Below are positions 1 through 64,000 of a stretch of 64,000 nucleotides of DNA, in pieces. The DNA lies in contig CP043547.1 of the NCBI GenBank assembly GCA_009664345.1, forward strand, positions 4,182,709-4,246,708, given 5' to 3'. The notes under the pieces were generated by a model. It made no database searches. It was not told where the DNA came from and saw only the letters and a program-made list of their open reading frames with translations. Position 1 is the first letter of the stretch; every line of letters starts with the position of its first letter. The translations under genes and the position numbers were made by a program. Source of the DNA: Planctomycetales bacterium 10988. GTDB taxonomy: Bacteria; Planctomycetota; Planctomycetia; Pirellulales; Pb10988.

Positions 1-2
1 CG

Positions 3-3000
3 CCGACGGATACGTTGACCGGACTTTCAATCGACTATACCGGGCCAGGCTCGATTCTGGGGAATGTCTTTTATGATCTCTCCGGCGATGCTACGAAAAA
101 TGTGAATGAACCGGGTTTGGGCGGAGCACAAGTCCTGCTTACTTGGGCCGGTTTGGATGAGATGTTCGGCACCGCCGACGATATTTCTCGCACGGTAACC
201 GCGGATGCGGCTGGCGATTATTTGGCCGATGGTCTGCTGGTCGATGATGCAAATCTCTATCGCGTCGAGATCATCGCTGCCAGCCTGCCGACGGACCTGC
301 AATCGATTGGCCCGGCAGCCACCGCCAGTCCGACTTCCGGAGCCCCGGTGATTACGGGACAAGACCTTTATACCCGTGGCGGAGGCGATATCACCGGGAC
401 GGTCTTTTATGATTTCAATAACGATTCCATTCACAACAATAATGAACCGCTGCTCGACGGCGTTCGCGTTGTGCTGACTTGGTTCGGCTTCGACGGAGTG
501 ATCTCCAGCGATGATGTCACCATCGAGACTTATACCGATAGCCTTGGTGCTTACGGTTTTGATTTCTTGGCCGATGGAAACTATGAAGTAGCCATCGACA
601 ACACGACCTTGCCGTCGGATTTGCAAGGGGGAACGCTGCTCTACAACCTGACGCTTGGCGGAACGATGCAGAGCCAAGTTCAAGACTTTACGCCCTTTGG
701 CCTGGGCAGCATTGACGGCTCGCTGTGGCATGACTTCTTTCAAAATGGAAGCTACGACCTTGGCGAACAGCTCCTCGGTGGTGTCACGATTCAACTGACT
801 TGGGCAGGCCCCGATGATAGCCTTGCCACGACTGGCGACAATCAAGTGATCACCACGACGACAGGCTCGGTCTTAGGGAATTATTTCTTTAGTGGCCTGG
901 CTGATGGCAATTATGAAGTGCAAGTCATCGCGGCGACCTTGCCGACGGTCTTTACAGGAACTACCATCGTCAATCCAACTTTGAGCTTGGGTGATCGTAA
1001 TCAAACGGAAGATTTCTTCTATGTCGGATTGTCCTCGATCGGGGATACCGTCTTCTATGACATCAATGGCAATGGTACGCAAGATACCGGCGAGCCGGGC
1101 TTAGAGAATGTCACCGTTGAGTTGATTTGGTCAGTCGATGGCATCTTCGGCAACGGCGATGATCTTTCCTACACCACGACTACCGATGCCAATGGAAACT
1201 ATCTCTTTGAAAATCAACGCGATGGCCTTTACCGCGTCGTCGTCGATACCGGGACGCTGCCGACAGACATTAGCTCTGGGACTCCTTCCCAAGATGTGAA
1301 CCTGCCTAGTGCCGCCAGTGACCTCACGATCGACTTCGCTTTCCGCGGAACGAATACCGTCGACGGCCTCGTCTTCTATGATTTCATCGATAATGACGTT
1401 TTAGATACCAACGAAATCGGCATCGCTTCGGAATCGGTCACCATCGAATGGGATGGCGGCGATGGCACTTTCGGTGATGGTGATGAGCCTCCGGCTTGGA
1501 CCTTGGTCACCGATAGCAACGGACAAGTCTCCGCGACAGGCTTGGCCGATGGGCAATATCGTCTGACCGCCAACGGGGTAAGCCGCATTGTGACGGTGAC
1601 CGGCGGGGCAACGGAAACGGCCTTCATTCCGTATTCCGGAACGCTGACCATTGATGGATTGGCCTTCCACGACCATGACAACAACGGCCTGTTCGGGACA
1701 GGCGACGATCCCCTTCCTTCGTTGACCACTCGCCTGATCTGGGGCGGGGCGGATAACGACGTCAGCACCGTTGGGGACAATATTGTGCTGGTAACGCAAA
1801 CCGGCGTCGGAGCCAATGAGGGAGAATACAGCTTCTCCGGCTTGCTCAGCGGTCAATATCGTATCGAAGTCGATCCTCCGACCCAACTGGCTGGCCCGGA
1901 TGGATTCACGTTCAACTTGACCGGCGATGTCACGCAAGATTTCCCCTTCGGCGGACAGGGGGAAGTTTCCGGCTCGGTCTATTATGACTTCGATCAAAAC
2001 GGCAGCCGAGCTTTTAACGAATCGTACTTGGAAAACATTACCGTCACGCTGGAATGGGCGGGATTTGACAATGATTTCTCCGGCACCGCTGACAATGAAA
2101 TCTATACAACTCTCTCTGATGGTTCCGGGAATTTCAGCTTTGGAATGCTGGCCGGGGGAATGTATCGGCTGAGCGTCAATGGCGATCTCACCACCTTCAC
2201 CCTGGCTTCGCCGACGGATATCCAAACGGGTTTCGAACTTGGATATGAAGGACAAGCCTCCGCCGGCGGCACAGTCTTTTATGATCTGACCGGGGACGGG
2301 ACGCAGAACAATAACGAACCGGGCCTCAGTGGCAATCTCGTTCGCGTCATCTGGTCCGGGTTGGATGAAATTGTGGGAACCGGCGATGACTTGGTCAAGT
2401 CCGTAACGGCCGATGCCAACGGAGATTACCTTGCCGATGGTTTGCTCGTCAATCGCGGAGAGTATGTCATTGGCCTAAACGTCGGCAATCTTCCTTCTGA
2501 TATCAATAACGCGGGCCTGCCCCATTTCCTGACTCCCATGAGTACGGGCCTTACGCCGGATCAAGACCTTTTTGCCTTTGGAAATGGCGAAGTCGAAGGG
2601 ACGGTCTTCTATGATTTCGATCAAGATGGCTTACAAAATGGCGAACCGCTCTTGGACAATGTCCGCATCCTTTTGACCTGGGCCGGGTTGGATGGAATCT
2701 TGGGCAACTCCGATGATGTCTATGATGAGACCTTCACGGATAGCCTCGGGTATTATTCCTTCGATTGGCTGGCCGATGGCGACTATACGATCGACATCGA
2801 TACCACGACGCTTCCGAATGATCTCCAAGGTGGAACGACTTCGATTGCGACGACCTTCATCCCTGGCGATCGCGAGCAAGTTCGAGACTTCCCCGTGTTG
2901 GGCGAAGGAACCATCAGCGGCATCGTCTGGTATGATTTCTTCCGCAATGGCACCTTCGATACCGGCGAGACCTTGCTTGAGAATTTGCAAATCATTCTCA

Positions 3001-6000
3001 CATGGGCAGGGGAAGATGGGGACCTCGGCACGACCAGCGACAACCTTTCGATCTCGACTACGACCGGAAGCCTCGGCGACTACTACTTCGATGCCTTGGC
3101 AGACGGACTTTATCAAATTGAAATCTTCGTGGATAGCTTGCCCGCGGACCTGCAAAACGGCCTGCTGTTGGACACCACGACGCTCGATTCTGGAGATGGC
3201 ATTTTTCCTCCCGATCGTGACAAGATCGTCGATCTTTACACCATCGGCTCCGGTTCGATTGGAGACCTGGTCTGGTACGATCTCAATGGAGATGGACTGC
3301 AAAACAACAACGAACCCGGCCTCAGCGGGGTTTCCATCGATTTGATTTGGGCCGGAGAAGATGGCGTCCTCGACACGGCGGATGACCTGAGCTTGACCAC
3401 GACGACGGATTCCGATGGGCTGTATTCCTTCGATGAAATTCGCGACGGGCTTTATCGCGTGGTTGTGGAAACCTTGACCTTGCCTTCGGATATCACCATC
3501 GGGACTTCCATCCAAGAAGTGACGCTGATCAACTCCACGGTGAGAACCGACGTCGATTTCGCCTTCCGCGGCGAAGGCACCATCGGAGACACCGTTTGGG
3601 TCGATTTCAATGGAAATGGCATCCAAGACAACAACGAACCGGGGCTTGCCAATGTCCAATTGGAAATCACCTGGGATGGAGGCGATGGCCTCTTTATCAA
3701 TGGGAATGAAGTCACCGCGATCGTCACCACCGACAGCAATGGCAACTATCTCTTTGATGGACTGGCCGATGGCAATTACCGAATCGATATTTTACCGGCC
3801 TCGCTTCCCTCGGATATCGACCCGAATACCCCGACGCTCAGCACCTCGATTTCCTCCGGAAGTCTGACCGACCTGGATGTCGATTTCCCGGTCTATGGCT
3901 TGTATGACGCCGCCGGAGAACTCTGGTTCGATCTGAATGCGAATGGCCTCTTCGATGTGGATGAATCCCCGATGACCTCCTTTCAGGTGGTCCTCCAGTG
4001 GGCCGGCTTCGACCTGACCTATGGAACCGCGGACGATGTCTTCTTGGAAACCACGACGGATTCCAATGGGCAATACAGCTTTGATTCCTTGATCAATGGC
4101 ACCTATCGTGTCGCGGCCACGGGGCTTTCTGCCTTGGATTTGGTAACTTCGTTTGAAGCAGATGACGCCAGCCCGTTCCCTGGCGACCTTGATGGCTTTG
4201 CCCTGTTCGAAGTTGCTGGAACCTCCCGTCCGGGGATCGATCTCGGCTATCGCGGACAACGCGAAATCAGCGGCTTTGTCTTTTACGATGTGAACAACGA
4301 CGGCATCAAAGACCTCGGAGAACCGGGGCTGTTCGATGTTGAATTGGAATTAACCTTTGCTGGCTTGGATGGAATTTTCGGAACCTCCGACGACGTGACG
4401 TTGGGCGTGCCGCTGGTGACCAGCAGTGCCGGTGCGACACTCGGTCAGTATCTCCAAGCCAATTTGCCGAACGGGGATTATCGCATCACGGTGGATTCCT
4501 TGACGATTCCCAGTGGCTTCACCCTGACTTCGGAAGTTGACGATCCCATCTTCGGTGGATCGGTCGATGGAACCGCGGAAATCAGTGTCAGCGGGGTGGA
4601 TCGCTCAGGGATCAACTTTGGCTACCGGGGTAATTTCACCCTGGGAGATCGTGTTTGGTTCGATGAAAACGGCGACGGCGTTCAAGATGTCAACGAACCC
4701 GGCCTGGGCAACTTGACCGTCTTGCTCACCTATGCCGGGCAAGATGGCATCTTCGGCACCATTGATGATGTCAGCCAATCGACTGTCACCGGAAGTAACG
4801 GAGATTATTCCTTCGATCTGCTGCCGACAGGGGATTATCAAATCGAAGTGGATTTGAGTTTCTTGCCGCCGTTCAGTTCCGACTTTACCCCGACGTTCGA
4901 TCAAGACGATGATACCCCAGTTCTCGACGGCGTGGCGAATATCACCTTGCACCCGGACAATAGCCCACGCTTGGATGTCGATTTCGGCTTCCAAGGGGCC
5001 TCCACCTTGGGCGATCTCGTTTGGTATGATGCCAACAATAATGGCATTTTCGATACCGGCGAAACCCCACTGGCGAATGTCGAATTGATCTTGGTGTGGG
5101 CCGGTCGCGATGGCGATTTCAATACTTCGATCGACAACTTTACCAAAACCATCACAACCGATGCGTTCGGCCAATATACCTTTGAAAATCTCTTCTCCGG
5201 GGCTTATCGCCTCACGGTCAACGATGCGACTTTGCCCAACGGGTTGATCTTCGGAATTGATGCCGACGGCGGGCAAGATGGAACGACCGTGGTGACTCTC
5301 GGCAGTGGCGAAACCAATACGGCGATCGACTTCGCCTTGCTGCCCGAAGCCGATATGAGACTCAGCCAAAATGTTACCTTTGGCGGCGTTCCCGGAGATA
5401 CGAATCAACCGACGACCTTCCAATTTGCCTTAACCAATGCCGGTTTCGGGACCGCCAGCACGGTCGTCATCGATGGGGAATTAGCCCTCAACGGAATCCC
5501 GATCACGCACCTTGCCAGCTCACTGCCGACGGTAACGCTCCTCTCGGCCACCGCCAATGGTTCGCCTATAACAGTTACATTCTCGGTCGTGGCTCAAGTA
5601 GGCACCGGCTATCAGATCATTATCGATCAACCTTTGCCCTCTTCGGCCATTCTGGTCTTCCAAGTGCAGCTCTCGACCGATTCGAGCGCTCGCGGAACCT
5701 TGAGCAACTCGCTTGTCGTCTCCGCCAGCAACGAGCCGGACTTGGCCGTCAATAGTCTGAATGAAGACGAAGACACCGCCGTTTTGATTCCACAATCCGA
5801 TATGGTGATCGATCATATCAGCAGCGACTCGGCCGTTCCTGGCTCTTCGACGGACCAAGCGGTCTTTATCTTCGATGTCACCAACCTTGGCCCGAGTGAT
5901 GCCACCGGGGTCGTGATTGATCAATTTTTGAGTTGGCCGGAAGATGCGATCTCCGTCACGTTGATCAGTGTGACCAGTTCGCTGAGTACTCCGCTGCCGG

Positions 6001-8513
6001 CGGTCGGTTTCACCTTCGATTCGAATACCTTACAAATTTTGCTGGATGATCCGTTGATCTCCGGGGCGACGGCCCGCTTCCAAGTAGAGGTTCAAGTTCC
6101 GTTCTACGCCACCGGAGTTTTGTCGCATTCGATCTTTGTTTCCTCCACCGATGAACCTGCTTCCCAGGTGGATAGCTTCAACGAATCGAACGCCGATGCG
6201 ACGCTTACCCCGCAGGCAGACGTTCTGATCGAGCAAACCGTGCAAGTGGTCAAGTTGACCCCCAACGGACAAGCTCAGGTCACGCCGAATGCCGTGCCGG
6301 GCCAAGATCAAGTCATCTTCACGATCACCGTCTACAACGATGGACCTAGCCGTGCTTCTTTGGTCGAATTGTCGGAGTTGTTCCCCGAAGGGGTAATCAT
6401 TCAATCGGTGACCTCCTCGGCACCGTCGCAAAGTAGCCCACAAATTCTCTTCGATGGAACGAACTATCGCGTTGTCGATACGATCTCCAATCTCGACCCG
6501 AACGGGCAGCCGGGCAGTTCGATTACTTACACGATTACTGCCACCCTGGCTCCTGACTTACGAGGGGACGACGGAGTTGTTGAGCAAACCGCAACCGTTA
6601 CTTTGGGGAATAACGTCCAGGAGTTAGACCCGCTGACCAACATGGCAACCAGTTCGTTTACGGTCACCCCGGTGACGTCGCTACGCGTCGAGATTACCGA
6701 TAACGTCGATTCCGCCATCCCCGGAAGCCAACATACCTATACGCTCAAAATCACCAACGACGGGCCGAGTACCGCGATCGATGCGTTTGTTCTCCTTTCC
6801 CTCCCCGATGCCTTCTTTACCGAATATGCCGTCTCGCCGAAGTTCACTAAACTGGTAACTGTCGGCGACACTTCCACGGCGATTTCGAACTTCTTGATCC
6901 TTGAAGGGGATGTCTCGCAGACTTCCAACGGTTTTGTCACCTTGGGTCCGAATAATCAGCTGATCTATACGATCACCGGAACGCTCGATCCTTCCGCCCG
7001 AGGAGAAATCGAGGCAGAGGCCACGATCGCAGCACCCAACGATGGCTTGACGGTCGATCCCAATAGCAGCGACAACTTCGGAGATGATCAGACGGAGTTG
7101 ACTCCTAAATATGACCTAGTAGTCCAAACCTTCGACGATGGGGTCGACGTCTTGGTGGACGAGGCCACTACCTATACGATCACCATCGTCAACAACGGGA
7201 CAAGTACGGCCATCGGAGCGATCATTTCCAGCCCCTTCCCAGAGCAGGGTCTGCCAGGCTCCGGCTCTTGGGTGCTCCTTGCCTCTGCAACGGATAGAGC
7301 TTCCGCCAGTAACAATGCTGGGGGCGACGATCTGAACGAGACCATTACCATCCTTCCAGGCGGAACAATTACCTTCTTACGCACCCTTTCGGTGAATCGG
7401 GATAACTCCCAGCTCATCACTACCGTCACGGTTACTCCGCAAGGCACGGAGGAAAATCCGGAAGATATCAACCTTGCCAACAACAGCAAAGAGGATCGCA
7501 ATCTCCTCCAAATCACCGGGGATACCGCGGAAGGGTTCGGGCAGTTTAGTGATGCCCTGACGAATCAGTTTGTGGTTGAAATCAATGTTTTCACAAATGT
7601 TGCTACCTATCAGCAAGAATACATTCGGATTGAGAATAACATCGAATTTCTGAACCTTACGGATTCGGAATCGTTGCTCGATCAAATCGAACTGCGAATT
7701 TATCTGGTTAATGAAAATGGTGATGGCGAAAAGCTGGTCATCACGCAAACCCTGGCTACCGAAGACAATAAGATCGATTACGAACGCCTCAAGTTCTTGC
7801 CGCCGGGTGAATATCGCATTGCGATCTATGTCCGCGATGCCGAAGGGGATAGCGAGATCGATCTGTACGAAGGCCGACTACCGCTGACGAAGAATGCCCG
7901 GCTGGCCTTCCAAGGTCGCCTCAAGAGCGGCATTCTTGATCGCGGGATTCGACCGCCGCTTGATAATGATTCGCTCAGTCTCATTCAAGAAAATCCGGAA
8001 GAAGGAGAATCCTCAGAGGAAGGGGAAAACACCGATTCGCAATCTTCCCAGGTGGAAGAGGTCGAAGCGTGGCTGGCGGAACTCCAACGCTGGTGGTCGC
8101 AATGGTCGAAAGAAGTGGAAATTCCCTTGGAGGAAAACTTCGGTCAAGTCGATTGGGAACGCCTGGGTCTTGACTCGCTCATTCTCTCCCTCGCCGGGGA
8201 TTGGACGGATTGGATCGCTGAAGCGGCCGAACAGTTCAGCCAAACTGAGCAGGATTCTTCCGATAGAAGGCAAGCCGCAACCCCCGAAAGCGAGCCGACT
8301 CAAAAGACGACCAGTTCCCAAGAGCCGGGCTCTGAAGACCTTTCGCAACTTGACCTTGGCTCCTTGCAAGCCGACAATTTAATTCAGGCGGTCATGGTGA
8401 CGACCGTTGGTGCCGGAGTCGCGATGGCCATGCAAGGACAGGCCGCTTCGCATCGCAAATCCCAAAAGCAACGAGGAGACCTCTTTGCCCGCGTGGAGAA
8501 CTGGTTGAATTGA
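3..8513 (+). CDS. Giant SdrD B-like/DUF11 repeat surface protein, 5' end outside window
   Basis: The frame is open to the left window edge, so this is the 3' part of a longer gene; the TTG at 15 is only the first possible start codon inside the window. About 2836 residues are visible. The first ~1770 residues hold 16 SdrD B-like modules, each opening with a [VL][FWY]YD motif followed by a D-x-[ND]-x-[DN]-G...E calcium-loop-like stretch and a core resembling LTWAGxDGxxGTxDD, ending in LADGxYxV. Five DUF11-like modules follow (T/N-x-GPS motifs; ~1780-2500), then an unrecognised domain (~2510-2650), an acidic Glu/Ser-rich linker, and a C-terminal hydrophobic stretch (LIQAVMVTTVGAGVAMAMQG) followed by basic residues, possibly a membrane anchor. 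Such proteins are secreted calcium-stabilised stalks or adhesins; that role is inferred. No catalytic domain was seen. Confidence 0.9.
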   Translation, partial: PTDTLTGLSIDYTGPGSILGNVFYDLSGDATKNVNEPGLGGAQVLLTWAGLDEMFGTADDISRTVTADAAGDYLADGLLVDDANLYRVEIIAASLPTDLQSIGPAATASPTSGAPVITGQDLYTRGGGDITGTVFYDFNNDSIHNNNEPLLDGVRVVLTWFGFDGVISSDDVTIETYTDSLGAYGFDFLADGNYEVAIDNTTLPSDLQGGTLLYNLTLGGTMQSQVQDFTPFGLGSIDGSLWHDFFQNGSYDLGEQLLGGVTIQLTWAGPDDSLATTGDNQVITTTTGSVLGNYFFSGLADGNYEVQVIAATLPTVFTGTTIVNPTLSLGDRNQTEDFFYVGLSSIGDTVFYDINGNGTQDTGEPGLENVTVELIWSVDGIFGNGDDLSYTTTTDANGNYLFENQRDGLYRVVVDTGTLPTDISSGTPSQDVNLPSAASDLTIDFAFRGTNTVDGLVFYDFIDNDVLDTNEIGIASESVTIEWDGGDGTFGDGDEPPAWTLVTDSNGQVSATGLADGQYRLTANGVSRIVTVTGGATETAFIPYSGTLTIDGLAFHDHDNNGLFGTGDDPLPSLTTRLIWGGADNDVSTVGDNIVLVTQTGVGANEGEYSFSGLLSGQYRIEVDPPTQLAGPDGFTFNLTGDVTQDFPFGGQGEVSGSVYYDFDQNGSRAFNESYLENITVTLEWAGFDNDFSGTADNEIYTTLSDGSGNFSFGMLAGGMYRLSVNGDLTTFTLASPTDIQTGFELGYEGQASAGGTVFYDLTGDGTQNNNEPGLSGNLVRVIWSGLDEIVGTGDDLVKSVTADANGDYLADGLLVNRGEYVIGLNVGNLPSDINNAGLPHFLTPMSTGLTPDQDLFAFGNGEVEGTVFYDFDQDGLQNGEPLLDNVRILLTWAGLDGILGNSDDVYDETFTDSLGYYSFDWLADGDYTIDIDTTTLPNDLQGGTTSIATTFIPGDREQVRDFPVLGEGTISGIVWYDFFRNGTFDTGETLLENLQIILTWAGEDGDLGTTSDNLSISTTTGSLGDYYFDALADGLYQIEIFVDSLPADLQNGLLLDTTTLDSGDGIFPPDRDKIVDLYTIGSGSIGDLVWYDLNGDGLQNNNEPGLSGVSIDLIWAGEDGVLDTADDLSLTTTTDSDGLYSFDEIRDGLYRVVVETLTLPSDITIGTSIQEVTLINSTVRTDVDFAFRGEGTIGDTVWVDFNGNGIQDNNEPGLANVQLEITWDGGDGLFINGNEVTAIVTTDSNGNYLFDGLADGNYRIDILPASLPSDIDPNTPTLSTSISSGSLTDLDVDFPVYGLYDAAGELWFDLNANGLFDVDESPMTSFQVVLQWAGFDLTYGTADDVFLETTTDSNGQYSFDSLINGTYRVAATGLSALDLVTSFEADDASPFPGDLDGFALFEVAGTSRPGIDLGYRGQREISGFVFYDVNNDGIKDLGEPGLFDVELELTFAGLDGIFGTSDDVTLGVPLVTSSAGATLGQYLQANLPNGDYRITVDSLTIPSGFTLTSEVDDPIFGGSVDGTAEISVSGVDRSGINFGYRGNFTLGDRVWFDENGDGVQDVNEPGLGNLTVLLTYAGQDGIFGTIDDVSQSTVTGSNGDYSFDLLPTGDYQIEVDLSFLPPFSSDFTPTFDQDDDTPVLDGVANITLHPDNSPRLDVDFGFQGASTLGDLVWYDANNNGIFDTGETPLANVELILVWAGRDGDFNTSIDNFTKTITTDAFGQYTFENLFSGAYRLTVNDATLPNGLIFGIDADGGQDGTTVVTLGSGETNTAIDFALLPEADMRLSQNVTFGGVPGDTNQPTTFQFALTNAGFGTASTVVIDGELALNGIPITHLASSLPTVTLLSATANGSPITVTFSVVAQVGTGYQIIIDQPLPSSAILVFQVQLSTDSSARGTLSNSLVVSASNEPDLAVNSLNEDEDTAVLIPQSDMVIDHISSDSAVPGSSTDQAVFIFDVTNLGPSDATGVVIDQFLSWPEDAISVTLISVTSSLSTPLPAVGFTFDSNTLQILLDDPLISGATARFQVEVQVPFYATGVLSHSIFVSSTDEPASQVDSFNESNADATLTPQADVLIEQTVQVVKLTPNGQAQVTPNAVPGQDQVIFTITVYNDGPSRASLVELSELFPEGVIIQSVTSSAPSQSSPQILFDGTNYRVVDTISNLDPNGQPGSSITYTITATLAPDLRGDDGVVEQTATVTLGNNVQELDPLTNMATSSFTVTPVTSLRVEITDNVDSAIPGSQHTYTLKITNDGPSTAIDAFVLLSLPDAFFTEYAVSPKFTKLVTVGDTSTAISNFLILEGDVSQTSNGFVTLGPNNQLIYTITGTLDPSARGEIEAEATIAAPNDGLTVDPNSSDNFGDDQTELTPKYDLVVQTFDDGVDVLVDEATTYTITIVNNGTSTAIGAIISSPFPEQGLPGSGSWVLLASATDRASASNNAGGDDLNETITILPGGTITFLRTLSVNRDNSQLITTVTVTPQGTEENPEDINLANNSKEDRNLLQITGDTAEGFGQFSDALTNQFVVEINVFTNVATYQQEYIRIENNIEFLNLTDSESLLDQIELRIYLVNENGDGEKLVITQTLATEDNKIDYERLKFLPPGEYRIAIYVRDAEGDSEIDLYEGRLPLTKNARLAFQGRLKSGILDRGIRPPLDNDSLSLIQENPEEGESSEEGENTDSQSSQVEEVEAWLAELQRWWSQWSKEVEIPLEENFGQVDWERLGLDSLILSLAGDWTDWIAEAAEQFSQTEQDSSDRRQAATPESEPTQKTTSSQEPGSEDLSQLDLGSLQADNLIQAVMVTTVGAGVAMAMQGQAASHRKSQKQRGDLFARVENWLN
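51..5340 (+). repeat. 16 tandem SdrD B-like modules with seven-module super-repeat
   Basis: The [VL][FWY]YD-type motif of successive modules begins at 66, 402, 723, 1050, 1371, 1662, 1977, 2274, 2604, 2925, 3270, 3594, 3921, 4278, 4653 and 5019, so each unit is 290-375 bp. Modules 1-5 resemble modules 8-12 one by one, sharing features found only in those pairs (for example GDYLADGLLV in 1 and 8, LADGxY...LPxDLQGGT in 2 and 9, RDGLYRVVV in 4 and 11, WDGGDG in 5 and 12). The offset is about 2.2 kb, or seven modules. Modules 6-7 against 13-14 are weaker but in register. Confidence 0.8.
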
Positions 8514-8530
8514 TCCTCCGCTCAAATCGC

Positions 8531-8558
8531 TTCTTTCCTGGGTTACGCCGGGAAAGAA
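8531..8558 (+). terminator. Hairpin after giant repeat protein
   Basis: An 11-bp stem (one G-T pair) with a GTTACG loop lies 18 bp after the stop codon. It is followed by AAAATCTC rather than a T-run, so it is only a moderate candidate for an intrinsic terminator. Confidence 0.4.
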
Positions 8559-8909
8559 AATCTCTTAGTAAACAAATTCGTGTTCTAAAGTTATCATAGA
8601 CCTTTCTCTGCAATTCCTTTCGAAAGCCGAACCTACTCGCTCGGAAATCCCTTTCACGGCGATTGAACAGGTCCAGCAGGGAGGATTTTTGAAAAAGTTG
8701 CTTAAATTAAGAATGAGAATCTCTTGTTTGGAAAAGACTTATGTTAAGGTGAAATGAAAGGAACCAGACAAGTTTCTCGCTAGGAGAGGAGATCCGCTCC
8801 TCGCACTGTTTGAATCATCGAAACGACAATCCCCAAAAATGAGGGAGCTAGGGATTCGTCCTTGCTTTTGATCGGTTGTGATTTTTCTTCAAACTGAGGC
8901 TTTTGCGAC
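8559..8909. other. Intergenic region without a recognised gene
   Basis: No convincing coding frame. It contains a small GAGGAG/CTCCTC inverted repeat around 8786-8802. It probably holds the promoter of the downstream kinase gene, but no clear -35/-10 pair was identified. Confidence 0.5.
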
Positions 8910-11900
8910 GTGTTAAGACGTTGTCCCCATTGTAATGCCACTTTGTCCGACTCCGAGCGTGCTCGGGGGAATTGCCAAAGCTGCGGCAAATTGTTTGGTC
9001 CAGCCAACACGAAGACCGTGTCGGCCCGGGGGACACTCAGGCCACCTGGTTCCGCGACGCATGTTCCGTCCAACGGCCGTACGGAAGCCAATCTGCAAAA
9101 TAAAAAGACGCGACCGAACAATAAAAAGACGCAACTGAATCCCAACACGAAGAAGCCCCCTTCTCGCCAAGGGACCATGGCTTCGCTCCCTGCACTTCCT
9201 TCGCTGGGCGATCTTTCGGAAACTCCTCCCGAGGGAACTCCGACTCCGCAAAAGAAAGATACCGTGAAGGACCTCCCTGCGGTTGAGCAACAGGGAGCCT
9301 CTTCCGATCAAGCGCCCACTTCGCCTCCGGCGGAGAGTCCTGCTTCCGATCGAAAGGACCAAGCAAGGCGTCGCAACAAGAAGAGTACCATTCCGGAACT
9401 TCAGGCGATTGCCGAAAATGATACCAAATCTCACGATCCCCCTGCGGCAAAGCCCGCGGAGCCTACTCCTACGGAACAAAAGCCCGCAGCTCAACGACGT
9501 AATAAAAAGAGCACCTTGCCTCTGACCGCGATTCCCGAACAAAAAGAGCCGGAAAAAGAGAAACGCGGCCCAGGCAATCTGCCGGTCCGTTCGCTGCAAA
9601 ATCGTGATCGGGACCGTTCTCAAGACGATTCGAAAAAGCCGGGCACGATCTTCGAAGACCCAAGAGGCAAACAAGGCGAGAAAAAACTCAGCCGCCGCAC
9701 GACGATTGACGGAGATGATAGCAAGACCGTCGTTCCTAAAGAGCCTCATCCGCCGGAAGCCAAGGAACCACCGAAGCCGGATCAGCCGCCGAAAAAAGAA
9801 AACAACTCGCGGACGATCATCAGCCAAACCCACTCTGGCAGCCCTGCTCAGAATAAATCGAAGGACATTCCCACCGATCCGGATGAGATCCGCCGCTCGG
9901 TAGCGATGAATTGGGCCGAGGCACTGGGCGAAGGGGAATTGGTCGATAAAGAAGATCGCCCCAAGACTTCGACCATCACCCAAAAAGCCAAAAAGACGAT
10001 GATCTCGCGGTCGTCCGTCATCGTCAAACCGCGTCGAATTGCCGACCCTCAAAAGTCCGCGGATGCCCCGGATTATGAAATCCAGGAAGTCCTCGGCGAA
10101 GGCGGCATGGGGATTGTCTATCTCGCCCGACAAACGGCCATCGACCGGACGATTGCCATCAAGATGCTCAAGCCGGGCATGGCCGATGATCCGGGCCTGC
10201 GGCTGAAGTTCTTGACGGAAGCGGCTGTCACCGGGGATTTGGACCATCCCAATATCGTGCCGATTCACGATTTGGGCGAAAGCGAAAACGGCTCGATCTT
10301 CTATGCCATGAAGCGGGTCCGCGGGACTCCCTGGGATGAAGTCATCCAAGAGAAGTCGCTCGATGAAAACCTTGAAACGCTCCTCCGCGTCGGCGATGCC
10401 ATCGGTTTTGCCCATGCCCGTGGGGTGATTCACCGCGACTTGAAACCTGAGAACGTAATGCTCGGGAACTTCGGGGAAGTCCTTGTCATGGACTGGGGGC
10501 TCGCCCTAGGAGTGACCGCCGAAGGAAAGGCCGAAGAGGTCGAAAGCGCCGAGAGCATGTGCGGCTCACCGGCTTACATGGCCCCGGAAATGGCCACCGG
10601 ACCGATTCACAAAATCGGCACCGGCAGCGACATCTATCTTTTGGGAGCCATCCTTTACGAAGTCATCGGCGGGATTCCTCCGCACTACGGCGATACAACG
10701 CTCAACTGTCTGTTCGCCGCGGGGATGAATAAAATTGAGCCGATCGAGGCCAAAGGGGAACTCCTCGATATTGCCCTCAAGGCGATGGCCACCCAACCGG
10801 AGGAACGTTACGAATCCGTCAAGGATTTCCAGACAGCGATCCGCGATTATCAATCGCACTCCGAAAGTATCCTGCTGGCCGACAAGGCCCAAACTTCCTT
10901 GGAATTGGCTCAGCACACCGATTCTTATGATGACTTCGCCAAGGCCATGTTCGGCTTCAGCGAAGCGGCGAGCCTCTGGAGTGGAAACGAAGACGCCATC
11001 CAAGGGGAACTCGTCGCCCGGCAACGCTACGCCGAAGCGGCCTTTCGCAAGCATGACTTGGACTTGGCCGAATCGCTGTTGCTTCCCGAAGAACCCCTGC
11101 ATCAAACGCTCTTGGCGGAAGTGGTCAAGGAGCGAAAAGAACGCATCGCCCGACAGCGGACACTCCGCTATACCGCTCACCTGATCCGGGCCATGGCGGT
11201 GCTGCTGTTAATCGTCATGGTAGGAGCCTTCCTCTGGGTTCGTTCGGAACGGGATAGCGCTCTGGATGCCAAACGTGAGGCGGATATCTCCCGCGGGGTA
11301 GCCGAGGAACAGCGGCAAAAAGCCCTGGCCCAAAAGAGTATTGCTGACGAACAACGTGCAAAAGCCCTCGAAGAACAGAAGAAAGCCGAGCAAGAAAAAC
11401 AGAACGCTGAGGAACAAAAAGAAATCGCAGAAGAGCAAAAGCTCTTGGCAGAAAAACAAAAACTCCTGGCCGATGAAAAGACCGAGGAAGCCGAAGAGTC
11501 CGCCCAAGCGGCCCTGGACGCCCAACAGCAGGCGATTCTCGCCCAGCGATCCGCGGAATATGAAGCCTATGTCGCCAAGATCGGGCTGGCCGCGGCCAAT
11601 ATCAGCGACAATGGTTTCGGCCAAGCTTTCTTGCAGCTGGAATCCGCCAATCCCGATCTCCGCAATTGGGAATGGGGGCGGCTCCGCTATTTGACGAATC
11701 TCCACGAACGCGTTTACAGCGGCGAAGGACGTATCCAATCGCTCGGCGTTTCCCCTGACAATCAACGCTTCGTAACTGCTGAAGAAAGCGGCCATGCCCA
11801 TGTTTGGGATATGGCAAGCGGCGAAACCTTGCTCACACTGCCTCACTTCCCCGCCGGCGTTTCGGCGAACGTCCGCGCTGCCCTTTTCTCGCCCACGCAA

Positions 11901-14501
11901 GAGATCATCGCGACCGCTGGGGACGACAGCACAATCAAGCTTTGGAATTCCAACGACGGAACGTTGATCAAAACCCTCGAAGGACACGACAACGCCGTTC
12001 TCTGTCTTGCCTTTTCTCATGACGGCAAACGCCTGGTCTCCGGCGGGGCGGACTCGATCGCCATTTTGTGGGAGGTCGAAAGTGGCAAAGAGATTCGCAA
12101 ATTCGAAGGGCATACCAACTGGATTTGGTCCGTGCAGTTCTCGCCCGATGACGAACGCCTCGTCACCGCCAGCCAAGAAGGAACCGCCACCGTTTGGCCC
12201 GTCGAACAGCCAAAAGAAGACATTTACAAAGCCGCCTATTATTCCAACAAGTACCGATATATTTCTTTCGCTGAGCATAACGGGGCCGTTTACGCCGCCA
12301 GTTTCACTCCCGATGGCAAGCATATCATCACCGGGGGCTACGACAAAACCGCCCGGATTTGGGACTCTTCGTCTGGTGAAGAAGTCCGCGTCTTGCAAGG
12401 CCACTTCGGTCGAGTCACCTCGGTCGCGATCTCCCCGGATGGCACCGAAGTCGCTACCGGCAGCCGGGACAATACGACGAAGATTTGGAATTTCAAAACC
12501 GGAGCCAACCTCAAAACCTTGCGAGGCCATGCCTCCTCGGTCAATGTGGTCCGCTACCTCGATAGCGACGATCAACTACTCACGGGAAGTAACGACGCTA
12601 CCGCGAAGCTGTGGAAACTCGCCGACTATCACGAATACTACACCCTCAACGGGCATCAAAACGAAATCCTTTCGGCAACCTTCTCCCATCATGGCAGCTT
12701 TGTTGCCACCGGGAGTCTTGACCGATCCGCTCGGCTTTGGAATGCCCGCAATGGAGAGCTGATCCATTCGTTCCAAGAAGGCCACACCCAGGCAATTCTT
12801 GCGGTCAGCTATCATCCGAACGGGAAGCAAGCCCTCTCCGCCAGCGAAGGGGGCACGATCCGCATTTGGAATTTGGAGGAAAGTCGGCAAGTCCGAGTCA
12901 TCAAGGCCCACGATGCCGCCGTGGCTTCGGCCCTTTATTCCCCCGATGGAAAGTGGATCGCCTCCGCAGGCGACGATGAAAAGATCAAGGTTTGGGACGC
13001 GGCCACCGGCGAGCTGATCACCACCATCGACGAACACCGCGGCGGGATCAATGCCTTGGCGTTTTCGCCGGACAGCAAACTTCTTCTCTCTGGAGACAGC
13101 AACTCCAAGGCCCGCATCTGGCGTTGGCAAGACCGGCAAATGCTGCAAGAGTTCAGCCAGCATAGTAAACCGATCACAGCCTGTGCCTTTTCGCCGGATC
13201 AACGCTTTGCCCTCACCGCGAGCGAAGACCGCGTCGTCGGGATTTGGGAAGTCCAAACCGGCCGCGAAGTCGGAACCTTGGCCCATGATCGTCAAGTCAC
13301 GGCCTTGGCGGTTTCCCGCGACGGCAGCCAAGTCCTGACCGGCACCCAAGACGCGGAGGTTCACCTTTGGGACTTCCGACGCCGCGAAAAAATCCACACC
13401 ATGCAAGGACATGAAGGGCGGATTACCTCCGTCGACTTCTCTCCGCAAGGTACGCAGGCCCTCACCGCTGGCGGAAAAGATGCCAAGCTGTGGGACTTGA
13501 AAGCCGGGAAGCTAATCAAAACGCTTCAAAGTCCTAGTCTCGAAGGAACCTATCGCTATAGTTGTTGGTCCGCCCGCTTTGGCCCTGATGACACCACCTT
13601 GCTGACCGGCGGCGAACTCGATGTGATTCTGTGGGATGCCCACTCCGGCGACTGGATTTCGACGATGGCTCCGCAAGGGGCAGTCAGCGGGCTGGCCTTT
13701 ACGCCGGATGATCGCTTCCTCGTCACGGCCAGTTGGGACGGAACACTCAAAGTTTGGAACACCGACACCGGTTATCTGGAAACAAGCCTCAAATCCGGCC
13801 ACCTTGAATATATCAACTCCGTCGCCATCTCACCGCTGGGCAACTTGATGGTGACATCCGCGAATGACGGCACCGCGGTCATCTACCAATACCCAAGTGG
13901 AAAAATCCTGCGAAAGCTGGAAGGGCATCTCGGACGTATTAAAAGTGCGGTCTTCTCTCCCGATGGCCGCTGGGTTCTGACGACCTCCTCCGACCGAACC
14001 GCCAAGCTCTGGAATAGTGCCTCCGGGAAGTTGGTGGAAACGTTCACCGGACACGAAGGAGCCGTCCTCGCCGGGGTGTTCTCTTCGGATGTTCATTTCA
14101 TCCTGACCGGCAGCGAAGACGGAACCGCACGGCTTTGGCATATTGATTCCGCCCGAGAATTAATGGTTTATCGTGGACATACCGCCTCGGTGACTTCCGT
14201 CGCTTTTGCTCCGATGCAAGGCCGAGCGGCGGAATTTGATGTCTCCAAAAATGGCCGACAGCGGCGTTACTGGCTTTCCAGCTTGCGAGTTATCACCGGC
14301 AGCGAAGACCTGACCGCCAAAATTTGGGACTCTTCCACCGGGAAGGAAATTCTCACCCTCCGGGGGCATACCTTGGAAATCACTGCGGTTGGATTTTCTC
14401 CTAATGGCGACGAAGCCCTCACCGCCAGCCGCGACCAAACCGCCATTATCTGGCCTTCCCTCCGCTGGTCCGGGCAAGACATCCGGCTATCAAAGCAGTA
14501 A
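8910..14501 (+). CDS. Membrane Ser/Thr protein kinase with ~21 WD40 repeats
   Basis: 1863 residues, GTG start, with a TGAGG element about 11 nt upstream. Order of parts: N-terminal zinc ribbon (CPHC...CQSC); a long charged, Pro-rich linker with repeated RRNKKST motifs (~40-380); a Hanks-type kinase domain from Y389 with GEGGMG loop, IAIK lysine K418, HRDLKPEN at 508-515 and DWG at 528-530 in place of DFG; one TM helix (~758-778); a Glu/Gln/Lys-rich coiled coil (~785-875); then WD40 repeats to the C-terminus. I count 21 WD units, which would make three seven-bladed propellers. The catalytic residues are present, so an active kinase is expected: cytoplasmic N-terminus, propellers probably across the membrane. 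This architecture is common in planctomycetes; the ligand is unknown. The gene stands alone, and a repeat element begins 7 bp after its stop. Confidence 0.93.
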   Translation: MLRRCPHCNATLSDSERARGNCQSCGKLFGPANTKTVSARGTLRPPGSATHVPSNGRTEANLQNKKTRPNNKKTQLNPNTKKPPSRQGTMASLPALPSLGDLSETPPEGTPTPQKKDTVKDLPAVEQQGASSDQAPTSPPAESPASDRKDQARRRNKKSTIPELQAIAENDTKSHDPPAAKPAEPTPTEQKPAAQRRNKKSTLPLTAIPEQKEPEKEKRGPGNLPVRSLQNRDRDRSQDDSKKPGTIFEDPRGKQGEKKLSRRTTIDGDDSKTVVPKEPHPPEAKEPPKPDQPPKKENNSRTIISQTHSGSPAQNKSKDIPTDPDEIRRSVAMNWAEALGEGELVDKEDRPKTSTITQKAKKTMISRSSVIVKPRRIADPQKSADAPDYEIQEVLGEGGMGIVYLARQTAIDRTIAIKMLKPGMADDPGLRLKFLTEAAVTGDLDHPNIVPIHDLGESENGSIFYAMKRVRGTPWDEVIQEKSLDENLETLLRVGDAIGFAHARGVIHRDLKPENVMLGNFGEVLVMDWGLALGVTAEGKAEEVESAESMCGSPAYMAPEMATGPIHKIGTGSDIYLLGAILYEVIGGIPPHYGDTTLNCLFAAGMNKIEPIEAKGELLDIALKAMATQPEERYESVKDFQTAIRDYQSHSESILLADKAQTSLELAQHTDSYDDFAKAMFGFSEAASLWSGNEDAIQGELVARQRYAEAAFRKHDLDLAESLLLPEEPLHQTLLAEVVKERKERIARQRTLRYTAHLIRAMAVLLLIVMVGAFLWVRSERDSALDAKREADISRGVAEEQRQKALAQKSIADEQRAKALEEQKKAEQEKQNAEEQKEIAEEQKLLAEKQKLLADEKTEEAEESAQAALDAQQQAILAQRSAEYEAYVAKIGLAAANISDNGFGQAFLQLESANPDLRNWEWGRLRYLTNLHERVYSGEGRIQSLGVSPDNQRFVTAEESGHAHVWDMASGETLLTLPHFPAGVSANVRAALFSPTQEIIATAGDDSTIKLWNSNDGTLIKTLEGHDNAVLCLAFSHDGKRLVSGGADSIAILWEVESGKEIRKFEGHTNWIWSVQFSPDDERLVTASQEGTATVWPVEQPKEDIYKAAYYSNKYRYISFAEHNGAVYAASFTPDGKHIITGGYDKTARIWDSSSGEEVRVLQGHFGRVTSVAISPDGTEVATGSRDNTTKIWNFKTGANLKTLRGHASSVNVVRYLDSDDQLLTGSNDATAKLWKLADYHEYYTLNGHQNEILSATFSHHGSFVATGSLDRSARLWNARNGELIHSFQEGHTQAILAVSYHPNGKQALSASEGGTIRIWNLEESRQVRVIKAHDAAVASALYSPDGKWIASAGDDEKIKVWDAATGELITTIDEHRGGINALAFSPDSKLLLSGDSNSKARIWRWQDRQMLQEFSQHSKPITACAFSPDQRFALTASEDRVVGIWEVQTGREVGTLAHDRQVTALAVSRDGSQVLTGTQDAEVHLWDFRRREKIHTMQGHEGRITSVDFSPQGTQALTAGGKDAKLWDLKAGKLIKTLQSPSLEGTYRYSCWSARFGPDDTTLLTGGELDVILWDAHSGDWISTMAPQGAVSGLAFTPDDRFLVTASWDGTLKVWNTDTGYLETSLKSGHLEYINSVAISPLGNLMVTSANDGTAVIYQYPSGKILRKLEGHLGRIKSAVFSPDGRWVLTTSSDRTAKLWNSASGKLVETFTGHEGAVLAGVFSSDVHFILTGSEDGTARLWHIDSARELMVYRGHTASVTSVAFAPMQGRAAEFDVSKNGRQRRYWLSSLRVITGSEDLTAKIWDSSTGKEILTLRGHTLEITAVGFSPNGDEALTASRDQTAIIWPSLRWSGQDIRLSKQ

Positions 14502-14507
14502 CCGCGC

Positions 14508-14712
14508 GGAAGCCCGCGTTAGCGGGGTTTCACGAACACCAGGGTTACGAATCGTGTTCGGTTTTCAGTGTTCGGCACTGGGGGTGAATATCGAGAGCGG
14601 GTGAAAGTTGTTTTCATAGGGAAGACTTGTTCCTCGGTACTTGTATCGGGCACCAAAGGCAGCGTGACCCTGGAGTACCGAACATTGAAAACCGAACACG
14701 CTCCGTTACCCT
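14508..14712 (+). repeat. MITE-like intergenic repeat, copy A
   Basis: This 205-bp segment matches the reverse complement of 59989-60207 along its whole length. It opens with a small hairpin (CCCGC, GTTA loop, GCGGG, then GTTT; 14513-14530) just after the kinase-gene stop codon, which may act as a terminator. An inverted repeat of about 37 bp flanks the interior: 14539-14575 against 14678-14714. Its inner 23 bp has a single mismatch and contains TGTTCGG/CCGAACA heptamers. The ~100-bp interior has no open frame of note. Confidence 0.85.
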
Positions 14713-14758
14713 GGGTCCCCGCGTCGTCCCGCCAAGGCGGTCCAACCCCGCCCACAAT

Positions 14759-15547
14759 TCACCACTCCGGCTCCCGATCCTTTAAAAAGGCCTCAACGCC
14801 TTCCTTCGCGCTGTCGGTAGTACGAGCGGAGGCGGAAAGGGCAGCCCCGGCATTCATAAATGTGCTGAGATGTTCGCCGATGGTTTCATTGAGTAAACGC
14901 TTCGAAAGCATCAACGATTGTGGGGAAGCGGTCGCGATCCGACGTGCAAGTGCTTGGGTGGGCGGAAGGATCTCCTCATCGGTGAACACCTGATGAACCC
15001 AACCCATCGCATGGGCTCGCAAAGGGGAAATCGATTCGCCGGTGAGCATCAACCCACTGGCTACCGCCGCCCCTGCCCGGAAAGTCAACAGCGGCAAAAT
15101 CACTCCAGCGACCAATCCGCGATGGACTTCCGGCAGCCCGAACTGTGCTTTTTCCTGGGAAAGAATAAGGTCCGAAGCTAAAGCAAGGCCAAACCCCGCC
15201 CCCAGGCATGCCCCACGCACGCAGGCCAGAATCGGCTTCGGGAACTGCAACATCATTTCAAAAAGATGCTGCAACTGCTCGAAGTCACGTTGCCAAGTCA
15301 CATCGACGCCGGGCAGCGTGCTGCTGGCCTGCATCTCTTTCAAATCCACGCCAGCACAAAAAGAAGGGCCATTCCCACGGAGAATCACCACCCGGACGGA
15401 ATACTCTAAATGCAAATCATGCAGGGTTTGCGCAAGTTCAAACAATAGCGGGCGATTGATGGCATTGTGTTGCTCAGGTCGATTGAAGGAGATCGTCGCG
15501 ATGCCGTCTTCAATACGGAGTTGTAAATATCCAGCACCCGTTGCCAC
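14759..15547 (-). CDS. Enoyl-CoA hydratase/isomerase (crotonase) family protein
   Basis: 262 residues, the normal length for the family. The CoA-binding and oxyanion-hole segments are clear: CAGVDL (64-69) and GACLGAG (112-118). The Glu in LPEV (E140) matches the second catalytic glutamate of rat enoyl-CoA hydratase (E164), but the position of the first (E144, in GGGCELA) is Gly120 here. Loss of one glutamate is seen in isomerases and other crotonase members, so a hydratase role should not be assumed. It probably acts on an acyl-CoA thioester in the cytoplasm. It lies downstream of topA on the same strand with a 104-bp AT-rich gap, so co-transcription is uncertain. Substrate unknown. Confidence 0.88.
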   Translation of the reverse strand: MATGAGYLQLRIEDGIATISFNRPEQHNAINRPLLFELAQTLHDLHLEYSVRVVILRGNGPSFCAGVDLKEMQASSTLPGVDVTWQRDFEQLQHLFEMMLQFPKPILACVRGACLGAGFGLALASDLILSQEKAQFGLPEVHRGLVAGVILPLLTFRAGAAVASGLMLTGESISPLRAHAMGWVHQVFTDEEILPPTQALARRIATASPQSLMLSKRLLNETIGEHLSTFMNAGAALSASARTTDSAKEGVEAFLKDREPEW

Positions 15548-15581
15548 TACTCTCCCCTTTATTTATTGTATTGAGCATTAA

Positions 15582-15656
15582 AATAGTTGATCAATCATTT
15601 TATTTACAAAACGATAATATTTTTTATTTATTTAAAATTTAAAAGAATCAACTATT
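15582..15656. other. AT-rich spacer with 10-bp inverted repeat at topA 3' end
   Basis: AATAGTTGAT (15582-15591) and ATCAACTATT (15647-15656) form a perfect 10-bp inverted repeat around a very AT-rich 55-bp core. The right arm overlaps the topA stop codon. It could fold in the topA transcript 3' end, but it is not a classic intrinsic terminator. Confidence 0.4.
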
Positions 15657-18351
15657 CCTCTTCCGGCTTTTTCTTTTTCGTGGCTTTCTTCTTTTTGGTG
15701 GTCTTTTTCTTTGTAGACTTTTTCTTCGCGGTAGCAGCCTTTTTGGAAGTTTTCTTTTTGGAAGTTTTTTTCTTCTTTTTCTTTTTCGCCGGGGCCTTGG
15801 CGGCTCGTTCTTTTAATAATTCCAAGGCCTGGTCGCGGGTGACCTCTTCAATGGCGGTCCCTTTGGGGATCGAAGCGTTCGTTTCGCCATCGGAAACATA
15901 AGGACCGTAGCGGCCTTCTAAAAGTTCGATGGGGTTGCCGGTGACCGGCGATTCGTCAAAGGTCTTGATCGGTTCTTTTTTCTTCTTGAAACCGCCTTTG
16001 CCTTTTTTGGGCTGAGCCAACAGATCAACCGCTTCTTGCAAGGAAATATCAAGCGGGGAAAGGTCCGCCGGCAACGAACGGGTTTCGCCATCGCATTTAA
16101 TATAAGGACCAAACCGCCCATTGCTGGCAATGATCGGTTCGTTCGATTTGGGATGCAGACCCACTTCGCGAGGAAGCTTCAACAATCGCAAGGCCGTTTG
16201 GAGATCGATTTCCTTCGGCTCCATCCCTTTCAACAGGGAAGCGCGTTGTGGTTTATCACCATCGCCGCGTTGAATGTAAGACCCATAGCGGCCTTCTTTT
16301 AGATAAATCGGCTCGTTCGTATCCGGGCAAGTGCCGAGCGGTTCGTCTCCCAACGCCGCCCGATCGAGGAGTTCCAAAGCGGTTTCCAAAGTCAGCTCGT
16401 CAGGGCTGATCGATTCCGGCACGGTGGCTTTGCGTTCGCCATGTTCGAGATACGGCCCCCACTTCCCGACGCGGACGTAGACCTCTTCTTCATCTTCCCC
16501 TTGGCCGAGATTGATGCGGTTGATCAGCCGGGGATCGATCTCTTCGACCTTATTTTCTAGCTGTTTCTTCAAGCCAGGGTGATCGGTGCCGAAGTAGAAG
16601 GCGGAAAGATAATCGATCCATTCCGCTTCGCCACGGCTGATGGCATCCAGGTCATCTTCCATCCGGGCGGTAAACTGATAATCCACCAGCTCCGGCAGAT
16701 GACTTTCCATCAATTTAATCACCGCAAACGCCGTCCAGGTCGGAACGAGGGCATTCCCCCGCTTATCGACATACTGCCGACGGATGATCGTCTCAATGAT
16801 ATTGGCATAGGTACTTGGGCGACCGATGCCGAGTTGTTCGAGCGTTCGGGTCAACGTCGCTTCGGTAAACCGGGCCGGAGGTTGCGTATTGTGACCGCTG
16901 GGGTTTATCTCTTCGCAGGCCAATTTTTCTTGTTCCACGACCGAAGGCAGAAGCGATTCTTTATCGGCCAGCTCCGCTTCGGGATCGTCGGTCCCTTCCA
17001 CATAGGCTCGAAAATAACCAGGGAAGTCGATCGTTTTCCCTGCCGCTCGGAAGACGGCTTTGTCTCCTTCCAGCAAGACCGTGATGCGGCGACCGCGGGC
17101 GTTTTCCATCTGGCTGGCAACAGTCCGCTTCCAAATCAAGTCGTAAAGCCGGTAAGCATCACCACTTAGTTCACCGCGAAGATCGTCAGGGCGTTCCATC
17201 TCACCAGCGGGGCGAATGGCCTCGTGAGCCTCTTGGGCATTTTTGACTTTGGTCGAATAAATACGGGCTTTTGCCGGGAGATAATCGCTTCCATAGGCGG
17301 AAGTGATCAAGCTGCGGGCCTTGGAAATCGCCTCTTCCGCCAGGTTGGTGGAGTCGGTCCGCATGTAAGTAATTCGCCCGTTTTCATAAAGGTTTTGGGC
17401 GACTTGCATCGTTTTTCTGGCGGTGAAATTCAGCTTCCGGTTGGCCTCTTGTTGCAAAGTACTCGTGGTAAACGGCGGGTAAGGTTTAGAAGTGTAGGGC
17501 TTGTCTTCCACCTTCGTGACTTCAAAATCCGCTTTTTGCAATCGCGCGGCCAAGTCGTTCGCTTCCTGCTCGGTCATTTGCAGGAGTTTAGCGTTTTTCA
17601 GCTTCCCGGTCTTTTCATCAAAGTCCTTGGAAGAAGGGATCTTACGATCATCGACCGAGACCAATTGTGCCGTAAAGTTCTCGCCGGACTCCTTGGCAAA
17701 TTTTCCCAACAAATCCCAATAGGAGGCGGAGACGAATTCCATCCGCTCACGTTCCCGACCGACAATCAAGCGAGTGGCGACACTCTGCACGCGACCGGCG
17801 GAAAGCCCCCCTTTGACCTTTTTCCACAACAGCGGCGAGACTTCATAGCCATAAAGCCGGTCCAGAATCCGCCGGGCTTCCTGAGCGCGAACGAGGTCAT
17901 TATCAATCTGTCGCGGAGACTGAAGTGCTTTATTGATCGCGGCTTGTGTAATTTCATGAAAGACGAGCCGCTCGACGGGGACCTTCGGCTTGAGGATCTC
18001 AAACAGATGCCAGCTAATCGCTTCCCCTTCACGGTCTTCATCGGTCGCGAGAAAGACACGATTGGCTTGTTTGAGAAGTCCCTTCAGTTTCTTAACCTGA
18101 TCTTTTTTCTCAGGCGGAATGATGTAAATCGGCTCGAAGTCTTTGTTGACATTGACTCCCAGCCGGGACCATTCCTCTCCTTTATATTGTTCGGGAATTT
18201 CTTTCGTACTACCCGGCAAATCGCGAATGTGCCCAATACTGGCTTCGATCAGGAAATTATTTCCGAGGAATTTCCCAATCGTTTTCGCCTTGGTTGGGGA
18301 TTCGACAATCACCAACGTTTTCGTATCCGTGTCTGCAACTTTCTTCGCCAT
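15652..18351 (-). CDS. topA: DNA topoisomerase I
   Basis: 899 residues. Type IA topoisomerase: relaxes negative supercoils by a 5'-phosphotyrosine intermediate. The Toprim domain is at the N-terminus (VES at 16-18, acidic triad in TDEDREGE at 103-110), and the catalytic tyrosine is Y329 in GRITYMRTDS. After the core come four topoisomerase C-terminal repeats with G[KR][WYF]G.Y motifs (for example GKWGPYLEHG, GRYGSYIQRG, GRFGPYIKC, GRYGPYVSDG). The protein ends in about 50 residues made mostly of Lys with Thr/Ser/Ala. Cys4 zinc fingers, as in E. coli TopA, are absent. Lys-rich tails in other bacterial TopA proteins help DNA binding; the same role here is inferred. The ATG at 18351 fits the conserved N-terminus. 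Confidence 0.97.
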   Translation of the reverse strand: MAKKVADTDTKTLVIVESPTKAKTIGKFLGNNFLIEASIGHIRDLPGSTKEIPEQYKGEEWSRLGVNVNKDFEPIYIIPPEKKDQVKKLKGLLKQANRVFLATDEDREGEAISWHLFEILKPKVPVERLVFHEITQAAINKALQSPRQIDNDLVRAQEARRILDRLYGYEVSPLLWKKVKGGLSAGRVQSVATRLIVGRERERMEFVSASYWDLLGKFAKESGENFTAQLVSVDDRKIPSSKDFDEKTGKLKNAKLLQMTEQEANDLAARLQKADFEVTKVEDKPYTSKPYPPFTTSTLQQEANRKLNFTARKTMQVAQNLYENGRITYMRTDSTNLAEEAISKARSLITSAYGSDYLPAKARIYSTKVKNAQEAHEAIRPAGEMERPDDLRGELSGDAYRLYDLIWKRTVASQMENARGRRITVLLEGDKAVFRAAGKTIDFPGYFRAYVEGTDDPEAELADKESLLPSVVEQEKLACEEINPSGHNTQPPARFTEATLTRTLEQLGIGRPSTYANIIETIIRRQYVDKRGNALVPTWTAFAVIKLMESHLPELVDYQFTARMEDDLDAISRGEAEWIDYLSAFYFGTDHPGLKKQLENKVEEIDPRLINRINLGQGEDEEEVYVRVGKWGPYLEHGERKATVPESISPDELTLETALELLDRAALGDEPLGTCPDTNEPIYLKEGRYGSYIQRGDGDKPQRASLLKGMEPKEIDLQTALRLLKLPREVGLHPKSNEPIIASNGRFGPYIKCDGETRSLPADLSPLDISLQEAVDLLAQPKKGKGGFKKKKEPIKTFDESPVTGNPIELLEGRYGPYVSDGETNASIPKGTAIEEVTRDQALELLKERAAKAPAKKKKKKKTSKKKTSKKAATAKKKSTKKKTTKKKKATKKKKPEEE

Positions 18352-19278
18352 GGTCTCCCAACCAACTTTTAACCGTATTAGATATGGTATTTTACTTGGG
18401 TTTCACCGATCGCCTTTCGGCTTCTCCCCGTTCATTTTTTCAATCGTTTGCCGTAAACGTCCGCCTTGTCGCGGAATGCGATTCGAAATCGCGTCACTCG
18501 CGGTCTTTCGCCTGCCTTGGGCATGATGGTGCCGGGTCTGTCTGCATTGATGATTTCGTAACAAGAAGGTTTACCCTCTCACAAGCCGCTTGTCGAAGGG
18601 AGGGGCCGACATTTTTTTTAGAGAATTTTAAGCGTTTGGTATCAGAGGAGGCCCCTCTGTTACTTTAACTAGGTATTTTTCCGCGACTTTGACTTCGATC
18701 ACCAGCTCCGAGATCGTTTGGATCAAAGAGTCGATAGAGCCCCTTTTTCTAGGCGTTTCCTTGCTTTCTACACTGTATTGTTTGGCTCGCTTTCCAGCTT
18801 GAAGCGGTTTTTCTCCTCTTTGATTCCTTCGATTCGTTCCAAATCGCCCCTCTCTTCGCTGGAAGGATCGGGCTTGATTGGGATTGCATCGCAAACGGCA
18901 GACCTTACAATCATCACAAAACAAAAACTCGTTGAGCCTAGCAAAATCATAAAGGCTTCATCATAATGTTTTTTAGCGCCTGTCAAGGCTCCCGGCCTGA
19001 TCGGAAGGCAGGATCTCAGGAAGAATATGGTCCTTGAAGAGGAAGATTGACCTTCATCGAGGCCCCCTCTTCAACTCAACCGCTCGACTAGCTAGGGTGT
19101 TTCAAAGGCTACCCGGCAAAACTAAAAGGTCAACACCTTCCACACGAGACAACTTCCATCAGCGTGAGGCGGAAAACGCTCAAAGACGATAACTCAATTA
19201 TTTAAAGGACTCGGTTCGCTGGGTAGGGAATCCTGGGCTCGAGTCAGTTCATTTAGGATGTAAGGATAGGACGACATT
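18352..19278. other. Long intergenic region; possible broken small gene on minus strand
   Basis: About 930 bp between divergently arranged topA and the SurA-like gene. On the minus strand a frame from 18986 to 18768 starts with a hydrophobic segment (MILLGSTSFCFVMIVRS from an internal ATG) and then a charged stretch. A second frame overlaps it and ends at 18628 with a regular-looking tail (SLIQTISELVIEVKVAEKY). A single frameshift near 18770-18790 would join them into a ~120-residue membrane-anchored protein. No family was recognised and the case for a gene is weak. The rest holds nothing I can identify. Confidence 0.25.
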
Positions 19279-21939
19279 ATGGCCAGTCCCTTTTCGATTT
19301 TTCGGGCTCGTCAAAAATTGATGATCGGCTTCTTGGCCGTTCTCAGTATGTTTGCATTTGTCTTCGCGGACCCGTTGTTGCGTTTCATTCAATATACCCA
19401 AGGGGTCGACGCGAATCCGGTCATGGTAACAACGAGGGATGCCTCCTACCGTGCCCATGAAATTGACCTGATGGTCGATAATCAACGACGCGTGCAACAA
19501 TTTTTAATTCGTGTCCAGGACAAGGTTTACGATCAGCCGATGATGCAAAACATTGTCCGACAACAGGTCATGCAACAGTTCGGCGTGCCCAGTCCACGGC
19601 AAGCCCTGATGTCGCAAATTCTTCGCAAGAAAGCTGACGAAATCGGCCTAGTCGTCGACAATAATATTGTCAATCAATACATCAACGACATCACCATGGG
19701 AGAAGTTTCTTCCGCGGAAATCGTCAATATTATTCGCCAAGATTTGCAGCTTTCTCCGGTCCGCATGTATGACTTGCTAGCGGAAGAATTGAAAGCACTT
19801 TGGATGCGACAATTCCTCGAAGGCGGATACGGTTCACTGACCCAAGCGGGCGGATTTACCTCGACGACCCCTGGTCAACGTTGGGAATATTTCCAGCGTC
19901 AGCAAACTCGGGCGACCATCCAAGCCTTGCCGGTCCGTGTGGCCCAATTTGAAGACAAAGTGGGGGAACCGACCCGCCGTCAATTGACGCAACTCTTTGA
20001 TCAATACAAGTTACAGCTTCCTTCGCCTGACTCGCCGCAGCCGGGATTTTATATTCCGAAAAAAGCCTCCTTCGAGTATCTCACGGCCAATTATGAAGAG
20101 TTCCAAAAGACCGTCGAAGTCGGCGATGACGAAATCGAACGCTTCTACGAAGAACAACGCGAACGCCGTTACAAGAATACTTTCGAGGAAGAACCGCCGC
20201 TTGTCTTTGAGGAGGATGAAGTAACCGAAACCGAGGTAACTCCCGAACCAGAAACAACTTCCGAAAGTGAAGAAGATTCGAAACAAGAAGCCTCGGAAAG
20301 CTCCGAAGAGTCCGGCCCCTCGTTAGGCATGCCGGCGAAAGAGGAAGATTCTTCCGAAAATTCAGAAAAGAAAGAAGAAGCCGAGTCGGACACTTCCGCC
20401 GAAGCGTCCTCTGAAAAACCCGCGGAAGAGAAAGCCTCCCCCTCAGAAGAAGATTCCTCCGAGCCCGAAGAGGAAAGTTCGGAAGAGTCGGAAGAAGAGA
20501 GCGAAGGCGACAACGAAACCAGTCAGATTCTCAATCCGCTCGACGCTTCCCGCATGCTCGGGGCCGCCGTCAAATCGGATCAAGGCCTTGCCGGGGTAGT
20601 CCTGCAAGCCACGAGTTTCCTCCTGCAGGACGATGGAGAAGAGGCCGAAACCTCGGAAGAACCGAAAGAAGAAAGTTCGGAAGAGCCTTCTTCGGAAGAA
20701 TCGAAACCAGAGGATTCGAAGGAACCAGCGGACGAATCGGCAGACAAAAAAGCTGAGGAATCCAAAGAGTCTGCCCCGGAAGACTCGAAAGAATCCGAAG
20801 AGAAAATGGCGGAAGAAGCTAAAGTGCCAGCTTCCGAAGAATCCAAAGAAGAAGAACCTGCTCAGGAAGAGGAAACCCCACTTCCAGAGATGAGCACCGA
20901 TCCGATCTCCACCAAGTACAGTCTTCCTTTGGAAAAACAGCTCGTTCCCAAATACCGCCCGCTCGACGGAGCCTTGAAGGAAGAAATTCGCAAGGAATTA
21001 CAAGAGCAAAAGACGATCGCCGCTATCGAGAAAAAGCTCGAAGAAATCCGCCTCAAGATGGAAAACTTCGCGTTTGAACATCTCGATGCCGACCCGGAAG
21101 CCGCCCCTTCAGACGAAAAATTCCCGCTGGCTTCCTATGCCGACGAAAATCCTGGCTTGGAATATCACTCCACTGAGATGATTTCTGCCCAAGAGGCTTC
21201 GGAAATCCCTGGCATCGGCGAATCGTATGTTGGGGAAAATCTGACGCGACAAACGCCCAGCTTCCCGGAATATGCCTTTGGCAATATCCTGGAATATGCC
21301 CCGACGATCACCAAGGATTTCGCTCGAAACTACTATCTTTTCTGGAAAGTCGAGGAAGCCGCCTCCCGCGTGCCGACCTTTGCCGAAGCCGAACCGGAAG
21401 TCCTGGCCGCTTGGCGAACGTTGGAAGCCCGCAAGCTGGCACTCGATGCCGCCCGGGCCTTGGCCTCCAAAGCGAATGCGAAAAAAGCGGAAAGCCTTAA
21501 AGATTTTTGGGCGGAATCCGGCTCGACCGATTTGGGTAAAGTCCTCGGCGACCCCGCCGCGGGCGATGTCCTTGAACCGGCCGGCTTCACTTGGCTGAGC
21601 CGCCCGTTCTTCGCGGACCCGCGTCAACAACAACAAACGCCTCCGACGATTAGCAACATTCCGCAACTCCCCGGCGTCGGGCAGGAATTCATGCGAACCG
21701 TCTTCAATCTCGATGAAGGACAATTCGCCGCCAGCTTTAACGAAAATCACGACACCGTATATGTGGTGGAAGTCATGACCCGCCAGCAGCCGAATCTGGA
21801 GCAATTCCTCAATTCGCCCTCGCTGGTCTACGCCCCGAACTCCGTCGGAGATTTGGTCGAGAAACAGCAAAATTTCTATGATCAAATCGAAGCGGAAGCT
21901 GGCGTCGTCTGGCATCAAACCGGAAACTTCGGAGGCTAA
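19279..21939 (+). CDS. SurA/PpiD-like membrane-anchored protein with acidic Glu/Ser-rich insert
   Basis: 886 residues; TAAGGAT lies about 10 nt before the ATG. A short cytoplasmic start (ARQK) is followed by one TM helix (~14-35), so most of the protein is probably periplasmic. Residues ~50-200 resemble the helical SurA/PpiD N-terminal chaperone domain (for example VVDNNIVNQYINDI, the SurA-type 'odd-length N..I' helices). Residues ~303-535 are an extremely acidic, low-complexity Glu/Ser/Lys/Pro stretch, interrupted around 415-455 by a hydrophobic segment (LGAAVKSDQGLAGVVLQA). The C-terminal third is helical and Ala/Glu rich. I see no convincing parvulin active-site motif, so isomerase activity is doubtful. 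A role in envelope protein folding is inferred. A strong terminator follows. Confidence 0.7.
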   Translation: MASPFSIFRARQKLMIGFLAVLSMFAFVFADPLLRFIQYTQGVDANPVMVTTRDASYRAHEIDLMVDNQRRVQQFLIRVQDKVYDQPMMQNIVRQQVMQQFGVPSPRQALMSQILRKKADEIGLVVDNNIVNQYINDITMGEVSSAEIVNIIRQDLQLSPVRMYDLLAEELKALWMRQFLEGGYGSLTQAGGFTSTTPGQRWEYFQRQQTRATIQALPVRVAQFEDKVGEPTRRQLTQLFDQYKLQLPSPDSPQPGFYIPKKASFEYLTANYEEFQKTVEVGDDEIERFYEEQRERRYKNTFEEEPPLVFEEDEVTETEVTPEPETTSESEEDSKQEASESSEESGPSLGMPAKEEDSSENSEKKEEAESDTSAEASSEKPAEEKASPSEEDSSEPEEESSEESEEESEGDNETSQILNPLDASRMLGAAVKSDQGLAGVVLQATSFLLQDDGEEAETSEEPKEESSEEPSSEESKPEDSKEPADESADKKAEESKESAPEDSKESEEKMAEEAKVPASEESKEEEPAQEEETPLPEMSTDPISTKYSLPLEKQLVPKYRPLDGALKEEIRKELQEQKTIAAIEKKLEEIRLKMENFAFEHLDADPEAAPSDEKFPLASYADENPGLEYHSTEMISAQEASEIPGIGESYVGENLTRQTPSFPEYAFGNILEYAPTITKDFARNYYLFWKVEEAASRVPTFAEAEPEVLAAWRTLEARKLALDAARALASKANAKKAESLKDFWAESGSTDLGKVLGDPAAGDVLEPAGFTWLSRPFFADPRQQQQTPPTISNIPQLPGVGQEFMRTVFNLDEGQFAASFNENHDTVYVVEVMTRQQPNLEQFLNSPSLVYAPNSVGDLVEKQQNFYDQIEAEAGVVWHQTGNFGG

Positions 21940-21987
21940 CCAACCTCTTCTCTCCTAGAGAGAACTCAAAATCGAATCTCGATGTTC

Positions 21988-22027
21988 AATCCAACAGGTG
22001 GGTCCTAACTCATCTGTTGGATTTTTT
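21988..22027 (+). terminator. Intrinsic terminator
   Basis: AATCCAACAG pairs with CTGTTGGATT (10 bp, extendable by three more pairs including one G-T), followed by TTTTTATT. It lies about 50 bp after the SurA-like gene. Confidence 0.85.
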
Positions 22028-22100
22028 ATTGGCCGGTGAACGGGGAAACATACCAAAAATATAGAGGCAAAAACCATCGGAAAAGGAAAAGGTTGGGGAT

Positions 22101-22197
22101 CGTGTTCGGTGTTCGGTGTTCGGTGTTCGAGGGAAAAGTTTAACCTATCTTCAAATCTCATCTCTTCCTTCCCTTCCAATAACTTTCACCCGCTCAC
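22101..22197 (+). repeat. Degenerate copy C of the heptamer repeat family
   Basis: Four tandem TGTTCGG-type heptamers lie at 22101-22129. An ACTTTCACCCGCTC segment near 22184-22197 matches the interior of copies A and B in the same relative order. The rest of the element is not recognisable and the second heptamer arm is missing. Nearby, 22265-22286 forms a separate 7-bp hairpin (GGGTTTT, GCGG loop, AAAACCC). Confidence 0.55.
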
Positions 22198-22384
22198 AAA
22201 TCTTCACTTCCCACTCTCGCCCCTCTTCCCTCGTCGCTCGCCCCTACTGTCCCCCCACAAAGGGAGGGGTTTTGCGGAAAACCCTTGTTCAGAGCTAGCT
22301 TTTAAGAAAGAATAGAAGAAGAGTTATTCTAAAATTGAAGAAGTTGATTCTCTTCTGATTTCCCTTATTTTTGCGTCAATTATA

Positions 22385-23542
22385 ATGAGCTCTACCGCGT
22401 CGGCTCCGATTTATCTTGACCACAACGCAACGACTCCGCTCTGGCCGGAGGTCCGCGAGGCGATGTTCACCGCCTGGACTCGGTATTCCGCCAACCCCGC
22501 CAGCCAACACCGAGCCGGTCGCCAAGTCCGCCGTGCTTTGGAAGATGCCCGCGAAGAAATCGGTCTCTTGCTGGGAGCCGCCGTTAATCAAGTGCGTCCC
22601 GATCGGATTCTTTTCACCAGCGGAGGAACCGAATCCAACAACCTCGCCCTCTGGGGATTAGGCGATCCGGCGATCTCCCGAATTATTATTTCCTCCATCG
22701 AACACCCCAGCATCCTCGAAGCCGCCGAAGCCGGGGAAAAACGAGGGTGGCAAGTCGATCAAGTCCAGGTTTCCCCCGATGGCGTCATCGATCTGGAACA
22801 TTTGGAAGCCCTCCTGCAAGAACCGGCTCGCTTGGTCAGTTTGATGATGGCCAACAACGAAACCGGCGTCGTGCAACCGATTCAAGCGGCTGCCGCGATT
22901 TGTCAAGAATATGGAGTCCCGCTGCATACCGATGCCACCCAAGCCGGCGGCAAAAAAAGCCTTCATTTCCGCGAGATGGGCGTGGCAGCCATGACCCTCA
23001 GTGCCCATAAATTTCACGGCCCGATGGGAATTTCAGCCCTTTTGATACGCAACGATATCCCCATGCAACCGTTTCTATTCGGGGGATTTCAACAAGAAGG
23101 GCTCCGTCCGGGGACCGAATCGATCGCCCCGGTGCTCGGAATGCTCAAGGCCCTTCAGCTTTGGGAAGACCGTCGTGTCGCCCTGAATGCCCACTGGACC
23201 GAGCTGCGAGATAACTTCGAAAGCCGCATCATCAGCACCTATCGTCCCGCCCATGTCCATGGTTTCGCCGCCCCGCGGATGCCGCACACCAGCAATATTT
23301 CCTTCCCTGGTTGCGATCGCCAAGCCCTCTTGATTGCCCTCGACCTTCAAGGCATCGCCTGTTCGACGGGTTCCGCCTGTGCCAGCGGTTCGAGCGAGCC
23401 CAGCAAGACCTTGATTGCCATGGGTTGTCCCGGAGATCATCTTCAATCCGCACTTCGATTTAGCTTGGGAGCCGGCACCACCAGCCGAGAGATGGACCGC
23501 GCCGCCGAAATCATCCTCAATTGCGTCCACTCCATGGTCTAA
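22385..23542 (+). CDS. Cysteine desulfurase (IscS/NifS family)
   Basis: 385 residues, standard length. PLP-dependent class V aminotransferase fold that takes sulfur from L-cysteine for Fe-S cluster and thiocofactor synthesis. Visible active-site residues: H107 stacking on PLP (SIEHPSI), D183 and Q186 (HTDATQ), the PLP lysine K209 in LSAHKFHGPMG, and the persulfide cysteine C332 in GSACASGSSEPS. The catalytic-loop sequence is of the IscS/NifS type rather than SufS. No iscU, iscR or thiI gene is adjacent. ATG start at 22385 agrees with the conserved YLDHNATTP beginning at residue 10. It precedes dnaA by about 270 bp and has its own short inverted repeat downstream. Confidence 0.93.
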   Translation: MSSTASAPIYLDHNATTPLWPEVREAMFTAWTRYSANPASQHRAGRQVRRALEDAREEIGLLLGAAVNQVRPDRILFTSGGTESNNLALWGLGDPAISRIIISSIEHPSILEAAEAGEKRGWQVDQVQVSPDGVIDLEHLEALLQEPARLVSLMMANNETGVVQPIQAAAAICQEYGVPLHTDATQAGGKKSLHFREMGVAAMTLSAHKFHGPMGISALLIRNDIPMQPFLFGGFQQEGLRPGTESIAPVLGMLKALQLWEDRRVALNAHWTELRDNFESRIISTYRPAHVHGFAAPRMPHTSNISFPGCDRQALLIALDLQGIACSTGSACASGSSEPSKTLIAMGCPGDHLQSALRFSLGAGTTSREMDRAAEIILNCVHSMV

Positions 23543-23579
23543 GCTTCCGGCAAAATAAACCCCACTTCGCCGAAACTTC

Positions 23580-23609
23580 AACGGTTCTTTACTCCATGAA
23601 GGGAACCGT
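23580..23609. promoter_or_regulatory. Inverted repeat AACGGTTC/GAACCGT between desulfurase gene and dnaA
   Basis: AACGGTTC (23580-23587) faces GAACCGT (23603-23609) with a 15-bp loop. It could be a weak terminator of the upstream gene, but no T-run follows. The same 8-mer recurs as an inverted pair in the dnaA-dnaN spacer (25210 and 25274), so a replication-linked role is possible. Confidence 0.35.
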
Positions 23610-23813
23610 AAGTTTCTGTAAATAATAGATTTAAAGCGAAAAACTAAGCTTCCTTTCGGGAATTTGCTCTCGCAATCCTTAATCGCTTCTTATAAAGTGA
23701 AAACGACAAAATCATTTATTTTTTGAGAAGCTTCTGACAAAGTCCGACGCACGAATCACTTGAGGCTCGAACTGCTCCTTTCGCCAGTTTTTGGGAACCC
23801 CCGGAATGGAACG

Positions 23814-25007
23814 ATGCAAGTCGCTCAACGCCTAATATTGCCCGGCCTGACGCATGTTCCGACGCAGAGTTCTTCGTTTTCTCCCTCGTCTTCGGCCCGG
23901 GTTGATCTCCCGGTGCATGATTTCTGGTCGGGGCCGGAAAATCAGGTTCTCATTCATCTTTGGGAAAACCTTCTCAAATCTCCCGAGGCTCCTGAACATC
24001 CCTCTCCGGAGAACCCCATCCTCCTTTATGGACCTTCCGGCGTCGGCAAGTCCCACCTCGTTTGGGGGCTGGCGCATCTACGCGAACAACAGCTTTCGCA
24101 AGACAAACAAATCAACGGAAGTCATTCTCAATTCGTATGTTATGAAACGGCCCGTCAGTTCGCCGACGAGTATATTCAAGTCTATCGCGCAAGCCGCACG
24201 CCAGGAAAATCGAACGCTTCCACCGATGAACTTTTGCCTCAATTTCGCGAACGTTATCTCCGTTTGAAGCTGTGGGTGCTGGAAGATATCGAAGATTTAG
24301 CAGGCAAAGCGGGAACACAACAAGCCCTCGTTGGCCTCTGGGAATCGTTACTCGGTCAACGAATTCAGCTGATTTTCACCAGCAAAAAACCGCCCCATAG
24401 CTGGATTGAGCTTAGTCCGGCCCTCCGCAGTCGTCTCGCTGGCGGTCTTTCACTTCCCATCGCCCCTGCCGGCCCGGAGGCCCGCTGTGCCTTGGTTGAG
24501 AATATCCTTTCCAATCGCGGAATCCCTTTCGACCAGGAAGCCGTCCGTAATTTGGCTCTGAAGCAGCCTGGCGGCGTCCGAGAGCTTCTCGGAGCGATTC
24601 ACAAGCTCTCCACTATCAGACGCCTCGAAGGCGGAGAAATCGACGCTGAGGGCGTGAAGCGGCTCCAATCCCAAGCTCCCCCGCCTCTCAATCCGCCGAC
24701 ACTCTCCGAAATCGCCCGGCAAACCGCCCGGACCTTTCACCGTTCCGTGGCCGAGTTACGCAGTTCCTCGCGACGCCAGGCCATTGTCCAGGCCCGCGGG
24801 GTGGCGATTTTTCTAGCCAGAGAACTCACAAATCTAAGCCACGAACAGATCGGGCAGTACTTCGGCGGTCGCGATCACACCACCATTCTGCACGCCGACA
24901 GGGCGACTCGCCGACGTGTCCAACAGGAATCCGCCCTCAAACAGCAAGTTGCCGAACTCACCGAACGGCTCAAACAGCGGCAAAAACACCAGGCTGTTCC
25001 GGAATAG
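23814..25007 (+). CDS. dnaA: Chromosomal replication initiator DnaA, domain I lacking
   Basis: 397 residues from the ATG at 23814, chosen because GGAATGGA precedes it; an in-frame TTG at 23760 would add 18 residues. The AAA+ domain has a good P-loop (GPSGVGKS, 73-80), a Walker B of the form VLEDIED (the usual first Asp is Glu), a sensor-1-like FTSKKPP, box VII arginine region LRSRL and sensor 2 GGVREL. Domain IV ends with the DnaA signature GRDHTTILHA, which contacts DnaA boxes. Only ~45 mostly Ser/Pro-rich residues precede the AAA+ domain, so the DnaB-binding domain I of E. coli DnaA (467 residues) is absent. Followed by an oriC-like spacer and dnaN, the classic bacterial order. Confidence 0.93.
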   Translation: MQVAQRLILPGLTHVPTQSSSFSPSSSARVDLPVHDFWSGPENQVLIHLWENLLKSPEAPEHPSPENPILLYGPSGVGKSHLVWGLAHLREQQLSQDKQINGSHSQFVCYETARQFADEYIQVYRASRTPGKSNASTDELLPQFRERYLRLKLWVLEDIEDLAGKAGTQQALVGLWESLLGQRIQLIFTSKKPPHSWIELSPALRSRLAGGLSLPIAPAGPEARCALVENILSNRGIPFDQEAVRNLALKQPGGVRELLGAIHKLSTIRRLEGGEIDAEGVKRLQSQAPPPLNPPTLSEIARQTARTFHRSVAELRSSSRRQAIVQARGVAIFLARELTNLSHEQIGQYFGGRDHTTILHADRATRRRVQQESALKQQVAELTERLKQRQKHQAVPE

Positions 25008-25516
25008 CCGCTTCCCTCTTTATCTAATTTTCCCAAAATACCTATTCTTAGGAATTCTCATGCGACGATAACTGGTAATACCAAAACAAAAAGTGGTCAT
25101 ACCAGAATTATCCATCGAGCCAACCTATACTTCTCATAGAGGCAAAAAGGCGAATCCCCCCACCCAATCCGGGGTCGAGGTGTGGAAAACCTGTCAATAA
25201 CCCGTCAACAACGGTTCATAACCCCGTTTCCATCAACACCCGGTTTGCAACCGTCCAATTTATGCGCTCCCATGAACCGTTACTGACAGAGTTGCGAACC
25301 GCTTATAAACGGGTTTTCCACCGGGAAATGTTTCACAATTATTGCCCTAAACGATTGACTGGAAAAAGGATATACTGGCCACTTGCAACTTACTGACACC
25401 AAAACCCGCCACGTTTCCTAATACAACTAGATCTCAAAGATCTTTATTAGAGAGAGGGGAGAACCTTTCGAAGAGACTCCCTTCCCGAGCAAACAAACTC
25501 AGGCAAGGAAAGAAAT
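25008..25516. other. Candidate replication origin (oriC) between dnaA and dnaN
   Basis: 509 bp without a gene. It holds DnaA-box-like 9-mers: TTATCCATC (25108-25116), TGTGGAAAA (25181-25189, reverse of TTTTCCACA) and TTTTCCACC (25314-25322). Two near-identical quasi-palindromes, TGGTAATACCA (25073-25083) and TGGTCATACCA (25094-25104), are spaced 21 bp apart. From 25198 to 25325 there are at least eight AACC(C)G-type motifs on both strands, including a perfect inverted pair AACGGTTCAT (25210-25219) and ATGAACCGTT (25272-25281). AT-rich stretches flank the cluster. The dnaN promoter and its Shine-Dalgarno sequence (AAGGAAAG) also lie here. Confidence 0.7.
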
Positions 25517-26629
25517 ATGAATCTCGTTGGTGAGCGTGAAAAATTACTTTCGGCATTTCAAATGGTTAGCCCGGTGGTTCCCAGTCGGACCACGCACCCC
25601 ATTTTGCAGAACATCAAACTTGAAGCGGATGGGGATCACGGATATCTCTTAGCATCCGATTCCGATATTTCCATTCGGGTGAAAGTCGATGGACTGCAAG
25701 TGGAAGAAGCTGGCAGTGTCGTCCTCCCGACAAGTCGCTTCGGGCGAATTTTGCGAGAAAGTTCCGACGAACAACTGAAGCTGAAGACCGAAGAGAAAAC
25801 GACTTTGATCAAAGGATCGCGGAGTGAATTTCGCCTCCCTGGCGAAGACCCGCAGGAATTTCCCACGATCGCTCCTTTTGCGGAAACCCGATATCACGAG
25901 ATTCCCGCGAAGAATTTTCGCGAAATGATCCGTCGTACGGTTTTTGCCACCGAAACCGAAAGTTCGCGATTTGCCCTCGGCGGAGTCCTGATCGAACTCG
26001 AAGAGGAAAAGGTCACGATGGTCGGAACTGATGGTCGCCGCATGGCGGTCGTCGAAGGAAATGCCCAAGCCGTCGGTGGTCACCGCACTCCCGAAGGTGG
26101 AAATTCCATCATTCCGTCGCGGGCGATGTCGATTCTCGAACGCCTCCTCGGTGATGAAGAAGGGGCGATTCAGCTAGCAATTCGCGGGAATGAAGTCGTC
26201 GTGCAAACCGAACGGGCGACCTTTTTTTCCAACTTATTGGAAGGCCGGTTCCCTCGTTGGCAAGCGGTTTTCCCCAAGCAATCCGAAGCCGATTGTGCCG
26301 ATCTGGTCGTCGGCCCGTTCTTCTCCGCGGTTCGCCAAGCGGCAATCGTGATCGGGGAAGAAAGCCACGCGGTTTACTTCCAATTCGAAAATGGTTCGCT
26401 CACCCTTTCGGCGGAACCTTCGCAATACGGGGAATCGAAGGTCGAACTTCCGGTAGCCTATGAGGGGGAATCGCTCTCGATCAAACTTAACCCGGTCTTC
26501 CTGACGGAATTTCTTCGCGTCTTGGAACCCGATCGCAGCCTCCAGGCGGAGTTGCGTGATCCTGATAAAGCCGTGGTTTTTGCTACGGAAGATAATTATC
26601 GCTACGTGGTCATGCCATACAGTAATTAA
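25517..26629 (+). CDS. dnaN: DNA polymerase III beta subunit (sliding clamp)
   Basis: 370 residues, the family length. Homodimeric ring that tethers DNA polymerase III. The three-domain clamp fold is recognisable by RTTHPILQNIKL near the N-terminus, PGEDPQEFPTI in domain 1, GTDGRRMA and EGRFPRW in domain 2, and the C-terminal VMPYSN, which matches the usual [VI]MP[MLV]R ending except that the last Arg is replaced by Tyr-Ser-Asn. ATG with AAGGAAAG 5 nt upstream. A hairpin terminator follows 125 bp downstream. Confidence 0.96.
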   Translation: MNLVGEREKLLSAFQMVSPVVPSRTTHPILQNIKLEADGDHGYLLASDSDISIRVKVDGLQVEEAGSVVLPTSRFGRILRESSDEQLKLKTEEKTTLIKGSRSEFRLPGEDPQEFPTIAPFAETRYHEIPAKNFREMIRRTVFATETESSRFALGGVLIELEEEKVTMVGTDGRRMAVVEGNAQAVGGHRTPEGGNSIIPSRAMSILERLLGDEEGAIQLAIRGNEVVVQTERATFFSNLLEGRFPRWQAVFPKQSEADCADLVVGPFFSAVRQAAIVIGEESHAVYFQFENGSLTLSAEPSQYGESKVELPVAYEGESLSIKLNPVFLTEFLRVLEPDRSLQAELRDPDKAVVFATEDNYRYVVMPYSN

Positions 26630-26753
26630 CACTAAAGACGCTTAGAAATTAGGTCGTTCTTTTTGAATTTTTTCCCTAAAAATGTCCGTCGTCGTGGGGT
26701 GCAAAAACTCGCGAAAAAGCCGGGAAAAACATCAAAACAATAGATGATTTTAT

Positions 26754-26797
26754 CAAGTGAAGAGGTTATAATAGATAAGCCTCTTCACTTGTTTTAT
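26754..26797 (+). terminator. Perfect 12-bp hairpin with TATAAT in its loop
   Basis: CAAGTGAAGAGG (26754-26765) pairs perfectly with CCTCTTCACTTG (26780-26791), followed by TTTTATT. It fits an intrinsic terminator for dnaN. The 14-nt loop carries TATAAT (26767-26772), a match to a -10 box, about 100 bp before dciA. Confidence 0.8.
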
Positions 26798-26870
26798 TAG
26801 AGGGTGTTTTATCCTTTGTCTTTGGGCCTTTGGCACCATTGAAAAGTAGGACACTTCAGGAAAGCGAAGT

Positions 26871-27206
26871 ATGCGTGATAATCCTTTTCCCTCGCGAGGT
26901 CGCAAGCGCGGAAAGCCCCAAGCGATTGGGGAACTCGTCGCTCAATTGATGACCCGCCGTGGCTATGGACGGATTCGTGCCAACACGGAACTTGCTCAAG
27001 TTTGGCAACAGGTGATCGGAGAACCCTTTGCCGAACATACAAGAGTAGGAACCTTTCAGCGAGGCACTTTAGAAATCATCGTGACCCATTCCGCGCTCGT
27101 GCAAGAGCTAACTTTTCAACAACAAGCCCTCTTACAAAAACTACAGCAATCCGTCCCTGAAATGAACATGAAAGGGTTGCGCTTTCGCGTTGGAAAAATC
27201 GGTTAA
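26871..27206 (+). CDS. dciA: DUF721/DciA family replication protein
   Basis: 111 residues. DciA is the ancestral loader or operator of the replicative helicase DnaB in bacteria without DnaC/DnaI. The DUF721 fold is seen in the conserved order: an N-terminal Arg/Lys-rich start, an I..L[VM] helix (AIGELVAQLM), a central W..[VI][VI]G (VWQQVIGEPFAEHT), then L.I.V..SALVQELTFQ and the C-terminal FRVGKIG strand. Its place between dnaN and gyrB is a common one for this family. It fits with the DnaA here lacking domain I. ATG at 26871 follows GAAAGCGAAGT; the Shine-Dalgarno match is weak. Confidence 0.88.
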   Translation: MRDNPFPSRGRKRGKPQAIGELVAQLMTRRGYGRIRANTELAQVWQQVIGEPFAEHTRVGTFQRGTLEIIVTHSALVQELTFQQQALLQKLQQSVPEMNMKGLRFRVGKIG

Positions 27207-27237
27207 AAGAAGATGCCTTGAAATGTTCAAAAGGACG

Positions 27238-30026
<2,789 letters not shown>

Positions 30027-30401
30027 ATGGTTTTGTGATTTCCGAGAAGATCGGCAGAATTTGAATTGGCAATTTCCCCCAAAATCCCCTACACTGACAA
30101 AGCGGGAGGAACCTACGTTTCTTCCCTGCTTCAGGTCTGTTAGAAGGGAAAATAACTTGCTAAGCTGGAGGTGAGAATCAACAATAGAGAGAGCAGTCAG
30201 CTTGATTCGACTAGGAAGGCAACTCCCCTTTTCGTGAGGAATTGCTCATTTCATAGTGTGTCTAGAAATCCTATCTTCGTGCCTGGCGGGGGACGCACCG
30301 GATTTTTAGGCTCCGAATCTCGTTCGGTTTCCTCTTATTTTCCAATCATCGAGCCTTTGATCTAATGGCTATATCCATCTTATGCGGATATTTCCTGATG
30401 G
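30027..30401. other. Intergenic region without a recognised gene
   Basis: 375 bp between gyrB and the kinase-pseudokinase gene. A 64-codon frame from a GTG at 30171 has no recognisable family and a Ser/Arg-rich composition, so it is not called. No clear terminator follows gyrB. Confidence 0.4.
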
Positions 30402-33266
30402 ATGATGGTCTCATGGTTGAGGTTTTGCGAAGCTACGTCTTTTCGCTCGGCGGCAGTGTCGGTGAACGTAGCTTCTGTAAAGGTAGTCCTTTCTTCTTTA
30501 TTGCGGATGCGGCCCGTGAGCGATAAAAGTCCCCCTCCGATGATGCGCATCGAGCGGCTTCCCGCTCGACTAGGGGACTATGTCCTGTTGGAAGAGATCG
30601 GCGGCGGCGGAGTCGGGCGTGTTTTCAAGGCCCATCACCGGCATTTAGAGCGGATCGATGCGGTAAAAATCCTCAATCCGATCGCGGAATCTTCGCCGGA
30701 AAAAGTTGCCCGCTTTCGACGGGAGTTGAAGGCACACGCCAAGTTACGTCATCCGAACATTGTCACAACCTACGGCGGAGGCGAAATCGAAGGCCTCCTT
30801 TATCTAGCGATGGAGTTCATCAACGGACCCACGCTGGAACGCCTTGTCATGCAAGAAGAGGGCCCGCTCGGCTGGAAACGGGCGATTGATTATCTCTTGC
30901 AAGCCGGTCGCGGAATTGAACATGCCCACGCTTGCGGGGTTTTGCATCGCGACATCAAGCCTTCCAATATCATGCTGGCGGAAAACACTTCGATCAAAGT
31001 CCTTGATATGGGATTGGCTCGCATTGCCCGCTCTGCCAACCCTGCTCCGATCTTGCCGCCCCTTGCCGATGGCGACGACTCCTCGAATCTTCCAGTCGAT
31101 CCACCCTTGCTGACACATACCTATACGGTCATGGGAACGGCCGCTTATATGGCTCCGGAGCAAGCCCGGCGACTCAAAGCGGCGGATGAACGGGCGGATA
31201 TCTATAGTCTAGGCTGTACCTTGTTTTTTCTCCTTTCGGGAAGGCCGCCCTTTAAAGGAGAGTCCTTCATCGAATCGGTCGTTTCTCATTTAGAACAGCC
31301 GATTCCCGAGCTGGATGAAGTCTGTCAAGGAGCACCGAAAGGACTTAAGGCAATTATTACCAGGATGTTAGCGAAATTGCCGGAGGACCGCTATCAAAAA
31401 GTGAGCGAGGTTCTTTACGATCTGGAGCGGCTTCAGCAAGGGCAACTTTTGGAAGCTTTGGCCTCTTCAGTCTCCCCGGCCACCCCTCAAAAGGAAGCCC
31501 CGGCACAGGAACCACGTGTTTCTCCCTCGGGAGAATTAATTCCCTTTACGGAATCGCTGGAGTCCGCCGGCTTCTTTACTTCCGAGGAAATTGAACACTT
31601 TTTGGCCTCTTTCGAGCCTCATCAACGCCCTTCCAATCGTCGACAAATGACGGATGAATTGGCCCAGGCGGAGTGGATCACCAACTACCAAGCGGCTGCC
31701 CTCAATGTCAGCGACCCCGAGGATTTGGTCTACGGGGACTATTATATCCTCGACAAAATCGATGTCGGCAAGCATGCGGTTCTCTACTTGGCGGAGCATG
31801 GCCCTACCGGCGAAGCGGTGGCCCTGAAGACCTTGGCCCCGGACTCCTTGCAAACGATCGAGGAAATGAATGCCTTCAATCAAATGATCCGGCAGCATTC
31901 AAGCCTCAAACATCCGTATCTTTGCGAAGTTTATGACGGGGGTATTAAAGGCGCAACTCCTTATCTGGCAATGGAATGGATTGATTCCCTTAGCCTTGCC
32001 TCCAGGGTAAAACGTCAGGGACCGATCGAATATGAAATTGCCCTGCGTTACATTCGTCAGGCGGCCGAGGCCCTCGGATATGCCCTGAATAAAGGGATGA
32101 CGCATCTCAACATTCACCCTGGTCAGATGCTTGTTGACAGCCGGGGGAATATCAAATTGACCGATTTGGGGCTGACGCAGTTCTACCGTGAAATGCCCCA
32201 TGCCCCGGAAACGAGCGCGATGACCGAGGCCACCACGGATACGGAGGTCGATGAAGATGTCCTCGGGGTTGAAGACCTCTTGGGCGACGAACTTCAGACC
32301 GATCCGAGTGCCACTCGACTGCTGACGCCGGAGTTTTTGGCCCCGGAAGGGAAAGATCAGGAAAATCTCGACTTCCGCACCGATATCTATTGCCTTGGTT
32401 CGACCTTCTTTTTCCTGGTTTCAGGAGCAACGCTGTACCGGGGAGGTTCGACCGAGGAGCTTCTCGATGCCCACCGCTACGAGCCGATTCCTGCCATGCG
32501 GGATTTTGTCTCCGGCGGCTCGGAAACGATGGAGCAAGTCTTCCGGGGGATGGTCGCCAAGCGGCCTCAAGATCGCTACCGCAACTATGCTGATCTCGTC
32601 AGCGATTTGGAATTGCTCTCTGAGGAACTGGCTGCCTTGAGTGCTGCCCTCAGCCGGGTGAATCCTCATGGCGACAAAAGCCGAGACGCCTCCCGCTCCC
32701 ATAATTCCGGCGGCAGGAACAAAAGCCGTTCCCGACAATCGACCCTCAATGGGCCGGGCCTCAACATTGCCGGCAAAGAGCAGGAACTCGACCCTTGGCT
32801 CGCACGGGAGTTGCCGCAATATTCCGTTCTCTATGCCATCGGTGGCGGGGCTTTTATCGCATTGGCCCTCTATCTGCTGACCCCGCTTCTTTGGTATCAG
32901 TCGCTGACCTGGGTACTTATTTATAGTGGGCTTGCCGCGCTAGGGCTGACCTATGGCCGCTCGGAAACTCCGGTTTGGGTTGGTGGGTTGTTTGGGGCAT
33001 TCTTAGGATTTACTGCTGGGGCCTTGCTCTGGGAATCTTCTCTCAGTTCTTCGGACCCCTATAATTGGCTCGGGCAAAAGGCCTTAGCCAGCTTGTTAGG
33101 ATTTCCGATTCCTCTCCTCGCGGTGATTCTCGCGGTTGGGGCGTTTATGGGTGGATTTTTAGGGACAATGTCCGGCATTTCACTGGCTCCGCATCTTCGA
33201 AAGTGGGCCAAGAAAACCAGTAATCCCAAGCAAACCAAGCGAAAACCTTCCAAGTCGTTGAAGTAG
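30402..33266 (+). CDS. Membrane protein with tandem kinase and pseudokinase domains
   Basis: 954 residues from ATG 30402; the first ~50 are not kinase-like, and ATG 30507 or 30540 could be the true start. Kinase domain 1 (~57-345) has GGGGVGRV, K89 in DAVKIL, HRDIKPSN with H182-R183-D184 and DMG for DFG, so it looks active. Domain 2 (~446-735) keeps an ALK lysine and LTDLG, but its glycine loop is degraded (IDVGKHAV) and HRD is replaced by H568-L569-N570 in HLNIHPGQ, so the catalytic Asp is missing: a pseudokinase. A polar linker leads to about four TM helices (~807-932) and a basic tail. Both kinase domains should face the cytoplasm. The pseudokinase may regulate domain 1, by analogy with other tandem kinases; this is inference. 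No phosphatase gene adjacent. Confidence 0.9.
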   Translation: MMVSWLRFCEATSFRSAAVSVNVASVKVVLSSLLRMRPVSDKSPPPMMRIERLPARLGDYVLLEEIGGGGVGRVFKAHHRHLERIDAVKILNPIAESSPEKVARFRRELKAHAKLRHPNIVTTYGGGEIEGLLYLAMEFINGPTLERLVMQEEGPLGWKRAIDYLLQAGRGIEHAHACGVLHRDIKPSNIMLAENTSIKVLDMGLARIARSANPAPILPPLADGDDSSNLPVDPPLLTHTYTVMGTAAYMAPEQARRLKAADERADIYSLGCTLFFLLSGRPPFKGESFIESVVSHLEQPIPELDEVCQGAPKGLKAIITRMLAKLPEDRYQKVSEVLYDLERLQQGQLLEALASSVSPATPQKEAPAQEPRVSPSGELIPFTESLESAGFFTSEEIEHFLASFEPHQRPSNRRQMTDELAQAEWITNYQAAALNVSDPEDLVYGDYYILDKIDVGKHAVLYLAEHGPTGEAVALKTLAPDSLQTIEEMNAFNQMIRQHSSLKHPYLCEVYDGGIKGATPYLAMEWIDSLSLASRVKRQGPIEYEIALRYIRQAAEALGYALNKGMTHLNIHPGQMLVDSRGNIKLTDLGLTQFYREMPHAPETSAMTEATTDTEVDEDVLGVEDLLGDELQTDPSATRLLTPEFLAPEGKDQENLDFRTDIYCLGSTFFFLVSGATLYRGGSTEELLDAHRYEPIPAMRDFVSGGSETMEQVFRGMVAKRPQDRYRNYADLVSDLELLSEELAALSAALSRVNPHGDKSRDASRSHNSGGRNKSRSRQSTLNGPGLNIAGKEQELDPWLARELPQYSVLYAIGGGAFIALALYLLTPLLWYQSLTWVLIYSGLAALGLTYGRSETPVWVGGLFGAFLGFTAGALLWESSLSSSDPYNWLGQKALASLLGFPIPLLAVILAVGAFMGGFLGTMSGISLAPHLRKWAKKTSNPKQTKRKPSKSLK

Positions 33267-33388
33267 CACCCGGCGAGATTTGAGAATCCCCTCTTCTCTA
33301 AAAGCCAAAAGCGAACATCTGGCGGACCTAGCGTAAGAACCTTATAAAGGGAATGTTTCGCCCGCTTGCTTCTAGATGAATCCCGCCG

Positions 33389-34210
33389 ATGTCTCTACTT
33401 TTACGTCTCCGCCAATCACCGTCGCTCGCATTGACCGTCGAACAGATCGACCCGCTCGGCTTGCGAGAAAAGTCCATCGAAGAAATCGAGCAACTCCCCG
33501 TTTTTCACGGCAATGAGCGGCTTCCTCTGGCGGAGTGGTTCGAAATCACCGGCAATCCGCAGTCAGAGCGAATCGTAATCGAAGGAGATTGCAGTCGGGT
33601 GCATCGCTTGGCCGCCGGGATGTTGGGCGGAGAACTCATTGCCGAAGGGGATGTCGGTCGCCACTTTGCCGCGGAAATGAAAGCGGGAGAAGTCGAACTT
33701 CGCGGCAATGCCGGAGATTTCTGCGCGGCCCAAATGCACGGGGGAACACTGATCGCCCGGCAGAACGTCGGCCATTATACCGCGGCCGCCTATCCGGGAA
33801 GCCGTCGCGGGATGCGAGGCGGAGAGATCATCATTCATGGAAGTGCCGGAAATCATCTCGCCCAAACGATGCGTCGCGGCACGATTGTTGTCTGTGGAGA
33901 AACGGGTCGGGCCGCCGGCTTTGATATGATTGCAGGATCGCTCTTTCTCTTGGGAAGTGTCGGCACAGAAGTAGGGGCGGAAATGCGTCGCGGCACGATC
34001 GCCCTCTTTCAAAAAGAATTACCTTCGCTTCTTCCCACTTTTCTGCCCGCCTGCGAAATCGAACTTCCCTTCATGGGCTACTATTTAAAAACTCTCCAAA
34101 AGCGTTTTTCAATTCCAGCCCTCCATTTAACAAGCCGCTATCAACGCTTCTGCGGCGACCTCGCCACCTTAGGAAAAGGCGAAATTTTACATTGTATTGA
34201 AAGTTTTTAA
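33389..34210 (+). CDS. fhcC: Formylmethanofuran dehydrogenase subunit C-like (FhcC)
   Basis: 273 residues. The middle is a right-handed beta-helix of GxxG-type repeats (GMLGGELIAEGDVGRHFAAEMKAG..., then GNAGDFCAAQMHGG, GSAGNHLAQTMRRG), the hallmark of FwdC/FmdC/FhcC and the GltS C-terminal domain. In bacteria FhcC is part of the formyltransferase/hydrolase complex of the tetrahydromethanopterin C1 pathway (formaldehyde oxidation), known from methylotrophs and planctomycetes. The conserved MRRG turns support FhcC over GltS. The partners FhcA, B and D are not in the window, so the gene is separated from the rest of the complex. An ATTGAAA/TTTCAAT inverted repeat (34196-34218) overlaps its 3' end. 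ATG 33389 is the only start that includes the full N-terminal strand. Confidence 0.82.
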   Translation: MSLLLRLRQSPSLALTVEQIDPLGLREKSIEEIEQLPVFHGNERLPLAEWFEITGNPQSERIVIEGDCSRVHRLAAGMLGGELIAEGDVGRHFAAEMKAGEVELRGNAGDFCAAQMHGGTLIARQNVGHYTAAAYPGSRRGMRGGEIIIHGSAGNHLAQTMRRGTIVVCGETGRAAGFDMIAGSLFLLGSVGTEVGAEMRRGTIALFQKELPSLLPTFLPACEIELPFMGYYLKTLQKRFSIPALHLTSRYQRFCGDLATLGKGEILHCIESF

Positions 34211-34249
34211 TTTTCAATAGTTAATGAAAAATTCTATCTGTATCTCTTT

Positions 34250-34558
34250 CTACTTACATAATTGTTCTAAACAATCACACACTCGATTTCTCAGATCGCT
34301 TGAGTCATACTCAAATAAATATTCTCGCGGTGTATGGTAATCTAAGTATGGAATTTCTCCATCAAGCCAGTCTCTGGTGTTTGCTAAACCTTGGATCGCT
34401 ACAGAGACTTTTAAGATACTAAAAACAATATCGGAACATTGATCTATTCCAAGCGAACTTGCGCTCTCAAGATAATCCCCTGACAGTGATTCGGTTTCGG
34501 CAAGTTTTACAAACCCCGACCAGTCATAATCCTTGCTGTTAGATCCTTTGGCAGACAT
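34250..34558 (-). CDS. Small protein resembling Xre/MbcA/ParS-type antitoxin C-terminal domain
   Basis: 102 residues, convergent with fhcC. Not firmly recognised. The C-terminal half (NTRDWLDGEIPYLDYHTPREYL, followed by a short V..L helix; only the W-L, G-x-x-P/TP-x-x-L spacing is diagnostic) resembles the toxin-binding DUF2384 domain of MbcA/ParS/Xre antitoxins. The usual N-terminal helix-turn-helix is not obvious, and no RES-type toxin gene lies beside it. It is AT-richer than the flanking metabolic genes, which would fit acquisition. It could also be an unrelated small hypothetical protein. Confidence 0.6.
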   Translation of the reverse strand: MSAKGSNSKDYDWSGFVKLAETESLSGDYLESASSLGIDQCSDIVFSILKVSVAIQGLANTRDWLDGEIPYLDYHTPREYLFEYDSSDLRNRVCDCLEQLCK

Positions 34559-34747
34559 TCCAATTCTTTCTATAGATAATCTTGAGTAATAAATAGGCTA
34601 GGATATGGTTCAATTTTATTTAAAAATCTACTCGATCTCTCCACTTCTTCACCGCTAGGCAACTTGGGAGGGAATTGATAAAATGATGGTTGCTTTCTGC
34701 GATGTGGATGTTGAAATAGTTTGCTTCTAGAAAATATTGAGACGATC

Positions 34748-35233
34748 ATGACGGATGAATCCCCCCTTTTTTGCGAACGAAAGACGATTGAGCAGGTCGA
34801 AGAAGGGGATCAACTGGCCCCGAAGTTTGATGAAAATGGCCTGATCCCGGTAGTCACGACCGATTTTGACTCGGGTGAATTGCTGATGCAAGGGTATATG
34901 AACGTCGAGGCGATGCAAAAGACGATCGAGCTAGGCGAGGCCGTTTATTACAGTCGCAGCCGCAAAGTCCTGTGGCATAAAGGGGCGACGAGCGGTCTTG
35001 TGCAGAAGGTTCGCGAAATGCGGATCGATGACGATCAAGATTGCGTTTGGCTCCGCGTCGATGTGCAAGGAGGGGCCAGCTGCCATGTCGGGTATCGCTC
35101 TTGTTTTTATCGCCGCGTTCCTGTCGGGGAAGAAGCCAAGCAACAAGGCGTCCACCTCGAATTCACCGAACAAGAAAAAGTCTTCGACCCCAAGGAAGTC
35201 TACGGCGATGCCCCGAACCCTACCCAACTTTAG
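34748..35233 (+). CDS. hisI: Phosphoribosyl-AMP cyclohydrolase
   Basis: 161 residues from the ATG at 34748; an upstream in-frame TTG at 34721 would add nine residues with no support. HisI opens the purine ring of phosphoribosyl-AMP in histidine biosynthesis. The family motifs are all present: [24 protein letters not shown], the metal site D-D-D-Q-D-C followed by W, and [11 protein letters not shown] with the zinc cysteines. It has no HisE domain, so it is the monofunctional form with a ~30-residue extra C-terminal tail. No other his gene is nearby. A 15-codon frame with a strong GGGAGG site (34683-34730) lies just upstream. A strong bidirectional terminator follows. Confidence 0.95.
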
Positions 35234-35277
35234 AGACTTTTGAACTATTCTTGATCGATAAACAGCCGCATTCAAAT

Positions 35278-35313
35278 AAAAAGGGACCGCATGAGCGCAT
35301 GCGATCCCTTTTT
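35278..35313. terminator. Bidirectional intrinsic terminator (hisI / TadE convergent pair)
   Basis: A 16-bp stem with one mismatch and a four-base AGCG loop; A-run on the left and T-run on the right, so it can work on both strands. It sits between hisI (+) and the TadE-like gene (-). Confidence 0.92.
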
Positions 35314-35332
35314 ATTGGTTGTTTTAAGCTTT

Positions 35333-35821
35333 TTATTCGTGGCGGAAGACCACGGAACCTGAGAGACGCCTTCCTCCTAGAAACCAAGGAGAGTTATAGG
35401 CGACATCGTTAAAGGGAACCGAGACGTGAACACGGAAATAGGTGTCACGGTCGGCATCTTCAAGGTCCAACTCTGGAGCGGAATAGGGGTCGTCTTCTGA
35501 CTGGTCCATGATGAGAACTTGGGCATTATTGATAGGAATTCCGCCGGCTGCCAAGAAGTTTTTGATATCGCGGACGACCTTTTCGTTGTTCGTTTCGTTG
35601 CCGGAATCATCAACAATTTGCAACAGACCAAGCCGGCCACCTTCCCGCGCGGCCACGGTGAGCTGTTGAGCCACCTGAAAGGCACGACCGAATTCAATAA
35701 TACCAATCATCATTAAGGCGAAGATCGGCAGGACCATGGCAAATTCCAACATAGCCAGCCCGGAGCGGGCGTCACGTGGCATCCCACTACGACGATGAAC
35801 TCCAATTCTCTTTCGATGCAT
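35333..35821 (-). CDS. TadE-like pseudopilin family protein (second of pair)
   Basis: 162 residues from the ATG at 35821; a GTG at 35872 would add 17 residues. The TadE-like signature is clear: RSGLAMLEFAMVLPIFALMM is a basic turn, Glu and TM helix, followed by IIEFGRAFQVAQQL and AAREGGRLG. TadE proteins are minor pseudopilins of the Flp/Tad pilus system or secreted by it. The rest (~90-160) is periplasmic, with an acidic segment before a C-terminal beta strand ending in VFRHE. It follows its paralogue with a 119-bp gap on the same strand. No TadA, TadB/C or CpaA gene is in the window. Confidence 0.88.
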   Translation of the reverse strand: MHRKRIGVHRRSGMPRDARSGLAMLEFAMVLPIFALMMIGIIEFGRAFQVAQQLTVAAREGGRLGLLQIVDDSGNETNNEKVVRDIKNFLAAGGIPINNAQVLIMDQSEDDPYSAPELDLEDADRDTYFRVHVSVPFNDVAYNSPWFLGGRRLSGSVVFRHE

Positions 35822-35940
35822 TGAATCAACTCTTTGTCGGGTGTATGTAAGGATAGGAAACGAATGTTTCACAGAAAATGTTCAGCAGAAATCGGCAAAT
35901 CAGAGAGACGGAACACAACCTAGCGTTGTAAATCAGGCGA

Positions 35941-36444
35941 CTACTCGTGTCTGAGAACCGCGGTCGAGCGAAGGGTCGCACTTCCCAGCCACCAGGGACT
36001 AAACAGACTGACATCATCATAATCCACCTCCGCCAGGATGATGGCCAAGTCCCGTTGTCCGGCATCGGCAAGTTCCATATCGTCTAAATCCTCCAGGTCC
36101 GGAGGATCGTCAGGGTCTTGATTGGTATCGTCAAAAACGGAAGCGTCCAAGACCTGAATGCGGACATCGGAGGGATTAATCCCCCCGGCACTCAGAAAAT
36201 CTTTGGCGATTGTGACCACATCGTTGGAGGAAACTCCATCCAAAGAGCCTTGACGAGCCCCCATCCGAGTGGCTGCATTGAGCATTTGGGTGACCATGAA
36301 GGCCCGACCAAACTCAATCATTCCCAACACAAAGAGGATAAAGACCGGCAAAACGATGGCAAATTCCGTCATGGTGACGCCGCGACGATCGGATCGTTTT
36401 CCCCGACGTCGTGTGCGGAGACTACTTGGTATCCCGTGAGACAT
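35941..36444 (-). CDS. TadE-like pseudopilin family protein (first of pair)
   Basis: 167 residues. Basic N-terminus (RTRRRGKRSDRRG), then TMTEFAIVLPVFILFVLG, the TadE-type cleavage/TM segment, and MIEFGRAFMVTQML. The periplasmic part parallels the neighbouring paralogue: a F.[AS]AGGI segment, an acidic patch (here D/P-rich), and a C-terminal SPWWLG...VLRHE close to SPWFLG...VFRHE. This indicates tandem duplication followed by divergence. It probably heads a two-gene operon with its promoter in the long spacer upstream. Confidence 0.9.
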   Translation of the reverse strand: MSHGIPSSLRTRRRGKRSDRRGVTMTEFAIVLPVFILFVLGMIEFGRAFMVTQMLNAATRMGARQGSLDGVSSNDVVTIAKDFLSAGGINPSDVRIQVLDASVFDDTNQDPDDPPDLEDLDDMELADAGQRDLAIILAEVDYDDVSLFSPWWLGSATLRSTAVLRHE

Positions 36445-37351
36445 GTGGTTACCCTAAAAGATGATTCCGGAGAAATTTGCGGTTAAAAGTGGGAGAAACA
36501 CCGTTCGCGTTTGCGAATCCAAAATAGTAACGGCCATCAGGAGCGATCCGACCAAGGAGCGACGAAAAAGGAGAACCGAGGTTATGAATGGAAAGGGAGA
36601 CCCATGGTCCACCTTCAATCCGCCATCATGATGCCTTGATCTAACAGAGGCTTGGAAAAACCACTTAGTACGGAGCTTCTTAAATATAGCGTAATGTACG
36701 TTGGAAAAAGGAGATATTGTTTGTTTTTTTCGGTTGAATTCAAAATTTAATCAACTGATAACAATCGCTGAGAAAAGAAGGTGGCTGATCGTCCTGCATA
36801 AGCGACTCGGTTCCCGCCACGCCGCTTAAAAATGAGATGAGAACAAAGGACGGCAACCAACGTTTCTCAATATCCTTTTCAACTTTCCGGCTTTGGATGA
36901 AACCATGGGACTCGAACAATTGTTTCGATTGTCAGGGTCTACTAGATATTAACCATAGGCTCTTAGTCTAAAGATTCGGGATGAATCCGTCAAGAAATTT
37001 TCCCGGTAAATCGCGCTTTTTCGATCATTAGAAAAAGATGGAAATCGAGTAATGATCACAACTTTTGTCAACGAAGGGGGCCCTGAGTCGACCCCCGGAA
37101 ACCTTCCCGCCGATTGAAAAAATTGACCAAACCGGGAACAATACAACCCACGGCCAAAATTTTGAGGAAGCTCAAAATCTCTCTCTGAGCAGGTTGGGCT
37201 TCCTCCTGTTTTGTCCACCCTTCGGAATGGGCTTTATTTTATGGTCGGAAACCGCCTGATGGAGGAACGATTGTCTTCCTCTTTTGGATCATTTGGAAAT
37301 ACAGCCGGCGATTCCGACCTCCTTCCTTCTTTGCATTAGAAAAGAGAATCG
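36445..37351. other. Long intergenic region without a recognised gene
   Basis: About 900 bp between divergent TadE and purE. Open frames here (36949-37218 minus, 37065-37259 plus) have no family features. A 7-bp hairpin TTTTGAG-GAAG-CTCAAAA lies near 37160-37177. The sequence around 36690-36730 is AT-rich and may hold a promoter, but no clear pair of boxes was seen. Confidence 0.4.
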
Positions 37352-37855
37352 ATGTCAATTTCCCCTCCTGATGGTTGTTTAGTGACGGTGTTGATGGGTA
37401 GTGAATCCGACTGGGGTGTGATGAAGCATACTTCGGATACCTTGAAGTCTTTTGGAATTGCTCACGATTGCCGAGTTCTTTCCGCTCACCGAACTCCTGA
37501 AGCTGCCAGTAGTTATATCGCAGGTTCCGAGGAAAAAGGCGTCGAAGTGATGATTGCCGCTGCCGGGGGAGCGGCTCACTTGGCCGGCGTCGTAGCTGCT
37601 CACACCACTATGCCGGTCCTCGGCGTGCCGATGGTTGCTTGGTCGCTCGATGGTCTGGATTCGCTCCTTTCCACGGTGCAAATGCCCCGCGGGATTCCGG
37701 TCGGGACCCTGGCGATTGGCAAAGCCGGGGCGATCAACGCCGCGCTCTTGGCGGTTTCGATCTTGGCTAACAAACGTCCTGAACTCAAAACCCAACTCAA
37801 GGAATATCGCGAACAGCAAAAAGAAAAAATCCTCGCCACCAAGCTCGATTTCTAA
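37352..37855 (+). CDS. purE: 5-(carboxyamino)imidazole ribonucleotide mutase
   Basis: 167 residues. PurE moves the carboxyl group of N5-CAIR to give CAIR in purine biosynthesis. Family motifs are in order: MGSESDW with the nucleotide-binding Ser/Asp, SAHRTPE with the catalytic His, AAAGGAAHLAGVVAA, and the GxPM...S...MPRG(I/V)PV(G/A)T segment. The sequence is of the class I (bacterial, PurK-dependent) type. No purK is adjacent. The ATG at 37352 is preceded by AAAAGAGAATCG, a weak ribosome-binding site. Confidence 0.95.
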   Translation: MSISPPDGCLVTVLMGSESDWGVMKHTSDTLKSFGIAHDCRVLSAHRTPEAASSYIAGSEEKGVEVMIAAAGGAAHLAGVVAAHTTMPVLGVPMVAWSLDGLDSLLSTVQMPRGIPVGTLAIGKAGAINAALLAVSILANKRPELKTQLKEYREQQKEKILATKLDF

Positions 37856-38197
37856 AAGCTAGGCACGGAGGAGTCCCCTTTCCCAGCTTTTCAAAAAGGC
37901 CATCGCGTGCCTCATAGACCTTTTGGCGGGGATTCGCTACGATGAACGTAAGCTTCGAGGGCGAAACAACCTGAGCGAAAATCACCACTTAAGCAGCACG
38001 GACAAAACGGATTTGAGAACCCCGGAAACACTCATTCAAGAGCGTTGTCCCTTCAAATCGGAAGCGTTTGTCTAAGTCTCGAAAGGGTGTCTCGCGGTCT
38101 GTTTTGTCTGTTTTCCTCAATCCCTTTGCAAGCTGTTGGCAGAGGGATGCAAGCGATTTGCTCCGTTGGATGTGCAATAGAAAGGAACGAGATCGTC
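37856..38197. other. Intergenic region upstream of isocitrate dehydrogenase
   Basis: 342 bp. The icd frame is open back to a TTG at 38045, but the 51 extra residues are not conserved-looking. Nothing else was recognised; the icd promoter must lie here. Confidence 0.4.
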
Positions 38198-39643
38198 ATG
38201 GCAAAGACCCCGATCACCGTAGCTCATGGAGATGGCATCGGCCCCGAAATCATGGATGCCACGCTGTCCATCTTAAAGGAAGCTGGTGCGGAACTTGATA
38301 TCGAGACGATCGAAATCGGAGAGAGTGTTTATCTTCGCGGCAACTCCGCTGGGATCGACCCGAGCGCCTGGGAATCCCTTCGCCGAACCAAGGTTTTCCT
38401 TAAAGCCCCGATCACCACGCCGCAAGGGGGTGGCTTCAAAAGCCTGAATGTGACCGTCCGCAAGACGCTTGGCCTCTATGCCAATGTTCGTCCTTGCGTG
38501 TCGTATCACCCCTTTGTGCAAACCAAACATCCGGTCATGGATGTCGTGATTGTGCGGGAGAATGAAGAAGACCTTTATGCCGGGATCGAGTATCGCCAAA
38601 GCGACGACGTGATGATGTCGCTGAAGTTGATCTCGCGACCGGGTAGCGAAAAGATTTGCCGCTATGCTTTTGAATATGCTCGGATGCACAATCGCAAGAA
38701 AGTCACCTGCTTCACCAAAGACAACATCATGAAGATGAGCGACGGGCTCTTCCATAAAGTCTTTGAAGAAGTGGCGAAGGATTATCCCGATATCGAAAAC
38801 GAACATTGGATCGTCGACATCGGGGCGGCCAAGCTCGCCGATAAGCCGGAAACCTTCGATGTCGTCGTTTTGCCGAATCTCTATGGCGATATCCTTTCCG
38901 ACGTCGCTGCTCAGATCACCGGAAGCGTCGGCTTGGCGGGAAGTGCCAACATCGGCGAAGGGGCGGCCATGTTCGAAGCGATTCACGGATCGGCCCCGCG
39001 TCGTGCCGGGCAAAACTTGGCGAATCCTTCCGCATTGCTGCTTGGTAGCGTGTTGATGCTCGTTCACATCGGCCAAGCCGCCTGTGCTAGCCGCGTGCAT
39101 AATGCTTGGCTCAAGACGATTGAAGACGGCGTGCATACCTACGACATCTTCCGCGATGAAGTGAGTAAGGAAAAAGTCGGCACCAAGGAATTTGCCCAAG
39201 CGGTCATCGCCCGACTCGGCAAAACCCCGGAAACCTTGAACCCGGTCGAATACAAAGAGGTCTCCGATCCGGGTAAAGTCCCGACCGCCAGCCCTCGCGT
39301 TGTCAGCCCGAAGAAGACCGTCGGCGTCGATGTCTTTGTGCAATATCAAGCAGGAACGGCCGATGATTTGGCCGCGACCTTGGAACCGGTAGCCGGAGAT
39401 TTCACGTTGAAAATGATCTCCAACCGCGGAATGAAAGTCTGGCCAGGCGGGGCACCGGAAACCTTCTGCGGCGACCTTTATCGCTGCCGTTTCGTGCATC
39501 CCGAAGAAGGCGGCACGGTCAGCCATCAACAGATCGTTGACCTTCTCGGTCGCGTCGGCGGAGCCGGCATCGACTTCGTGCAAACGCAAAATCTCTGCTA
39601 CTTCAACGACGAACGCTCCTACACCCTCAGCCAAGGGGAATAG
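38198..39643 (+). CDS. icd: Isocitrate dehydrogenase, Thermus-type with C-terminal domain
   Basis: 481 residues from the ATG at 38198, chosen because AAAGGAACGAG lies just before it and MAKTPITVAHGDGIGPE is the conserved start. Oxidative decarboxylation of isocitrate in the TCA cycle. Visible motifs: HGDGIGPEI, the substrate segment VRENEEDLYAGIEYRQ, the catalytic Lys/Tyr-containing region and the metal-binding LYGDILSDVAAQITG. The last ~140 residues (from VSPKKTVGVDVFV) form an extra domain, as in Thermus thermophilus isocitrate dehydrogenase. The coenzyme (NADP or NAD) cannot be settled by eye. Convergent with a small gene; both share a terminator. Confidence 0.93.
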   Translation: MAKTPITVAHGDGIGPEIMDATLSILKEAGAELDIETIEIGESVYLRGNSAGIDPSAWESLRRTKVFLKAPITTPQGGGFKSLNVTVRKTLGLYANVRPCVSYHPFVQTKHPVMDVVIVRENEEDLYAGIEYRQSDDVMMSLKLISRPGSEKICRYAFEYARMHNRKKVTCFTKDNIMKMSDGLFHKVFEEVAKDYPDIENEHWIVDIGAAKLADKPETFDVVVLPNLYGDILSDVAAQITGSVGLAGSANIGEGAAMFEAIHGSAPRRAGQNLANPSALLLGSVLMLVHIGQAACASRVHNAWLKTIEDGVHTYDIFRDEVSKEKVGTKEFAQAVIARLGKTPETLNPVEYKEVSDPGKVPTASPRVVSPKKTVGVDVFVQYQAGTADDLAATLEPVAGDFTLKMISNRGMKVWPGGAPETFCGDLYRCRFVHPEEGGTVSHQQIVDLLGRVGGAGIDFVQTQNLCYFNDERSYTLSQGE

Positions 39644-39680
39644 TTTTTCGTTCGTTTTAAAGTAGTAGATTTACATATTT

Positions 39681-39722
39681 AAAAATGGGTTAAGTGTCAG
39701 ATCAGACGCTTAACCCATTTTT
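39681..39722. terminator. Bidirectional terminator containing the stop codon of the opposing gene
   Basis: An 18-bp stem (one G-T pair), A-run at 39681-39685 and T-run at 39718-39723. The last bases include the stop codon of the minus-strand gene at 39722. It serves icd and probably the opposing gene. Confidence 0.9.
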
Positions 39723-40099
39723 TATTGATAGCTTGAAAACGATTCTTTCAAGCTTGATATTCCATACCGGGCATCCTTTTCAAGAAGTTGAACCAATTCC
39801 TTCCAGTTAGCAATAAAAAAATCCGTATAGTCTTGAAGGTTCGGATCGGGATTGATTCCTTTTTCCTTGATAAACTTTTTCAACGCATTTTTTGTAGCTT
39901 GATGAAAGCGAATAAAATCACGTTGATCGAGTTCCTCTAAAATGATGAATTTAAAAGCGTCGGTTAGAGAAAAAAGACTATCCTTAATTTCTCTCTCATG
40001 ATCCAGATACTCATTTTGGGTAAATTCAACGATTGCCATAAAGAAAAATGTAGAAGCCCCATGAGAAACACCTTCGGATATAAAGAAATCTCCGCTCAT
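39722..40099 (-). CDS. Hypothetical protein, 125 residues
   Basis: Not recognised. A soluble, Phe- and Lys-rich, mostly helical protein (for example FKFIILEELDQRDFIRFHQATKNALKKFIKEKG can be read as two amphipathic helices; key residues E-E-L-D and K-K-F), with no signal peptide. An alternative start is Met21. AT-richer than the flanking genes, like the minus-strand genes at 34250 and 53827, each of which also sits next to a large housekeeping gene behind a shared terminator. Immunity-type proteins often look like this, but I have no motif to support that. Confidence 0.65.
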   Translation of the reverse strand: MSGDFFISEGVSHGASTFFFMAIVEFTQNEYLDHEREIKDSLFSLTDAFKFIILEELDQRDFIRFHQATKNALKKFIKEKGINPDPNLQDYTDFFIANWKELVQLLEKDARYGISSLKESFSSYQ

Positions 40100-40191
40100 G
40101 GGATTTTGAAAGTGATTGTTATGCCATTTAAATAGTGAATTGTAGGAATTGACAAAGATGAATCTGAAAAATTCACTTATAAAATTAAATA

Positions 40192-40229
40192 AAAAAGGCC
40201 GCTGAGTTCCTATGCCCAGCGGCCTTTTT
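40192..40229. terminator. Intrinsic terminator downstream of the ABC transporter gene
   Basis: AAAAAGGCCGCTG (40192-40204) pairs with CAGCGGCCTTTTT (40217-40229), 13 bp, with a 12-nt loop. It lies about 140 bp after the ABC gene end on the minus strand and can work in both directions. Confidence 0.9.
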
Positions 40230-40370
40230 AAACGTCGAATGGATTTCCGATTGTTGTTTATTATTTACCCCTTTGTTGAGGAAGGAAGTACTTTATTTAT
40301 CGTCCTCTTAGCGTGCGATTGAGAAGGACAATTTCTCTTTTTTGTCCTTCAAAAGGGTGGCTTGAAACGA

Positions 40371-43184
40371 TTAGTCGGCAAAGTGTAGTTTTAACATGCC
40401 TCGTTGCAAGGTCGAAAGGTCTTTGAGGCAAGGGATTAAATAATGATTGCCGACCGTATCGATCATAAGTCGTCCTTCTTTTCCATACGGTTGGAAGGAT
40501 TCTTCGTTCGTTTGCATCGTGAAGTTGCGGCGGCCTTCTTCGGTCGTCACCCAGCAGTGCAGCAAGCCTTGCTTGGTTTCCATCTTGTCGATCGAGCGGA
40601 CGCGACGCATGAAGTAGCGGCGAGCCAAGGCCCCACGAATCTTCTCTTGCACCTCTTGCGGCCAGTCAGCGAGGTCGCGCATCATGCCGATTTCAATGAC
40701 TCGGCCTTCGGCGTCATGGGCTTGCAAGCTGATGAATTCGCTATTGCGGGTGGCGGGGAAGGCCAGGACCGCGTCGATCCCTTCATAGGTTTCCCCTTCG
40801 AATTCGATGTGCAAGAGATCAAATTTGCCTGAATAAAGCTTGGCCGTTTCCGGCGTCAGCCAGACCAGCGAAGGCTCGGGAAGCGGTTCTTCTTCCGGTT
40901 CTTCGATGTATTCCGCTTCCTCCAGGGCATTTTCCGAGAACTCAAAGGCTTCGTCGATGGTGCCCCCTCCGGCCATCGCGGCGACGGGTTGCGGGATGGA
41001 GGCTCCGACTGATTGCATTTTCACCAAGGAAGCGTAGAGGCCATCTTCTTTCAAGAGGGCATCGTGCGAACCTTGTTCAACGAGGCGGCCTTGATCGAAG
41101 ACCAGCAAGCGGTCGGCATTTCGCAAGGTCGAAAGTCGGTGAGCGATGGCGATCGTGGTGCGGCCACGGCTGAAGGCTTCGATCGCGGCTTGGATGGCTC
41201 GTTCCGATTCGGTATCGACGCTACTGGTGGCTTCGTCGAGAATCAGAATTTGCGGATCGTAGAGCAACGCTCGGGCGATGGAAATCCGTTGACGTTCGCC
41301 CCCGGACAGGCCGGAGCCTTGTTCGCCGACCATCGATTCATAGCCGAACGGCATTCGCAAAATAAAGTCGTGAGCGTGAGCCCCTTTGGCGGCTTTGAGG
41401 ATTTCCTCCGGCGTCGCTTCGGGATTCCCGTACACAATATTGTTTTCAATCGTTCCTTTGAACAAGAACGGTTCTTGCAGGACCATCCCGACTTGTTGAC
41501 GGATTTGGCGGCCGCTGAATTCTCGCAAGTCATGGCCATCCACTAAGATGCGTCCTTTGTTGACGTCATATAAGCGGCTGATCAAGTTGACGAGCGTGGA
41601 CTTTCCAGAACCGCTTCGACCGACGATGCCGATCATTTCTCCCGGTTTGATATCGACGGAGACATCGTGCAGCACCGGCATGTCAGGGTCATAGCCGAAG
41701 GAGATATTTTCCAATTGCACATGGCCTTGGAAACGGTGGTCAGGCCGCTCGACGTGGTTTTCTTCGAGGGATTCGGTTTGGTCGAGGACTTCGAAAATCC
41801 GTTGGCTGGCGGCCAGGAAGTTACTGAACCAGGCGGTCCCTTCACTCAGGGTGGTCAGCGGGGTATAGAACATCGCCAGGTAAGCCAAAAAGGCCATCAA
41901 CGAACCCAGGGTCATTTCTTCCGAAAGGACGTCGCGACCGCCGACGAACCAGACAATCAACCCGCCGAGGGCAAAGGTAAAGCCCATCAGCGAAGAGAAC
42001 GTGGCGTTGCAGACATCGACTTCCATGCGGCTATCGCGGAGGCGATTGCTGGAACATTCAAAGCGTTTGTATTCACGGTTTTCTTGGGTAAAGGCCTTCA
42101 CCACGCGAATTCCGGAAAGCATCCCGGTCAGCGAGGCGGCTTGCCGACCGACGGCATCCCAATAGCGGTGATGTCGCGGAGTCAGATAGCGAGTGAAGAA
42201 AAAACTTCCCACAATCACCAGAGGCATCGGCAATAAGGTGAAAAAGGCTAATTTCGGATTAATCCAGAAGAGCATGACCCCGATCCCGACCAGTTGCAAC
42301 AATTGCAGCAGGAAGCCGCTGGTCAACTGATGAATGAGCGTGTGCATGTTCTCGGTGTCGTAGGCCACGCGGCTCATGAGCATCCCGACCTGATGGCGAT
42401 CATGGTAGGAAATCGAGAGTTCGTGCAGTTTCTTCACCATGCGGGTTCGTAGGTCCGCGGTCAGCGAGGTTCCGACCCGGCTAGAGACATGCCCTTTCCA
42501 GATAGCCAACCCACTGGAGGCCAGACGCACAGCGGCCAAACCGCCGACAATCGCCAGCAGCATCCAGCCTAAATCATCGAAAGAAGGACGCTCGGCCGAT
42601 TCGACCTTGAGGACATCATCGACAAGAATCTGTTGCAAAATCGGCGGGGCTAGCTCGACGCCAACGGATAAAAAGGAGAGAGCCAGCATCAAGGCCATCG
42701 ACCAGCGATAAGGCATCACGAGTTCGCGAACCCGGGACATCATCCGGCCTACTGGGGATTTTTTGGCTTGTTGTTCCGCTTCCTTCGCTTCGGATTCTTC
42801 TTCCAACATAGGGAACTCCCCACGCAGGCAAAGCGGTTCCAAGTGCGAAGCGACTTCGCGGAAGGTCTCGGTCTGGTCATTGCAATACCGCATTAAATCG
42901 ACCCAATGCGAACCGACCTTGGCTTGCAAAAAGCTCGAGCCAACCACGCGATGGGTCCGAATCCCATTGATCTGTTCGTGGTTGAGACGGCGGAGCAAGC
43001 GAGGCGGATCACCTTCGGGTCGGGCAACGAGAAGCTCTTTGTCGGTGGCAAACAGCCACTGTTGCGCGGGATGACCATCTAAATCAATTTCACTTTTGGC
43101 CGCCAGAAGAAGTCCTCTTCCCTGGGGCACACAGCTCTCAAAGAGATGAGAGATTTCGGTCGGCAACGCGTTAGTCATGGTCAT
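40371..43184 (-). CDS. ABC exporter (fused permease-ATPase) with N-terminal PH-like and C-terminal DUF1854 domains
   Basis: 937 residues. Order: an N-terminal ~140-residue domain with alternating beta strands (FATDKELLVARPEG..., LLRRLNHEQINGIRTHRV), PH-like in look; a six-helix exporter TMD (~165-450); an ATPase domain with Walker A GRSGSGKST (~517), signature LSGGERQR (~622), Walker B ILILDEATSSVD and H-loop AIAHRLSTL; an acidic linker (~750-800); and a C-terminal DUF1854 domain (LTPETAKLYSG...GML). DUF1854 proteins are encoded next to exporter genes linked to cyanophycin metabolism in some proteobacteria; here both are one chain. No cyanophycin gene is in the window, so the substrate is open. 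Single gene with its own terminator. Confidence 0.92.
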   Translation of the reverse strand: MTMTNALPTEISHLFESCVPQGRGLLLAAKSEIDLDGHPAQQWLFATDKELLVARPEGDPPRLLRRLNHEQINGIRTHRVVGSSFLQAKVGSHWVDLMRYCNDQTETFREVASHLEPLCLRGEFPMLEEESEAKEAEQQAKKSPVGRMMSRVRELVMPYRWSMALMLALSFLSVGVELAPPILQQILVDDVLKVESAERPSFDDLGWMLLAIVGGLAAVRLASSGLAIWKGHVSSRVGTSLTADLRTRMVKKLHELSISYHDRHQVGMLMSRVAYDTENMHTLIHQLTSGFLLQLLQLVGIGVMLFWINPKLAFFTLLPMPLVIVGSFFFTRYLTPRHHRYWDAVGRQAASLTGMLSGIRVVKAFTQENREYKRFECSSNRLRDSRMEVDVCNATFSSLMGFTFALGGLIVWFVGGRDVLSEEMTLGSLMAFLAYLAMFYTPLTTLSEGTAWFSNFLAASQRIFEVLDQTESLEENHVERPDHRFQGHVQLENISFGYDPDMPVLHDVSVDIKPGEMIGIVGRSGSGKSTLVNLISRLYDVNKGRILVDGHDLREFSGRQIRQQVGMVLQEPFLFKGTIENNIVYGNPEATPEEILKAAKGAHAHDFILRMPFGYESMVGEQGSGLSGGERQRISIARALLYDPQILILDEATSSVDTESERAIQAAIEAFSRGRTTIAIAHRLSTLRNADRLLVFDQGRLVEQGSHDALLKEDGLYASLVKMQSVGASIPQPVAAMAGGGTIDEAFEFSENALEEAEYIEEPEEEPLPEPSLVWLTPETAKLYSGKFDLLHIEFEGETYEGIDAVLAFPATRNSEFISLQAHDAEGRVIEIGMMRDLADWPQEVQEKIRGALARRYFMRRVRSIDKMETKQGLLHCWVTTEEGRRNFTMQTNEESFQPYGKEGRLMIDTVGNHYLIPCLKDLSTLQRGMLKLHFAD

Positions 43185-44119
43185 AATTGAGCTCTATGCT
43201 GGAATGCGGTGCGAGAGGTCCTACCGCTCGCATTCGCCACCTCGCTCTTTGCACTGACTGGGAATCGGCACAAAGACACAAAATGGTCGCATTGAAAGGA
43301 TCGACGAACAATTCATTAAAAGGAAGGGGGCGAAGTTACAAAGGATCGAAAAATAGCAAACGCCATGCCAAATAGGTGAGTCACCGGATTCTTCTGTGGT
43401 GATTTCCCTAACGCTACCCTAGGAGAGTCAAAGTTTGATGAGAAGGGGGTGTTTTTTTAAATTTCGTAAGGATTGAATCGATTACGGAAGGCTTTGTGTG
43501 AGAGCAAGCAATGTATCTCCCTGGGTTTACTGGGGTTCGATGGCGATTGATTGATCTAAATCAAAAATTGATCTTTTTTTCTTTTGTAAGATTTTCCTTG
43601 ATATTGTTAATTGTGCGTGCTTTGCGCGAAAAATAGGCAGTGTGACGACCACTAAACGTAAGTCATTTCAATACTTGCTGATATGTTCATCCGACTTTGG
43701 CACCAAAACAGCCACCAGGCGAACGATATGCGACCGGTCTATTGGTAGGTGGTGAGCCAATCGTGAAATATGTCCAAAAACTCCCTCGATTTCGGGGTGT
43801 AGTTGATGGTTGGCACGTAATGTGCTTACATTTATGCTTCTGTCCTTCTCGATGAAGAAATCAATTCTTCTCAAGAAGCACCTGGAAACTTTTTACTGTC
43901 TGGATACACTGTTTCGAAGGATCATCCGACCTTCGGAACGATAGATTCAAAGTCTCAAAAAAATTTTTGAAATTTTTGCATCCCAGTCAGAGTCAGGTTA
44001 TCAGTAATCTGTATCGCTTCTTTAAAATGGCTTGAATAATAAGTAAAGCTAATATTAAGGAAGCCCTTTACTCGACAAGTTCTTTCAAAATTTGAATGTA
44101 TATATAAAGAGAGGTTCCC
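43185..44119. other. Long AT-rich intergenic region
   Basis: About 935 bp. No convincing gene: the 68-codon minus-strand frame at 43668-43874 starts at TTG and matches nothing I know. Around 43950-44110 the sequence is very AT-rich and ends in a TATATATAAAG stretch just before the small DUF1328-like gene, a plausible promoter area. Promoters for the ABC gene should lie at the left end. Confidence 0.45.
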
Positions 44120-44290
44120 ATGGATTTACGATTATTGACCTGTTTTGTGATTGCGGCGGTGACCGCCGGATTGGGTTTCAGTGGCGCGGGTGGCGAAGCG
44201 AGCGGAACATTGCAAATGATGTCCGCTATTTTCTGCCTGCCGTTTTTGATGAGTCTCTTCCTCTTTGGAGTTCGCCGCCCGGTTGTTTAG
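44120..44290 (+). CDS. DUF1328-like small membrane protein
   Basis: 56 residues, ATG 44120 with AGAGAGG about 7 nt upstream, stop TAG at 44288. Two TM helices are predicted: LLTCFVIAAVTAGLGFSG and AIFCLPFLMSLFLFGV, ending in RRPVV. The pattern F-x-VIA...A-x-LGF-x-G-x-x-G-x-A-x-G, then F-L-x-SLF and a basic end, matches the DUF1328 (YtjA) family, in which members are 50-60 residues. Function unknown; family members are inner-membrane proteins often linked to stress conditions. It stands alone between the ABC and glucan synthase genes. A longer frame overlapping it (44092-44400) is a shadow. Confidence 0.8.
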   Translation: MDLRLLTCFVIAAVTAGLGFSGAGGEASGTLQMMSAIFCLPFLMSLFLFGVRRPVV

Positions 44291-44790
44291 TGGTGAACTT
44301 TCCTTGGAAGCGATCTCCGACTCTCCTCCTCGGCTCCCGACCATCCCCCCGCATGGAACTTCTCTTCCCTGTTCCATCCCATAAGTTAGGCGAATGCTAG
44401 TAAACTGGCGTTTCGCCTTTTTTTCTAGCTGAAAAACGAGTAATTCTCTTGAGATTAGGCAGTATCTTCCAGTTCCACTCATCCCCTTTTTCTTTTCAAC
44501 TCTCTTGGTCCGCTTCCGGAAAAGACCTGGACAACCGGCTCTGAATGCGTCTAATAAAGCGAGTAAGGTTCTTTGTAGGGAATTAGGTAAGTCTAGGAAT
44601 TTCGTGCTTTGCGTAATTTTATCCTTGCCGAATTTTTTGCCCCTGCTCGCCTGGAGAACCCTCTCCTAAAATTGTGAGTTCCCTTTCGGAAGTTACCTAA
44701 AAAATAAGATGAATCTTCGGAAGAACGGGTTCTATCCCCCTTCGGAGTCTCTCAACAACTCTCAGTTCAACCCCATGAACGGGAAATAGA
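44291..44790. other. Intergenic region upstream of the glucan synthase
   Basis: 500 bp with no recognised gene or strong hairpin. It must hold the promoter of the cyclic glucan synthase gene; no clear boxes were identified. Confidence 0.4.
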
Positions 44791-47700
44791 ATGCATTCAG
44801 ATAATTCTGGAAGTTGGTTCGGGAAGTTCTTTTCCGGCCAGAAAAATGGTCAAGCGACCGTCCCGCGCGCTGAAGAGCGTCCCCTTCGTACCGAATGTTA
44901 CAGTCTCGAACAGTTGGAACGGCATGGCGGTTCCTTGGCAACCTGGCATCGGATTGCCGCCAAATCCCGTCGCAATCGCCTCCTGGCGAACTTGGCTCAG
45001 CACGAATCGCAACTCCAAACGACATACCAAACGATGCGTGGCGTCGTTGCCCAAGGAGTCACGATCTCGCCGGCAGGGCGTTGGTTGCTGGAAAATGCTT
45101 ACCTCATCGAACATCAAATCCAGATGACTCGGCAGCATTTGCCGCGGGGATATAGCCAAGAATTGCCGCAACTGGCCGATTCTCCTGATGCCATCCCGCG
45201 GGTTTACGATCTCGCTTTGGAACTCGTCCGCCGAACGGATGGCCAAATCGATGCGGAGAACATTCAGCATTTTATTTCCGCTTATCAACGTGTGGCGGTT
45301 TTGAAATTGGGCGAGCTGTGGGCCATTCCGATCATGTTGCGATTGGCCCTCTTCGAAAACATTCACCTCGTCGCTTCACGCGTGGCCCGGCAATTGGAAC
45401 AACGGCAACTTGCGGAAGTCTGGTCGGAGAAGATTCGGCAAGCCGCTCGCGAAGAACCGCGGAAATTGATTTTGGTGTTGGCGGATTTGATCCGCTCCGA
45501 TCCACCGCTTTCGCCGACCTTTGTTTCGGAACTTTCGCAACAACTGCAAGCCCCGTCGACTTCGATGGCCCGCGAATGGCTCGAAAGTCAGCTTCGCGAA
45601 CAAGGGCAAAACCTCGAACAACTCGTCACGCTCGATAGTCAGCATCAAGCGATCGATCAGGTTTCGGTCGGCAATAGCATTACCAGCTTGCGAAAGCTTG
45701 ATTCGATCGACTGGGCGGAATTTGTCGAGACCCAAAGCCGGGTGCATCAACGTTTACAAGAAGACCCGATCAGCACCTATGGGCAAATGAGCTTTGCCAG
45801 CCGGGACCGCTACCGCCATGTGATTGAAAAGATCGCCAAGCGGAGCCCCCGCTCCGAACCGCAAGTCGCCGCGGTCGCCGTCGAGTTGGCCCAAGAAGCC
45901 GCCGATCATCCACGGGCCGAAGGCGAAGATTTCTTCCGGGGCGAACCGATCGAACGGGCCTCGCACGTTGGCTATTACTTGGTCGATCAAGGGCGTTATC
46001 TTTTGGAACGAAGTGTCGGTTATCGCCCGACGCTCGGGGATCGTTGGACCAACTCCATTCAGCAAGCCCCGCTGGTTTGGTACTGGGGGAGCTTGGCGAC
46101 TTTCACCCTTTTGGCCGGAGCCTTGATTGGCTGGATCGCCTGGGAAAGCGGAATCGCGGCGAATTGGTCGTGGTGGTTTATTACCTTGCTGGCGGTCTTC
46201 CTTTTCTTGCCGCTAGTGCAAACGTCGATCTCTTGTGTGCATTGGCTGACAACGTTGGTTGTGCCGCCGAACCCCATCGATCGCTTCGATTTTTCCAAGG
46301 GAATTCCCGACCGCTGCCGTTCGCTGGTGGTGGTGCCGACGATGATCAGCAGCACCCGCGCGGTCGATTCGTTGCTGGAAGCTCTCGAAATCCGCTTTTT
46401 GGCAAATCGCGATGGAAACCTCTTTTTTGCCTTGCTGACGGACTTTCCCGATGCTGCCAGCCCCGAAATGCCGACCGATGCCGAACTCTTGCAACGGATG
46501 CGAGACGGCATCGACCGACTGAACAAACAATATCAACAAGACCGCCGCGGCCTGTTCTTCTGGTTTCATCGCCCACGAAAATTCAACGAGCAGGAAAATG
46601 CTTGGATGGGTTGGGAGCGGAAACGCGGGAAGCTCAGCGATTTAAATGCTTTGATTCAAGGGGGCGATCGCTCGGCCTTTAGTGAAATCGTCGGCGATAC
46701 CTCGCTACTCTCTTCGGTTCGCTATGTGATCACGCTGGATACCGATACGCAACTCCCGCGTGATGCCGCCAGTCAGATGGTTGGTTGTCTCGCCCATCCG
46801 CTGAACCGTCCTTATTATGATCGCAAAAAAGGTCGGGTTACCAAGGGCTATGCGATTTTGCAGCCGCGAAACTCGGCCACGGTCACCAGTGCGAACCGGA
46901 CTTGGTTTAGCCGCATCTTCGCCGGTGACGCCGGGATCGATCCGTATACCCGACAGATCAGCGACGTCTATCAAGACCTCTTCGGCGAAGGGAGTTTCGT
47001 CGGGAAGGGGATTTATGATGTCCATGCGTTTGAAATTGCGTTGCGAGGCCGCATGCCCGAAAACCGCATTTTGAGTCACGACCTGATCGAAAGTAGCTAC
47101 GCCCGTAGCGGCTTGCTGAACGACTTGGAATTGTTCGAAGGCTTCCCCGGCACCTTCTTGGCCGATATGAGTCGGCGGCATCGGTGGATTCGTGGGGATT
47201 GGCAGATCGCCCAATGGGTCTTGCCGCGTACGCCGATCGAAGGAGGGACGGCTCCGAATGTCATCTCTTGGGTCTCGTGGTGGAAGGTGCTCGATAATCT
47301 CCGCCGTAGCGTGACGCCGCTTAGCTTCCTGTTTTTCTTCCTTTTTACTTGGCTGACGTGCGGACCGTGGGGGGCAGCCCTCGGCACGGCGGTGACGCTC
47401 GTCCTTTACTTCTTGCCGAATCTGCTCGGTGCCGCCTGGTCGGTCGTGCATAAACCCGAGGAAATGCCCTGGGTGATGTACCTCCGCAATTGGCTCGGTC
47501 AGCAACAGCGGAGCCTCGGGCAGGTCGGTCTCAACCTGGCTTTCTTGCCCTATGAAACCCACTGCACCATCGATGCGGTCGCGCGTGCCTGGTATCGGAT
47601 GCTCATTTCCAAGAAGAAATTATTGGAATGGACGACCGCCGACGATGCCGAACGCCGCAGCCGGGGCGACCTGCGGGGGCATTATGAAGTGATGGCGGCC

Positions 47701-50700
47701 AACCTGATTGTCAGCTTTGGCATGGGAATGCTCCTGGCGATTTTTCAACCGCATTCTTTGTGGGCGGCCAGTCCGATTCTTCTGCTGTGGGCACTTGGCC
47801 CTGCTTTCGCTTGGGTGATTTCTTTGCCGATCCGTCGCCAAGACGAACGCCTGCAAGTGTCTCAACGGGTCTTCTTGCGAAAGATTGCCCGCCGCACTTG
47901 GCACTTCTTCGACACCTTTATTAATGAACGCGAAAATTGGCTGCCGCCGGATAACTTCCAAGAACACCCGGTGGAGATTTTGGCCTCGAGGACGAGTCCG
48001 ACGAACCTCGGCTTGGGATTGCTCAGCACGTTGGCGGCGTACGACTTTGGCTATCTGCCATTGGGTCGTATGAGCGAGCGGATCAAAAACTCCCTGGAAT
48101 CGATGGATAACTTGGAGCGATACCGGGGGCATTTCTATAACTGGTACGATACCCGAACTTGCCAGCCGATCGAGCCACGTTATGTCTCGACGGTCGATAG
48201 TGGCAACCTCGCCGGGCATCTGCTGGTGTTGCGGATGGGGCTGTTGGAGCTAAGGGAACTTCCGCAAAAGCCGCAGCAAATGAGCCAAGGCCTGCAGGAT
48301 ACCCTGGGGGTGCTGGTCGATCTGGCCAAGCAATCGCAGACGGAGAACGCTAAGCCCGAGGCCCGTATTTCGAATGAAGTCCTCAATGCTTTGGAACATT
48401 TGGTCCGCGAAGGGGAAACGCCTTCGGAGACGATCACTCGCTTGAATCGCTTCCTCGTACAAGCCGCCACAGTGGCCAGCGATGCCGCTCATCATGTCCC
48501 GCCGGGAGCCGAACGTTTCCGCGAATGGGCGGTCGCCCTCGAATCGCAATGCCAGGCGTTCTTGACGGAATTCGCCGAGATGGCCCCGTGGACGAAAGAG
48601 GCCATGCCGCCGCTGAGCGTTTGGGAAGCCGGCACCGGACCGCAACGCGAACGGCTGGGCGGCTTGTGGGAACGGATTCAAACCCTCGACCACGGCGTGT
48701 CGCTCAGGAACTTGCAGGAAGAAACCGCAAGCATCAGCCAAGAGCTTCGCACCTTTTTACAAGAAGAGGTGCAAACATCCGAAGGCTCCACGGACTTCTC
48801 GGCCTTGCGTTGGGTAGCGGATGCCTTGGAAGCAACCGCCGCTGCATCCAAAAAGCAGATTTTGGAATTGGAGCGCTTGGCGGAAATCTCCGAAGAGATG
48901 GCCGTGATGGACTTCCGCTTCCTCTATGACGAAGAACAAGACCTCCTGGCGATCGGCTTCCATACGAACGATCACCGCATGGACAATAGCTTCTATGACT
49001 TGCTGGCTTCCGAGGCCCGCTTGGCCAGCTTCATCGGCATCGCTCAGGGGCAACTTCCCAAAGATCACTGGTTCGCCCTCGGGCGGATGCTTACGCGGCA
49101 AGAAGGCGAGCCGATGCTTTTGAGTTGGTCCGGCTCGATGTTTGAATTTTTGATGCCGCCGCTGGTGATGCCGAGTGAGGAACGGACCTTGCTGGAGGAA
49201 ACCTGTCGCTTGGCGGTTCGTCGGCAAATGCAATACGCCCGCGAACACAACATGCCTTGGGGGATTTCCGAGAGTTGCTACCATGTGACGGATGCGAATT
49301 TGGTCTATCAATATCGTGCCTTCGGGGTGCCGGGACTCGGTTTCAAGCAGGGCCTCGGTGATGATTTGGTCATTGCCCCGTATGCGACGATGATGGCGTT
49401 GATTGTCGAGCCGCATGCCTCGACGCGGAACTTGGAGACCTTGACGGACCTCGGTTACCTCGGCGATTACGGCTTTTACGAATCGGTCGATTACACGCCG
49501 GGACGCCTGGCCGCCGGGAATAAGCCGAATATCTGCCGCACCTGGATGGCCCACCATAGCGGTATGGGGCTGCTCGGCGTCGCCCATGTGTTGCTGGATC
49601 GGCCTATGCAACGCCGCTTCCGTAGCGATCCGATCTTGCAGTCGCATGAACTTTTGTTGCAAGAACGTATCCCCGGTGCCGTTCGCCCCGTCAATCCCGA
49701 GACCTTGCAGGCCCAACGCAAACCGACCGATCCCAGCCAAGGGGCCGAGCCGACTTTGCGGGTTTTCGATTCGCCCCGCACGCCGACGCCGCAGGTGCAT
49801 CTGCTCAGCAACGGAACGTATCAAGTCATGCTCACCGTGGCGGGCGGAGGTTACAGCCGGTGGAACGATACCCAAGTCACCCGCTGGCAGGAAGACGCGA
49901 CCTGCGACGGCTTCGGGCAGTTCTGCTACTTGCGGGATGTCGAAAGCGGCAAGGTGTGGAGCAATACCTACCAGCCGACTTGCACCGAACCGGATCGCTA
50001 TCAGGCGGTCTTCAGTCAAGGACGCGTCGAGTTCCGTCGCCGTGACGACGATATCGAAACCGAAACCGTGATCAGTGTTTCTTCCGAAGATGATGTCGAA
50101 CTCCGCCGCGTCAAGCTCAGTAATCATGGCAAGAACACCCGGAAGATCGAACTGACCAGCTACGCGGAAGTGGTCCTCGCCCCGGCGGCCGCGGATGCCG
50201 CGCATCGGGCGTTTTCCAATCTCTTCGTGCAGTCGGAACTTTTCCCCGAGGAAAGTGCGATCCTCTGCCGCCGTCGTCCTCGTCATCAACATGAGAAGCC
50301 ACTCTTCCTCATTCACTTGATGGCCGTGCGTGGGCATTCCAACGCGGAATCAAGTTACGAAACCAGCCGCGAGGTCTTTGTCGGTCGAGGACACGATCCG
50401 CGAAATCCGAAGGCGATGAAGCAATCCGGCGCAATGACCAATAGCGAAGGTTCCGTCCTTGATCCGGTCGTCGCCATTCGCCGTGAAATGGAAATCCCGG
50501 CGGAGGACTCGGTCACGGTTGATATTCTCACCGGGGTTGCGGAAACCCGCGAGCAGGCCCTTTCTTTGATCGAACGTTATCAAGATCACCGCCTTGCCCA
50601 TCGGATGATGGAACTTTCGTGGACACAAAGCCAGCTCGTCTTGCAGAAGTTGCAAGCGACCGAAGGGGATGCCCAGCTCTTCGCCCGCATCGCCGGAGCG

Positions 50701-53700
50701 GTCCTCTACGCGAATCCCGCCTGTCGTGCGAAGTCGAGCCTACTTTTGCAAAATCACCGCAGCCAAAGCGGATTGTGGCGATACGGCATCAGTGGCGACC
50801 TGCCGATTGTCTTGGTTCGCGTTTCCGAATCGGACTCGCTGCCGCTGATTCGCCGCCTTTTGCAAGCTCATGCCTATTGGCGAAGCAAGGGCCTCACCGT
50901 CGATCTGGTCATTTGGAATGACGACTACAGTGGGTATCGTCAGCATCTGCAAGACGCCATCATGGGCATGATCAGTTCCGGCCCCGAGCCGAAGCAGCTT
51001 GAACAACGTGGCGGCATTCACCCGCTGCGAGGGGATCAAATCACCGAAGAAGATCGCGTCTTGCTCCTCAGTACCGCCCGCGTTTTCTTCAGTGATCGCC
51101 AAGGAACGTTGACCGATCAACTCAATCGCTTGGCCGCGGCGACTGATGCCGCCCCGACGACCGTGACACCATCGCGACCGAAACGCATCACGCAAGCCCC
51201 GAGTGTCGAACCCCCGCGAAGGGAACTCCTCTTTGCCAATGGCATCGGGGGATTCACGCCGGATGCGAAGGAGTACGTAATCACCCTGCCGCAGGGAGCG
51301 ACGACTTCCGCCCCGTGGTCGAATGTGATTGCCAACGATCAACTCGGCAGCGTCGTGACCGAGAGCGGCCTCGGCTACACTTGGTTCGGCAACGCCCACG
51401 AGTATCGCATCAGTCCTTGGTACAACGACCCCGTTTCCGATCCGACCGGCGAAATCCTTTACTTGCGGGATGAAGAGAGCGGCGAATATTATTCCCCGAC
51501 GCCTGCCCCGGCTCGCGGCCCGAATCCGTATGTCTGCCGCCATGGCTTCGGCTATACGGTGTGGGAGACCGAGCAAATCGGCCTCAAGTCGGAGCTCACC
51601 ACCTTCGTCGCCAAAGATTCGCCGGTGAAATGCTGCGTGCTGCAAGTCCGCAATGCCTCGGGCCGCCCGCGCCGCGTTTCGCTAACGGCCTTTGTGGAAT
51701 GGGTGTTGGGCGAAGGTCGCGACCGCACGCATCTGCACGTGGCCACCGAACTCGATCCGGCCAGTGGCGCCATCTTGGCCCGCAACCCATATCACTTGGA
51801 ATTGGGCGAGCGGGTTTCCTTTGCTCAATTCGCCGAGGTTTCGCACAGTTGGACCTGCGACCGAACGGAGTTTCTAGGCCGCAACGGCTCGCATCAAGAA
51901 CCCGCCGGCATGGCTCAAGGGAAACTCTCCGGGAAAGCCGGCGCGGGACTCGATCCCTGTGCCGCCATGCGTTCGGTCATCGATCTCAACGACGGCGAGC
52001 AACGCGAATGGATCTTCGTCCTCGGTGCCGCCGAAGATCAAGCCACCGCCCAAGCCCTTGCCACGCGGTTCCATGACCCGGCCGCCACGCGGCAAGAGTT
52101 GGAAAAAGTCTGGCAGTTCTGGGAGCAAACCTTGCACAACATTCACGTCGAGACTCCCGATCAAAGCGTCAATGTGATGGCCAACGGTTGGCTCTTTTAT
52201 CAAACGCTCGCTAGTCGCTACTGGGGGCGAAGTGGGTATTATCAATCGGGCGGGGCGTACGGTTTCCGCGATCAGTTGCAAGACTCGATGGCCCTTGTCC
52301 ATGCGACGCCGCAACTCACCCGCGAGCATCTCATTCGCAGTGCCGGAAGACAATTCAGTGAAGGCGATGTCCAACACTGGTGGCACCCGCCGGCAGGCAA
52401 GGGTGTCCGCACGCGGATTTCCGACGATTATCTCTGGTTGCCGCTGGCGACCGAATATTACATCCGCCACACCGGCGATTGGGGGGTCTTGGCCGAAGAG
52501 GCTCCCTTCCTCAATGACCGGCCTGTCGCCGAAGGGGAAGAAAGTTACTACGGCCAGCCGCAGCAAGCGGAGGAAGTCGGCACCCTCTACGAACATTGCA
52601 AGCGGGCCTTGAAGCATGGCTATCGCCTCGGTGAACACGGCCTGCCACTGATCGGTTGCGGTGACTGGAACGACGGCATGAACAGCGTCGGCGAGCAAGG
52701 CAAAGGCGAGAGCGTCTGGCTGGCCTTCTTCTTCGCCTATGCTTTGGAAAACTTCATTCCGATCGCCGAACGGCACGAAGATCAAGAGTTTGCCAAGGAT
52801 TGCCGCAAGTGGGTCGAAGGCCTGCAAAAGAGCATTGAGAAGAACGCTTGGGATGGCAAATGGTATCGCCGGGCGTACTTCGACGATGGCGAGCCGCTCG
52901 GTTCGGCCAGTAATCCCGAATGCCAAATCGATGCCTTGCCGCAAGCCTGGTCCGTCATCACCGGACTTGGCAAACCGGAACGAGCACAGAAAGCCCTCGA
53001 AGCCGTCGACGATCGCCTCGTGCGGCACGATCTGCAATTGATTCAGTTGTTCGATCCGCCCTTCGACGAAAGCCGCCTCGAACCGGGGTACATCAAAGGG
53101 TACGTGCCGGGCGTTCGCGAAAACGGTGGCCAGTACACTCATGCCGCGATTTGGACGGCGATGGCCTTTGCCATGCAGGGCGATCACAAGCGGGCGTGGC
53201 AATGCTTCCGCTATCTGAATCCCGTCAATCACGCCAGCAATGCGGCCTTGGCTTCGGTTTACAAAGTCGAGCCGTACGTGGTCGCGGCGGATATTTATAG
53301 CGTGACCCCGCACGAAGGCCGCGGTGGTTGGACGTGGTACACCGGAAGTGCCGGTTGGCTTTATCGCCTGATTATCGAAACCCTCCTCGGCCTGCAAATG
53401 GAGGAAGGGAAGCGGTTGCGATTCAAGCCTTGCGTGCCGGATACCTGGAACGGCTACCGGATTGATTACCGCTTCGGCGGAAGTTGGTATCACCTCAGCT
53501 TCGTCATTCCGCAAGGGGCGGGCTTGCGGGTGCATCGCGTCACGCTCGACTCGCGGGAACTCCCCGATCAAACCGTACCGCTCGTCGATGACGGCCAAGA
53601 TCACGAAGTCGAAATCACCCTCGGCTCCGATCCGCTCCTGCTCACCCACAGCAATGGGCAGAAGGAAACGACTCCGAAAGAACCCGACAGCCAACTCACC

Positions 53701-53736
53701 TTCCAACGAACCCAAAATCCCGGCTCGAAGGAGTAA
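44791..53736 (+). CDS. ndvB: Cyclic beta-1,2-glucan synthase (NdvB/ChvB-type)
   Basis: 2981 residues, the size of NdvB/ChvB/Cgs. Inner-membrane enzyme that starts, extends, cyclises and trims cyclic beta-1,2-glucans from UDP-glucose. N-terminal helical region (~1-420), TM helices (~425-490), a GT84 glycosyltransferase domain (VVVPTMISS, LDTDTQLPRDAA at ~649, FGEGSFVGKGIYDV, RRHRWIRGDWQ), more TM helices (~845-1015), a glycoamylase-like domain (~1400-1620; ESCYHVTDANLVYQYR), then two GH94 N-terminal-type beta domains (~1690-1960 and ~2150-2430) and a GH94 phosphorylase catalytic domain with GDWNDGMN (D2625, D2628). All parts seem intact. It is single, without an ndvA-type exporter; the nearby ABC gene is on the other strand and of another type. 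Periplasmic osmoadaptation or envelope role inferred. Confidence 0.96.
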   Translation: MHSDNSGSWFGKFFSGQKNGQATVPRAEERPLRTECYSLEQLERHGGSLATWHRIAAKSRRNRLLANLAQHESQLQTTYQTMRGVVAQGVTISPAGRWLLENAYLIEHQIQMTRQHLPRGYSQELPQLADSPDAIPRVYDLALELVRRTDGQIDAENIQHFISAYQRVAVLKLGELWAIPIMLRLALFENIHLVASRVARQLEQRQLAEVWSEKIRQAAREEPRKLILVLADLIRSDPPLSPTFVSELSQQLQAPSTSMAREWLESQLREQGQNLEQLVTLDSQHQAIDQVSVGNSITSLRKLDSIDWAEFVETQSRVHQRLQEDPISTYGQMSFASRDRYRHVIEKIAKRSPRSEPQVAAVAVELAQEAADHPRAEGEDFFRGEPIERASHVGYYLVDQGRYLLERSVGYRPTLGDRWTNSIQQAPLVWYWGSLATFTLLAGALIGWIAWESGIAANWSWWFITLLAVFLFLPLVQTSISCVHWLTTLVVPPNPIDRFDFSKGIPDRCRSLVVVPTMISSTRAVDSLLEALEIRFLANRDGNLFFALLTDFPDAASPEMPTDAELLQRMRDGIDRLNKQYQQDRRGLFFWFHRPRKFNEQENAWMGWERKRGKLSDLNALIQGGDRSAFSEIVGDTSLLSSVRYVITLDTDTQLPRDAASQMVGCLAHPLNRPYYDRKKGRVTKGYAILQPRNSATVTSANRTWFSRIFAGDAGIDPYTRQISDVYQDLFGEGSFVGKGIYDVHAFEIALRGRMPENRILSHDLIESSYARSGLLNDLELFEGFPGTFLADMSRRHRWIRGDWQIAQWVLPRTPIEGGTAPNVISWVSWWKVLDNLRRSVTPLSFLFFFLFTWLTCGPWGAALGTAVTLVLYFLPNLLGAAWSVVHKPEEMPWVMYLRNWLGQQQRSLGQVGLNLAFLPYETHCTIDAVARAWYRMLISKKKLLEWTTADDAERRSRGDLRGHYEVMAANLIVSFGMGMLLAIFQPHSLWAASPILLLWALGPAFAWVISLPIRRQDERLQVSQRVFLRKIARRTWHFFDTFINERENWLPPDNFQEHPVEILASRTSPTNLGLGLLSTLAAYDFGYLPLGRMSERIKNSLESMDNLERYRGHFYNWYDTRTCQPIEPRYVSTVDSGNLAGHLLVLRMGLLELRELPQKPQQMSQGLQDTLGVLVDLAKQSQTENAKPEARISNEVLNALEHLVREGETPSETITRLNRFLVQAATVASDAAHHVPPGAERFREWAVALESQCQAFLTEFAEMAPWTKEAMPPLSVWEAGTGPQRERLGGLWERIQTLDHGVSLRNLQEETASISQELRTFLQEEVQTSEGSTDFSALRWVADALEATAAASKKQILELERLAEISEEMAVMDFRFLYDEEQDLLAIGFHTNDHRMDNSFYDLLASEARLASFIGIAQGQLPKDHWFALGRMLTRQEGEPMLLSWSGSMFEFLMPPLVMPSEERTLLEETCRLAVRRQMQYAREHNMPWGISESCYHVTDANLVYQYRAFGVPGLGFKQGLGDDLVIAPYATMMALIVEPHASTRNLETLTDLGYLGDYGFYESVDYTPGRLAAGNKPNICRTWMAHHSGMGLLGVAHVLLDRPMQRRFRSDPILQSHELLLQERIPGAVRPVNPETLQAQRKPTDPSQGAEPTLRVFDSPRTPTPQVHLLSNGTYQVMLTVAGGGYSRWNDTQVTRWQEDATCDGFGQFCYLRDVESGKVWSNTYQPTCTEPDRYQAVFSQGRVEFRRRDDDIETETVISVSSEDDVELRRVKLSNHGKNTRKIELTSYAEVVLAPAAADAAHRAFSNLFVQSELFPEESAILCRRRPRHQHEKPLFLIHLMAVRGHSNAESSYETSREVFVGRGHDPRNPKAMKQSGAMTNSEGSVLDPVVAIRREMEIPAEDSVTVDILTGVAETREQALSLIERYQDHRLAHRMMELSWTQSQLVLQKLQATEGDAQLFARIAGAVLYANPACRAKSSLLLQNHRSQSGLWRYGISGDLPIVLVRVSESDSLPLIRRLLQAHAYWRSKGLTVDLVIWNDDYSGYRQHLQDAIMGMISSGPEPKQLEQRGGIHPLRGDQITEEDRVLLLSTARVFFSDRQGTLTDQLNRLAAATDAAPTTVTPSRPKRITQAPSVEPPRRELLFANGIGGFTPDAKEYVITLPQGATTSAPWSNVIANDQLGSVVTESGLGYTWFGNAHEYRISPWYNDPVSDPTGEILYLRDEESGEYYSPTPAPARGPNPYVCRHGFGYTVWETEQIGLKSELTTFVAKDSPVKCCVLQVRNASGRPRRVSLTAFVEWVLGEGRDRTHLHVATELDPASGAILARNPYHLELGERVSFAQFAEVSHSWTCDRTEFLGRNGSHQEPAGMAQGKLSGKAGAGLDPCAAMRSVIDLNDGEQREWIFVLGAAEDQATAQALATRFHDPAATRQELEKVWQFWEQTLHNIHVETPDQSVNVMANGWLFYQTLASRYWGRSGYYQSGGAYGFRDQLQDSMALVHATPQLTREHLIRSAGRQFSEGDVQHWWHPPAGKGVRTRISDDYLWLPLATEYYIRHTGDWGVLAEEAPFLNDRPVAEGEESYYGQPQQAEEVGTLYEHCKRALKHGYRLGEHGLPLIGCGDWNDGMNSVGEQGKGESVWLAFFFAYALENFIPIAERHEDQEFAKDCRKWVEGLQKSIEKNAWDGKWYRRAYFDDGEPLGSASNPECQIDALPQAWSVITGLGKPERAQKALEAVDDRLVRHDLQLIQLFDPPFDESRLEPGYIKGYVPGVRENGGQYTHAAIWTAMAFAMQGDHKRAWQCFRYLNPVNHASNAALASVYKVEPYVVAADIYSVTPHEGRGGWTWYTGSAGWLYRLIIETLLGLQMEEGKRLRFKPCVPDTWNGYRIDYRFGGSWYHLSFVIPQGAGLRVHRVTLDSRELPDQTVPLVDDGQDHEVEITLGSDPLLLTHSNGQKETTPKEPDSQLTFQRTQNPGSKE

Positions 53737-53790
53737 AAATTTTTCTTTAATAAAGACAAGTGTAGAAAATCTGACACTTGATTAAACTCG

Positions 53791-53831
53791 AATAATGCCC
53801 GCTGGAAGGAAACTTTCAAGCGGGCATTATT
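53791..53831. terminator. Bidirectional terminator overlapping the opposing stop codon
   Basis: AATAATGCCCGCT (53791-53803) pairs perfectly with AGCGGGCATTATT (53819-53831); 15-nt loop with its own short stem. The right arm contains the stop codon (53827-53829) of the minus-strand gene. Confidence 0.88.
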
Positions 53832-54711
53832 TATTCATTGTGCGGTTACTTTCCGAAAAATCAAACTCACCCCGCACCAGTCGCATGGGAAGATATTCAG
53901 AATCAATCTCAAACCGCATTCCCCGATTGTAAGCGATGCCAGCTAAGGCAATGAGTGGAAATGAAAGGAAAGCATCCGAAGAGACACTTTCTGCGTTCTC
54001 GATCTTCCAGTAATCATGATGTGCTTCAAGGGCTTGGTAGAGTACGTCCTCAAACTCTTGTTCTTCGCCTCGGATCAATAAAGCAAGTAAATGAATGTGA
54101 AAAACATCGAAAGCCAAAATGAACTCCGTTTCAAAACCCTGATTGAGTCGAGGATCGGTTGCGTGCTGGGCTTCGACCAGCTTCTTACCAACTTGAGGAT
54201 CGTTCCTTGCGAATGCCTGAAAAGCAGCGATCTTTTTTTCTAGTTGGGGTGGATGTCGGACGGCTGCTTCAGGTCGAAGTAGATCCAAATTCATGCGAGT
54301 CAATTGAGCAAGCCCACGGGACCTTCGGCAAATCGCGTTCAGAAACAAAGCATTCATCCAAGTCGAAAGATTTGTCAGATTATTTCTTTTAAACTTTGAA
54401 GTCTGAAATTGAATCGGTTGATTGCCTAAAAGAAGTTTTTTGTGATCGCCATGGACCAAAGCCAAATCTGCCACCATCGATTCCGCGGAAAGAAATAAAC
54501 ACTCATCCTGAATTCCTGTAAGCTCCGGATAAAAATAAGAGACACAAGCAGCTAGATCGCGACCTTTTACATAGATATTTCTGAGGTACTTAAAACTATT
54601 ATCGTTCCCTTCTAATGCCTTTTGTTTAAGTCCGAGAATCGACTCCCAATCTTCGATAAGCTCGTCTTTAGTACATTTAAAATCTCGGACGGGTCGTTTT
54701 AGTCTTTTCAT
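53827..54711 (-). CDS. Immunity 49 (Imm49)-like protein
   Basis: 294 residues, no signal peptide, mostly helical. Several stretches recall the Imm49 family of polymorphic-toxin immunity proteins: NLSTWMNALFLNAICRRSR (the W..A...A.ICR motif), the AL..HHDYW segment, and the C-terminal block FLSFPLIALAGIAYNRGMRF followed by EIDSEYLP, close to the family's 'LGPLALACLA...VESEYLP' ending. Imm49 proteins neutralise secreted toxins of contact-dependent systems. No toxin gene is adjacent: the glucan synthase is on one side and TPR genes on the other, so it is an orphan immunity candidate. AT-richer than its neighbours, in line with acquisition. Assignment rests on motif memory, not a search. Confidence 0.7.
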   Translation of the reverse strand: MKRLKRPVRDFKCTKDELIEDWESILGLKQKALEGNDNSFKYLRNIYVKGRDLAACVSYFYPELTGIQDECLFLSAESMVADLALVHGDHKKLLLGNQPIQFQTSKFKRNNLTNLSTWMNALFLNAICRRSRGLAQLTRMNLDLLRPEAAVRHPPQLEKKIAAFQAFARNDPQVGKKLVEAQHATDPRLNQGFETEFILAFDVFHIHLLALLIRGEEQEFEDVLYQALEAHHDYWKIENAESVSSDAFLSFPLIALAGIAYNRGMRFEIDSEYLPMRLVRGEFDFSESNRTMNK

Positions 54712-54795
54712 TCAATGAAATCTTTCTGTCGTCTCAATGAGATTTTTCGATTATAGGATGCAAGGTTAATTACTGCTTTACGATGTCAATAAATA

Positions 54796-55674
54796 TTAAA
54801 AGACTTCGCCTGCTTTTTTCAATTTATCTTTGGCGACCCAAAGCCTTTTGATGATTTCGGATTCACCAGTGCGGACTTTTTCTGACACTTTTTTGTAGGC
54901 TGCTTTCGCTTCTTTTAAATTGCCAAGTTCGAAATAGGCATCGCCGAGGTCGGCGTAAAATTTTGCTTCTTCCGGAACGTTGGCAATGGCTTGTTTAAAA
55001 TCTTCGATGGCGGCTTCAAAATTCCCTAAATAACATTGACAGATTCCTCGGGCATCCCAAGCATCATGGTGGTCGGGTTGAAGTCTGACAACTTCGGTTA
55101 ATAAGCCAAACGCTTCCTCAAACTCGCCGGTGGTAAAGTATTTAAAAGCAAGTGTGTATTTAAGCGAAGGGTCTTGCGGATCGGCTTGAATCATTTGTTG
55201 AAGTTCTTCAAAGGATTGTTCCACTCCAGCATCCAAGGCATCCAGCGCCTCCTCGGCATCGACAGCCGCCTCTTCAAGTCCGATCGTATATTTAAACACC
55301 TTACAATAAGCCGCCCTCGCCTGGTCCGTCTTGCCGAGCTTCACCAAAGCGTGTCCCCGACCCAAGTGGGCTTCTGGAATATTATCTTGAAGTGAGATCG
55401 CATAATTATAATCGGCTAACGCCTCCTGGTATTTACCCAGGTCAAGTCGGCAGTCCCCCTGTAGAAGGATGGTCTCGTAATTTTCCGGATCCTGTTGAAG
55501 CAATTCTTTACAAAGCGCAAACGCTTTGTCGTAATTTTTTAATTCGTAATACTTGTAGCCGAGTTCGTATCGAGTATCTACGTCTTGAGGATTCGCTTGA
55601 ACGATCGCTGATAACTCTTGAATCTCTTTTTGAAGTTGTTGAATTTCTTCGGTTGTCAGTTCTTTGTTTTCCAT
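54796..55674 (-). CDS. TPR repeat protein, 292 residues
   Basis: About six to seven tetratricopeptide motifs (W/Y..LG..Y..L.NYDKA pattern, A..D...AI, AHLGRGHALVKLGKTDQA) in two blocks around a helical linker (~125-160). Cytoplasmic, no signal peptide. ATG 55674 used; a TTG three bases upstream is also possible. The C-terminal half is a clear paralogue of the next gene: LLTEVVRLQPDHHDAWD against LLAEVVRLQPDHVNAWD, then FYADLGDAYFELGNL against LYADLGDTYLELGNL. TPRs mediate protein-protein contacts; partner unknown. Likely in one transcript with the gene at 55757-56215, 80 bp upstream. Confidence 0.85.
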   Translation of the reverse strand: MENKELTTEEIQQLQKEIQELSAIVQANPQDVDTRYELGYKYYELKNYDKAFALCKELLQQDPENYETILLQGDCRLDLGKYQEALADYNYAISLQDNIPEAHLGRGHALVKLGKTDQARAAYCKVFKYTIGLEEAAVDAEEALDALDAGVEQSFEELQQMIQADPQDPSLKYTLAFKYFTTGEFEEAFGLLTEVVRLQPDHHDAWDARGICQCYLGNFEAAIEDFKQAIANVPEEAKFYADLGDAYFELGNLKEAKAAYKKVSEKVRTGESEIIKRLWVAKDKLKKAGEVF

Positions 55675-55756
55675 CAATAAAATTCTTTTGAATTGAAAGT
55701 AGTGGGTTGCTCAGGCAGGAAGAATTGAAAGATTTAAATATTTTAATAAATCTTTT

Positions 55757-56215
55757 CTACTCTTGACTAAACTGTTCTTTGGCGAGGCGGAGACGCTGGC
55801 GATTTTCGGGGTCGTCGGGAGGGGCCAGGGCTTCGACCTGGGCGAAGGCGGCTTTCGCTTCTTCGAGGTTTCCCAGTTCGAGGTAAGTATCGCCGAGGTC
55901 GGCGTACAGGGTCGGGTTTTCCGGAGCCAGGGAAATCGCTTGGCGGAAGTCCGCGAGAGCTGCCTCGTAGTTGCCTAGCTCAAAGTGACAGATGCCCTGA
56001 AAGTCCCACGCGTTGACGTGATCGGGTTGCAAGCGGACGACCTCGGCCAAGAGGTCCGCCGTCTTTTCGAAGTTCCGAAGCTGATAATATTGCGAAGCGA
56101 GCTTGGTCAACAACGCCGGGTCCTCCGGTCGCTGCTGAACTTGGGCCTCAAGCTCGGCAATCTTGGCCTCGATCGATGGCCTCTCCGGCGAAGCGTCGGT
56201 TTCATTTCCCATCAT
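55757..56215 (-). CDS. TPR repeat protein, 152 residues
   Basis: Three to four TPR motifs (LASQYYQLRNFEKTADLL, AWDFQGICHFELGNYEAAL, LYADLGDTYLELGNLEEAK). Paralogous to residues ~158-289 of the neighbouring TPR protein, but GC-richer, so the duplication is not recent or one copy has been converted to host-like composition. First gene of the minus-strand TPR pair, divergent from the YwqK-like tandem array with a shared 137-bp control region. Confidence 0.85.
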   Translation of the reverse strand: MMGNETDASPERPSIEAKIAELEAQVQQRPEDPALLTKLASQYYQLRNFEKTADLLAEVVRLQPDHVNAWDFQGICHFELGNYEAALADFRQAISLAPENPTLYADLGDTYLELGNLEEAKAAFAQVEALAPPDDPENRQRLRLAKEQFSQE

Positions 56216-56250
56216 GATTTTCTCTCACAGGCGTTCAAGGGAGCGACTAG

Positions 56251-56271
56251 TATAATGGGGGACATTATAAT
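56251..56271. promoter_or_regulatory. Possible divergent promoter with two TATAAT boxes
   Basis: Two exact TATAAT hexamers (56251-56256 and 56266-56271) lie between the divergent TPR and YwqK-like genes. The second is part of the palindrome ATTATAAT (56264-56271), which could act as a -10 box on either strand. No good -35 match was found. Confidence 0.4.
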
Positions 56272-56352
56272 GAAGCGAAAGAGGCAACGAAATCAAAAAG
56301 CAAAGGGACTTACCCTCTCTTCTCTATAAAAATAGCAACAAAGGATTTCGAG

Positions 56353-56826
56353 ATGGTCCTTCAAAGATATGAACAAGAGCTTGATTATTATCCGGAAACC
56401 AATCAGATGCTTCTTGATGGGGAACCCTTTACAGGGATCGTAGTATCCTCCCCCAGCGACCCCCGACGGGCGGAACAGGAATATCGCAATGGGGTACTCC
56501 ATGGACGCTCCCAGGGCTGGTGGCAATCGGGGCAGCCGGAGTTTCTCTGGGATACCAAGTGGGGGTCCTTACACGGCATCGGCAAGGAGTGGTATCAGAA
56601 CGGGCAGTTAAGGGAGGAGGGCGAATACGAAATCGGGATCTGCAAACGCCGCAAGTGTTGGGACAAGGAGGGCAACTTGGTCGAGGATTATGTCCTCGAT
56701 CAGGATTCGCAGGGCTACAGAATCTTGCTTAATTTCCGTAGATTCACCTACGGTCACGAGGGCGAGGAGCGCGGCAATGAAATTATCCCCGGTTTTGAAG
56801 ACCCCGAGGAAGAGTCGATAGAATAA
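56353..56826 (+). CDS. YwqK/MORN-variant family protein, tandem copy 1
   Basis: 157 residues, ATG with AAGGA 8 nt upstream. First of four tandem paralogues. After a short start (LQRYEQELDYYPE) comes LLDGEPFTGI, then MORN-2-type repeats: EYRNGVLHGRSQGWWQSGQPE, WGSLHGIGKEWYQNGQLREE (each only read by its YxNGxxHG..xWxxxGQ core), and KRRKCWDKEGNLVEDY. This is the layout of YwqK-family proteins, some of which serve as antitoxins or immunity proteins to deaminase-type toxins (Bacillus YwqJ/YwqK). Function here is inferred from family only. C-terminus GHEGEERGNEIIPGFED is shared with copy 3. Confidence 0.85.
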   Translation: MVLQRYEQELDYYPETNQMLLDGEPFTGIVVSSPSDPRRAEQEYRNGVLHGRSQGWWQSGQPEFLWDTKWGSLHGIGKEWYQNGQLREEGEYEIGICKRRKCWDKEGNLVEDYVLDQDSQGYRILLNFRRFTYGHEGEERGNEIIPGFEDPEEESIE

Positions 56827-56885
56827 CCTTCAAGATCATGTCGTACCGTGTAATAAAATATAAAAACTACTTTTTAGATATAGCT

Positions 56886-57320
56886 ATGGCACTCCGAAAA
56901 CATCAAGAGCAGCTGGAACATGACACAGAATATGACCGCCTACTTTTGGATGGCGAGCCTTTCGCCGGCACCCTTATCCCTACACCGACAGACCCCGACC
57001 GCTGGGAGGAGGAATATCGCAACGGGCTTCCGCACGGTTGGTACAGGCTATGGTGGCGGTCAGGGCATCTACGGTCGCTCCGGCACCACAAGTGGGGTTG
57101 GATGCATGGCTCCTATCAAAATTGGTACGAAAATGGGCAGATCGAAGAGGAGAGTGAGTACGAGCTGGCCATCTGCAAGCGTCGCAAACGCTGGGACGAA
57201 GAGGGCAACCTGGTCGAGGACTATGTGCTGCATGGCAATTCCCGCGATCACGAGAGCCTCCTGGCGATGCGGAAGGCATACTACGGCCACACTGGCGAAG
57301 AGCGGGGGGATGAAGAATAA
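56886..57320 (+). CDS. YwqK/MORN-variant family protein, tandem copy 2
   Basis: 144 residues from the ATG at 56886, chosen because MALRKHQEQLEH lines up with the starts of the three paralogues; an ATG at 56838 would add 16 residues unlike the others. Same layout: LLDGEPFAGTL, EYRNGLPHGWYRLWWRSGHL, WGWMHGSYQNWYENGQIEEE, RRKRWDEEGNLVEDY. It ends early (GHTGEERGDEE), like copy 4. The gap to copy 1 is 59 bp and to copy 3 also 59 bp, so one transcript is likely. Confidence 0.83.
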   Translation: MALRKHQEQLEHDTEYDRLLLDGEPFAGTLIPTPTDPDRWEEEYRNGLPHGWYRLWWRSGHLRSLRHHKWGWMHGSYQNWYENGQIEEESEYELAICKRRKRWDEEGNLVEDYVLHGNSRDHESLLAMRKAYYGHTGEERGDEE

Positions 57321-57379
57321 ATGCTTCTTGCCCCGCCTGATCGGACCGAAGGCCCTAACTTTCTGAGAGAGGTAATCCT

Positions 57380-57844
57380 ATGAATCTTCGAAGACACCAC
57401 GGAGAACTTGATTATTTCCCCGAGACCGATCAGATGATGTTGGACGGAAGACCCTTCACCGGAATCTTGATCCCCAAACCCGGCAGTCGCAGGAGTTCAG
57501 AAAAGGAATACCGGAATGGGGTGCTTCACGGCCTCAGTCGGAGTTGCTGGCCTTCTGGGGGTCCGAAATTCCTTTGGGAGACCAAATGGGGAGCCCAACA
57601 CGGCATCAGCAAGGAGTGGTACGAGAATGGGCAGCTAGAAGAAGAGGCCATGTACGAGCTTGGAACTTGCAGGTGCCGTAGGCGGTGGGACGAGGGAGGC
57701 AACCTTCTGGAGGATTACAGACTCGAAGAAGACTCTGAGGAATATGAATTCCTACTAAAATTACGCAAAACATACTACGGCCATGAGGGCGAAGAACGCG
57801 GCGATGAGATTATCCCTGGTTTTGAAGACTCCGAGGAAGAGTAA
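57380..57844 (+). CDS. YwqK/MORN-variant family protein, tandem copy 3
   Basis: 154 residues; GAGAGGT lies about 6 nt before the ATG. NLRRHHGELDYFPETDQM is closest to copy 1, as are the MORN repeats (EYRNGVLHGLSRSCWPSGGP, WGAQHGISKEWYENGQLEEE) and the C-terminal GHEGEERGDEIIPGFEDSEEE (identical to copy 1 apart from two positions over the ending). This suggests that the array grew by duplicating a two-gene unit. Confidence 0.84.
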   Translation: MNLRRHHGELDYFPETDQMMLDGRPFTGILIPKPGSRRSSEKEYRNGVLHGLSRSCWPSGGPKFLWETKWGAQHGISKEWYENGQLEEEAMYELGTCRCRRRWDEGGNLLEDYRLEEDSEEYEFLLKLRKTYYGHEGEERGDEIIPGFEDSEEE

Positions 57845-57890
57845 AAAGGGAATCTCTTAAAATGCAAAAAATACTCTTAGGTTTATCGCT

Positions 57891-58358
57891 ATGACCCTGC
57901 GAAGGCACGAAGGAGAACTTGATGAAGATGAGACAGCGATGAGACTCCTTCTTGACGGGGAACCTTTCACGGGGGTCTTGATACCGATGCCCGGCTCGAC
58001 CCGTCGATGGGAACAAGAATTTCTTGATGGGGTTCCCCATGGTTACTATAGAAGCTGGTGGCCGTCGGGGAGGCTGGAATCCCTGAGGGAGTATAAGGGA
58101 GGATGCGGCGGACATGGTATTAGCAAGGAATGGCATGAAAGCGGGCGGCTGGAGGAAGTGAGCGAGATTGAACTCGGGATCTGCAAACGTCGAAAACGAT
58201 GGGATCGTGAGGGCGAACTGATTGAGCATTACATTCTTGACAAGGACTCGGATGGATACAAAATTTTGCTGGCACGCCGAAGATCTTGCTATGGGCATGA
58301 AGGTGAAGAGCGTGGGGATGAAGAAAGCCAGCATCCAGAAAGCTCCGAGCCGGAGTAG
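57891..58358 (+). CDS. YwqK/MORN-variant family protein, tandem copy 4
   Basis: 155 residues. MTLRRHEGELDEDETAM is the start; it lacks the Tyr-Phe pair of copies 1 and 3. MORN-like repeats (FLDGVPHGYYRSWWPSGRLE; GGHGISKEWHESGRLEE) are followed by KRRKRWDREGELIEHY. The first core motif has drifted (FLDGVPHG for YRNGxxHG). C-terminus GHEGEERGDEESQHPESSEPE is of the copy-2 type with an extra tail. Last gene of the array; map follows after 180 bp. Confidence 0.83.
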   Translation: MTLRRHEGELDEDETAMRLLLDGEPFTGVLIPMPGSTRRWEQEFLDGVPHGYYRSWWPSGRLESLREYKGGCGGHGISKEWHESGRLEEVSEIELGICKRRKRWDREGELIEHYILDKDSDGYKILLARRRSCYGHEGEERGDEESQHPESSEPE

Positions 58359-58537
58359 TTTGCGGTTTCTCAGTTGCCCAAGGTGGTCGCCTTTGCTTGC
58401 TGAGAGGAAGCGAAGAGGGGTGGGCATGGCGGAGACTTTTCCTAGAGAAATCGCGGCTTTTGGGGGGACATGCTTGAACTTTTATCGGTTGTCCCCTATG
58501 GTTGATTTGTTCGAAACCAACCTTAGGAACTATGAAA

Positions 58538-59362
58538 ATGTCGCGATCTTCTTCCCGCTGGATGTCTTTGAAATCTCCCCGTGAACTAAAATTGATGCGA
58601 GAAGCCGGTTTGATCAACTTCCAGGCTCACCGCATCGTGGCGGAATTGGTACGCCCTGGCATTAAGACGGGGGATATCGAGGCCGCGGTCGCTGCACACT
58701 TCGAAAAAGAAGGCGTGATTCCCTTATTTAAAGGCGTTCCTGGCGTGACTCCCTATCCGGCGGTCACGTGCCTTTCGGTGAATGAACAGATCGTTCACGG
58801 CATTCCCGGCGATCGTGTCTTGCAAGAAGGCGATGTGCTGAGCGTCGACACGGGCAACAAAAAGAACGGCTGGTGTGCCGACTCCGCTTATACGCATCCG
58901 ATCGGTAAAGTCAGTCCCGAGGCGAGTCACCTGCTGCAAGTCACCAAAAAGACGCTCGAAATTGCGATCGAAAAGATGGGCACCTGCCAACGCTGGAGCG
59001 AAGTCGCCGCCGCGATGGAGGCCTATGTCAAAGACGAAGGGCTGACCGTGGTGGAAAACTTCGTCGGCCATGGAATTGGCAAAGAGATGCACGAAGCCCC
59101 GCAAGTTCCGAACTATGTGCCGAGCGATTTCTCTCGCCGGAATGATTTCGAACTGCGACCCGGTTTGGTTTTGGCCGTTGAGCCGATGGTGAATTTGGGG
59201 ACGGATAAGACGATCACCGAAGACGATCATTGGACCGTTTCCACCGCGGATGGCAAGGCAAGTGCCCACTTCGAACATACCATCGCGATCACCGAAGATG
59301 GCCCTCTGCTCCTGACTGCCGGCCCCGAAGGCGAACGCTGGCCCGACGAAATCATCGTCTAG
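58538..59362 (+). CDS. map: Methionine aminopeptidase, type I
   Basis: 274 residues from the ATG at 58538, which lies 9 nt after an AGGA; ATG 58532 and 58562 are alternatives. Removes the N-terminal Met of new proteins. All five metal ligands are visible in order: Asp in LSVDTG, Asp in CADSAYT, His in GHGIGKEMHEAP, Glu in AVEPMV and Glu in FEHTIAI. No N-terminal zinc finger or type II insert, so type Ia-like. It is followed 83 bp later by the NuoE-like gene in the same direction. Confidence 0.95.
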   Translation: MSRSSSRWMSLKSPRELKLMREAGLINFQAHRIVAELVRPGIKTGDIEAAVAAHFEKEGVIPLFKGVPGVTPYPAVTCLSVNEQIVHGIPGDRVLQEGDVLSVDTGNKKNGWCADSAYTHPIGKVSPEASHLLQVTKKTLEIAIEKMGTCQRWSEVAAAMEAYVKDEGLTVVENFVGHGIGKEMHEAPQVPNYVPSDFSRRNDFELRPGLVLAVEPMVNLGTDKTITEDDHWTVSTADGKASAHFEHTIAITEDGPLLLTAGPEGERWPDEIIV

Positions 59363-59445
59363 CGGAGAGTCTAAGCAAGGGCTAAGCGGGAGTCTGCGAG
59401 GAAGGATCGTTCTTTTCCCCTCGTTTCCGAGGACCTGTTGGTGTC

Positions 59446-59976
59446 ATGAGTGATTTCAAGTCGAATGCCCGGCCTTCGCCCGATCCCTTGATTCTGCCGA
59501 TTCCCGATTCTTTAAAGGCGATCTTCGCCCCCTTTCGCGACCCGCTGGCAACCGAGGAACAACTCCCCGAAATCCTCTCCGCCATTCAAGCCCGATACGG
59601 ATATTTGCCGGAGCGGCATTTGCGTTATCTCACCAGAGAGTTCCCGATCACGCTTTCTCGGGTGTATAAGGTTGCCTTCGCGGAGGAAGGAAAATACACA
59701 TTCGATCCGCCGGGCAAGCATCGACTGGGGATTTGCCTCGGGCCGTATTGTTCACAACGGAATTCCGAGGCGATCGTGCATGCTGTTTCGAAATCCCTTG
59801 ATCTTGAACCAGAAGACACCACCCCGGACGGGCAGCTTTCTCTGCAAATCATGTACTGTGCCGGACATTGCCGCCAAGGCCCGATCCTGATGGCCGACGA
59901 CGAAGCACATTTCGAATCGAATCCGGAGCGAGCTTGTCGGATTGCGGGGAAGCTAAGAGGAACGGAAGGGGAGTGA
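59446..59976 (+). CDS. NuoE-like [2Fe-2S] thioredoxin-fold protein
   Basis: 176 residues. N-terminal helical part (ILSAIQARYGYLPERHLRYL) followed by a thioredoxin-like [2Fe-2S] domain with cysteines in CLGPYC and CAGHC, separated by TTPDGQLSLQ, matching the NuoE/HoxE pattern C-x4-C ... C-x3-C. NuoE passes electrons from NADH oxidation in complex I; homologues serve formate dehydrogenases and hydrogenases. No nuoF or other complex I gene is adjacent, so it may be a stand-alone member. Repeat copy B begins 12 bp after the stop. Confidence 0.85.
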   Translation: MSDFKSNARPSPDPLILPIPDSLKAIFAPFRDPLATEEQLPEILSAIQARYGYLPERHLRYLTREFPITLSRVYKVAFAEEGKYTFDPPGKHRLGICLGPYCSQRNSEAIVHAVSKSLDLEPEDTTPDGQLSLQIMYCAGHCRQGPILMADDEAHFESNPERACRIAGKLRGTEGE

Positions 59977-59988
59977 ACGCGGGTTGCT

Positions 59989-60207
59989 AGGGTAACGGAG
60001 CGTGTTCGGTGTTCGGTTTTCCGTGTTCGGTACTCCAGGGTCACGCTGCCTTTGGTGCCCGATACAAGCACCATGGAACGAGTCTTCCCTATAAAAGCGA
60101 TCTTCACCCGCTCTCAATATTCACCCCAAGAGCCGAACACCGAACACTGAAAACCGAACACGTTTCGTGACCTCGGTGTTCGTGAAACCCCGCTAACGCG
60201 GGCTTCC
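59989..60207 (-). repeat. MITE-like intergenic repeat, copy B (inverse to copy A)
   Basis: 219 bp, matching the reverse complement of 14508-14712 from end to end. The 14-bp length difference is accounted for by one extra heptamer in each arm: TGTTCGG in 60001-60030 and CCGAACA in 60133-60162. The GCCCGC-GTTA-GCGGGG hairpin end lies at 60186-60203, inside the 3' end of the LarA-like gene; its TTA-G supplies that gene's stop codon. The interior (60031-60132) is nearly the same as in copy A, and identical for about 45 bp next to the left arm. Confidence 0.87.
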
Positions 60208-61497
60208 TCCTCCCTCAATCTTTCCCGGTCCTTCAAAAAATAAATATTGGGCGTTTTCCATCAGGAGGCAAGTTGAAGGGCGTTCGAGGAGGCGGTGGAC
60301 TTCTTTTTCGGAATGAAGGGGGATGAAGTTCAAGTCTTCCATGACCTCTTCGCGTATCGGCAACCAAGCGTAAATTTTTGTATGGGTTTGGGCCTTGGCC
60401 AGATGTTGAGCGGTGAGGGCATCGGCGGGGAGGTATTGCTGCAAGGTCGAGATCGTATAGTTCAGGTCTTCTTGTTGCAGCAGGAGTTGCAGGCCTTCGG
60501 TCATCTCCTCCAGGCGGCTGGCGGGAGCGGCCTCTTTTTGCGTGGCGACCGCGGATTGTGCCTCTTCCGAAAGGTCTCCGCAACAGAGTACGATCGAACC
60601 GCCTGGCTTCACGAATGGCAAGGCCATTTCCAGCGAGTTAGCAATTTCTTCCCAGGTTAATTCCCCCGGCGATTTCTCCCAGGTGATGAGGATCGTCTCC
60701 GCGGATTGCAAGCGGGAGATTTGCCAAGCCTTCCGATAAAGGGAGGTGGCGTGCATCGCGACTTCGGCAGGCGTTCCCGCGAAATAGGCAGCATTCTTCC
60801 CCTTCCTGCCCGGCACCGCCATCAGGGCGAAATGCACTCCCAAGAGCCAAAGGACATCTTGCACTTCCTTGATGGCTGGCTCCCACGGCTGCTTGGCGAC
60901 GTAATTGATTTGCTGTTCGCGGAAGCGACGTTGGGTCGGCTCATCAGAAAACAGAGGGTAAAGAAACTCCGCTCCGGCCCGAATTCCCCAATAAGGATTG
61001 AATGTCGTTGTTCCCAGCGGCAGGACCAAATCGGCCTCGACCAACGCCCGGTTGAGATAGATACGTTCTCCATCTTGTGTAGAAGCCAAGTAGGCAATCT
61101 CTCGGCTGTTGTCCGGGTCGTGTTCCAGTAAAGTAATTGCTTCGAGCGTTTCGGCGGCGAGGTGCGGGGTCAGCTTGAGCGAGGTCTCGCCAGGGGCCTG
61201 AAGGACCGTGATGGATTCCGCCGCGATCCCGGTTTCCAGAAAGTACTTGACGGCATTTCCTACCAAGAAAGCCGCCTCCATTAACCATGGATGCACGGCA
61301 ATCGTGATGCGGTCATCCGGGGTAATTGCTTGGTTCAGAGCCGGAAAATCAAGAGGATGTTGCAAGGCATGTCGTAGGTCCGCAGCCGGCGATTGGACAC
61401 TCGTTTCGCTCTGGGAACGATGAAAGGCGACCAATTGCTCAGGGGGGAACGCGAGTCGCAGCTCGCGGAGATTACCGTATCCAATGACCGTTTCCAT
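60193..61497 (-). CDS. LarA-like (DUF2088) protein, probably without NPN cofactor site
   Basis: 434 residues from the ATG at 61497; a GTG at 61506 is possible. The N-terminal half follows the LarA/DUF2088 fold: DDRITIAVHPWLMEAAFLVG, ETGIAAESITVLQAPGET, a HDPDN...GERIYLNRALVEADLVLPLGT series. In lactate racemase LarA the next segment carries the PH...K residues that hold the nickel-pincer nucleotide; here it reads TTTFNPYWGIRAGAEFL, without the expected Lys and His. The protein is therefore probably not a classical racemase. No larB/C/E genes are nearby. Its last codons (GSPR and stop) come from repeat copy B, so the element seems to have changed the C-terminus. Confidence 0.75.
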   Translation of the reverse strand: METVIGYGNLRELRLAFPPEQLVAFHRSQSETSVQSPAADLRHALQHPLDFPALNQAITPDDRITIAVHPWLMEAAFLVGNAVKYFLETGIAAESITVLQAPGETSLKLTPHLAAETLEAITLLEHDPDNSREIAYLASTQDGERIYLNRALVEADLVLPLGTTTFNPYWGIRAGAEFLYPLFSDEPTQRRFREQQINYVAKQPWEPAIKEVQDVLWLLGVHFALMAVPGRKGKNAAYFAGTPAEVAMHATSLYRKAWQISRLQSAETILITWEKSPGELTWEEIANSLEMALPFVKPGGSIVLCCGDLSEEAQSAVATQKEAAPASRLEEMTEGLQLLLQQEDLNYTISTLQQYLPADALTAQHLAKAQTHTKIYAWLPIREEVMEDLNFIPLHSEKEVHRLLERPSTCLLMENAQYLFFEGPGKIEGGGSPR

Positions 61498-61506
61498 AGA
61501 ACACAC

Positions 61507-61944
61507 TTTTCACAAGGAGCAAAGCAACGAAGCACAGCAAGTACTATATCCTAGCAAAGAGCGGCCATCCTGCGATGGTCCCGACAAGGATCTTTTGAAA
61601 TCTTCCAGCCGGCGGTCAACATCTGACAGAAACGGAACATTTTCAATCCGAAACAAATGGTGAAAAACAGTTCCCTAGGTAAAAATAGTACGAATTCCAA
61701 CCTCTAAACGTGAAACCCGGAAGTTTTTTCTGTTTCCAAAAAAAACGATAAAATTGACTCCTGAAAGAACTTTACGAACCCGGTGGAATGAGAGATAATC
61801 AGACCGGGTCTAGGAAGGTGCCTAGGCCGACAGCTTTCTTCTTTTTTGACCTACCTAGGTTTTCGCCGGCGGCGTACCGTGACTTTTTCAAGCGTATGCA
61901 CCCGACCGATGCGAAAGGCACAGGTAGGAGGTAGTAAGCGACAA
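61507..61944. other. Intergenic region with three CCTAGG sites and a hairpin
   Basis: 438 bp between divergent genes. The palindrome CCTAGG occurs at 61674, 61821 and 61854. ACCCGGT (61778-61784) and ACCGGGT (61803-61809) form a 7-bp hairpin. A strong Shine-Dalgarno sequence (TAGGAGGT, about 61925-61932) precedes the lipoprotein gene. No gene was recognised. Confidence 0.45.
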
Positions 61945-64000
61945 ATGATGCACGGATCGCTACGAATGGTTGCCTGCTGGGCATTGGGCAGCCTGTTCTT
62001 GATTGGCTGTAGCTCAGAATCCGCGGAATTTTCTGAAGCGGAAAACCCGGACTCCAAAGTCAAAACCACTTCGCAGCGAGTCCTGCCTGTGCCCGAAACG
62101 CCGACGGGTCCTTCGGCCAAGTCCGTGCTGGAGAAGATGGTCCAGGCCTATCGCCAAGCCTCCGCGTATCAAGACGAAGGCTTCATCCTCTCGCAATTTC
62201 AATCCAATGGCCAATGGGTTCGCCAGGAGTTGGCCCCGTTCTCGGTCCGCTTTGAACGACCGAACCGGCTGTGGATGATCGCCCATAGCGCCCATGTACG
62301 GACCACCAATGAGCAACTTCAATTCTGGGTGCAATCGCTTCCGCAGCAGCTTCTGATTGCCAAACAGCCTGCCAAGCTCGCGGTGGAGCACCTTTATTTC
62401 GATCCGGTTTTCCGTCAGGAGTCCATTCAACTTCCTGTCGGCAGCCATCCGGTGATCGGCTTGTTGCTGGCGGAAGAACCTCTGAAAGCCATCTTGCAAG
62501 ATAGTGAAGAACCGCAACTCTTGGCCTCTGAATTTGTGGCGGATCGCTCCTGTTATTTGGTGCGGCTCAAACGTCCTGAAGGCAAGCTCGACTTGTGGAT
62601 CGATCAAGAAAATTATCTGCTGCGGCGGATGGCGGTTCCGATGGAGGATTACAAGGCCCAGGTCGATCCGGAGGGGGCCCTGCCCGGCTTGCAGATTTCG
62701 GTGGAACTCAAGCAGGCGGAATTTTTGCTGAAGCTTCCAGAGATCGCCTTTCCACAACCCCCGCAAGAGGCCGAGGAAGTCCGCTATTTTGTCCCACTGA
62801 CCGAGCCGCAACCGCCTTCCCAACTCCTGGGTAAATCGATCTTCTCCTTTCAATTACAACGCGATCAAGGAGCGACCCTCGGCAGGCAGGATTTAGCAGG
62901 CAAGCCGGCGGTCCTGCAAACGTGGTCGGTCTGGAATCAGACGAGTTTGATGGCCATCACCCAGCTTGAGCAGGCTCGCCTGTTATTTGTCGAAGAAACC
63001 GCCAAAGTCGCCCCGGCTGGCTCGCCCGCTCCTCCGTCAGACGCTGCTTCGAAGGCCAGCTCTTCCGCCATCCGCTGGATCGGAGTGAATACCGATGGCG
63101 AACAACTCGACTTACAGCAATTCAAGGAGGCCACCAAACGCCTCTCGATCCAAATGCTCAACACCAGAGATATGACCGGATCGTTTCAAAAGTCTTTGCC
63201 TTCGGAGGAAATCCCGCAGACCCTCGTCGTCGATGCGGAGGGGGTTGTGCAATGGCACGACATCGGTTTTTACCCGCTGGCCCCGGAGATGTTTGTTTCC
63301 CAATTGCAGCGGATTCAGGCCGGCGAAGACCTGACCGAGGAGATCCGTGAAGGCTATCAAACTGCAAAACAAGAGTACGAAAACCGCTTGGCCGAGGCTT
63401 CCTATCATCAATCGAATCCTCCTCAGCAGGAACCTTCCCCACCGGTCGCCAGCGAAGGCGAACGCCAAGTCGTGCTTGTCCATCGCTGGTCCAATTCGCA
63501 ACTCAAGGCCCCCGGCAACTTGACCGTCATCGCCGCGGGAGACTCCATCCGCAAGCCCGATCCATCCGCCATTTGGGTCCATGAAGGTTGGCAAACGCTG
63601 GCGAAGCTCAATCGTGAGGGGAATCTGGACGGAATTCAGCGGCTCGACTTACCAGCCGATTTAGGCATCACGCAACTCGTCCCGGTCACCGATCGCGGCG
63701 GAGCGGCCTACTGGGTCGGTTGGACGACGGGCGGTGCTCAGCTTCTTTTCTTTGATGCCAAGTGGCAACTTCTGTGGAAATGGCCCAAAGACCCGCAACA
63801 AGGGAGCCTTAGCGAGGTGCAAGCCGCCGACCTGGACGGAGATGGCCGCACCGAACTCCTCGTCAGCCTTTTCGGCGAAGGGGGCATTCACCAGCTTTCG
63901 CTCTCGGGTGAAGTCCTCTGGTCGAACGATCAAATCAATCATATTCTCGGCTTTGCCGTCGTCGGCCCCGATCCGCAAGGCAAACGCTATGCGTTAATCG
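61945..64000 (+). CDS. Lipoprotein with LolA-like, thioredoxin-like and FG-GAP/VCBS-type parts; 3' end outside window
   Basis: At least 685 residues; the frame stays open to the window edge. ATG 61945 (or 61948) follows TAGGAGGT. A lipoprotein signal is clear: hydrophobic stretch and lipobox LIGC with Cys22. Residues ~55-235 resemble the LolA/DUF2092 fold (MVQAYRQASAYQDEG..., PVIGLLL, LWIDQENYLLRRM). Residues ~294-440 look like a TlpA-type thioredoxin domain (LLGKSIFSFQL, DLAGKPAVLQTW, TLVVDAEGVVQW), but the CxxC motif is absent (WSVWNQTS), so it cannot be a thiol reductase. From ~510 a propeller-like region begins with a calcium-type DLDGDGRTELLVS motif (~629). Periplasmic or outer-membrane location inferred; function unknown. 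Such mixed lipoproteins occur in planctomycetes. Confidence 0.85.
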   Translation, partial: MMHGSLRMVACWALGSLFLIGCSSESAEFSEAENPDSKVKTTSQRVLPVPETPTGPSAKSVLEKMVQAYRQASAYQDEGFILSQFQSNGQWVRQELAPFSVRFERPNRLWMIAHSAHVRTTNEQLQFWVQSLPQQLLIAKQPAKLAVEHLYFDPVFRQESIQLPVGSHPVIGLLLAEEPLKAILQDSEEPQLLASEFVADRSCYLVRLKRPEGKLDLWIDQENYLLRRMAVPMEDYKAQVDPEGALPGLQISVELKQAEFLLKLPEIAFPQPPQEAEEVRYFVPLTEPQPPSQLLGKSIFSFQLQRDQGATLGRQDLAGKPAVLQTWSVWNQTSLMAITQLEQARLLFVEETAKVAPAGSPAPPSDAASKASSSAIRWIGVNTDGEQLDLQQFKEATKRLSIQMLNTRDMTGSFQKSLPSEEIPQTLVVDAEGVVQWHDIGFYPLAPEMFVSQLQRIQAGEDLTEEIREGYQTAKQEYENRLAEASYHQSNPPQQEPSPPVASEGERQVVLVHRWSNSQLKAPGNLTVIAAGDSIRKPDPSAIWVHEGWQTLAKLNREGNLDGIQRLDLPADLGITQLVPVTDRGGAAYWVGWTTGGAQLLFFDAKWQLLWKWPKDPQQGSLSEVQAADLDGDGRTELLVSLFGEGGIHQLSLSGEVLWSNDQINHILGFAVVGPDPQGKRYALI

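Follow-up and report, generated by a model that had tools for sequence, protein, structure and literature searches.

In the genome of Planctomycetales bacterium 10988, two intergenic sequences with long inverted arms containing heptamers lie 45 kb apart in a stretch of 64,000 nucleotides (positions 4,182,709 to 4,246,708 of contig CP043547.1; hereafter the window), and the question they raise is what kind of element they represent. A first reading of the sequence alone (the sequence-only reading) had considered a non-autonomous mobile element or a terminator, among others. Our analysis leads us to think it likely that the two copies, A and B, are gene-less and probably non-autonomous members of a mobile class that seeks out stop codons and whose full form consists of a PF05635/S23p gene within inverted arrays of degenerate heptamers.

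The basic description given by the sequence-only reading holds up well. Both copies match along their whole length in opposite orientation, B being the 85% identical match to A when A is searched against its own genome by BLAST, and the element-wide alignment (84% over 231 bp) contains the two 7-bp gaps that had been named beforehand. In each copy inverted heptamer arms enclose a conserved interior of about 100 bp, and one end carries a GC hairpin; B, as claimed, has four units per arm where A has three. Copy A lies on the plus strand and begins right behind the TAA stop codon (14499-14501) of a 1863-aa ORF (8910-14501). Its left outer arm (14502-14554), with the GC hairpin and the CACCAGGG motif, fills the 53 bp from this stop codon to the first heptamer and is followed by the three heptamers of the left array, TGTTCGG TTTTCAG TGTTCGG (14555-14575), the interior that it has in common with B according to the A/B alignment (14576-14677) and the right array, in which three heptamers stand inverted, CCGAACA TTGAAAA CCGAACA (14678-14698). 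Here the range of 14508-14712 first assigned to A proved too short, since 3' of the right array there is a second, inverted outer arm (14699-14758), to which the left arm of A gives a minus-strand match and which is endowed with its own CGCCAAGGCGG hairpin, and it continues up to the stop codon (14759-14761) of a convergent ORF (14759-15547). In window coordinates A thus spans about 14502-14758. On the minus strand, B consists of a left outer arm (60161-60213), which the minus-strand ORF 60193-61506 enters before it stops at TAG (60193-60195), a left array of four heptamers (60133-60160), the interior common to A by the same alignment (60031-60132), a right array of four inverted heptamers including one CGGAAAA (60003-60030) and a short right outer arm of 26 bp (59977-60002) directly 3' of the stop codon (59974-59976) of ORF 59446-59976.

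Both copies are located between protein-coding ORFs and outside an rRNA helix, and their complementary ends are able to form a stem. Single-strand folding yields -104.5 kcal/mol for A and -98.2 kcal/mol for B (z-scores of -7.1 and -4.4 against shuffled sequences). Rfam gave no match over 14300-14900 up to an E-value of 5 and none across the whole window at the gathering cut-off.

A and B are not alone. Using a sequence-only arm model built from 34 left arms, we found 116 arm matches in the own genome (E up to 1), which fall into 73 places, 67 of them scoring at least 20 bits and 40 of these 67 having arms on both strands. The figure of 67 is a lower bound as 150 of 1492 candidates were scored; two of the places are the two ends of a single gene-bearing element and so correspond to about 66 elements. 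A and B belong to this genome-wide family. Elements measure about 240 bp, their homology is limited to the element itself, and several subfamilies have most of their length in common: A with B, four copies at 2.08-2.93 Mb, four others at 2.53-2.89 Mb and three at 4.37-4.40 Mb. Two further members lie in the window. One (22103-22255, plus strand) has TGTTCGG units on its left, a CTCGCCC-like right array recognised by eye and no full outer arm that we could see; the other (27207-27445, minus strand) has five CCGAACA units at 27410-27444 and two inverted units, TTTTCGG and TGTTCAG, at 27254-27267.

As to where the copies are found, 71 of the 73 places fall within 1.92-5.77 Mb, a span of 58% of the genome, and dnaA is at 0.20 Mb. 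The copies may therefore favour the half of the genome distant from dnaA, and any reading in terms of distance to the origin is based on the position of dnaA only, since GC skew, sampled over 14 stretches, did not reveal an origin signal that could be used. A second DnaA-family match (64.7 bits; window 23922-24452) is separate from the dnaA gene at 0.20 Mb. Copies of the same subfamily are often close to each other, at 1 to 45 kb (2081974/2082986, 4393809/4395161 and A/B), as if new copies land nearby. A palindromic AAAAGTGCTTTT-like interior motif occurs at 13 of the 67 places, and 35 times in 280 kb of background.

A genome with many intergenic palindromes might bring to mind REP/BIME-like sequences moved by a RAYT (Y1) transposase. 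With PF01797, however, we obtained no match in the own genome by a search that was positive in 5 of 14 control genomes, and the elements, at about 240 bp, are unlike REPs, whose length is 20-40 bp according to PMC3733652. Unless the transposase has been lost, this explanation is contradicted for the own genome, and we give it next to no credence.

The position of the family relative to genes is more telling. For 103 arms the array was readable (65 left, 38 right), and at 86 of them an ORF of at least 80 codons reads in and ends within 200 bp, with TAA (34), TGA (31) and TAG (21) all in use; no such ORF reads into the remaining 17 within that distance. The stop codon is 40-59 bp away from the first heptamer at 46 of the 86 arms and exactly 53 bp away at 13. 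Random positions in 14 sampled 20-kb stretches show such spacings in 11.0% and 0.44% of cases and random intergenic positions in 11.7% and 0.61%, so the excess at the arms indicates that the outer end of many copies sits directly 3' of a stop codon. Copy A is anchored in this way at both ends (53 and 60 bp) between convergent genes and B at its right end, its left neighbour's stop codon falling within the arm; in the fourth window member the inverted units at 27254-27267 begin 47 bp behind a TAA (27204-27206). Stop anchoring, then, is common in the family and not universal. By a crude ORF caller, the gaps that hold the 67 places are tandem in 37, convergent in 23 and divergent in 7 cases, compared with 134, 26 and 28 among 188 background gaps, and convergent gaps are over-represented (23/67 vs 26/188).

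Such a location directly 3' of stop codons, the excess in convergent gaps and the strong hairpins could also be read as signs of a host element under selection, i.e. a bidirectional terminator or an RNA-stabilising hairpin behind genes. Yet a pattern scan of A detected no GC hairpin with T tract inside it, the single terminator-like site being outside A at 14794-14813, and the 37 tandem and 7 divergent gaps, as well as interiors that are common by descent, do not fit this role. Nor are arms better matched within than between elements (outer 0.399 vs 0.415, inner 0.374 vs 0.389; 25 elements, ungapped), a comparison of limited power as right arms are diverse and one whose noisier version with free end gaps had the same outcome. 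Hence a terminator as the primary nature, one of the options of the sequence-only reading, finds no support, and to our minds a host-selected element is improbable. The position behind stop codons would allow termination as a side effect.

The mobile-element reading gains from a member at 5755755-5756516. In these 762 bp, two family arms (88 and 74 bits) flank a 120-codon ORF whose product is a PF05635/S23p protein (E 9e-32), a four-helix bundle with 2gsc as closest solved chain (E 1e-15). A and B have the same arms without such an ORF, and PF05635 remnants were absent from the element windows when three of the four PF05635 proteins of the genome served as queries (with the interior partly covered at single-arm places). 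The family's arms occur at one only of the four PF05635 genes of the own genome, and all four genes lie by eye within inverted heptamer arrays of four dialects; in a numerical test, lag 7 was the best period at 2/4 left and 4/4 right sides. At the locus around 2313294 the PF05635 gene has a very long CCCTATT array to one side and a short degenerate one to the other. No retroelement was found next to the gene in the 762-bp member, the seven reverse-transcriptase matches of the genome being elsewhere. The strongest of these (4151998-4152621), about 30 kb before the window, contains one in-frame TAG. A search of phages gave no homologue of the four-helix protein.

How do the two ends of an element relate to each other? 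The sequence-only reading had proposed that the arms grow jointly and stay complementary. This is not what the copies show, neither in unit number nor in unit order, nor in the likeness of outer or inner arms within one element (see the 25-element comparison above). With a strict parser, which stops at degenerate units, misses A and shortens B, the left array has as many units as the right one in 12 of 38 elements, compared with 11.2 by shuffling (Spearman -0.05); with a lenient parser that includes A and B, this is so in 15 of 39, compared with 12.7 (p 0.21; Spearman -0.06). Identical unit order at both ends was seen once by either parser (1/38 and 1/39), and four right arrays of 8, 9, 17 and 23 units stand opposite left arrays of only 3 to 5. 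Even the extra units of B are unmirrored: its left array reads TGTTCGG-TTTTCAG-TGTTCGG-TGTTCGG and its right array, as reverse complement, TGTTCGG-TGTTCGG-TTTTCCG-TGTTCGG. What the ends do have in common is their dialect. Judged by the first units, both ends are of T-type in 22 and of G-type in 11 of 38 elements and mixed in 5, meaning that 33 of 38 use one dialect, as do A and B with inverted TGTTCGG-type arrays at both ends. Discordant cases are an element at 4.53 Mb, in which GGTTCGG units face CCCCACT units, and, by eye, the third window member at 22103-22255. The ends are therefore coupled in dialect and uncoupled in unit number, and unit numbers drift freely, slippage being the simplest cause.

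Matched arrays are also found well beyond this genome. Counting the own genome, 69 of the 117 genomes of the order have PF05635, and we examined 33 planctomycete loci (the four own plus one each from 29 of the 68 others, out of more than 150 matches) and 10 of 25 plasmid records with a homologue, all of the 10 cyanobacterial. Among periods 5-11, lag 7 was strongest in 28/33 left and 32/33 right flanks of the planctomycete genes, compared with 4 and 4 in the far flanks; for the cyanobacterial plasmids the figures are 9/10 and 9/10, compared with 2 and 0, one plasmid locus (L191) having no clear 7-bp period. Where an array at these 43 loci exceeded the threshold, it was G-rich in 34/35 cases on the left side and C-rich in 34/35 on the right. 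In the 30 loci with both arrays, the 6-mers common to the left and the reverse-complemented right array amount to 0.498 within a locus, a value reached in 0 of 5000 permutations, and 0.027 between loci. PF05635 genes, including most of the 39 further ones, are thus generally linked to inverted heptamer arrays that are matched and specific to their locus. Judging from comparison of 38 loci, in which pairs with proteins 50-60% identical have 0.08 of their dialect in common and pairs above 60% have 0.26, the heptamer dialect decays faster than the protein. Three of the ten plasmid genes (L189, L185 and L191) lie within CRISPR operons, twice at cas6/cas4 and once at cas10/cmr3.

These data bear on two further explanations. 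One is that we are dealing with plain heptamer repeats that arose by polymerase slippage and belong to no element. According to PMC4679880, Mrazek et al. 2007 had found heptanucleotide repeats to be more abundant than other long simple repeats in most of the genomes they surveyed, and the freely varying unit numbers agree with slippage; it would, however, leave unexplained the conserved outer arms and interiors, the polarity of G-rich left and C-rich right arrays and their locus-matched dialects. As slippage accounts for change in unit number only, the idea is contradicted as a full explanation and can hardly be entertained. The other is a conventional MITE, an internally deleted DNA transposon whose unseen transposase recognises the outer arms and in one copy of which the four-helix gene travels as a passenger. 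Its inverted ends, the many short gene-less copies, the subfamilies with common interiors and the presence of a PF05635 gene in one copy only would all suit a MITE. Against this, no transposase with matching ends was seen (Y1, the sole transposase family searched, is missing from the genome), and a passenger would not explain why the same architecture surrounds PF05635 genes of unrelated dialect in other phyla. We consider a MITE possible and, on balance, unlikely. A non-autonomous mobile element, the first of the earlier options, remains the best fit to the many copies, to homology that ends with the element and to the single copy in which the family's arms enclose a gene; for the planctomycete copies, movement itself is what we infer.

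The outer arms look lineage-specific by sequence comparison since A was matched in 1 of the 38 nearest other genomes, over 22 bp. An exact 22-mer of the family was present at 10 loci in 9 assembled genomes bearing the names Planctomycetota (among them names of Pirellula and Planctomycetales type), Verrucomicrobia, Fimbriimonadaceae and Chthonomonas, and absent from viral contigs. At these loci the array starts 7-11 bp behind a stop codon in 3 of 10 and more than 100 bp behind in 2, with no stop found in 5; one (L045) adjoins a gene that reads by eye as PF05635-like. Among 293 other genomes from the phylum, 9 contain a degenerate triple heptamer and 4 a reversed control pattern, so this pattern is rare elsewhere in the phylum and such a search offers weak support.

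For the gene-bearing class, insertion at stop codons can be seen directly in cyanobacteria, where related plasmids have the PF05635 gene present or absent at the same place. At site 1, the empty sequence AAAAAGTAATTAAC of Tolypothrix PCC 7601 (read from one of six shorter matches) corresponds to AAAAAGTAAT-element-GTAATTAAC in Trichormus variabilis (the match being 97.9% identical), with a 5-bp duplication, GTAAT, across the stop codon TAA. A Nostoc sp. C052 plasmid (L193) has a shortened relic of the element at this site, other plasmids having the full element or none. At site 4, the Nostoc plasmid pNsp_c is empty (GGTTCTAGGTTATG) and pNsp_a is filled (GGTTCTA-element-TTCTAGTTATG), with a 5-bp duplication, TTCTA, at the stop codon and a filled right flank that is one G short. 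Insertion at site 3 was at GTAATG with ATG as the only repeat, and site 2, behind the stop codon of cas10, is too diverged for a duplication to be read, which leaves a 5-bp target duplication at 2 of 4 cyanobacterial sites. Our one attempt at a planctomycete empty site gave no match in the 3 other genomes of the genus concerned.

Taken as a stop-codon-seeking mobile class, A, B and their relatives may be envisaged as follows. The full form would comprise one gene, for the PF05635/S23p four-helix-bundle protein, with G-rich heptamers to its left and C-rich ones to its right, and would settle directly behind stop codons. Planctomycete copies would have moved by the same route as the cyanobacterial elements, gene-less ones depending on four-helix protein made elsewhere, and heptamer numbers would drift, most simply by slippage, with the dialect of both ends remaining matched. 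An RNA route of movement is conceivable given the seven reverse-transcriptase matches in the genome and the resemblance to Avd, an accessory protein of diversity-generating retroelements, that PMC10053308 ascribes to PF05635; systems with Avd differ in that no retroelement was found next to the PF05635 gene of the 762-bp element.

Known systems show partial likeness. In Coxiella burnetii, according to PMC4990558, the intervening sequence (IVS) of 23S rRNA has a variable number of tandem heptameric repeats beside an S23p ORF, inverted-repeat ends and is cut by RNase III; transposition is recounted there as one hypothesis for IVS origin, and function and origin of both the IVS and the S23p protein are called unclear. 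Our family resembles what is described in that source by the S23p-family ORF of the 762-bp sibling, by inverted-repeat ends that form a long stem and by heptamers. It differs in being intergenic behind stop codons, in having arrays at both ends and dozens of copies per genome, and in that A and B are ORF-less. Another parallel may be seen in the TAACTGA heptamer repeats of Beggiatoaceae, some cyanobacteria and Bacteroidetes, which PMC4679880 presents as a cross-phylum phenomenon without assigned cause. These too are intergenic heptamer arrays in scattered phyla, with horizontal transfer suspected, but they are repeated in direct orientation, for the most part a short way 5' of start codons, and the portions of PMC4679880 drawn on here mention neither an inverted partner array nor a PF05635 gene. 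With MITEs and REP/BIME sequences the family has in common that it is short, multicopy, intergenic and inverted at its ends, whereas the lack of Y1 transposase in the genome, the expandable heptamer arrays in the arms and the fixed place behind stop codons set it apart. In a literature search of mostly open-access papers, preprints excluded, no paper turned up that joins PF05635 to inverted heptamer arrays or stop codons or that describes the class as a whole.

A wider and more tentative idea, to which we would not yet commit ourselves, is that of a widespread class of bacterial mobile elements that lack a classical recombinase and in which a four-helix protein of S23p/Avd-like type would act with a heptamer-armed hairpin to insert at stop codons, perhaps via an RNA or single-strand intermediate. 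If each move remade both arrays from one template, the dialect would change faster than the protein and still be matched at both ends, and the 23S rRNA intervening sequences as well as some scattered heptamer repeats would be special cases. Be that as it may, the dispersed, stop-codon-seeking form, whose sites in cyanobacterial plasmids are known both filled and empty, allows movement to be tested directly, and a PF05635 class of this kind offers an explanation for some of the scattered heptamer repeats. The gene-less copies, for their part, provide a large natural set for finding which ends matter.
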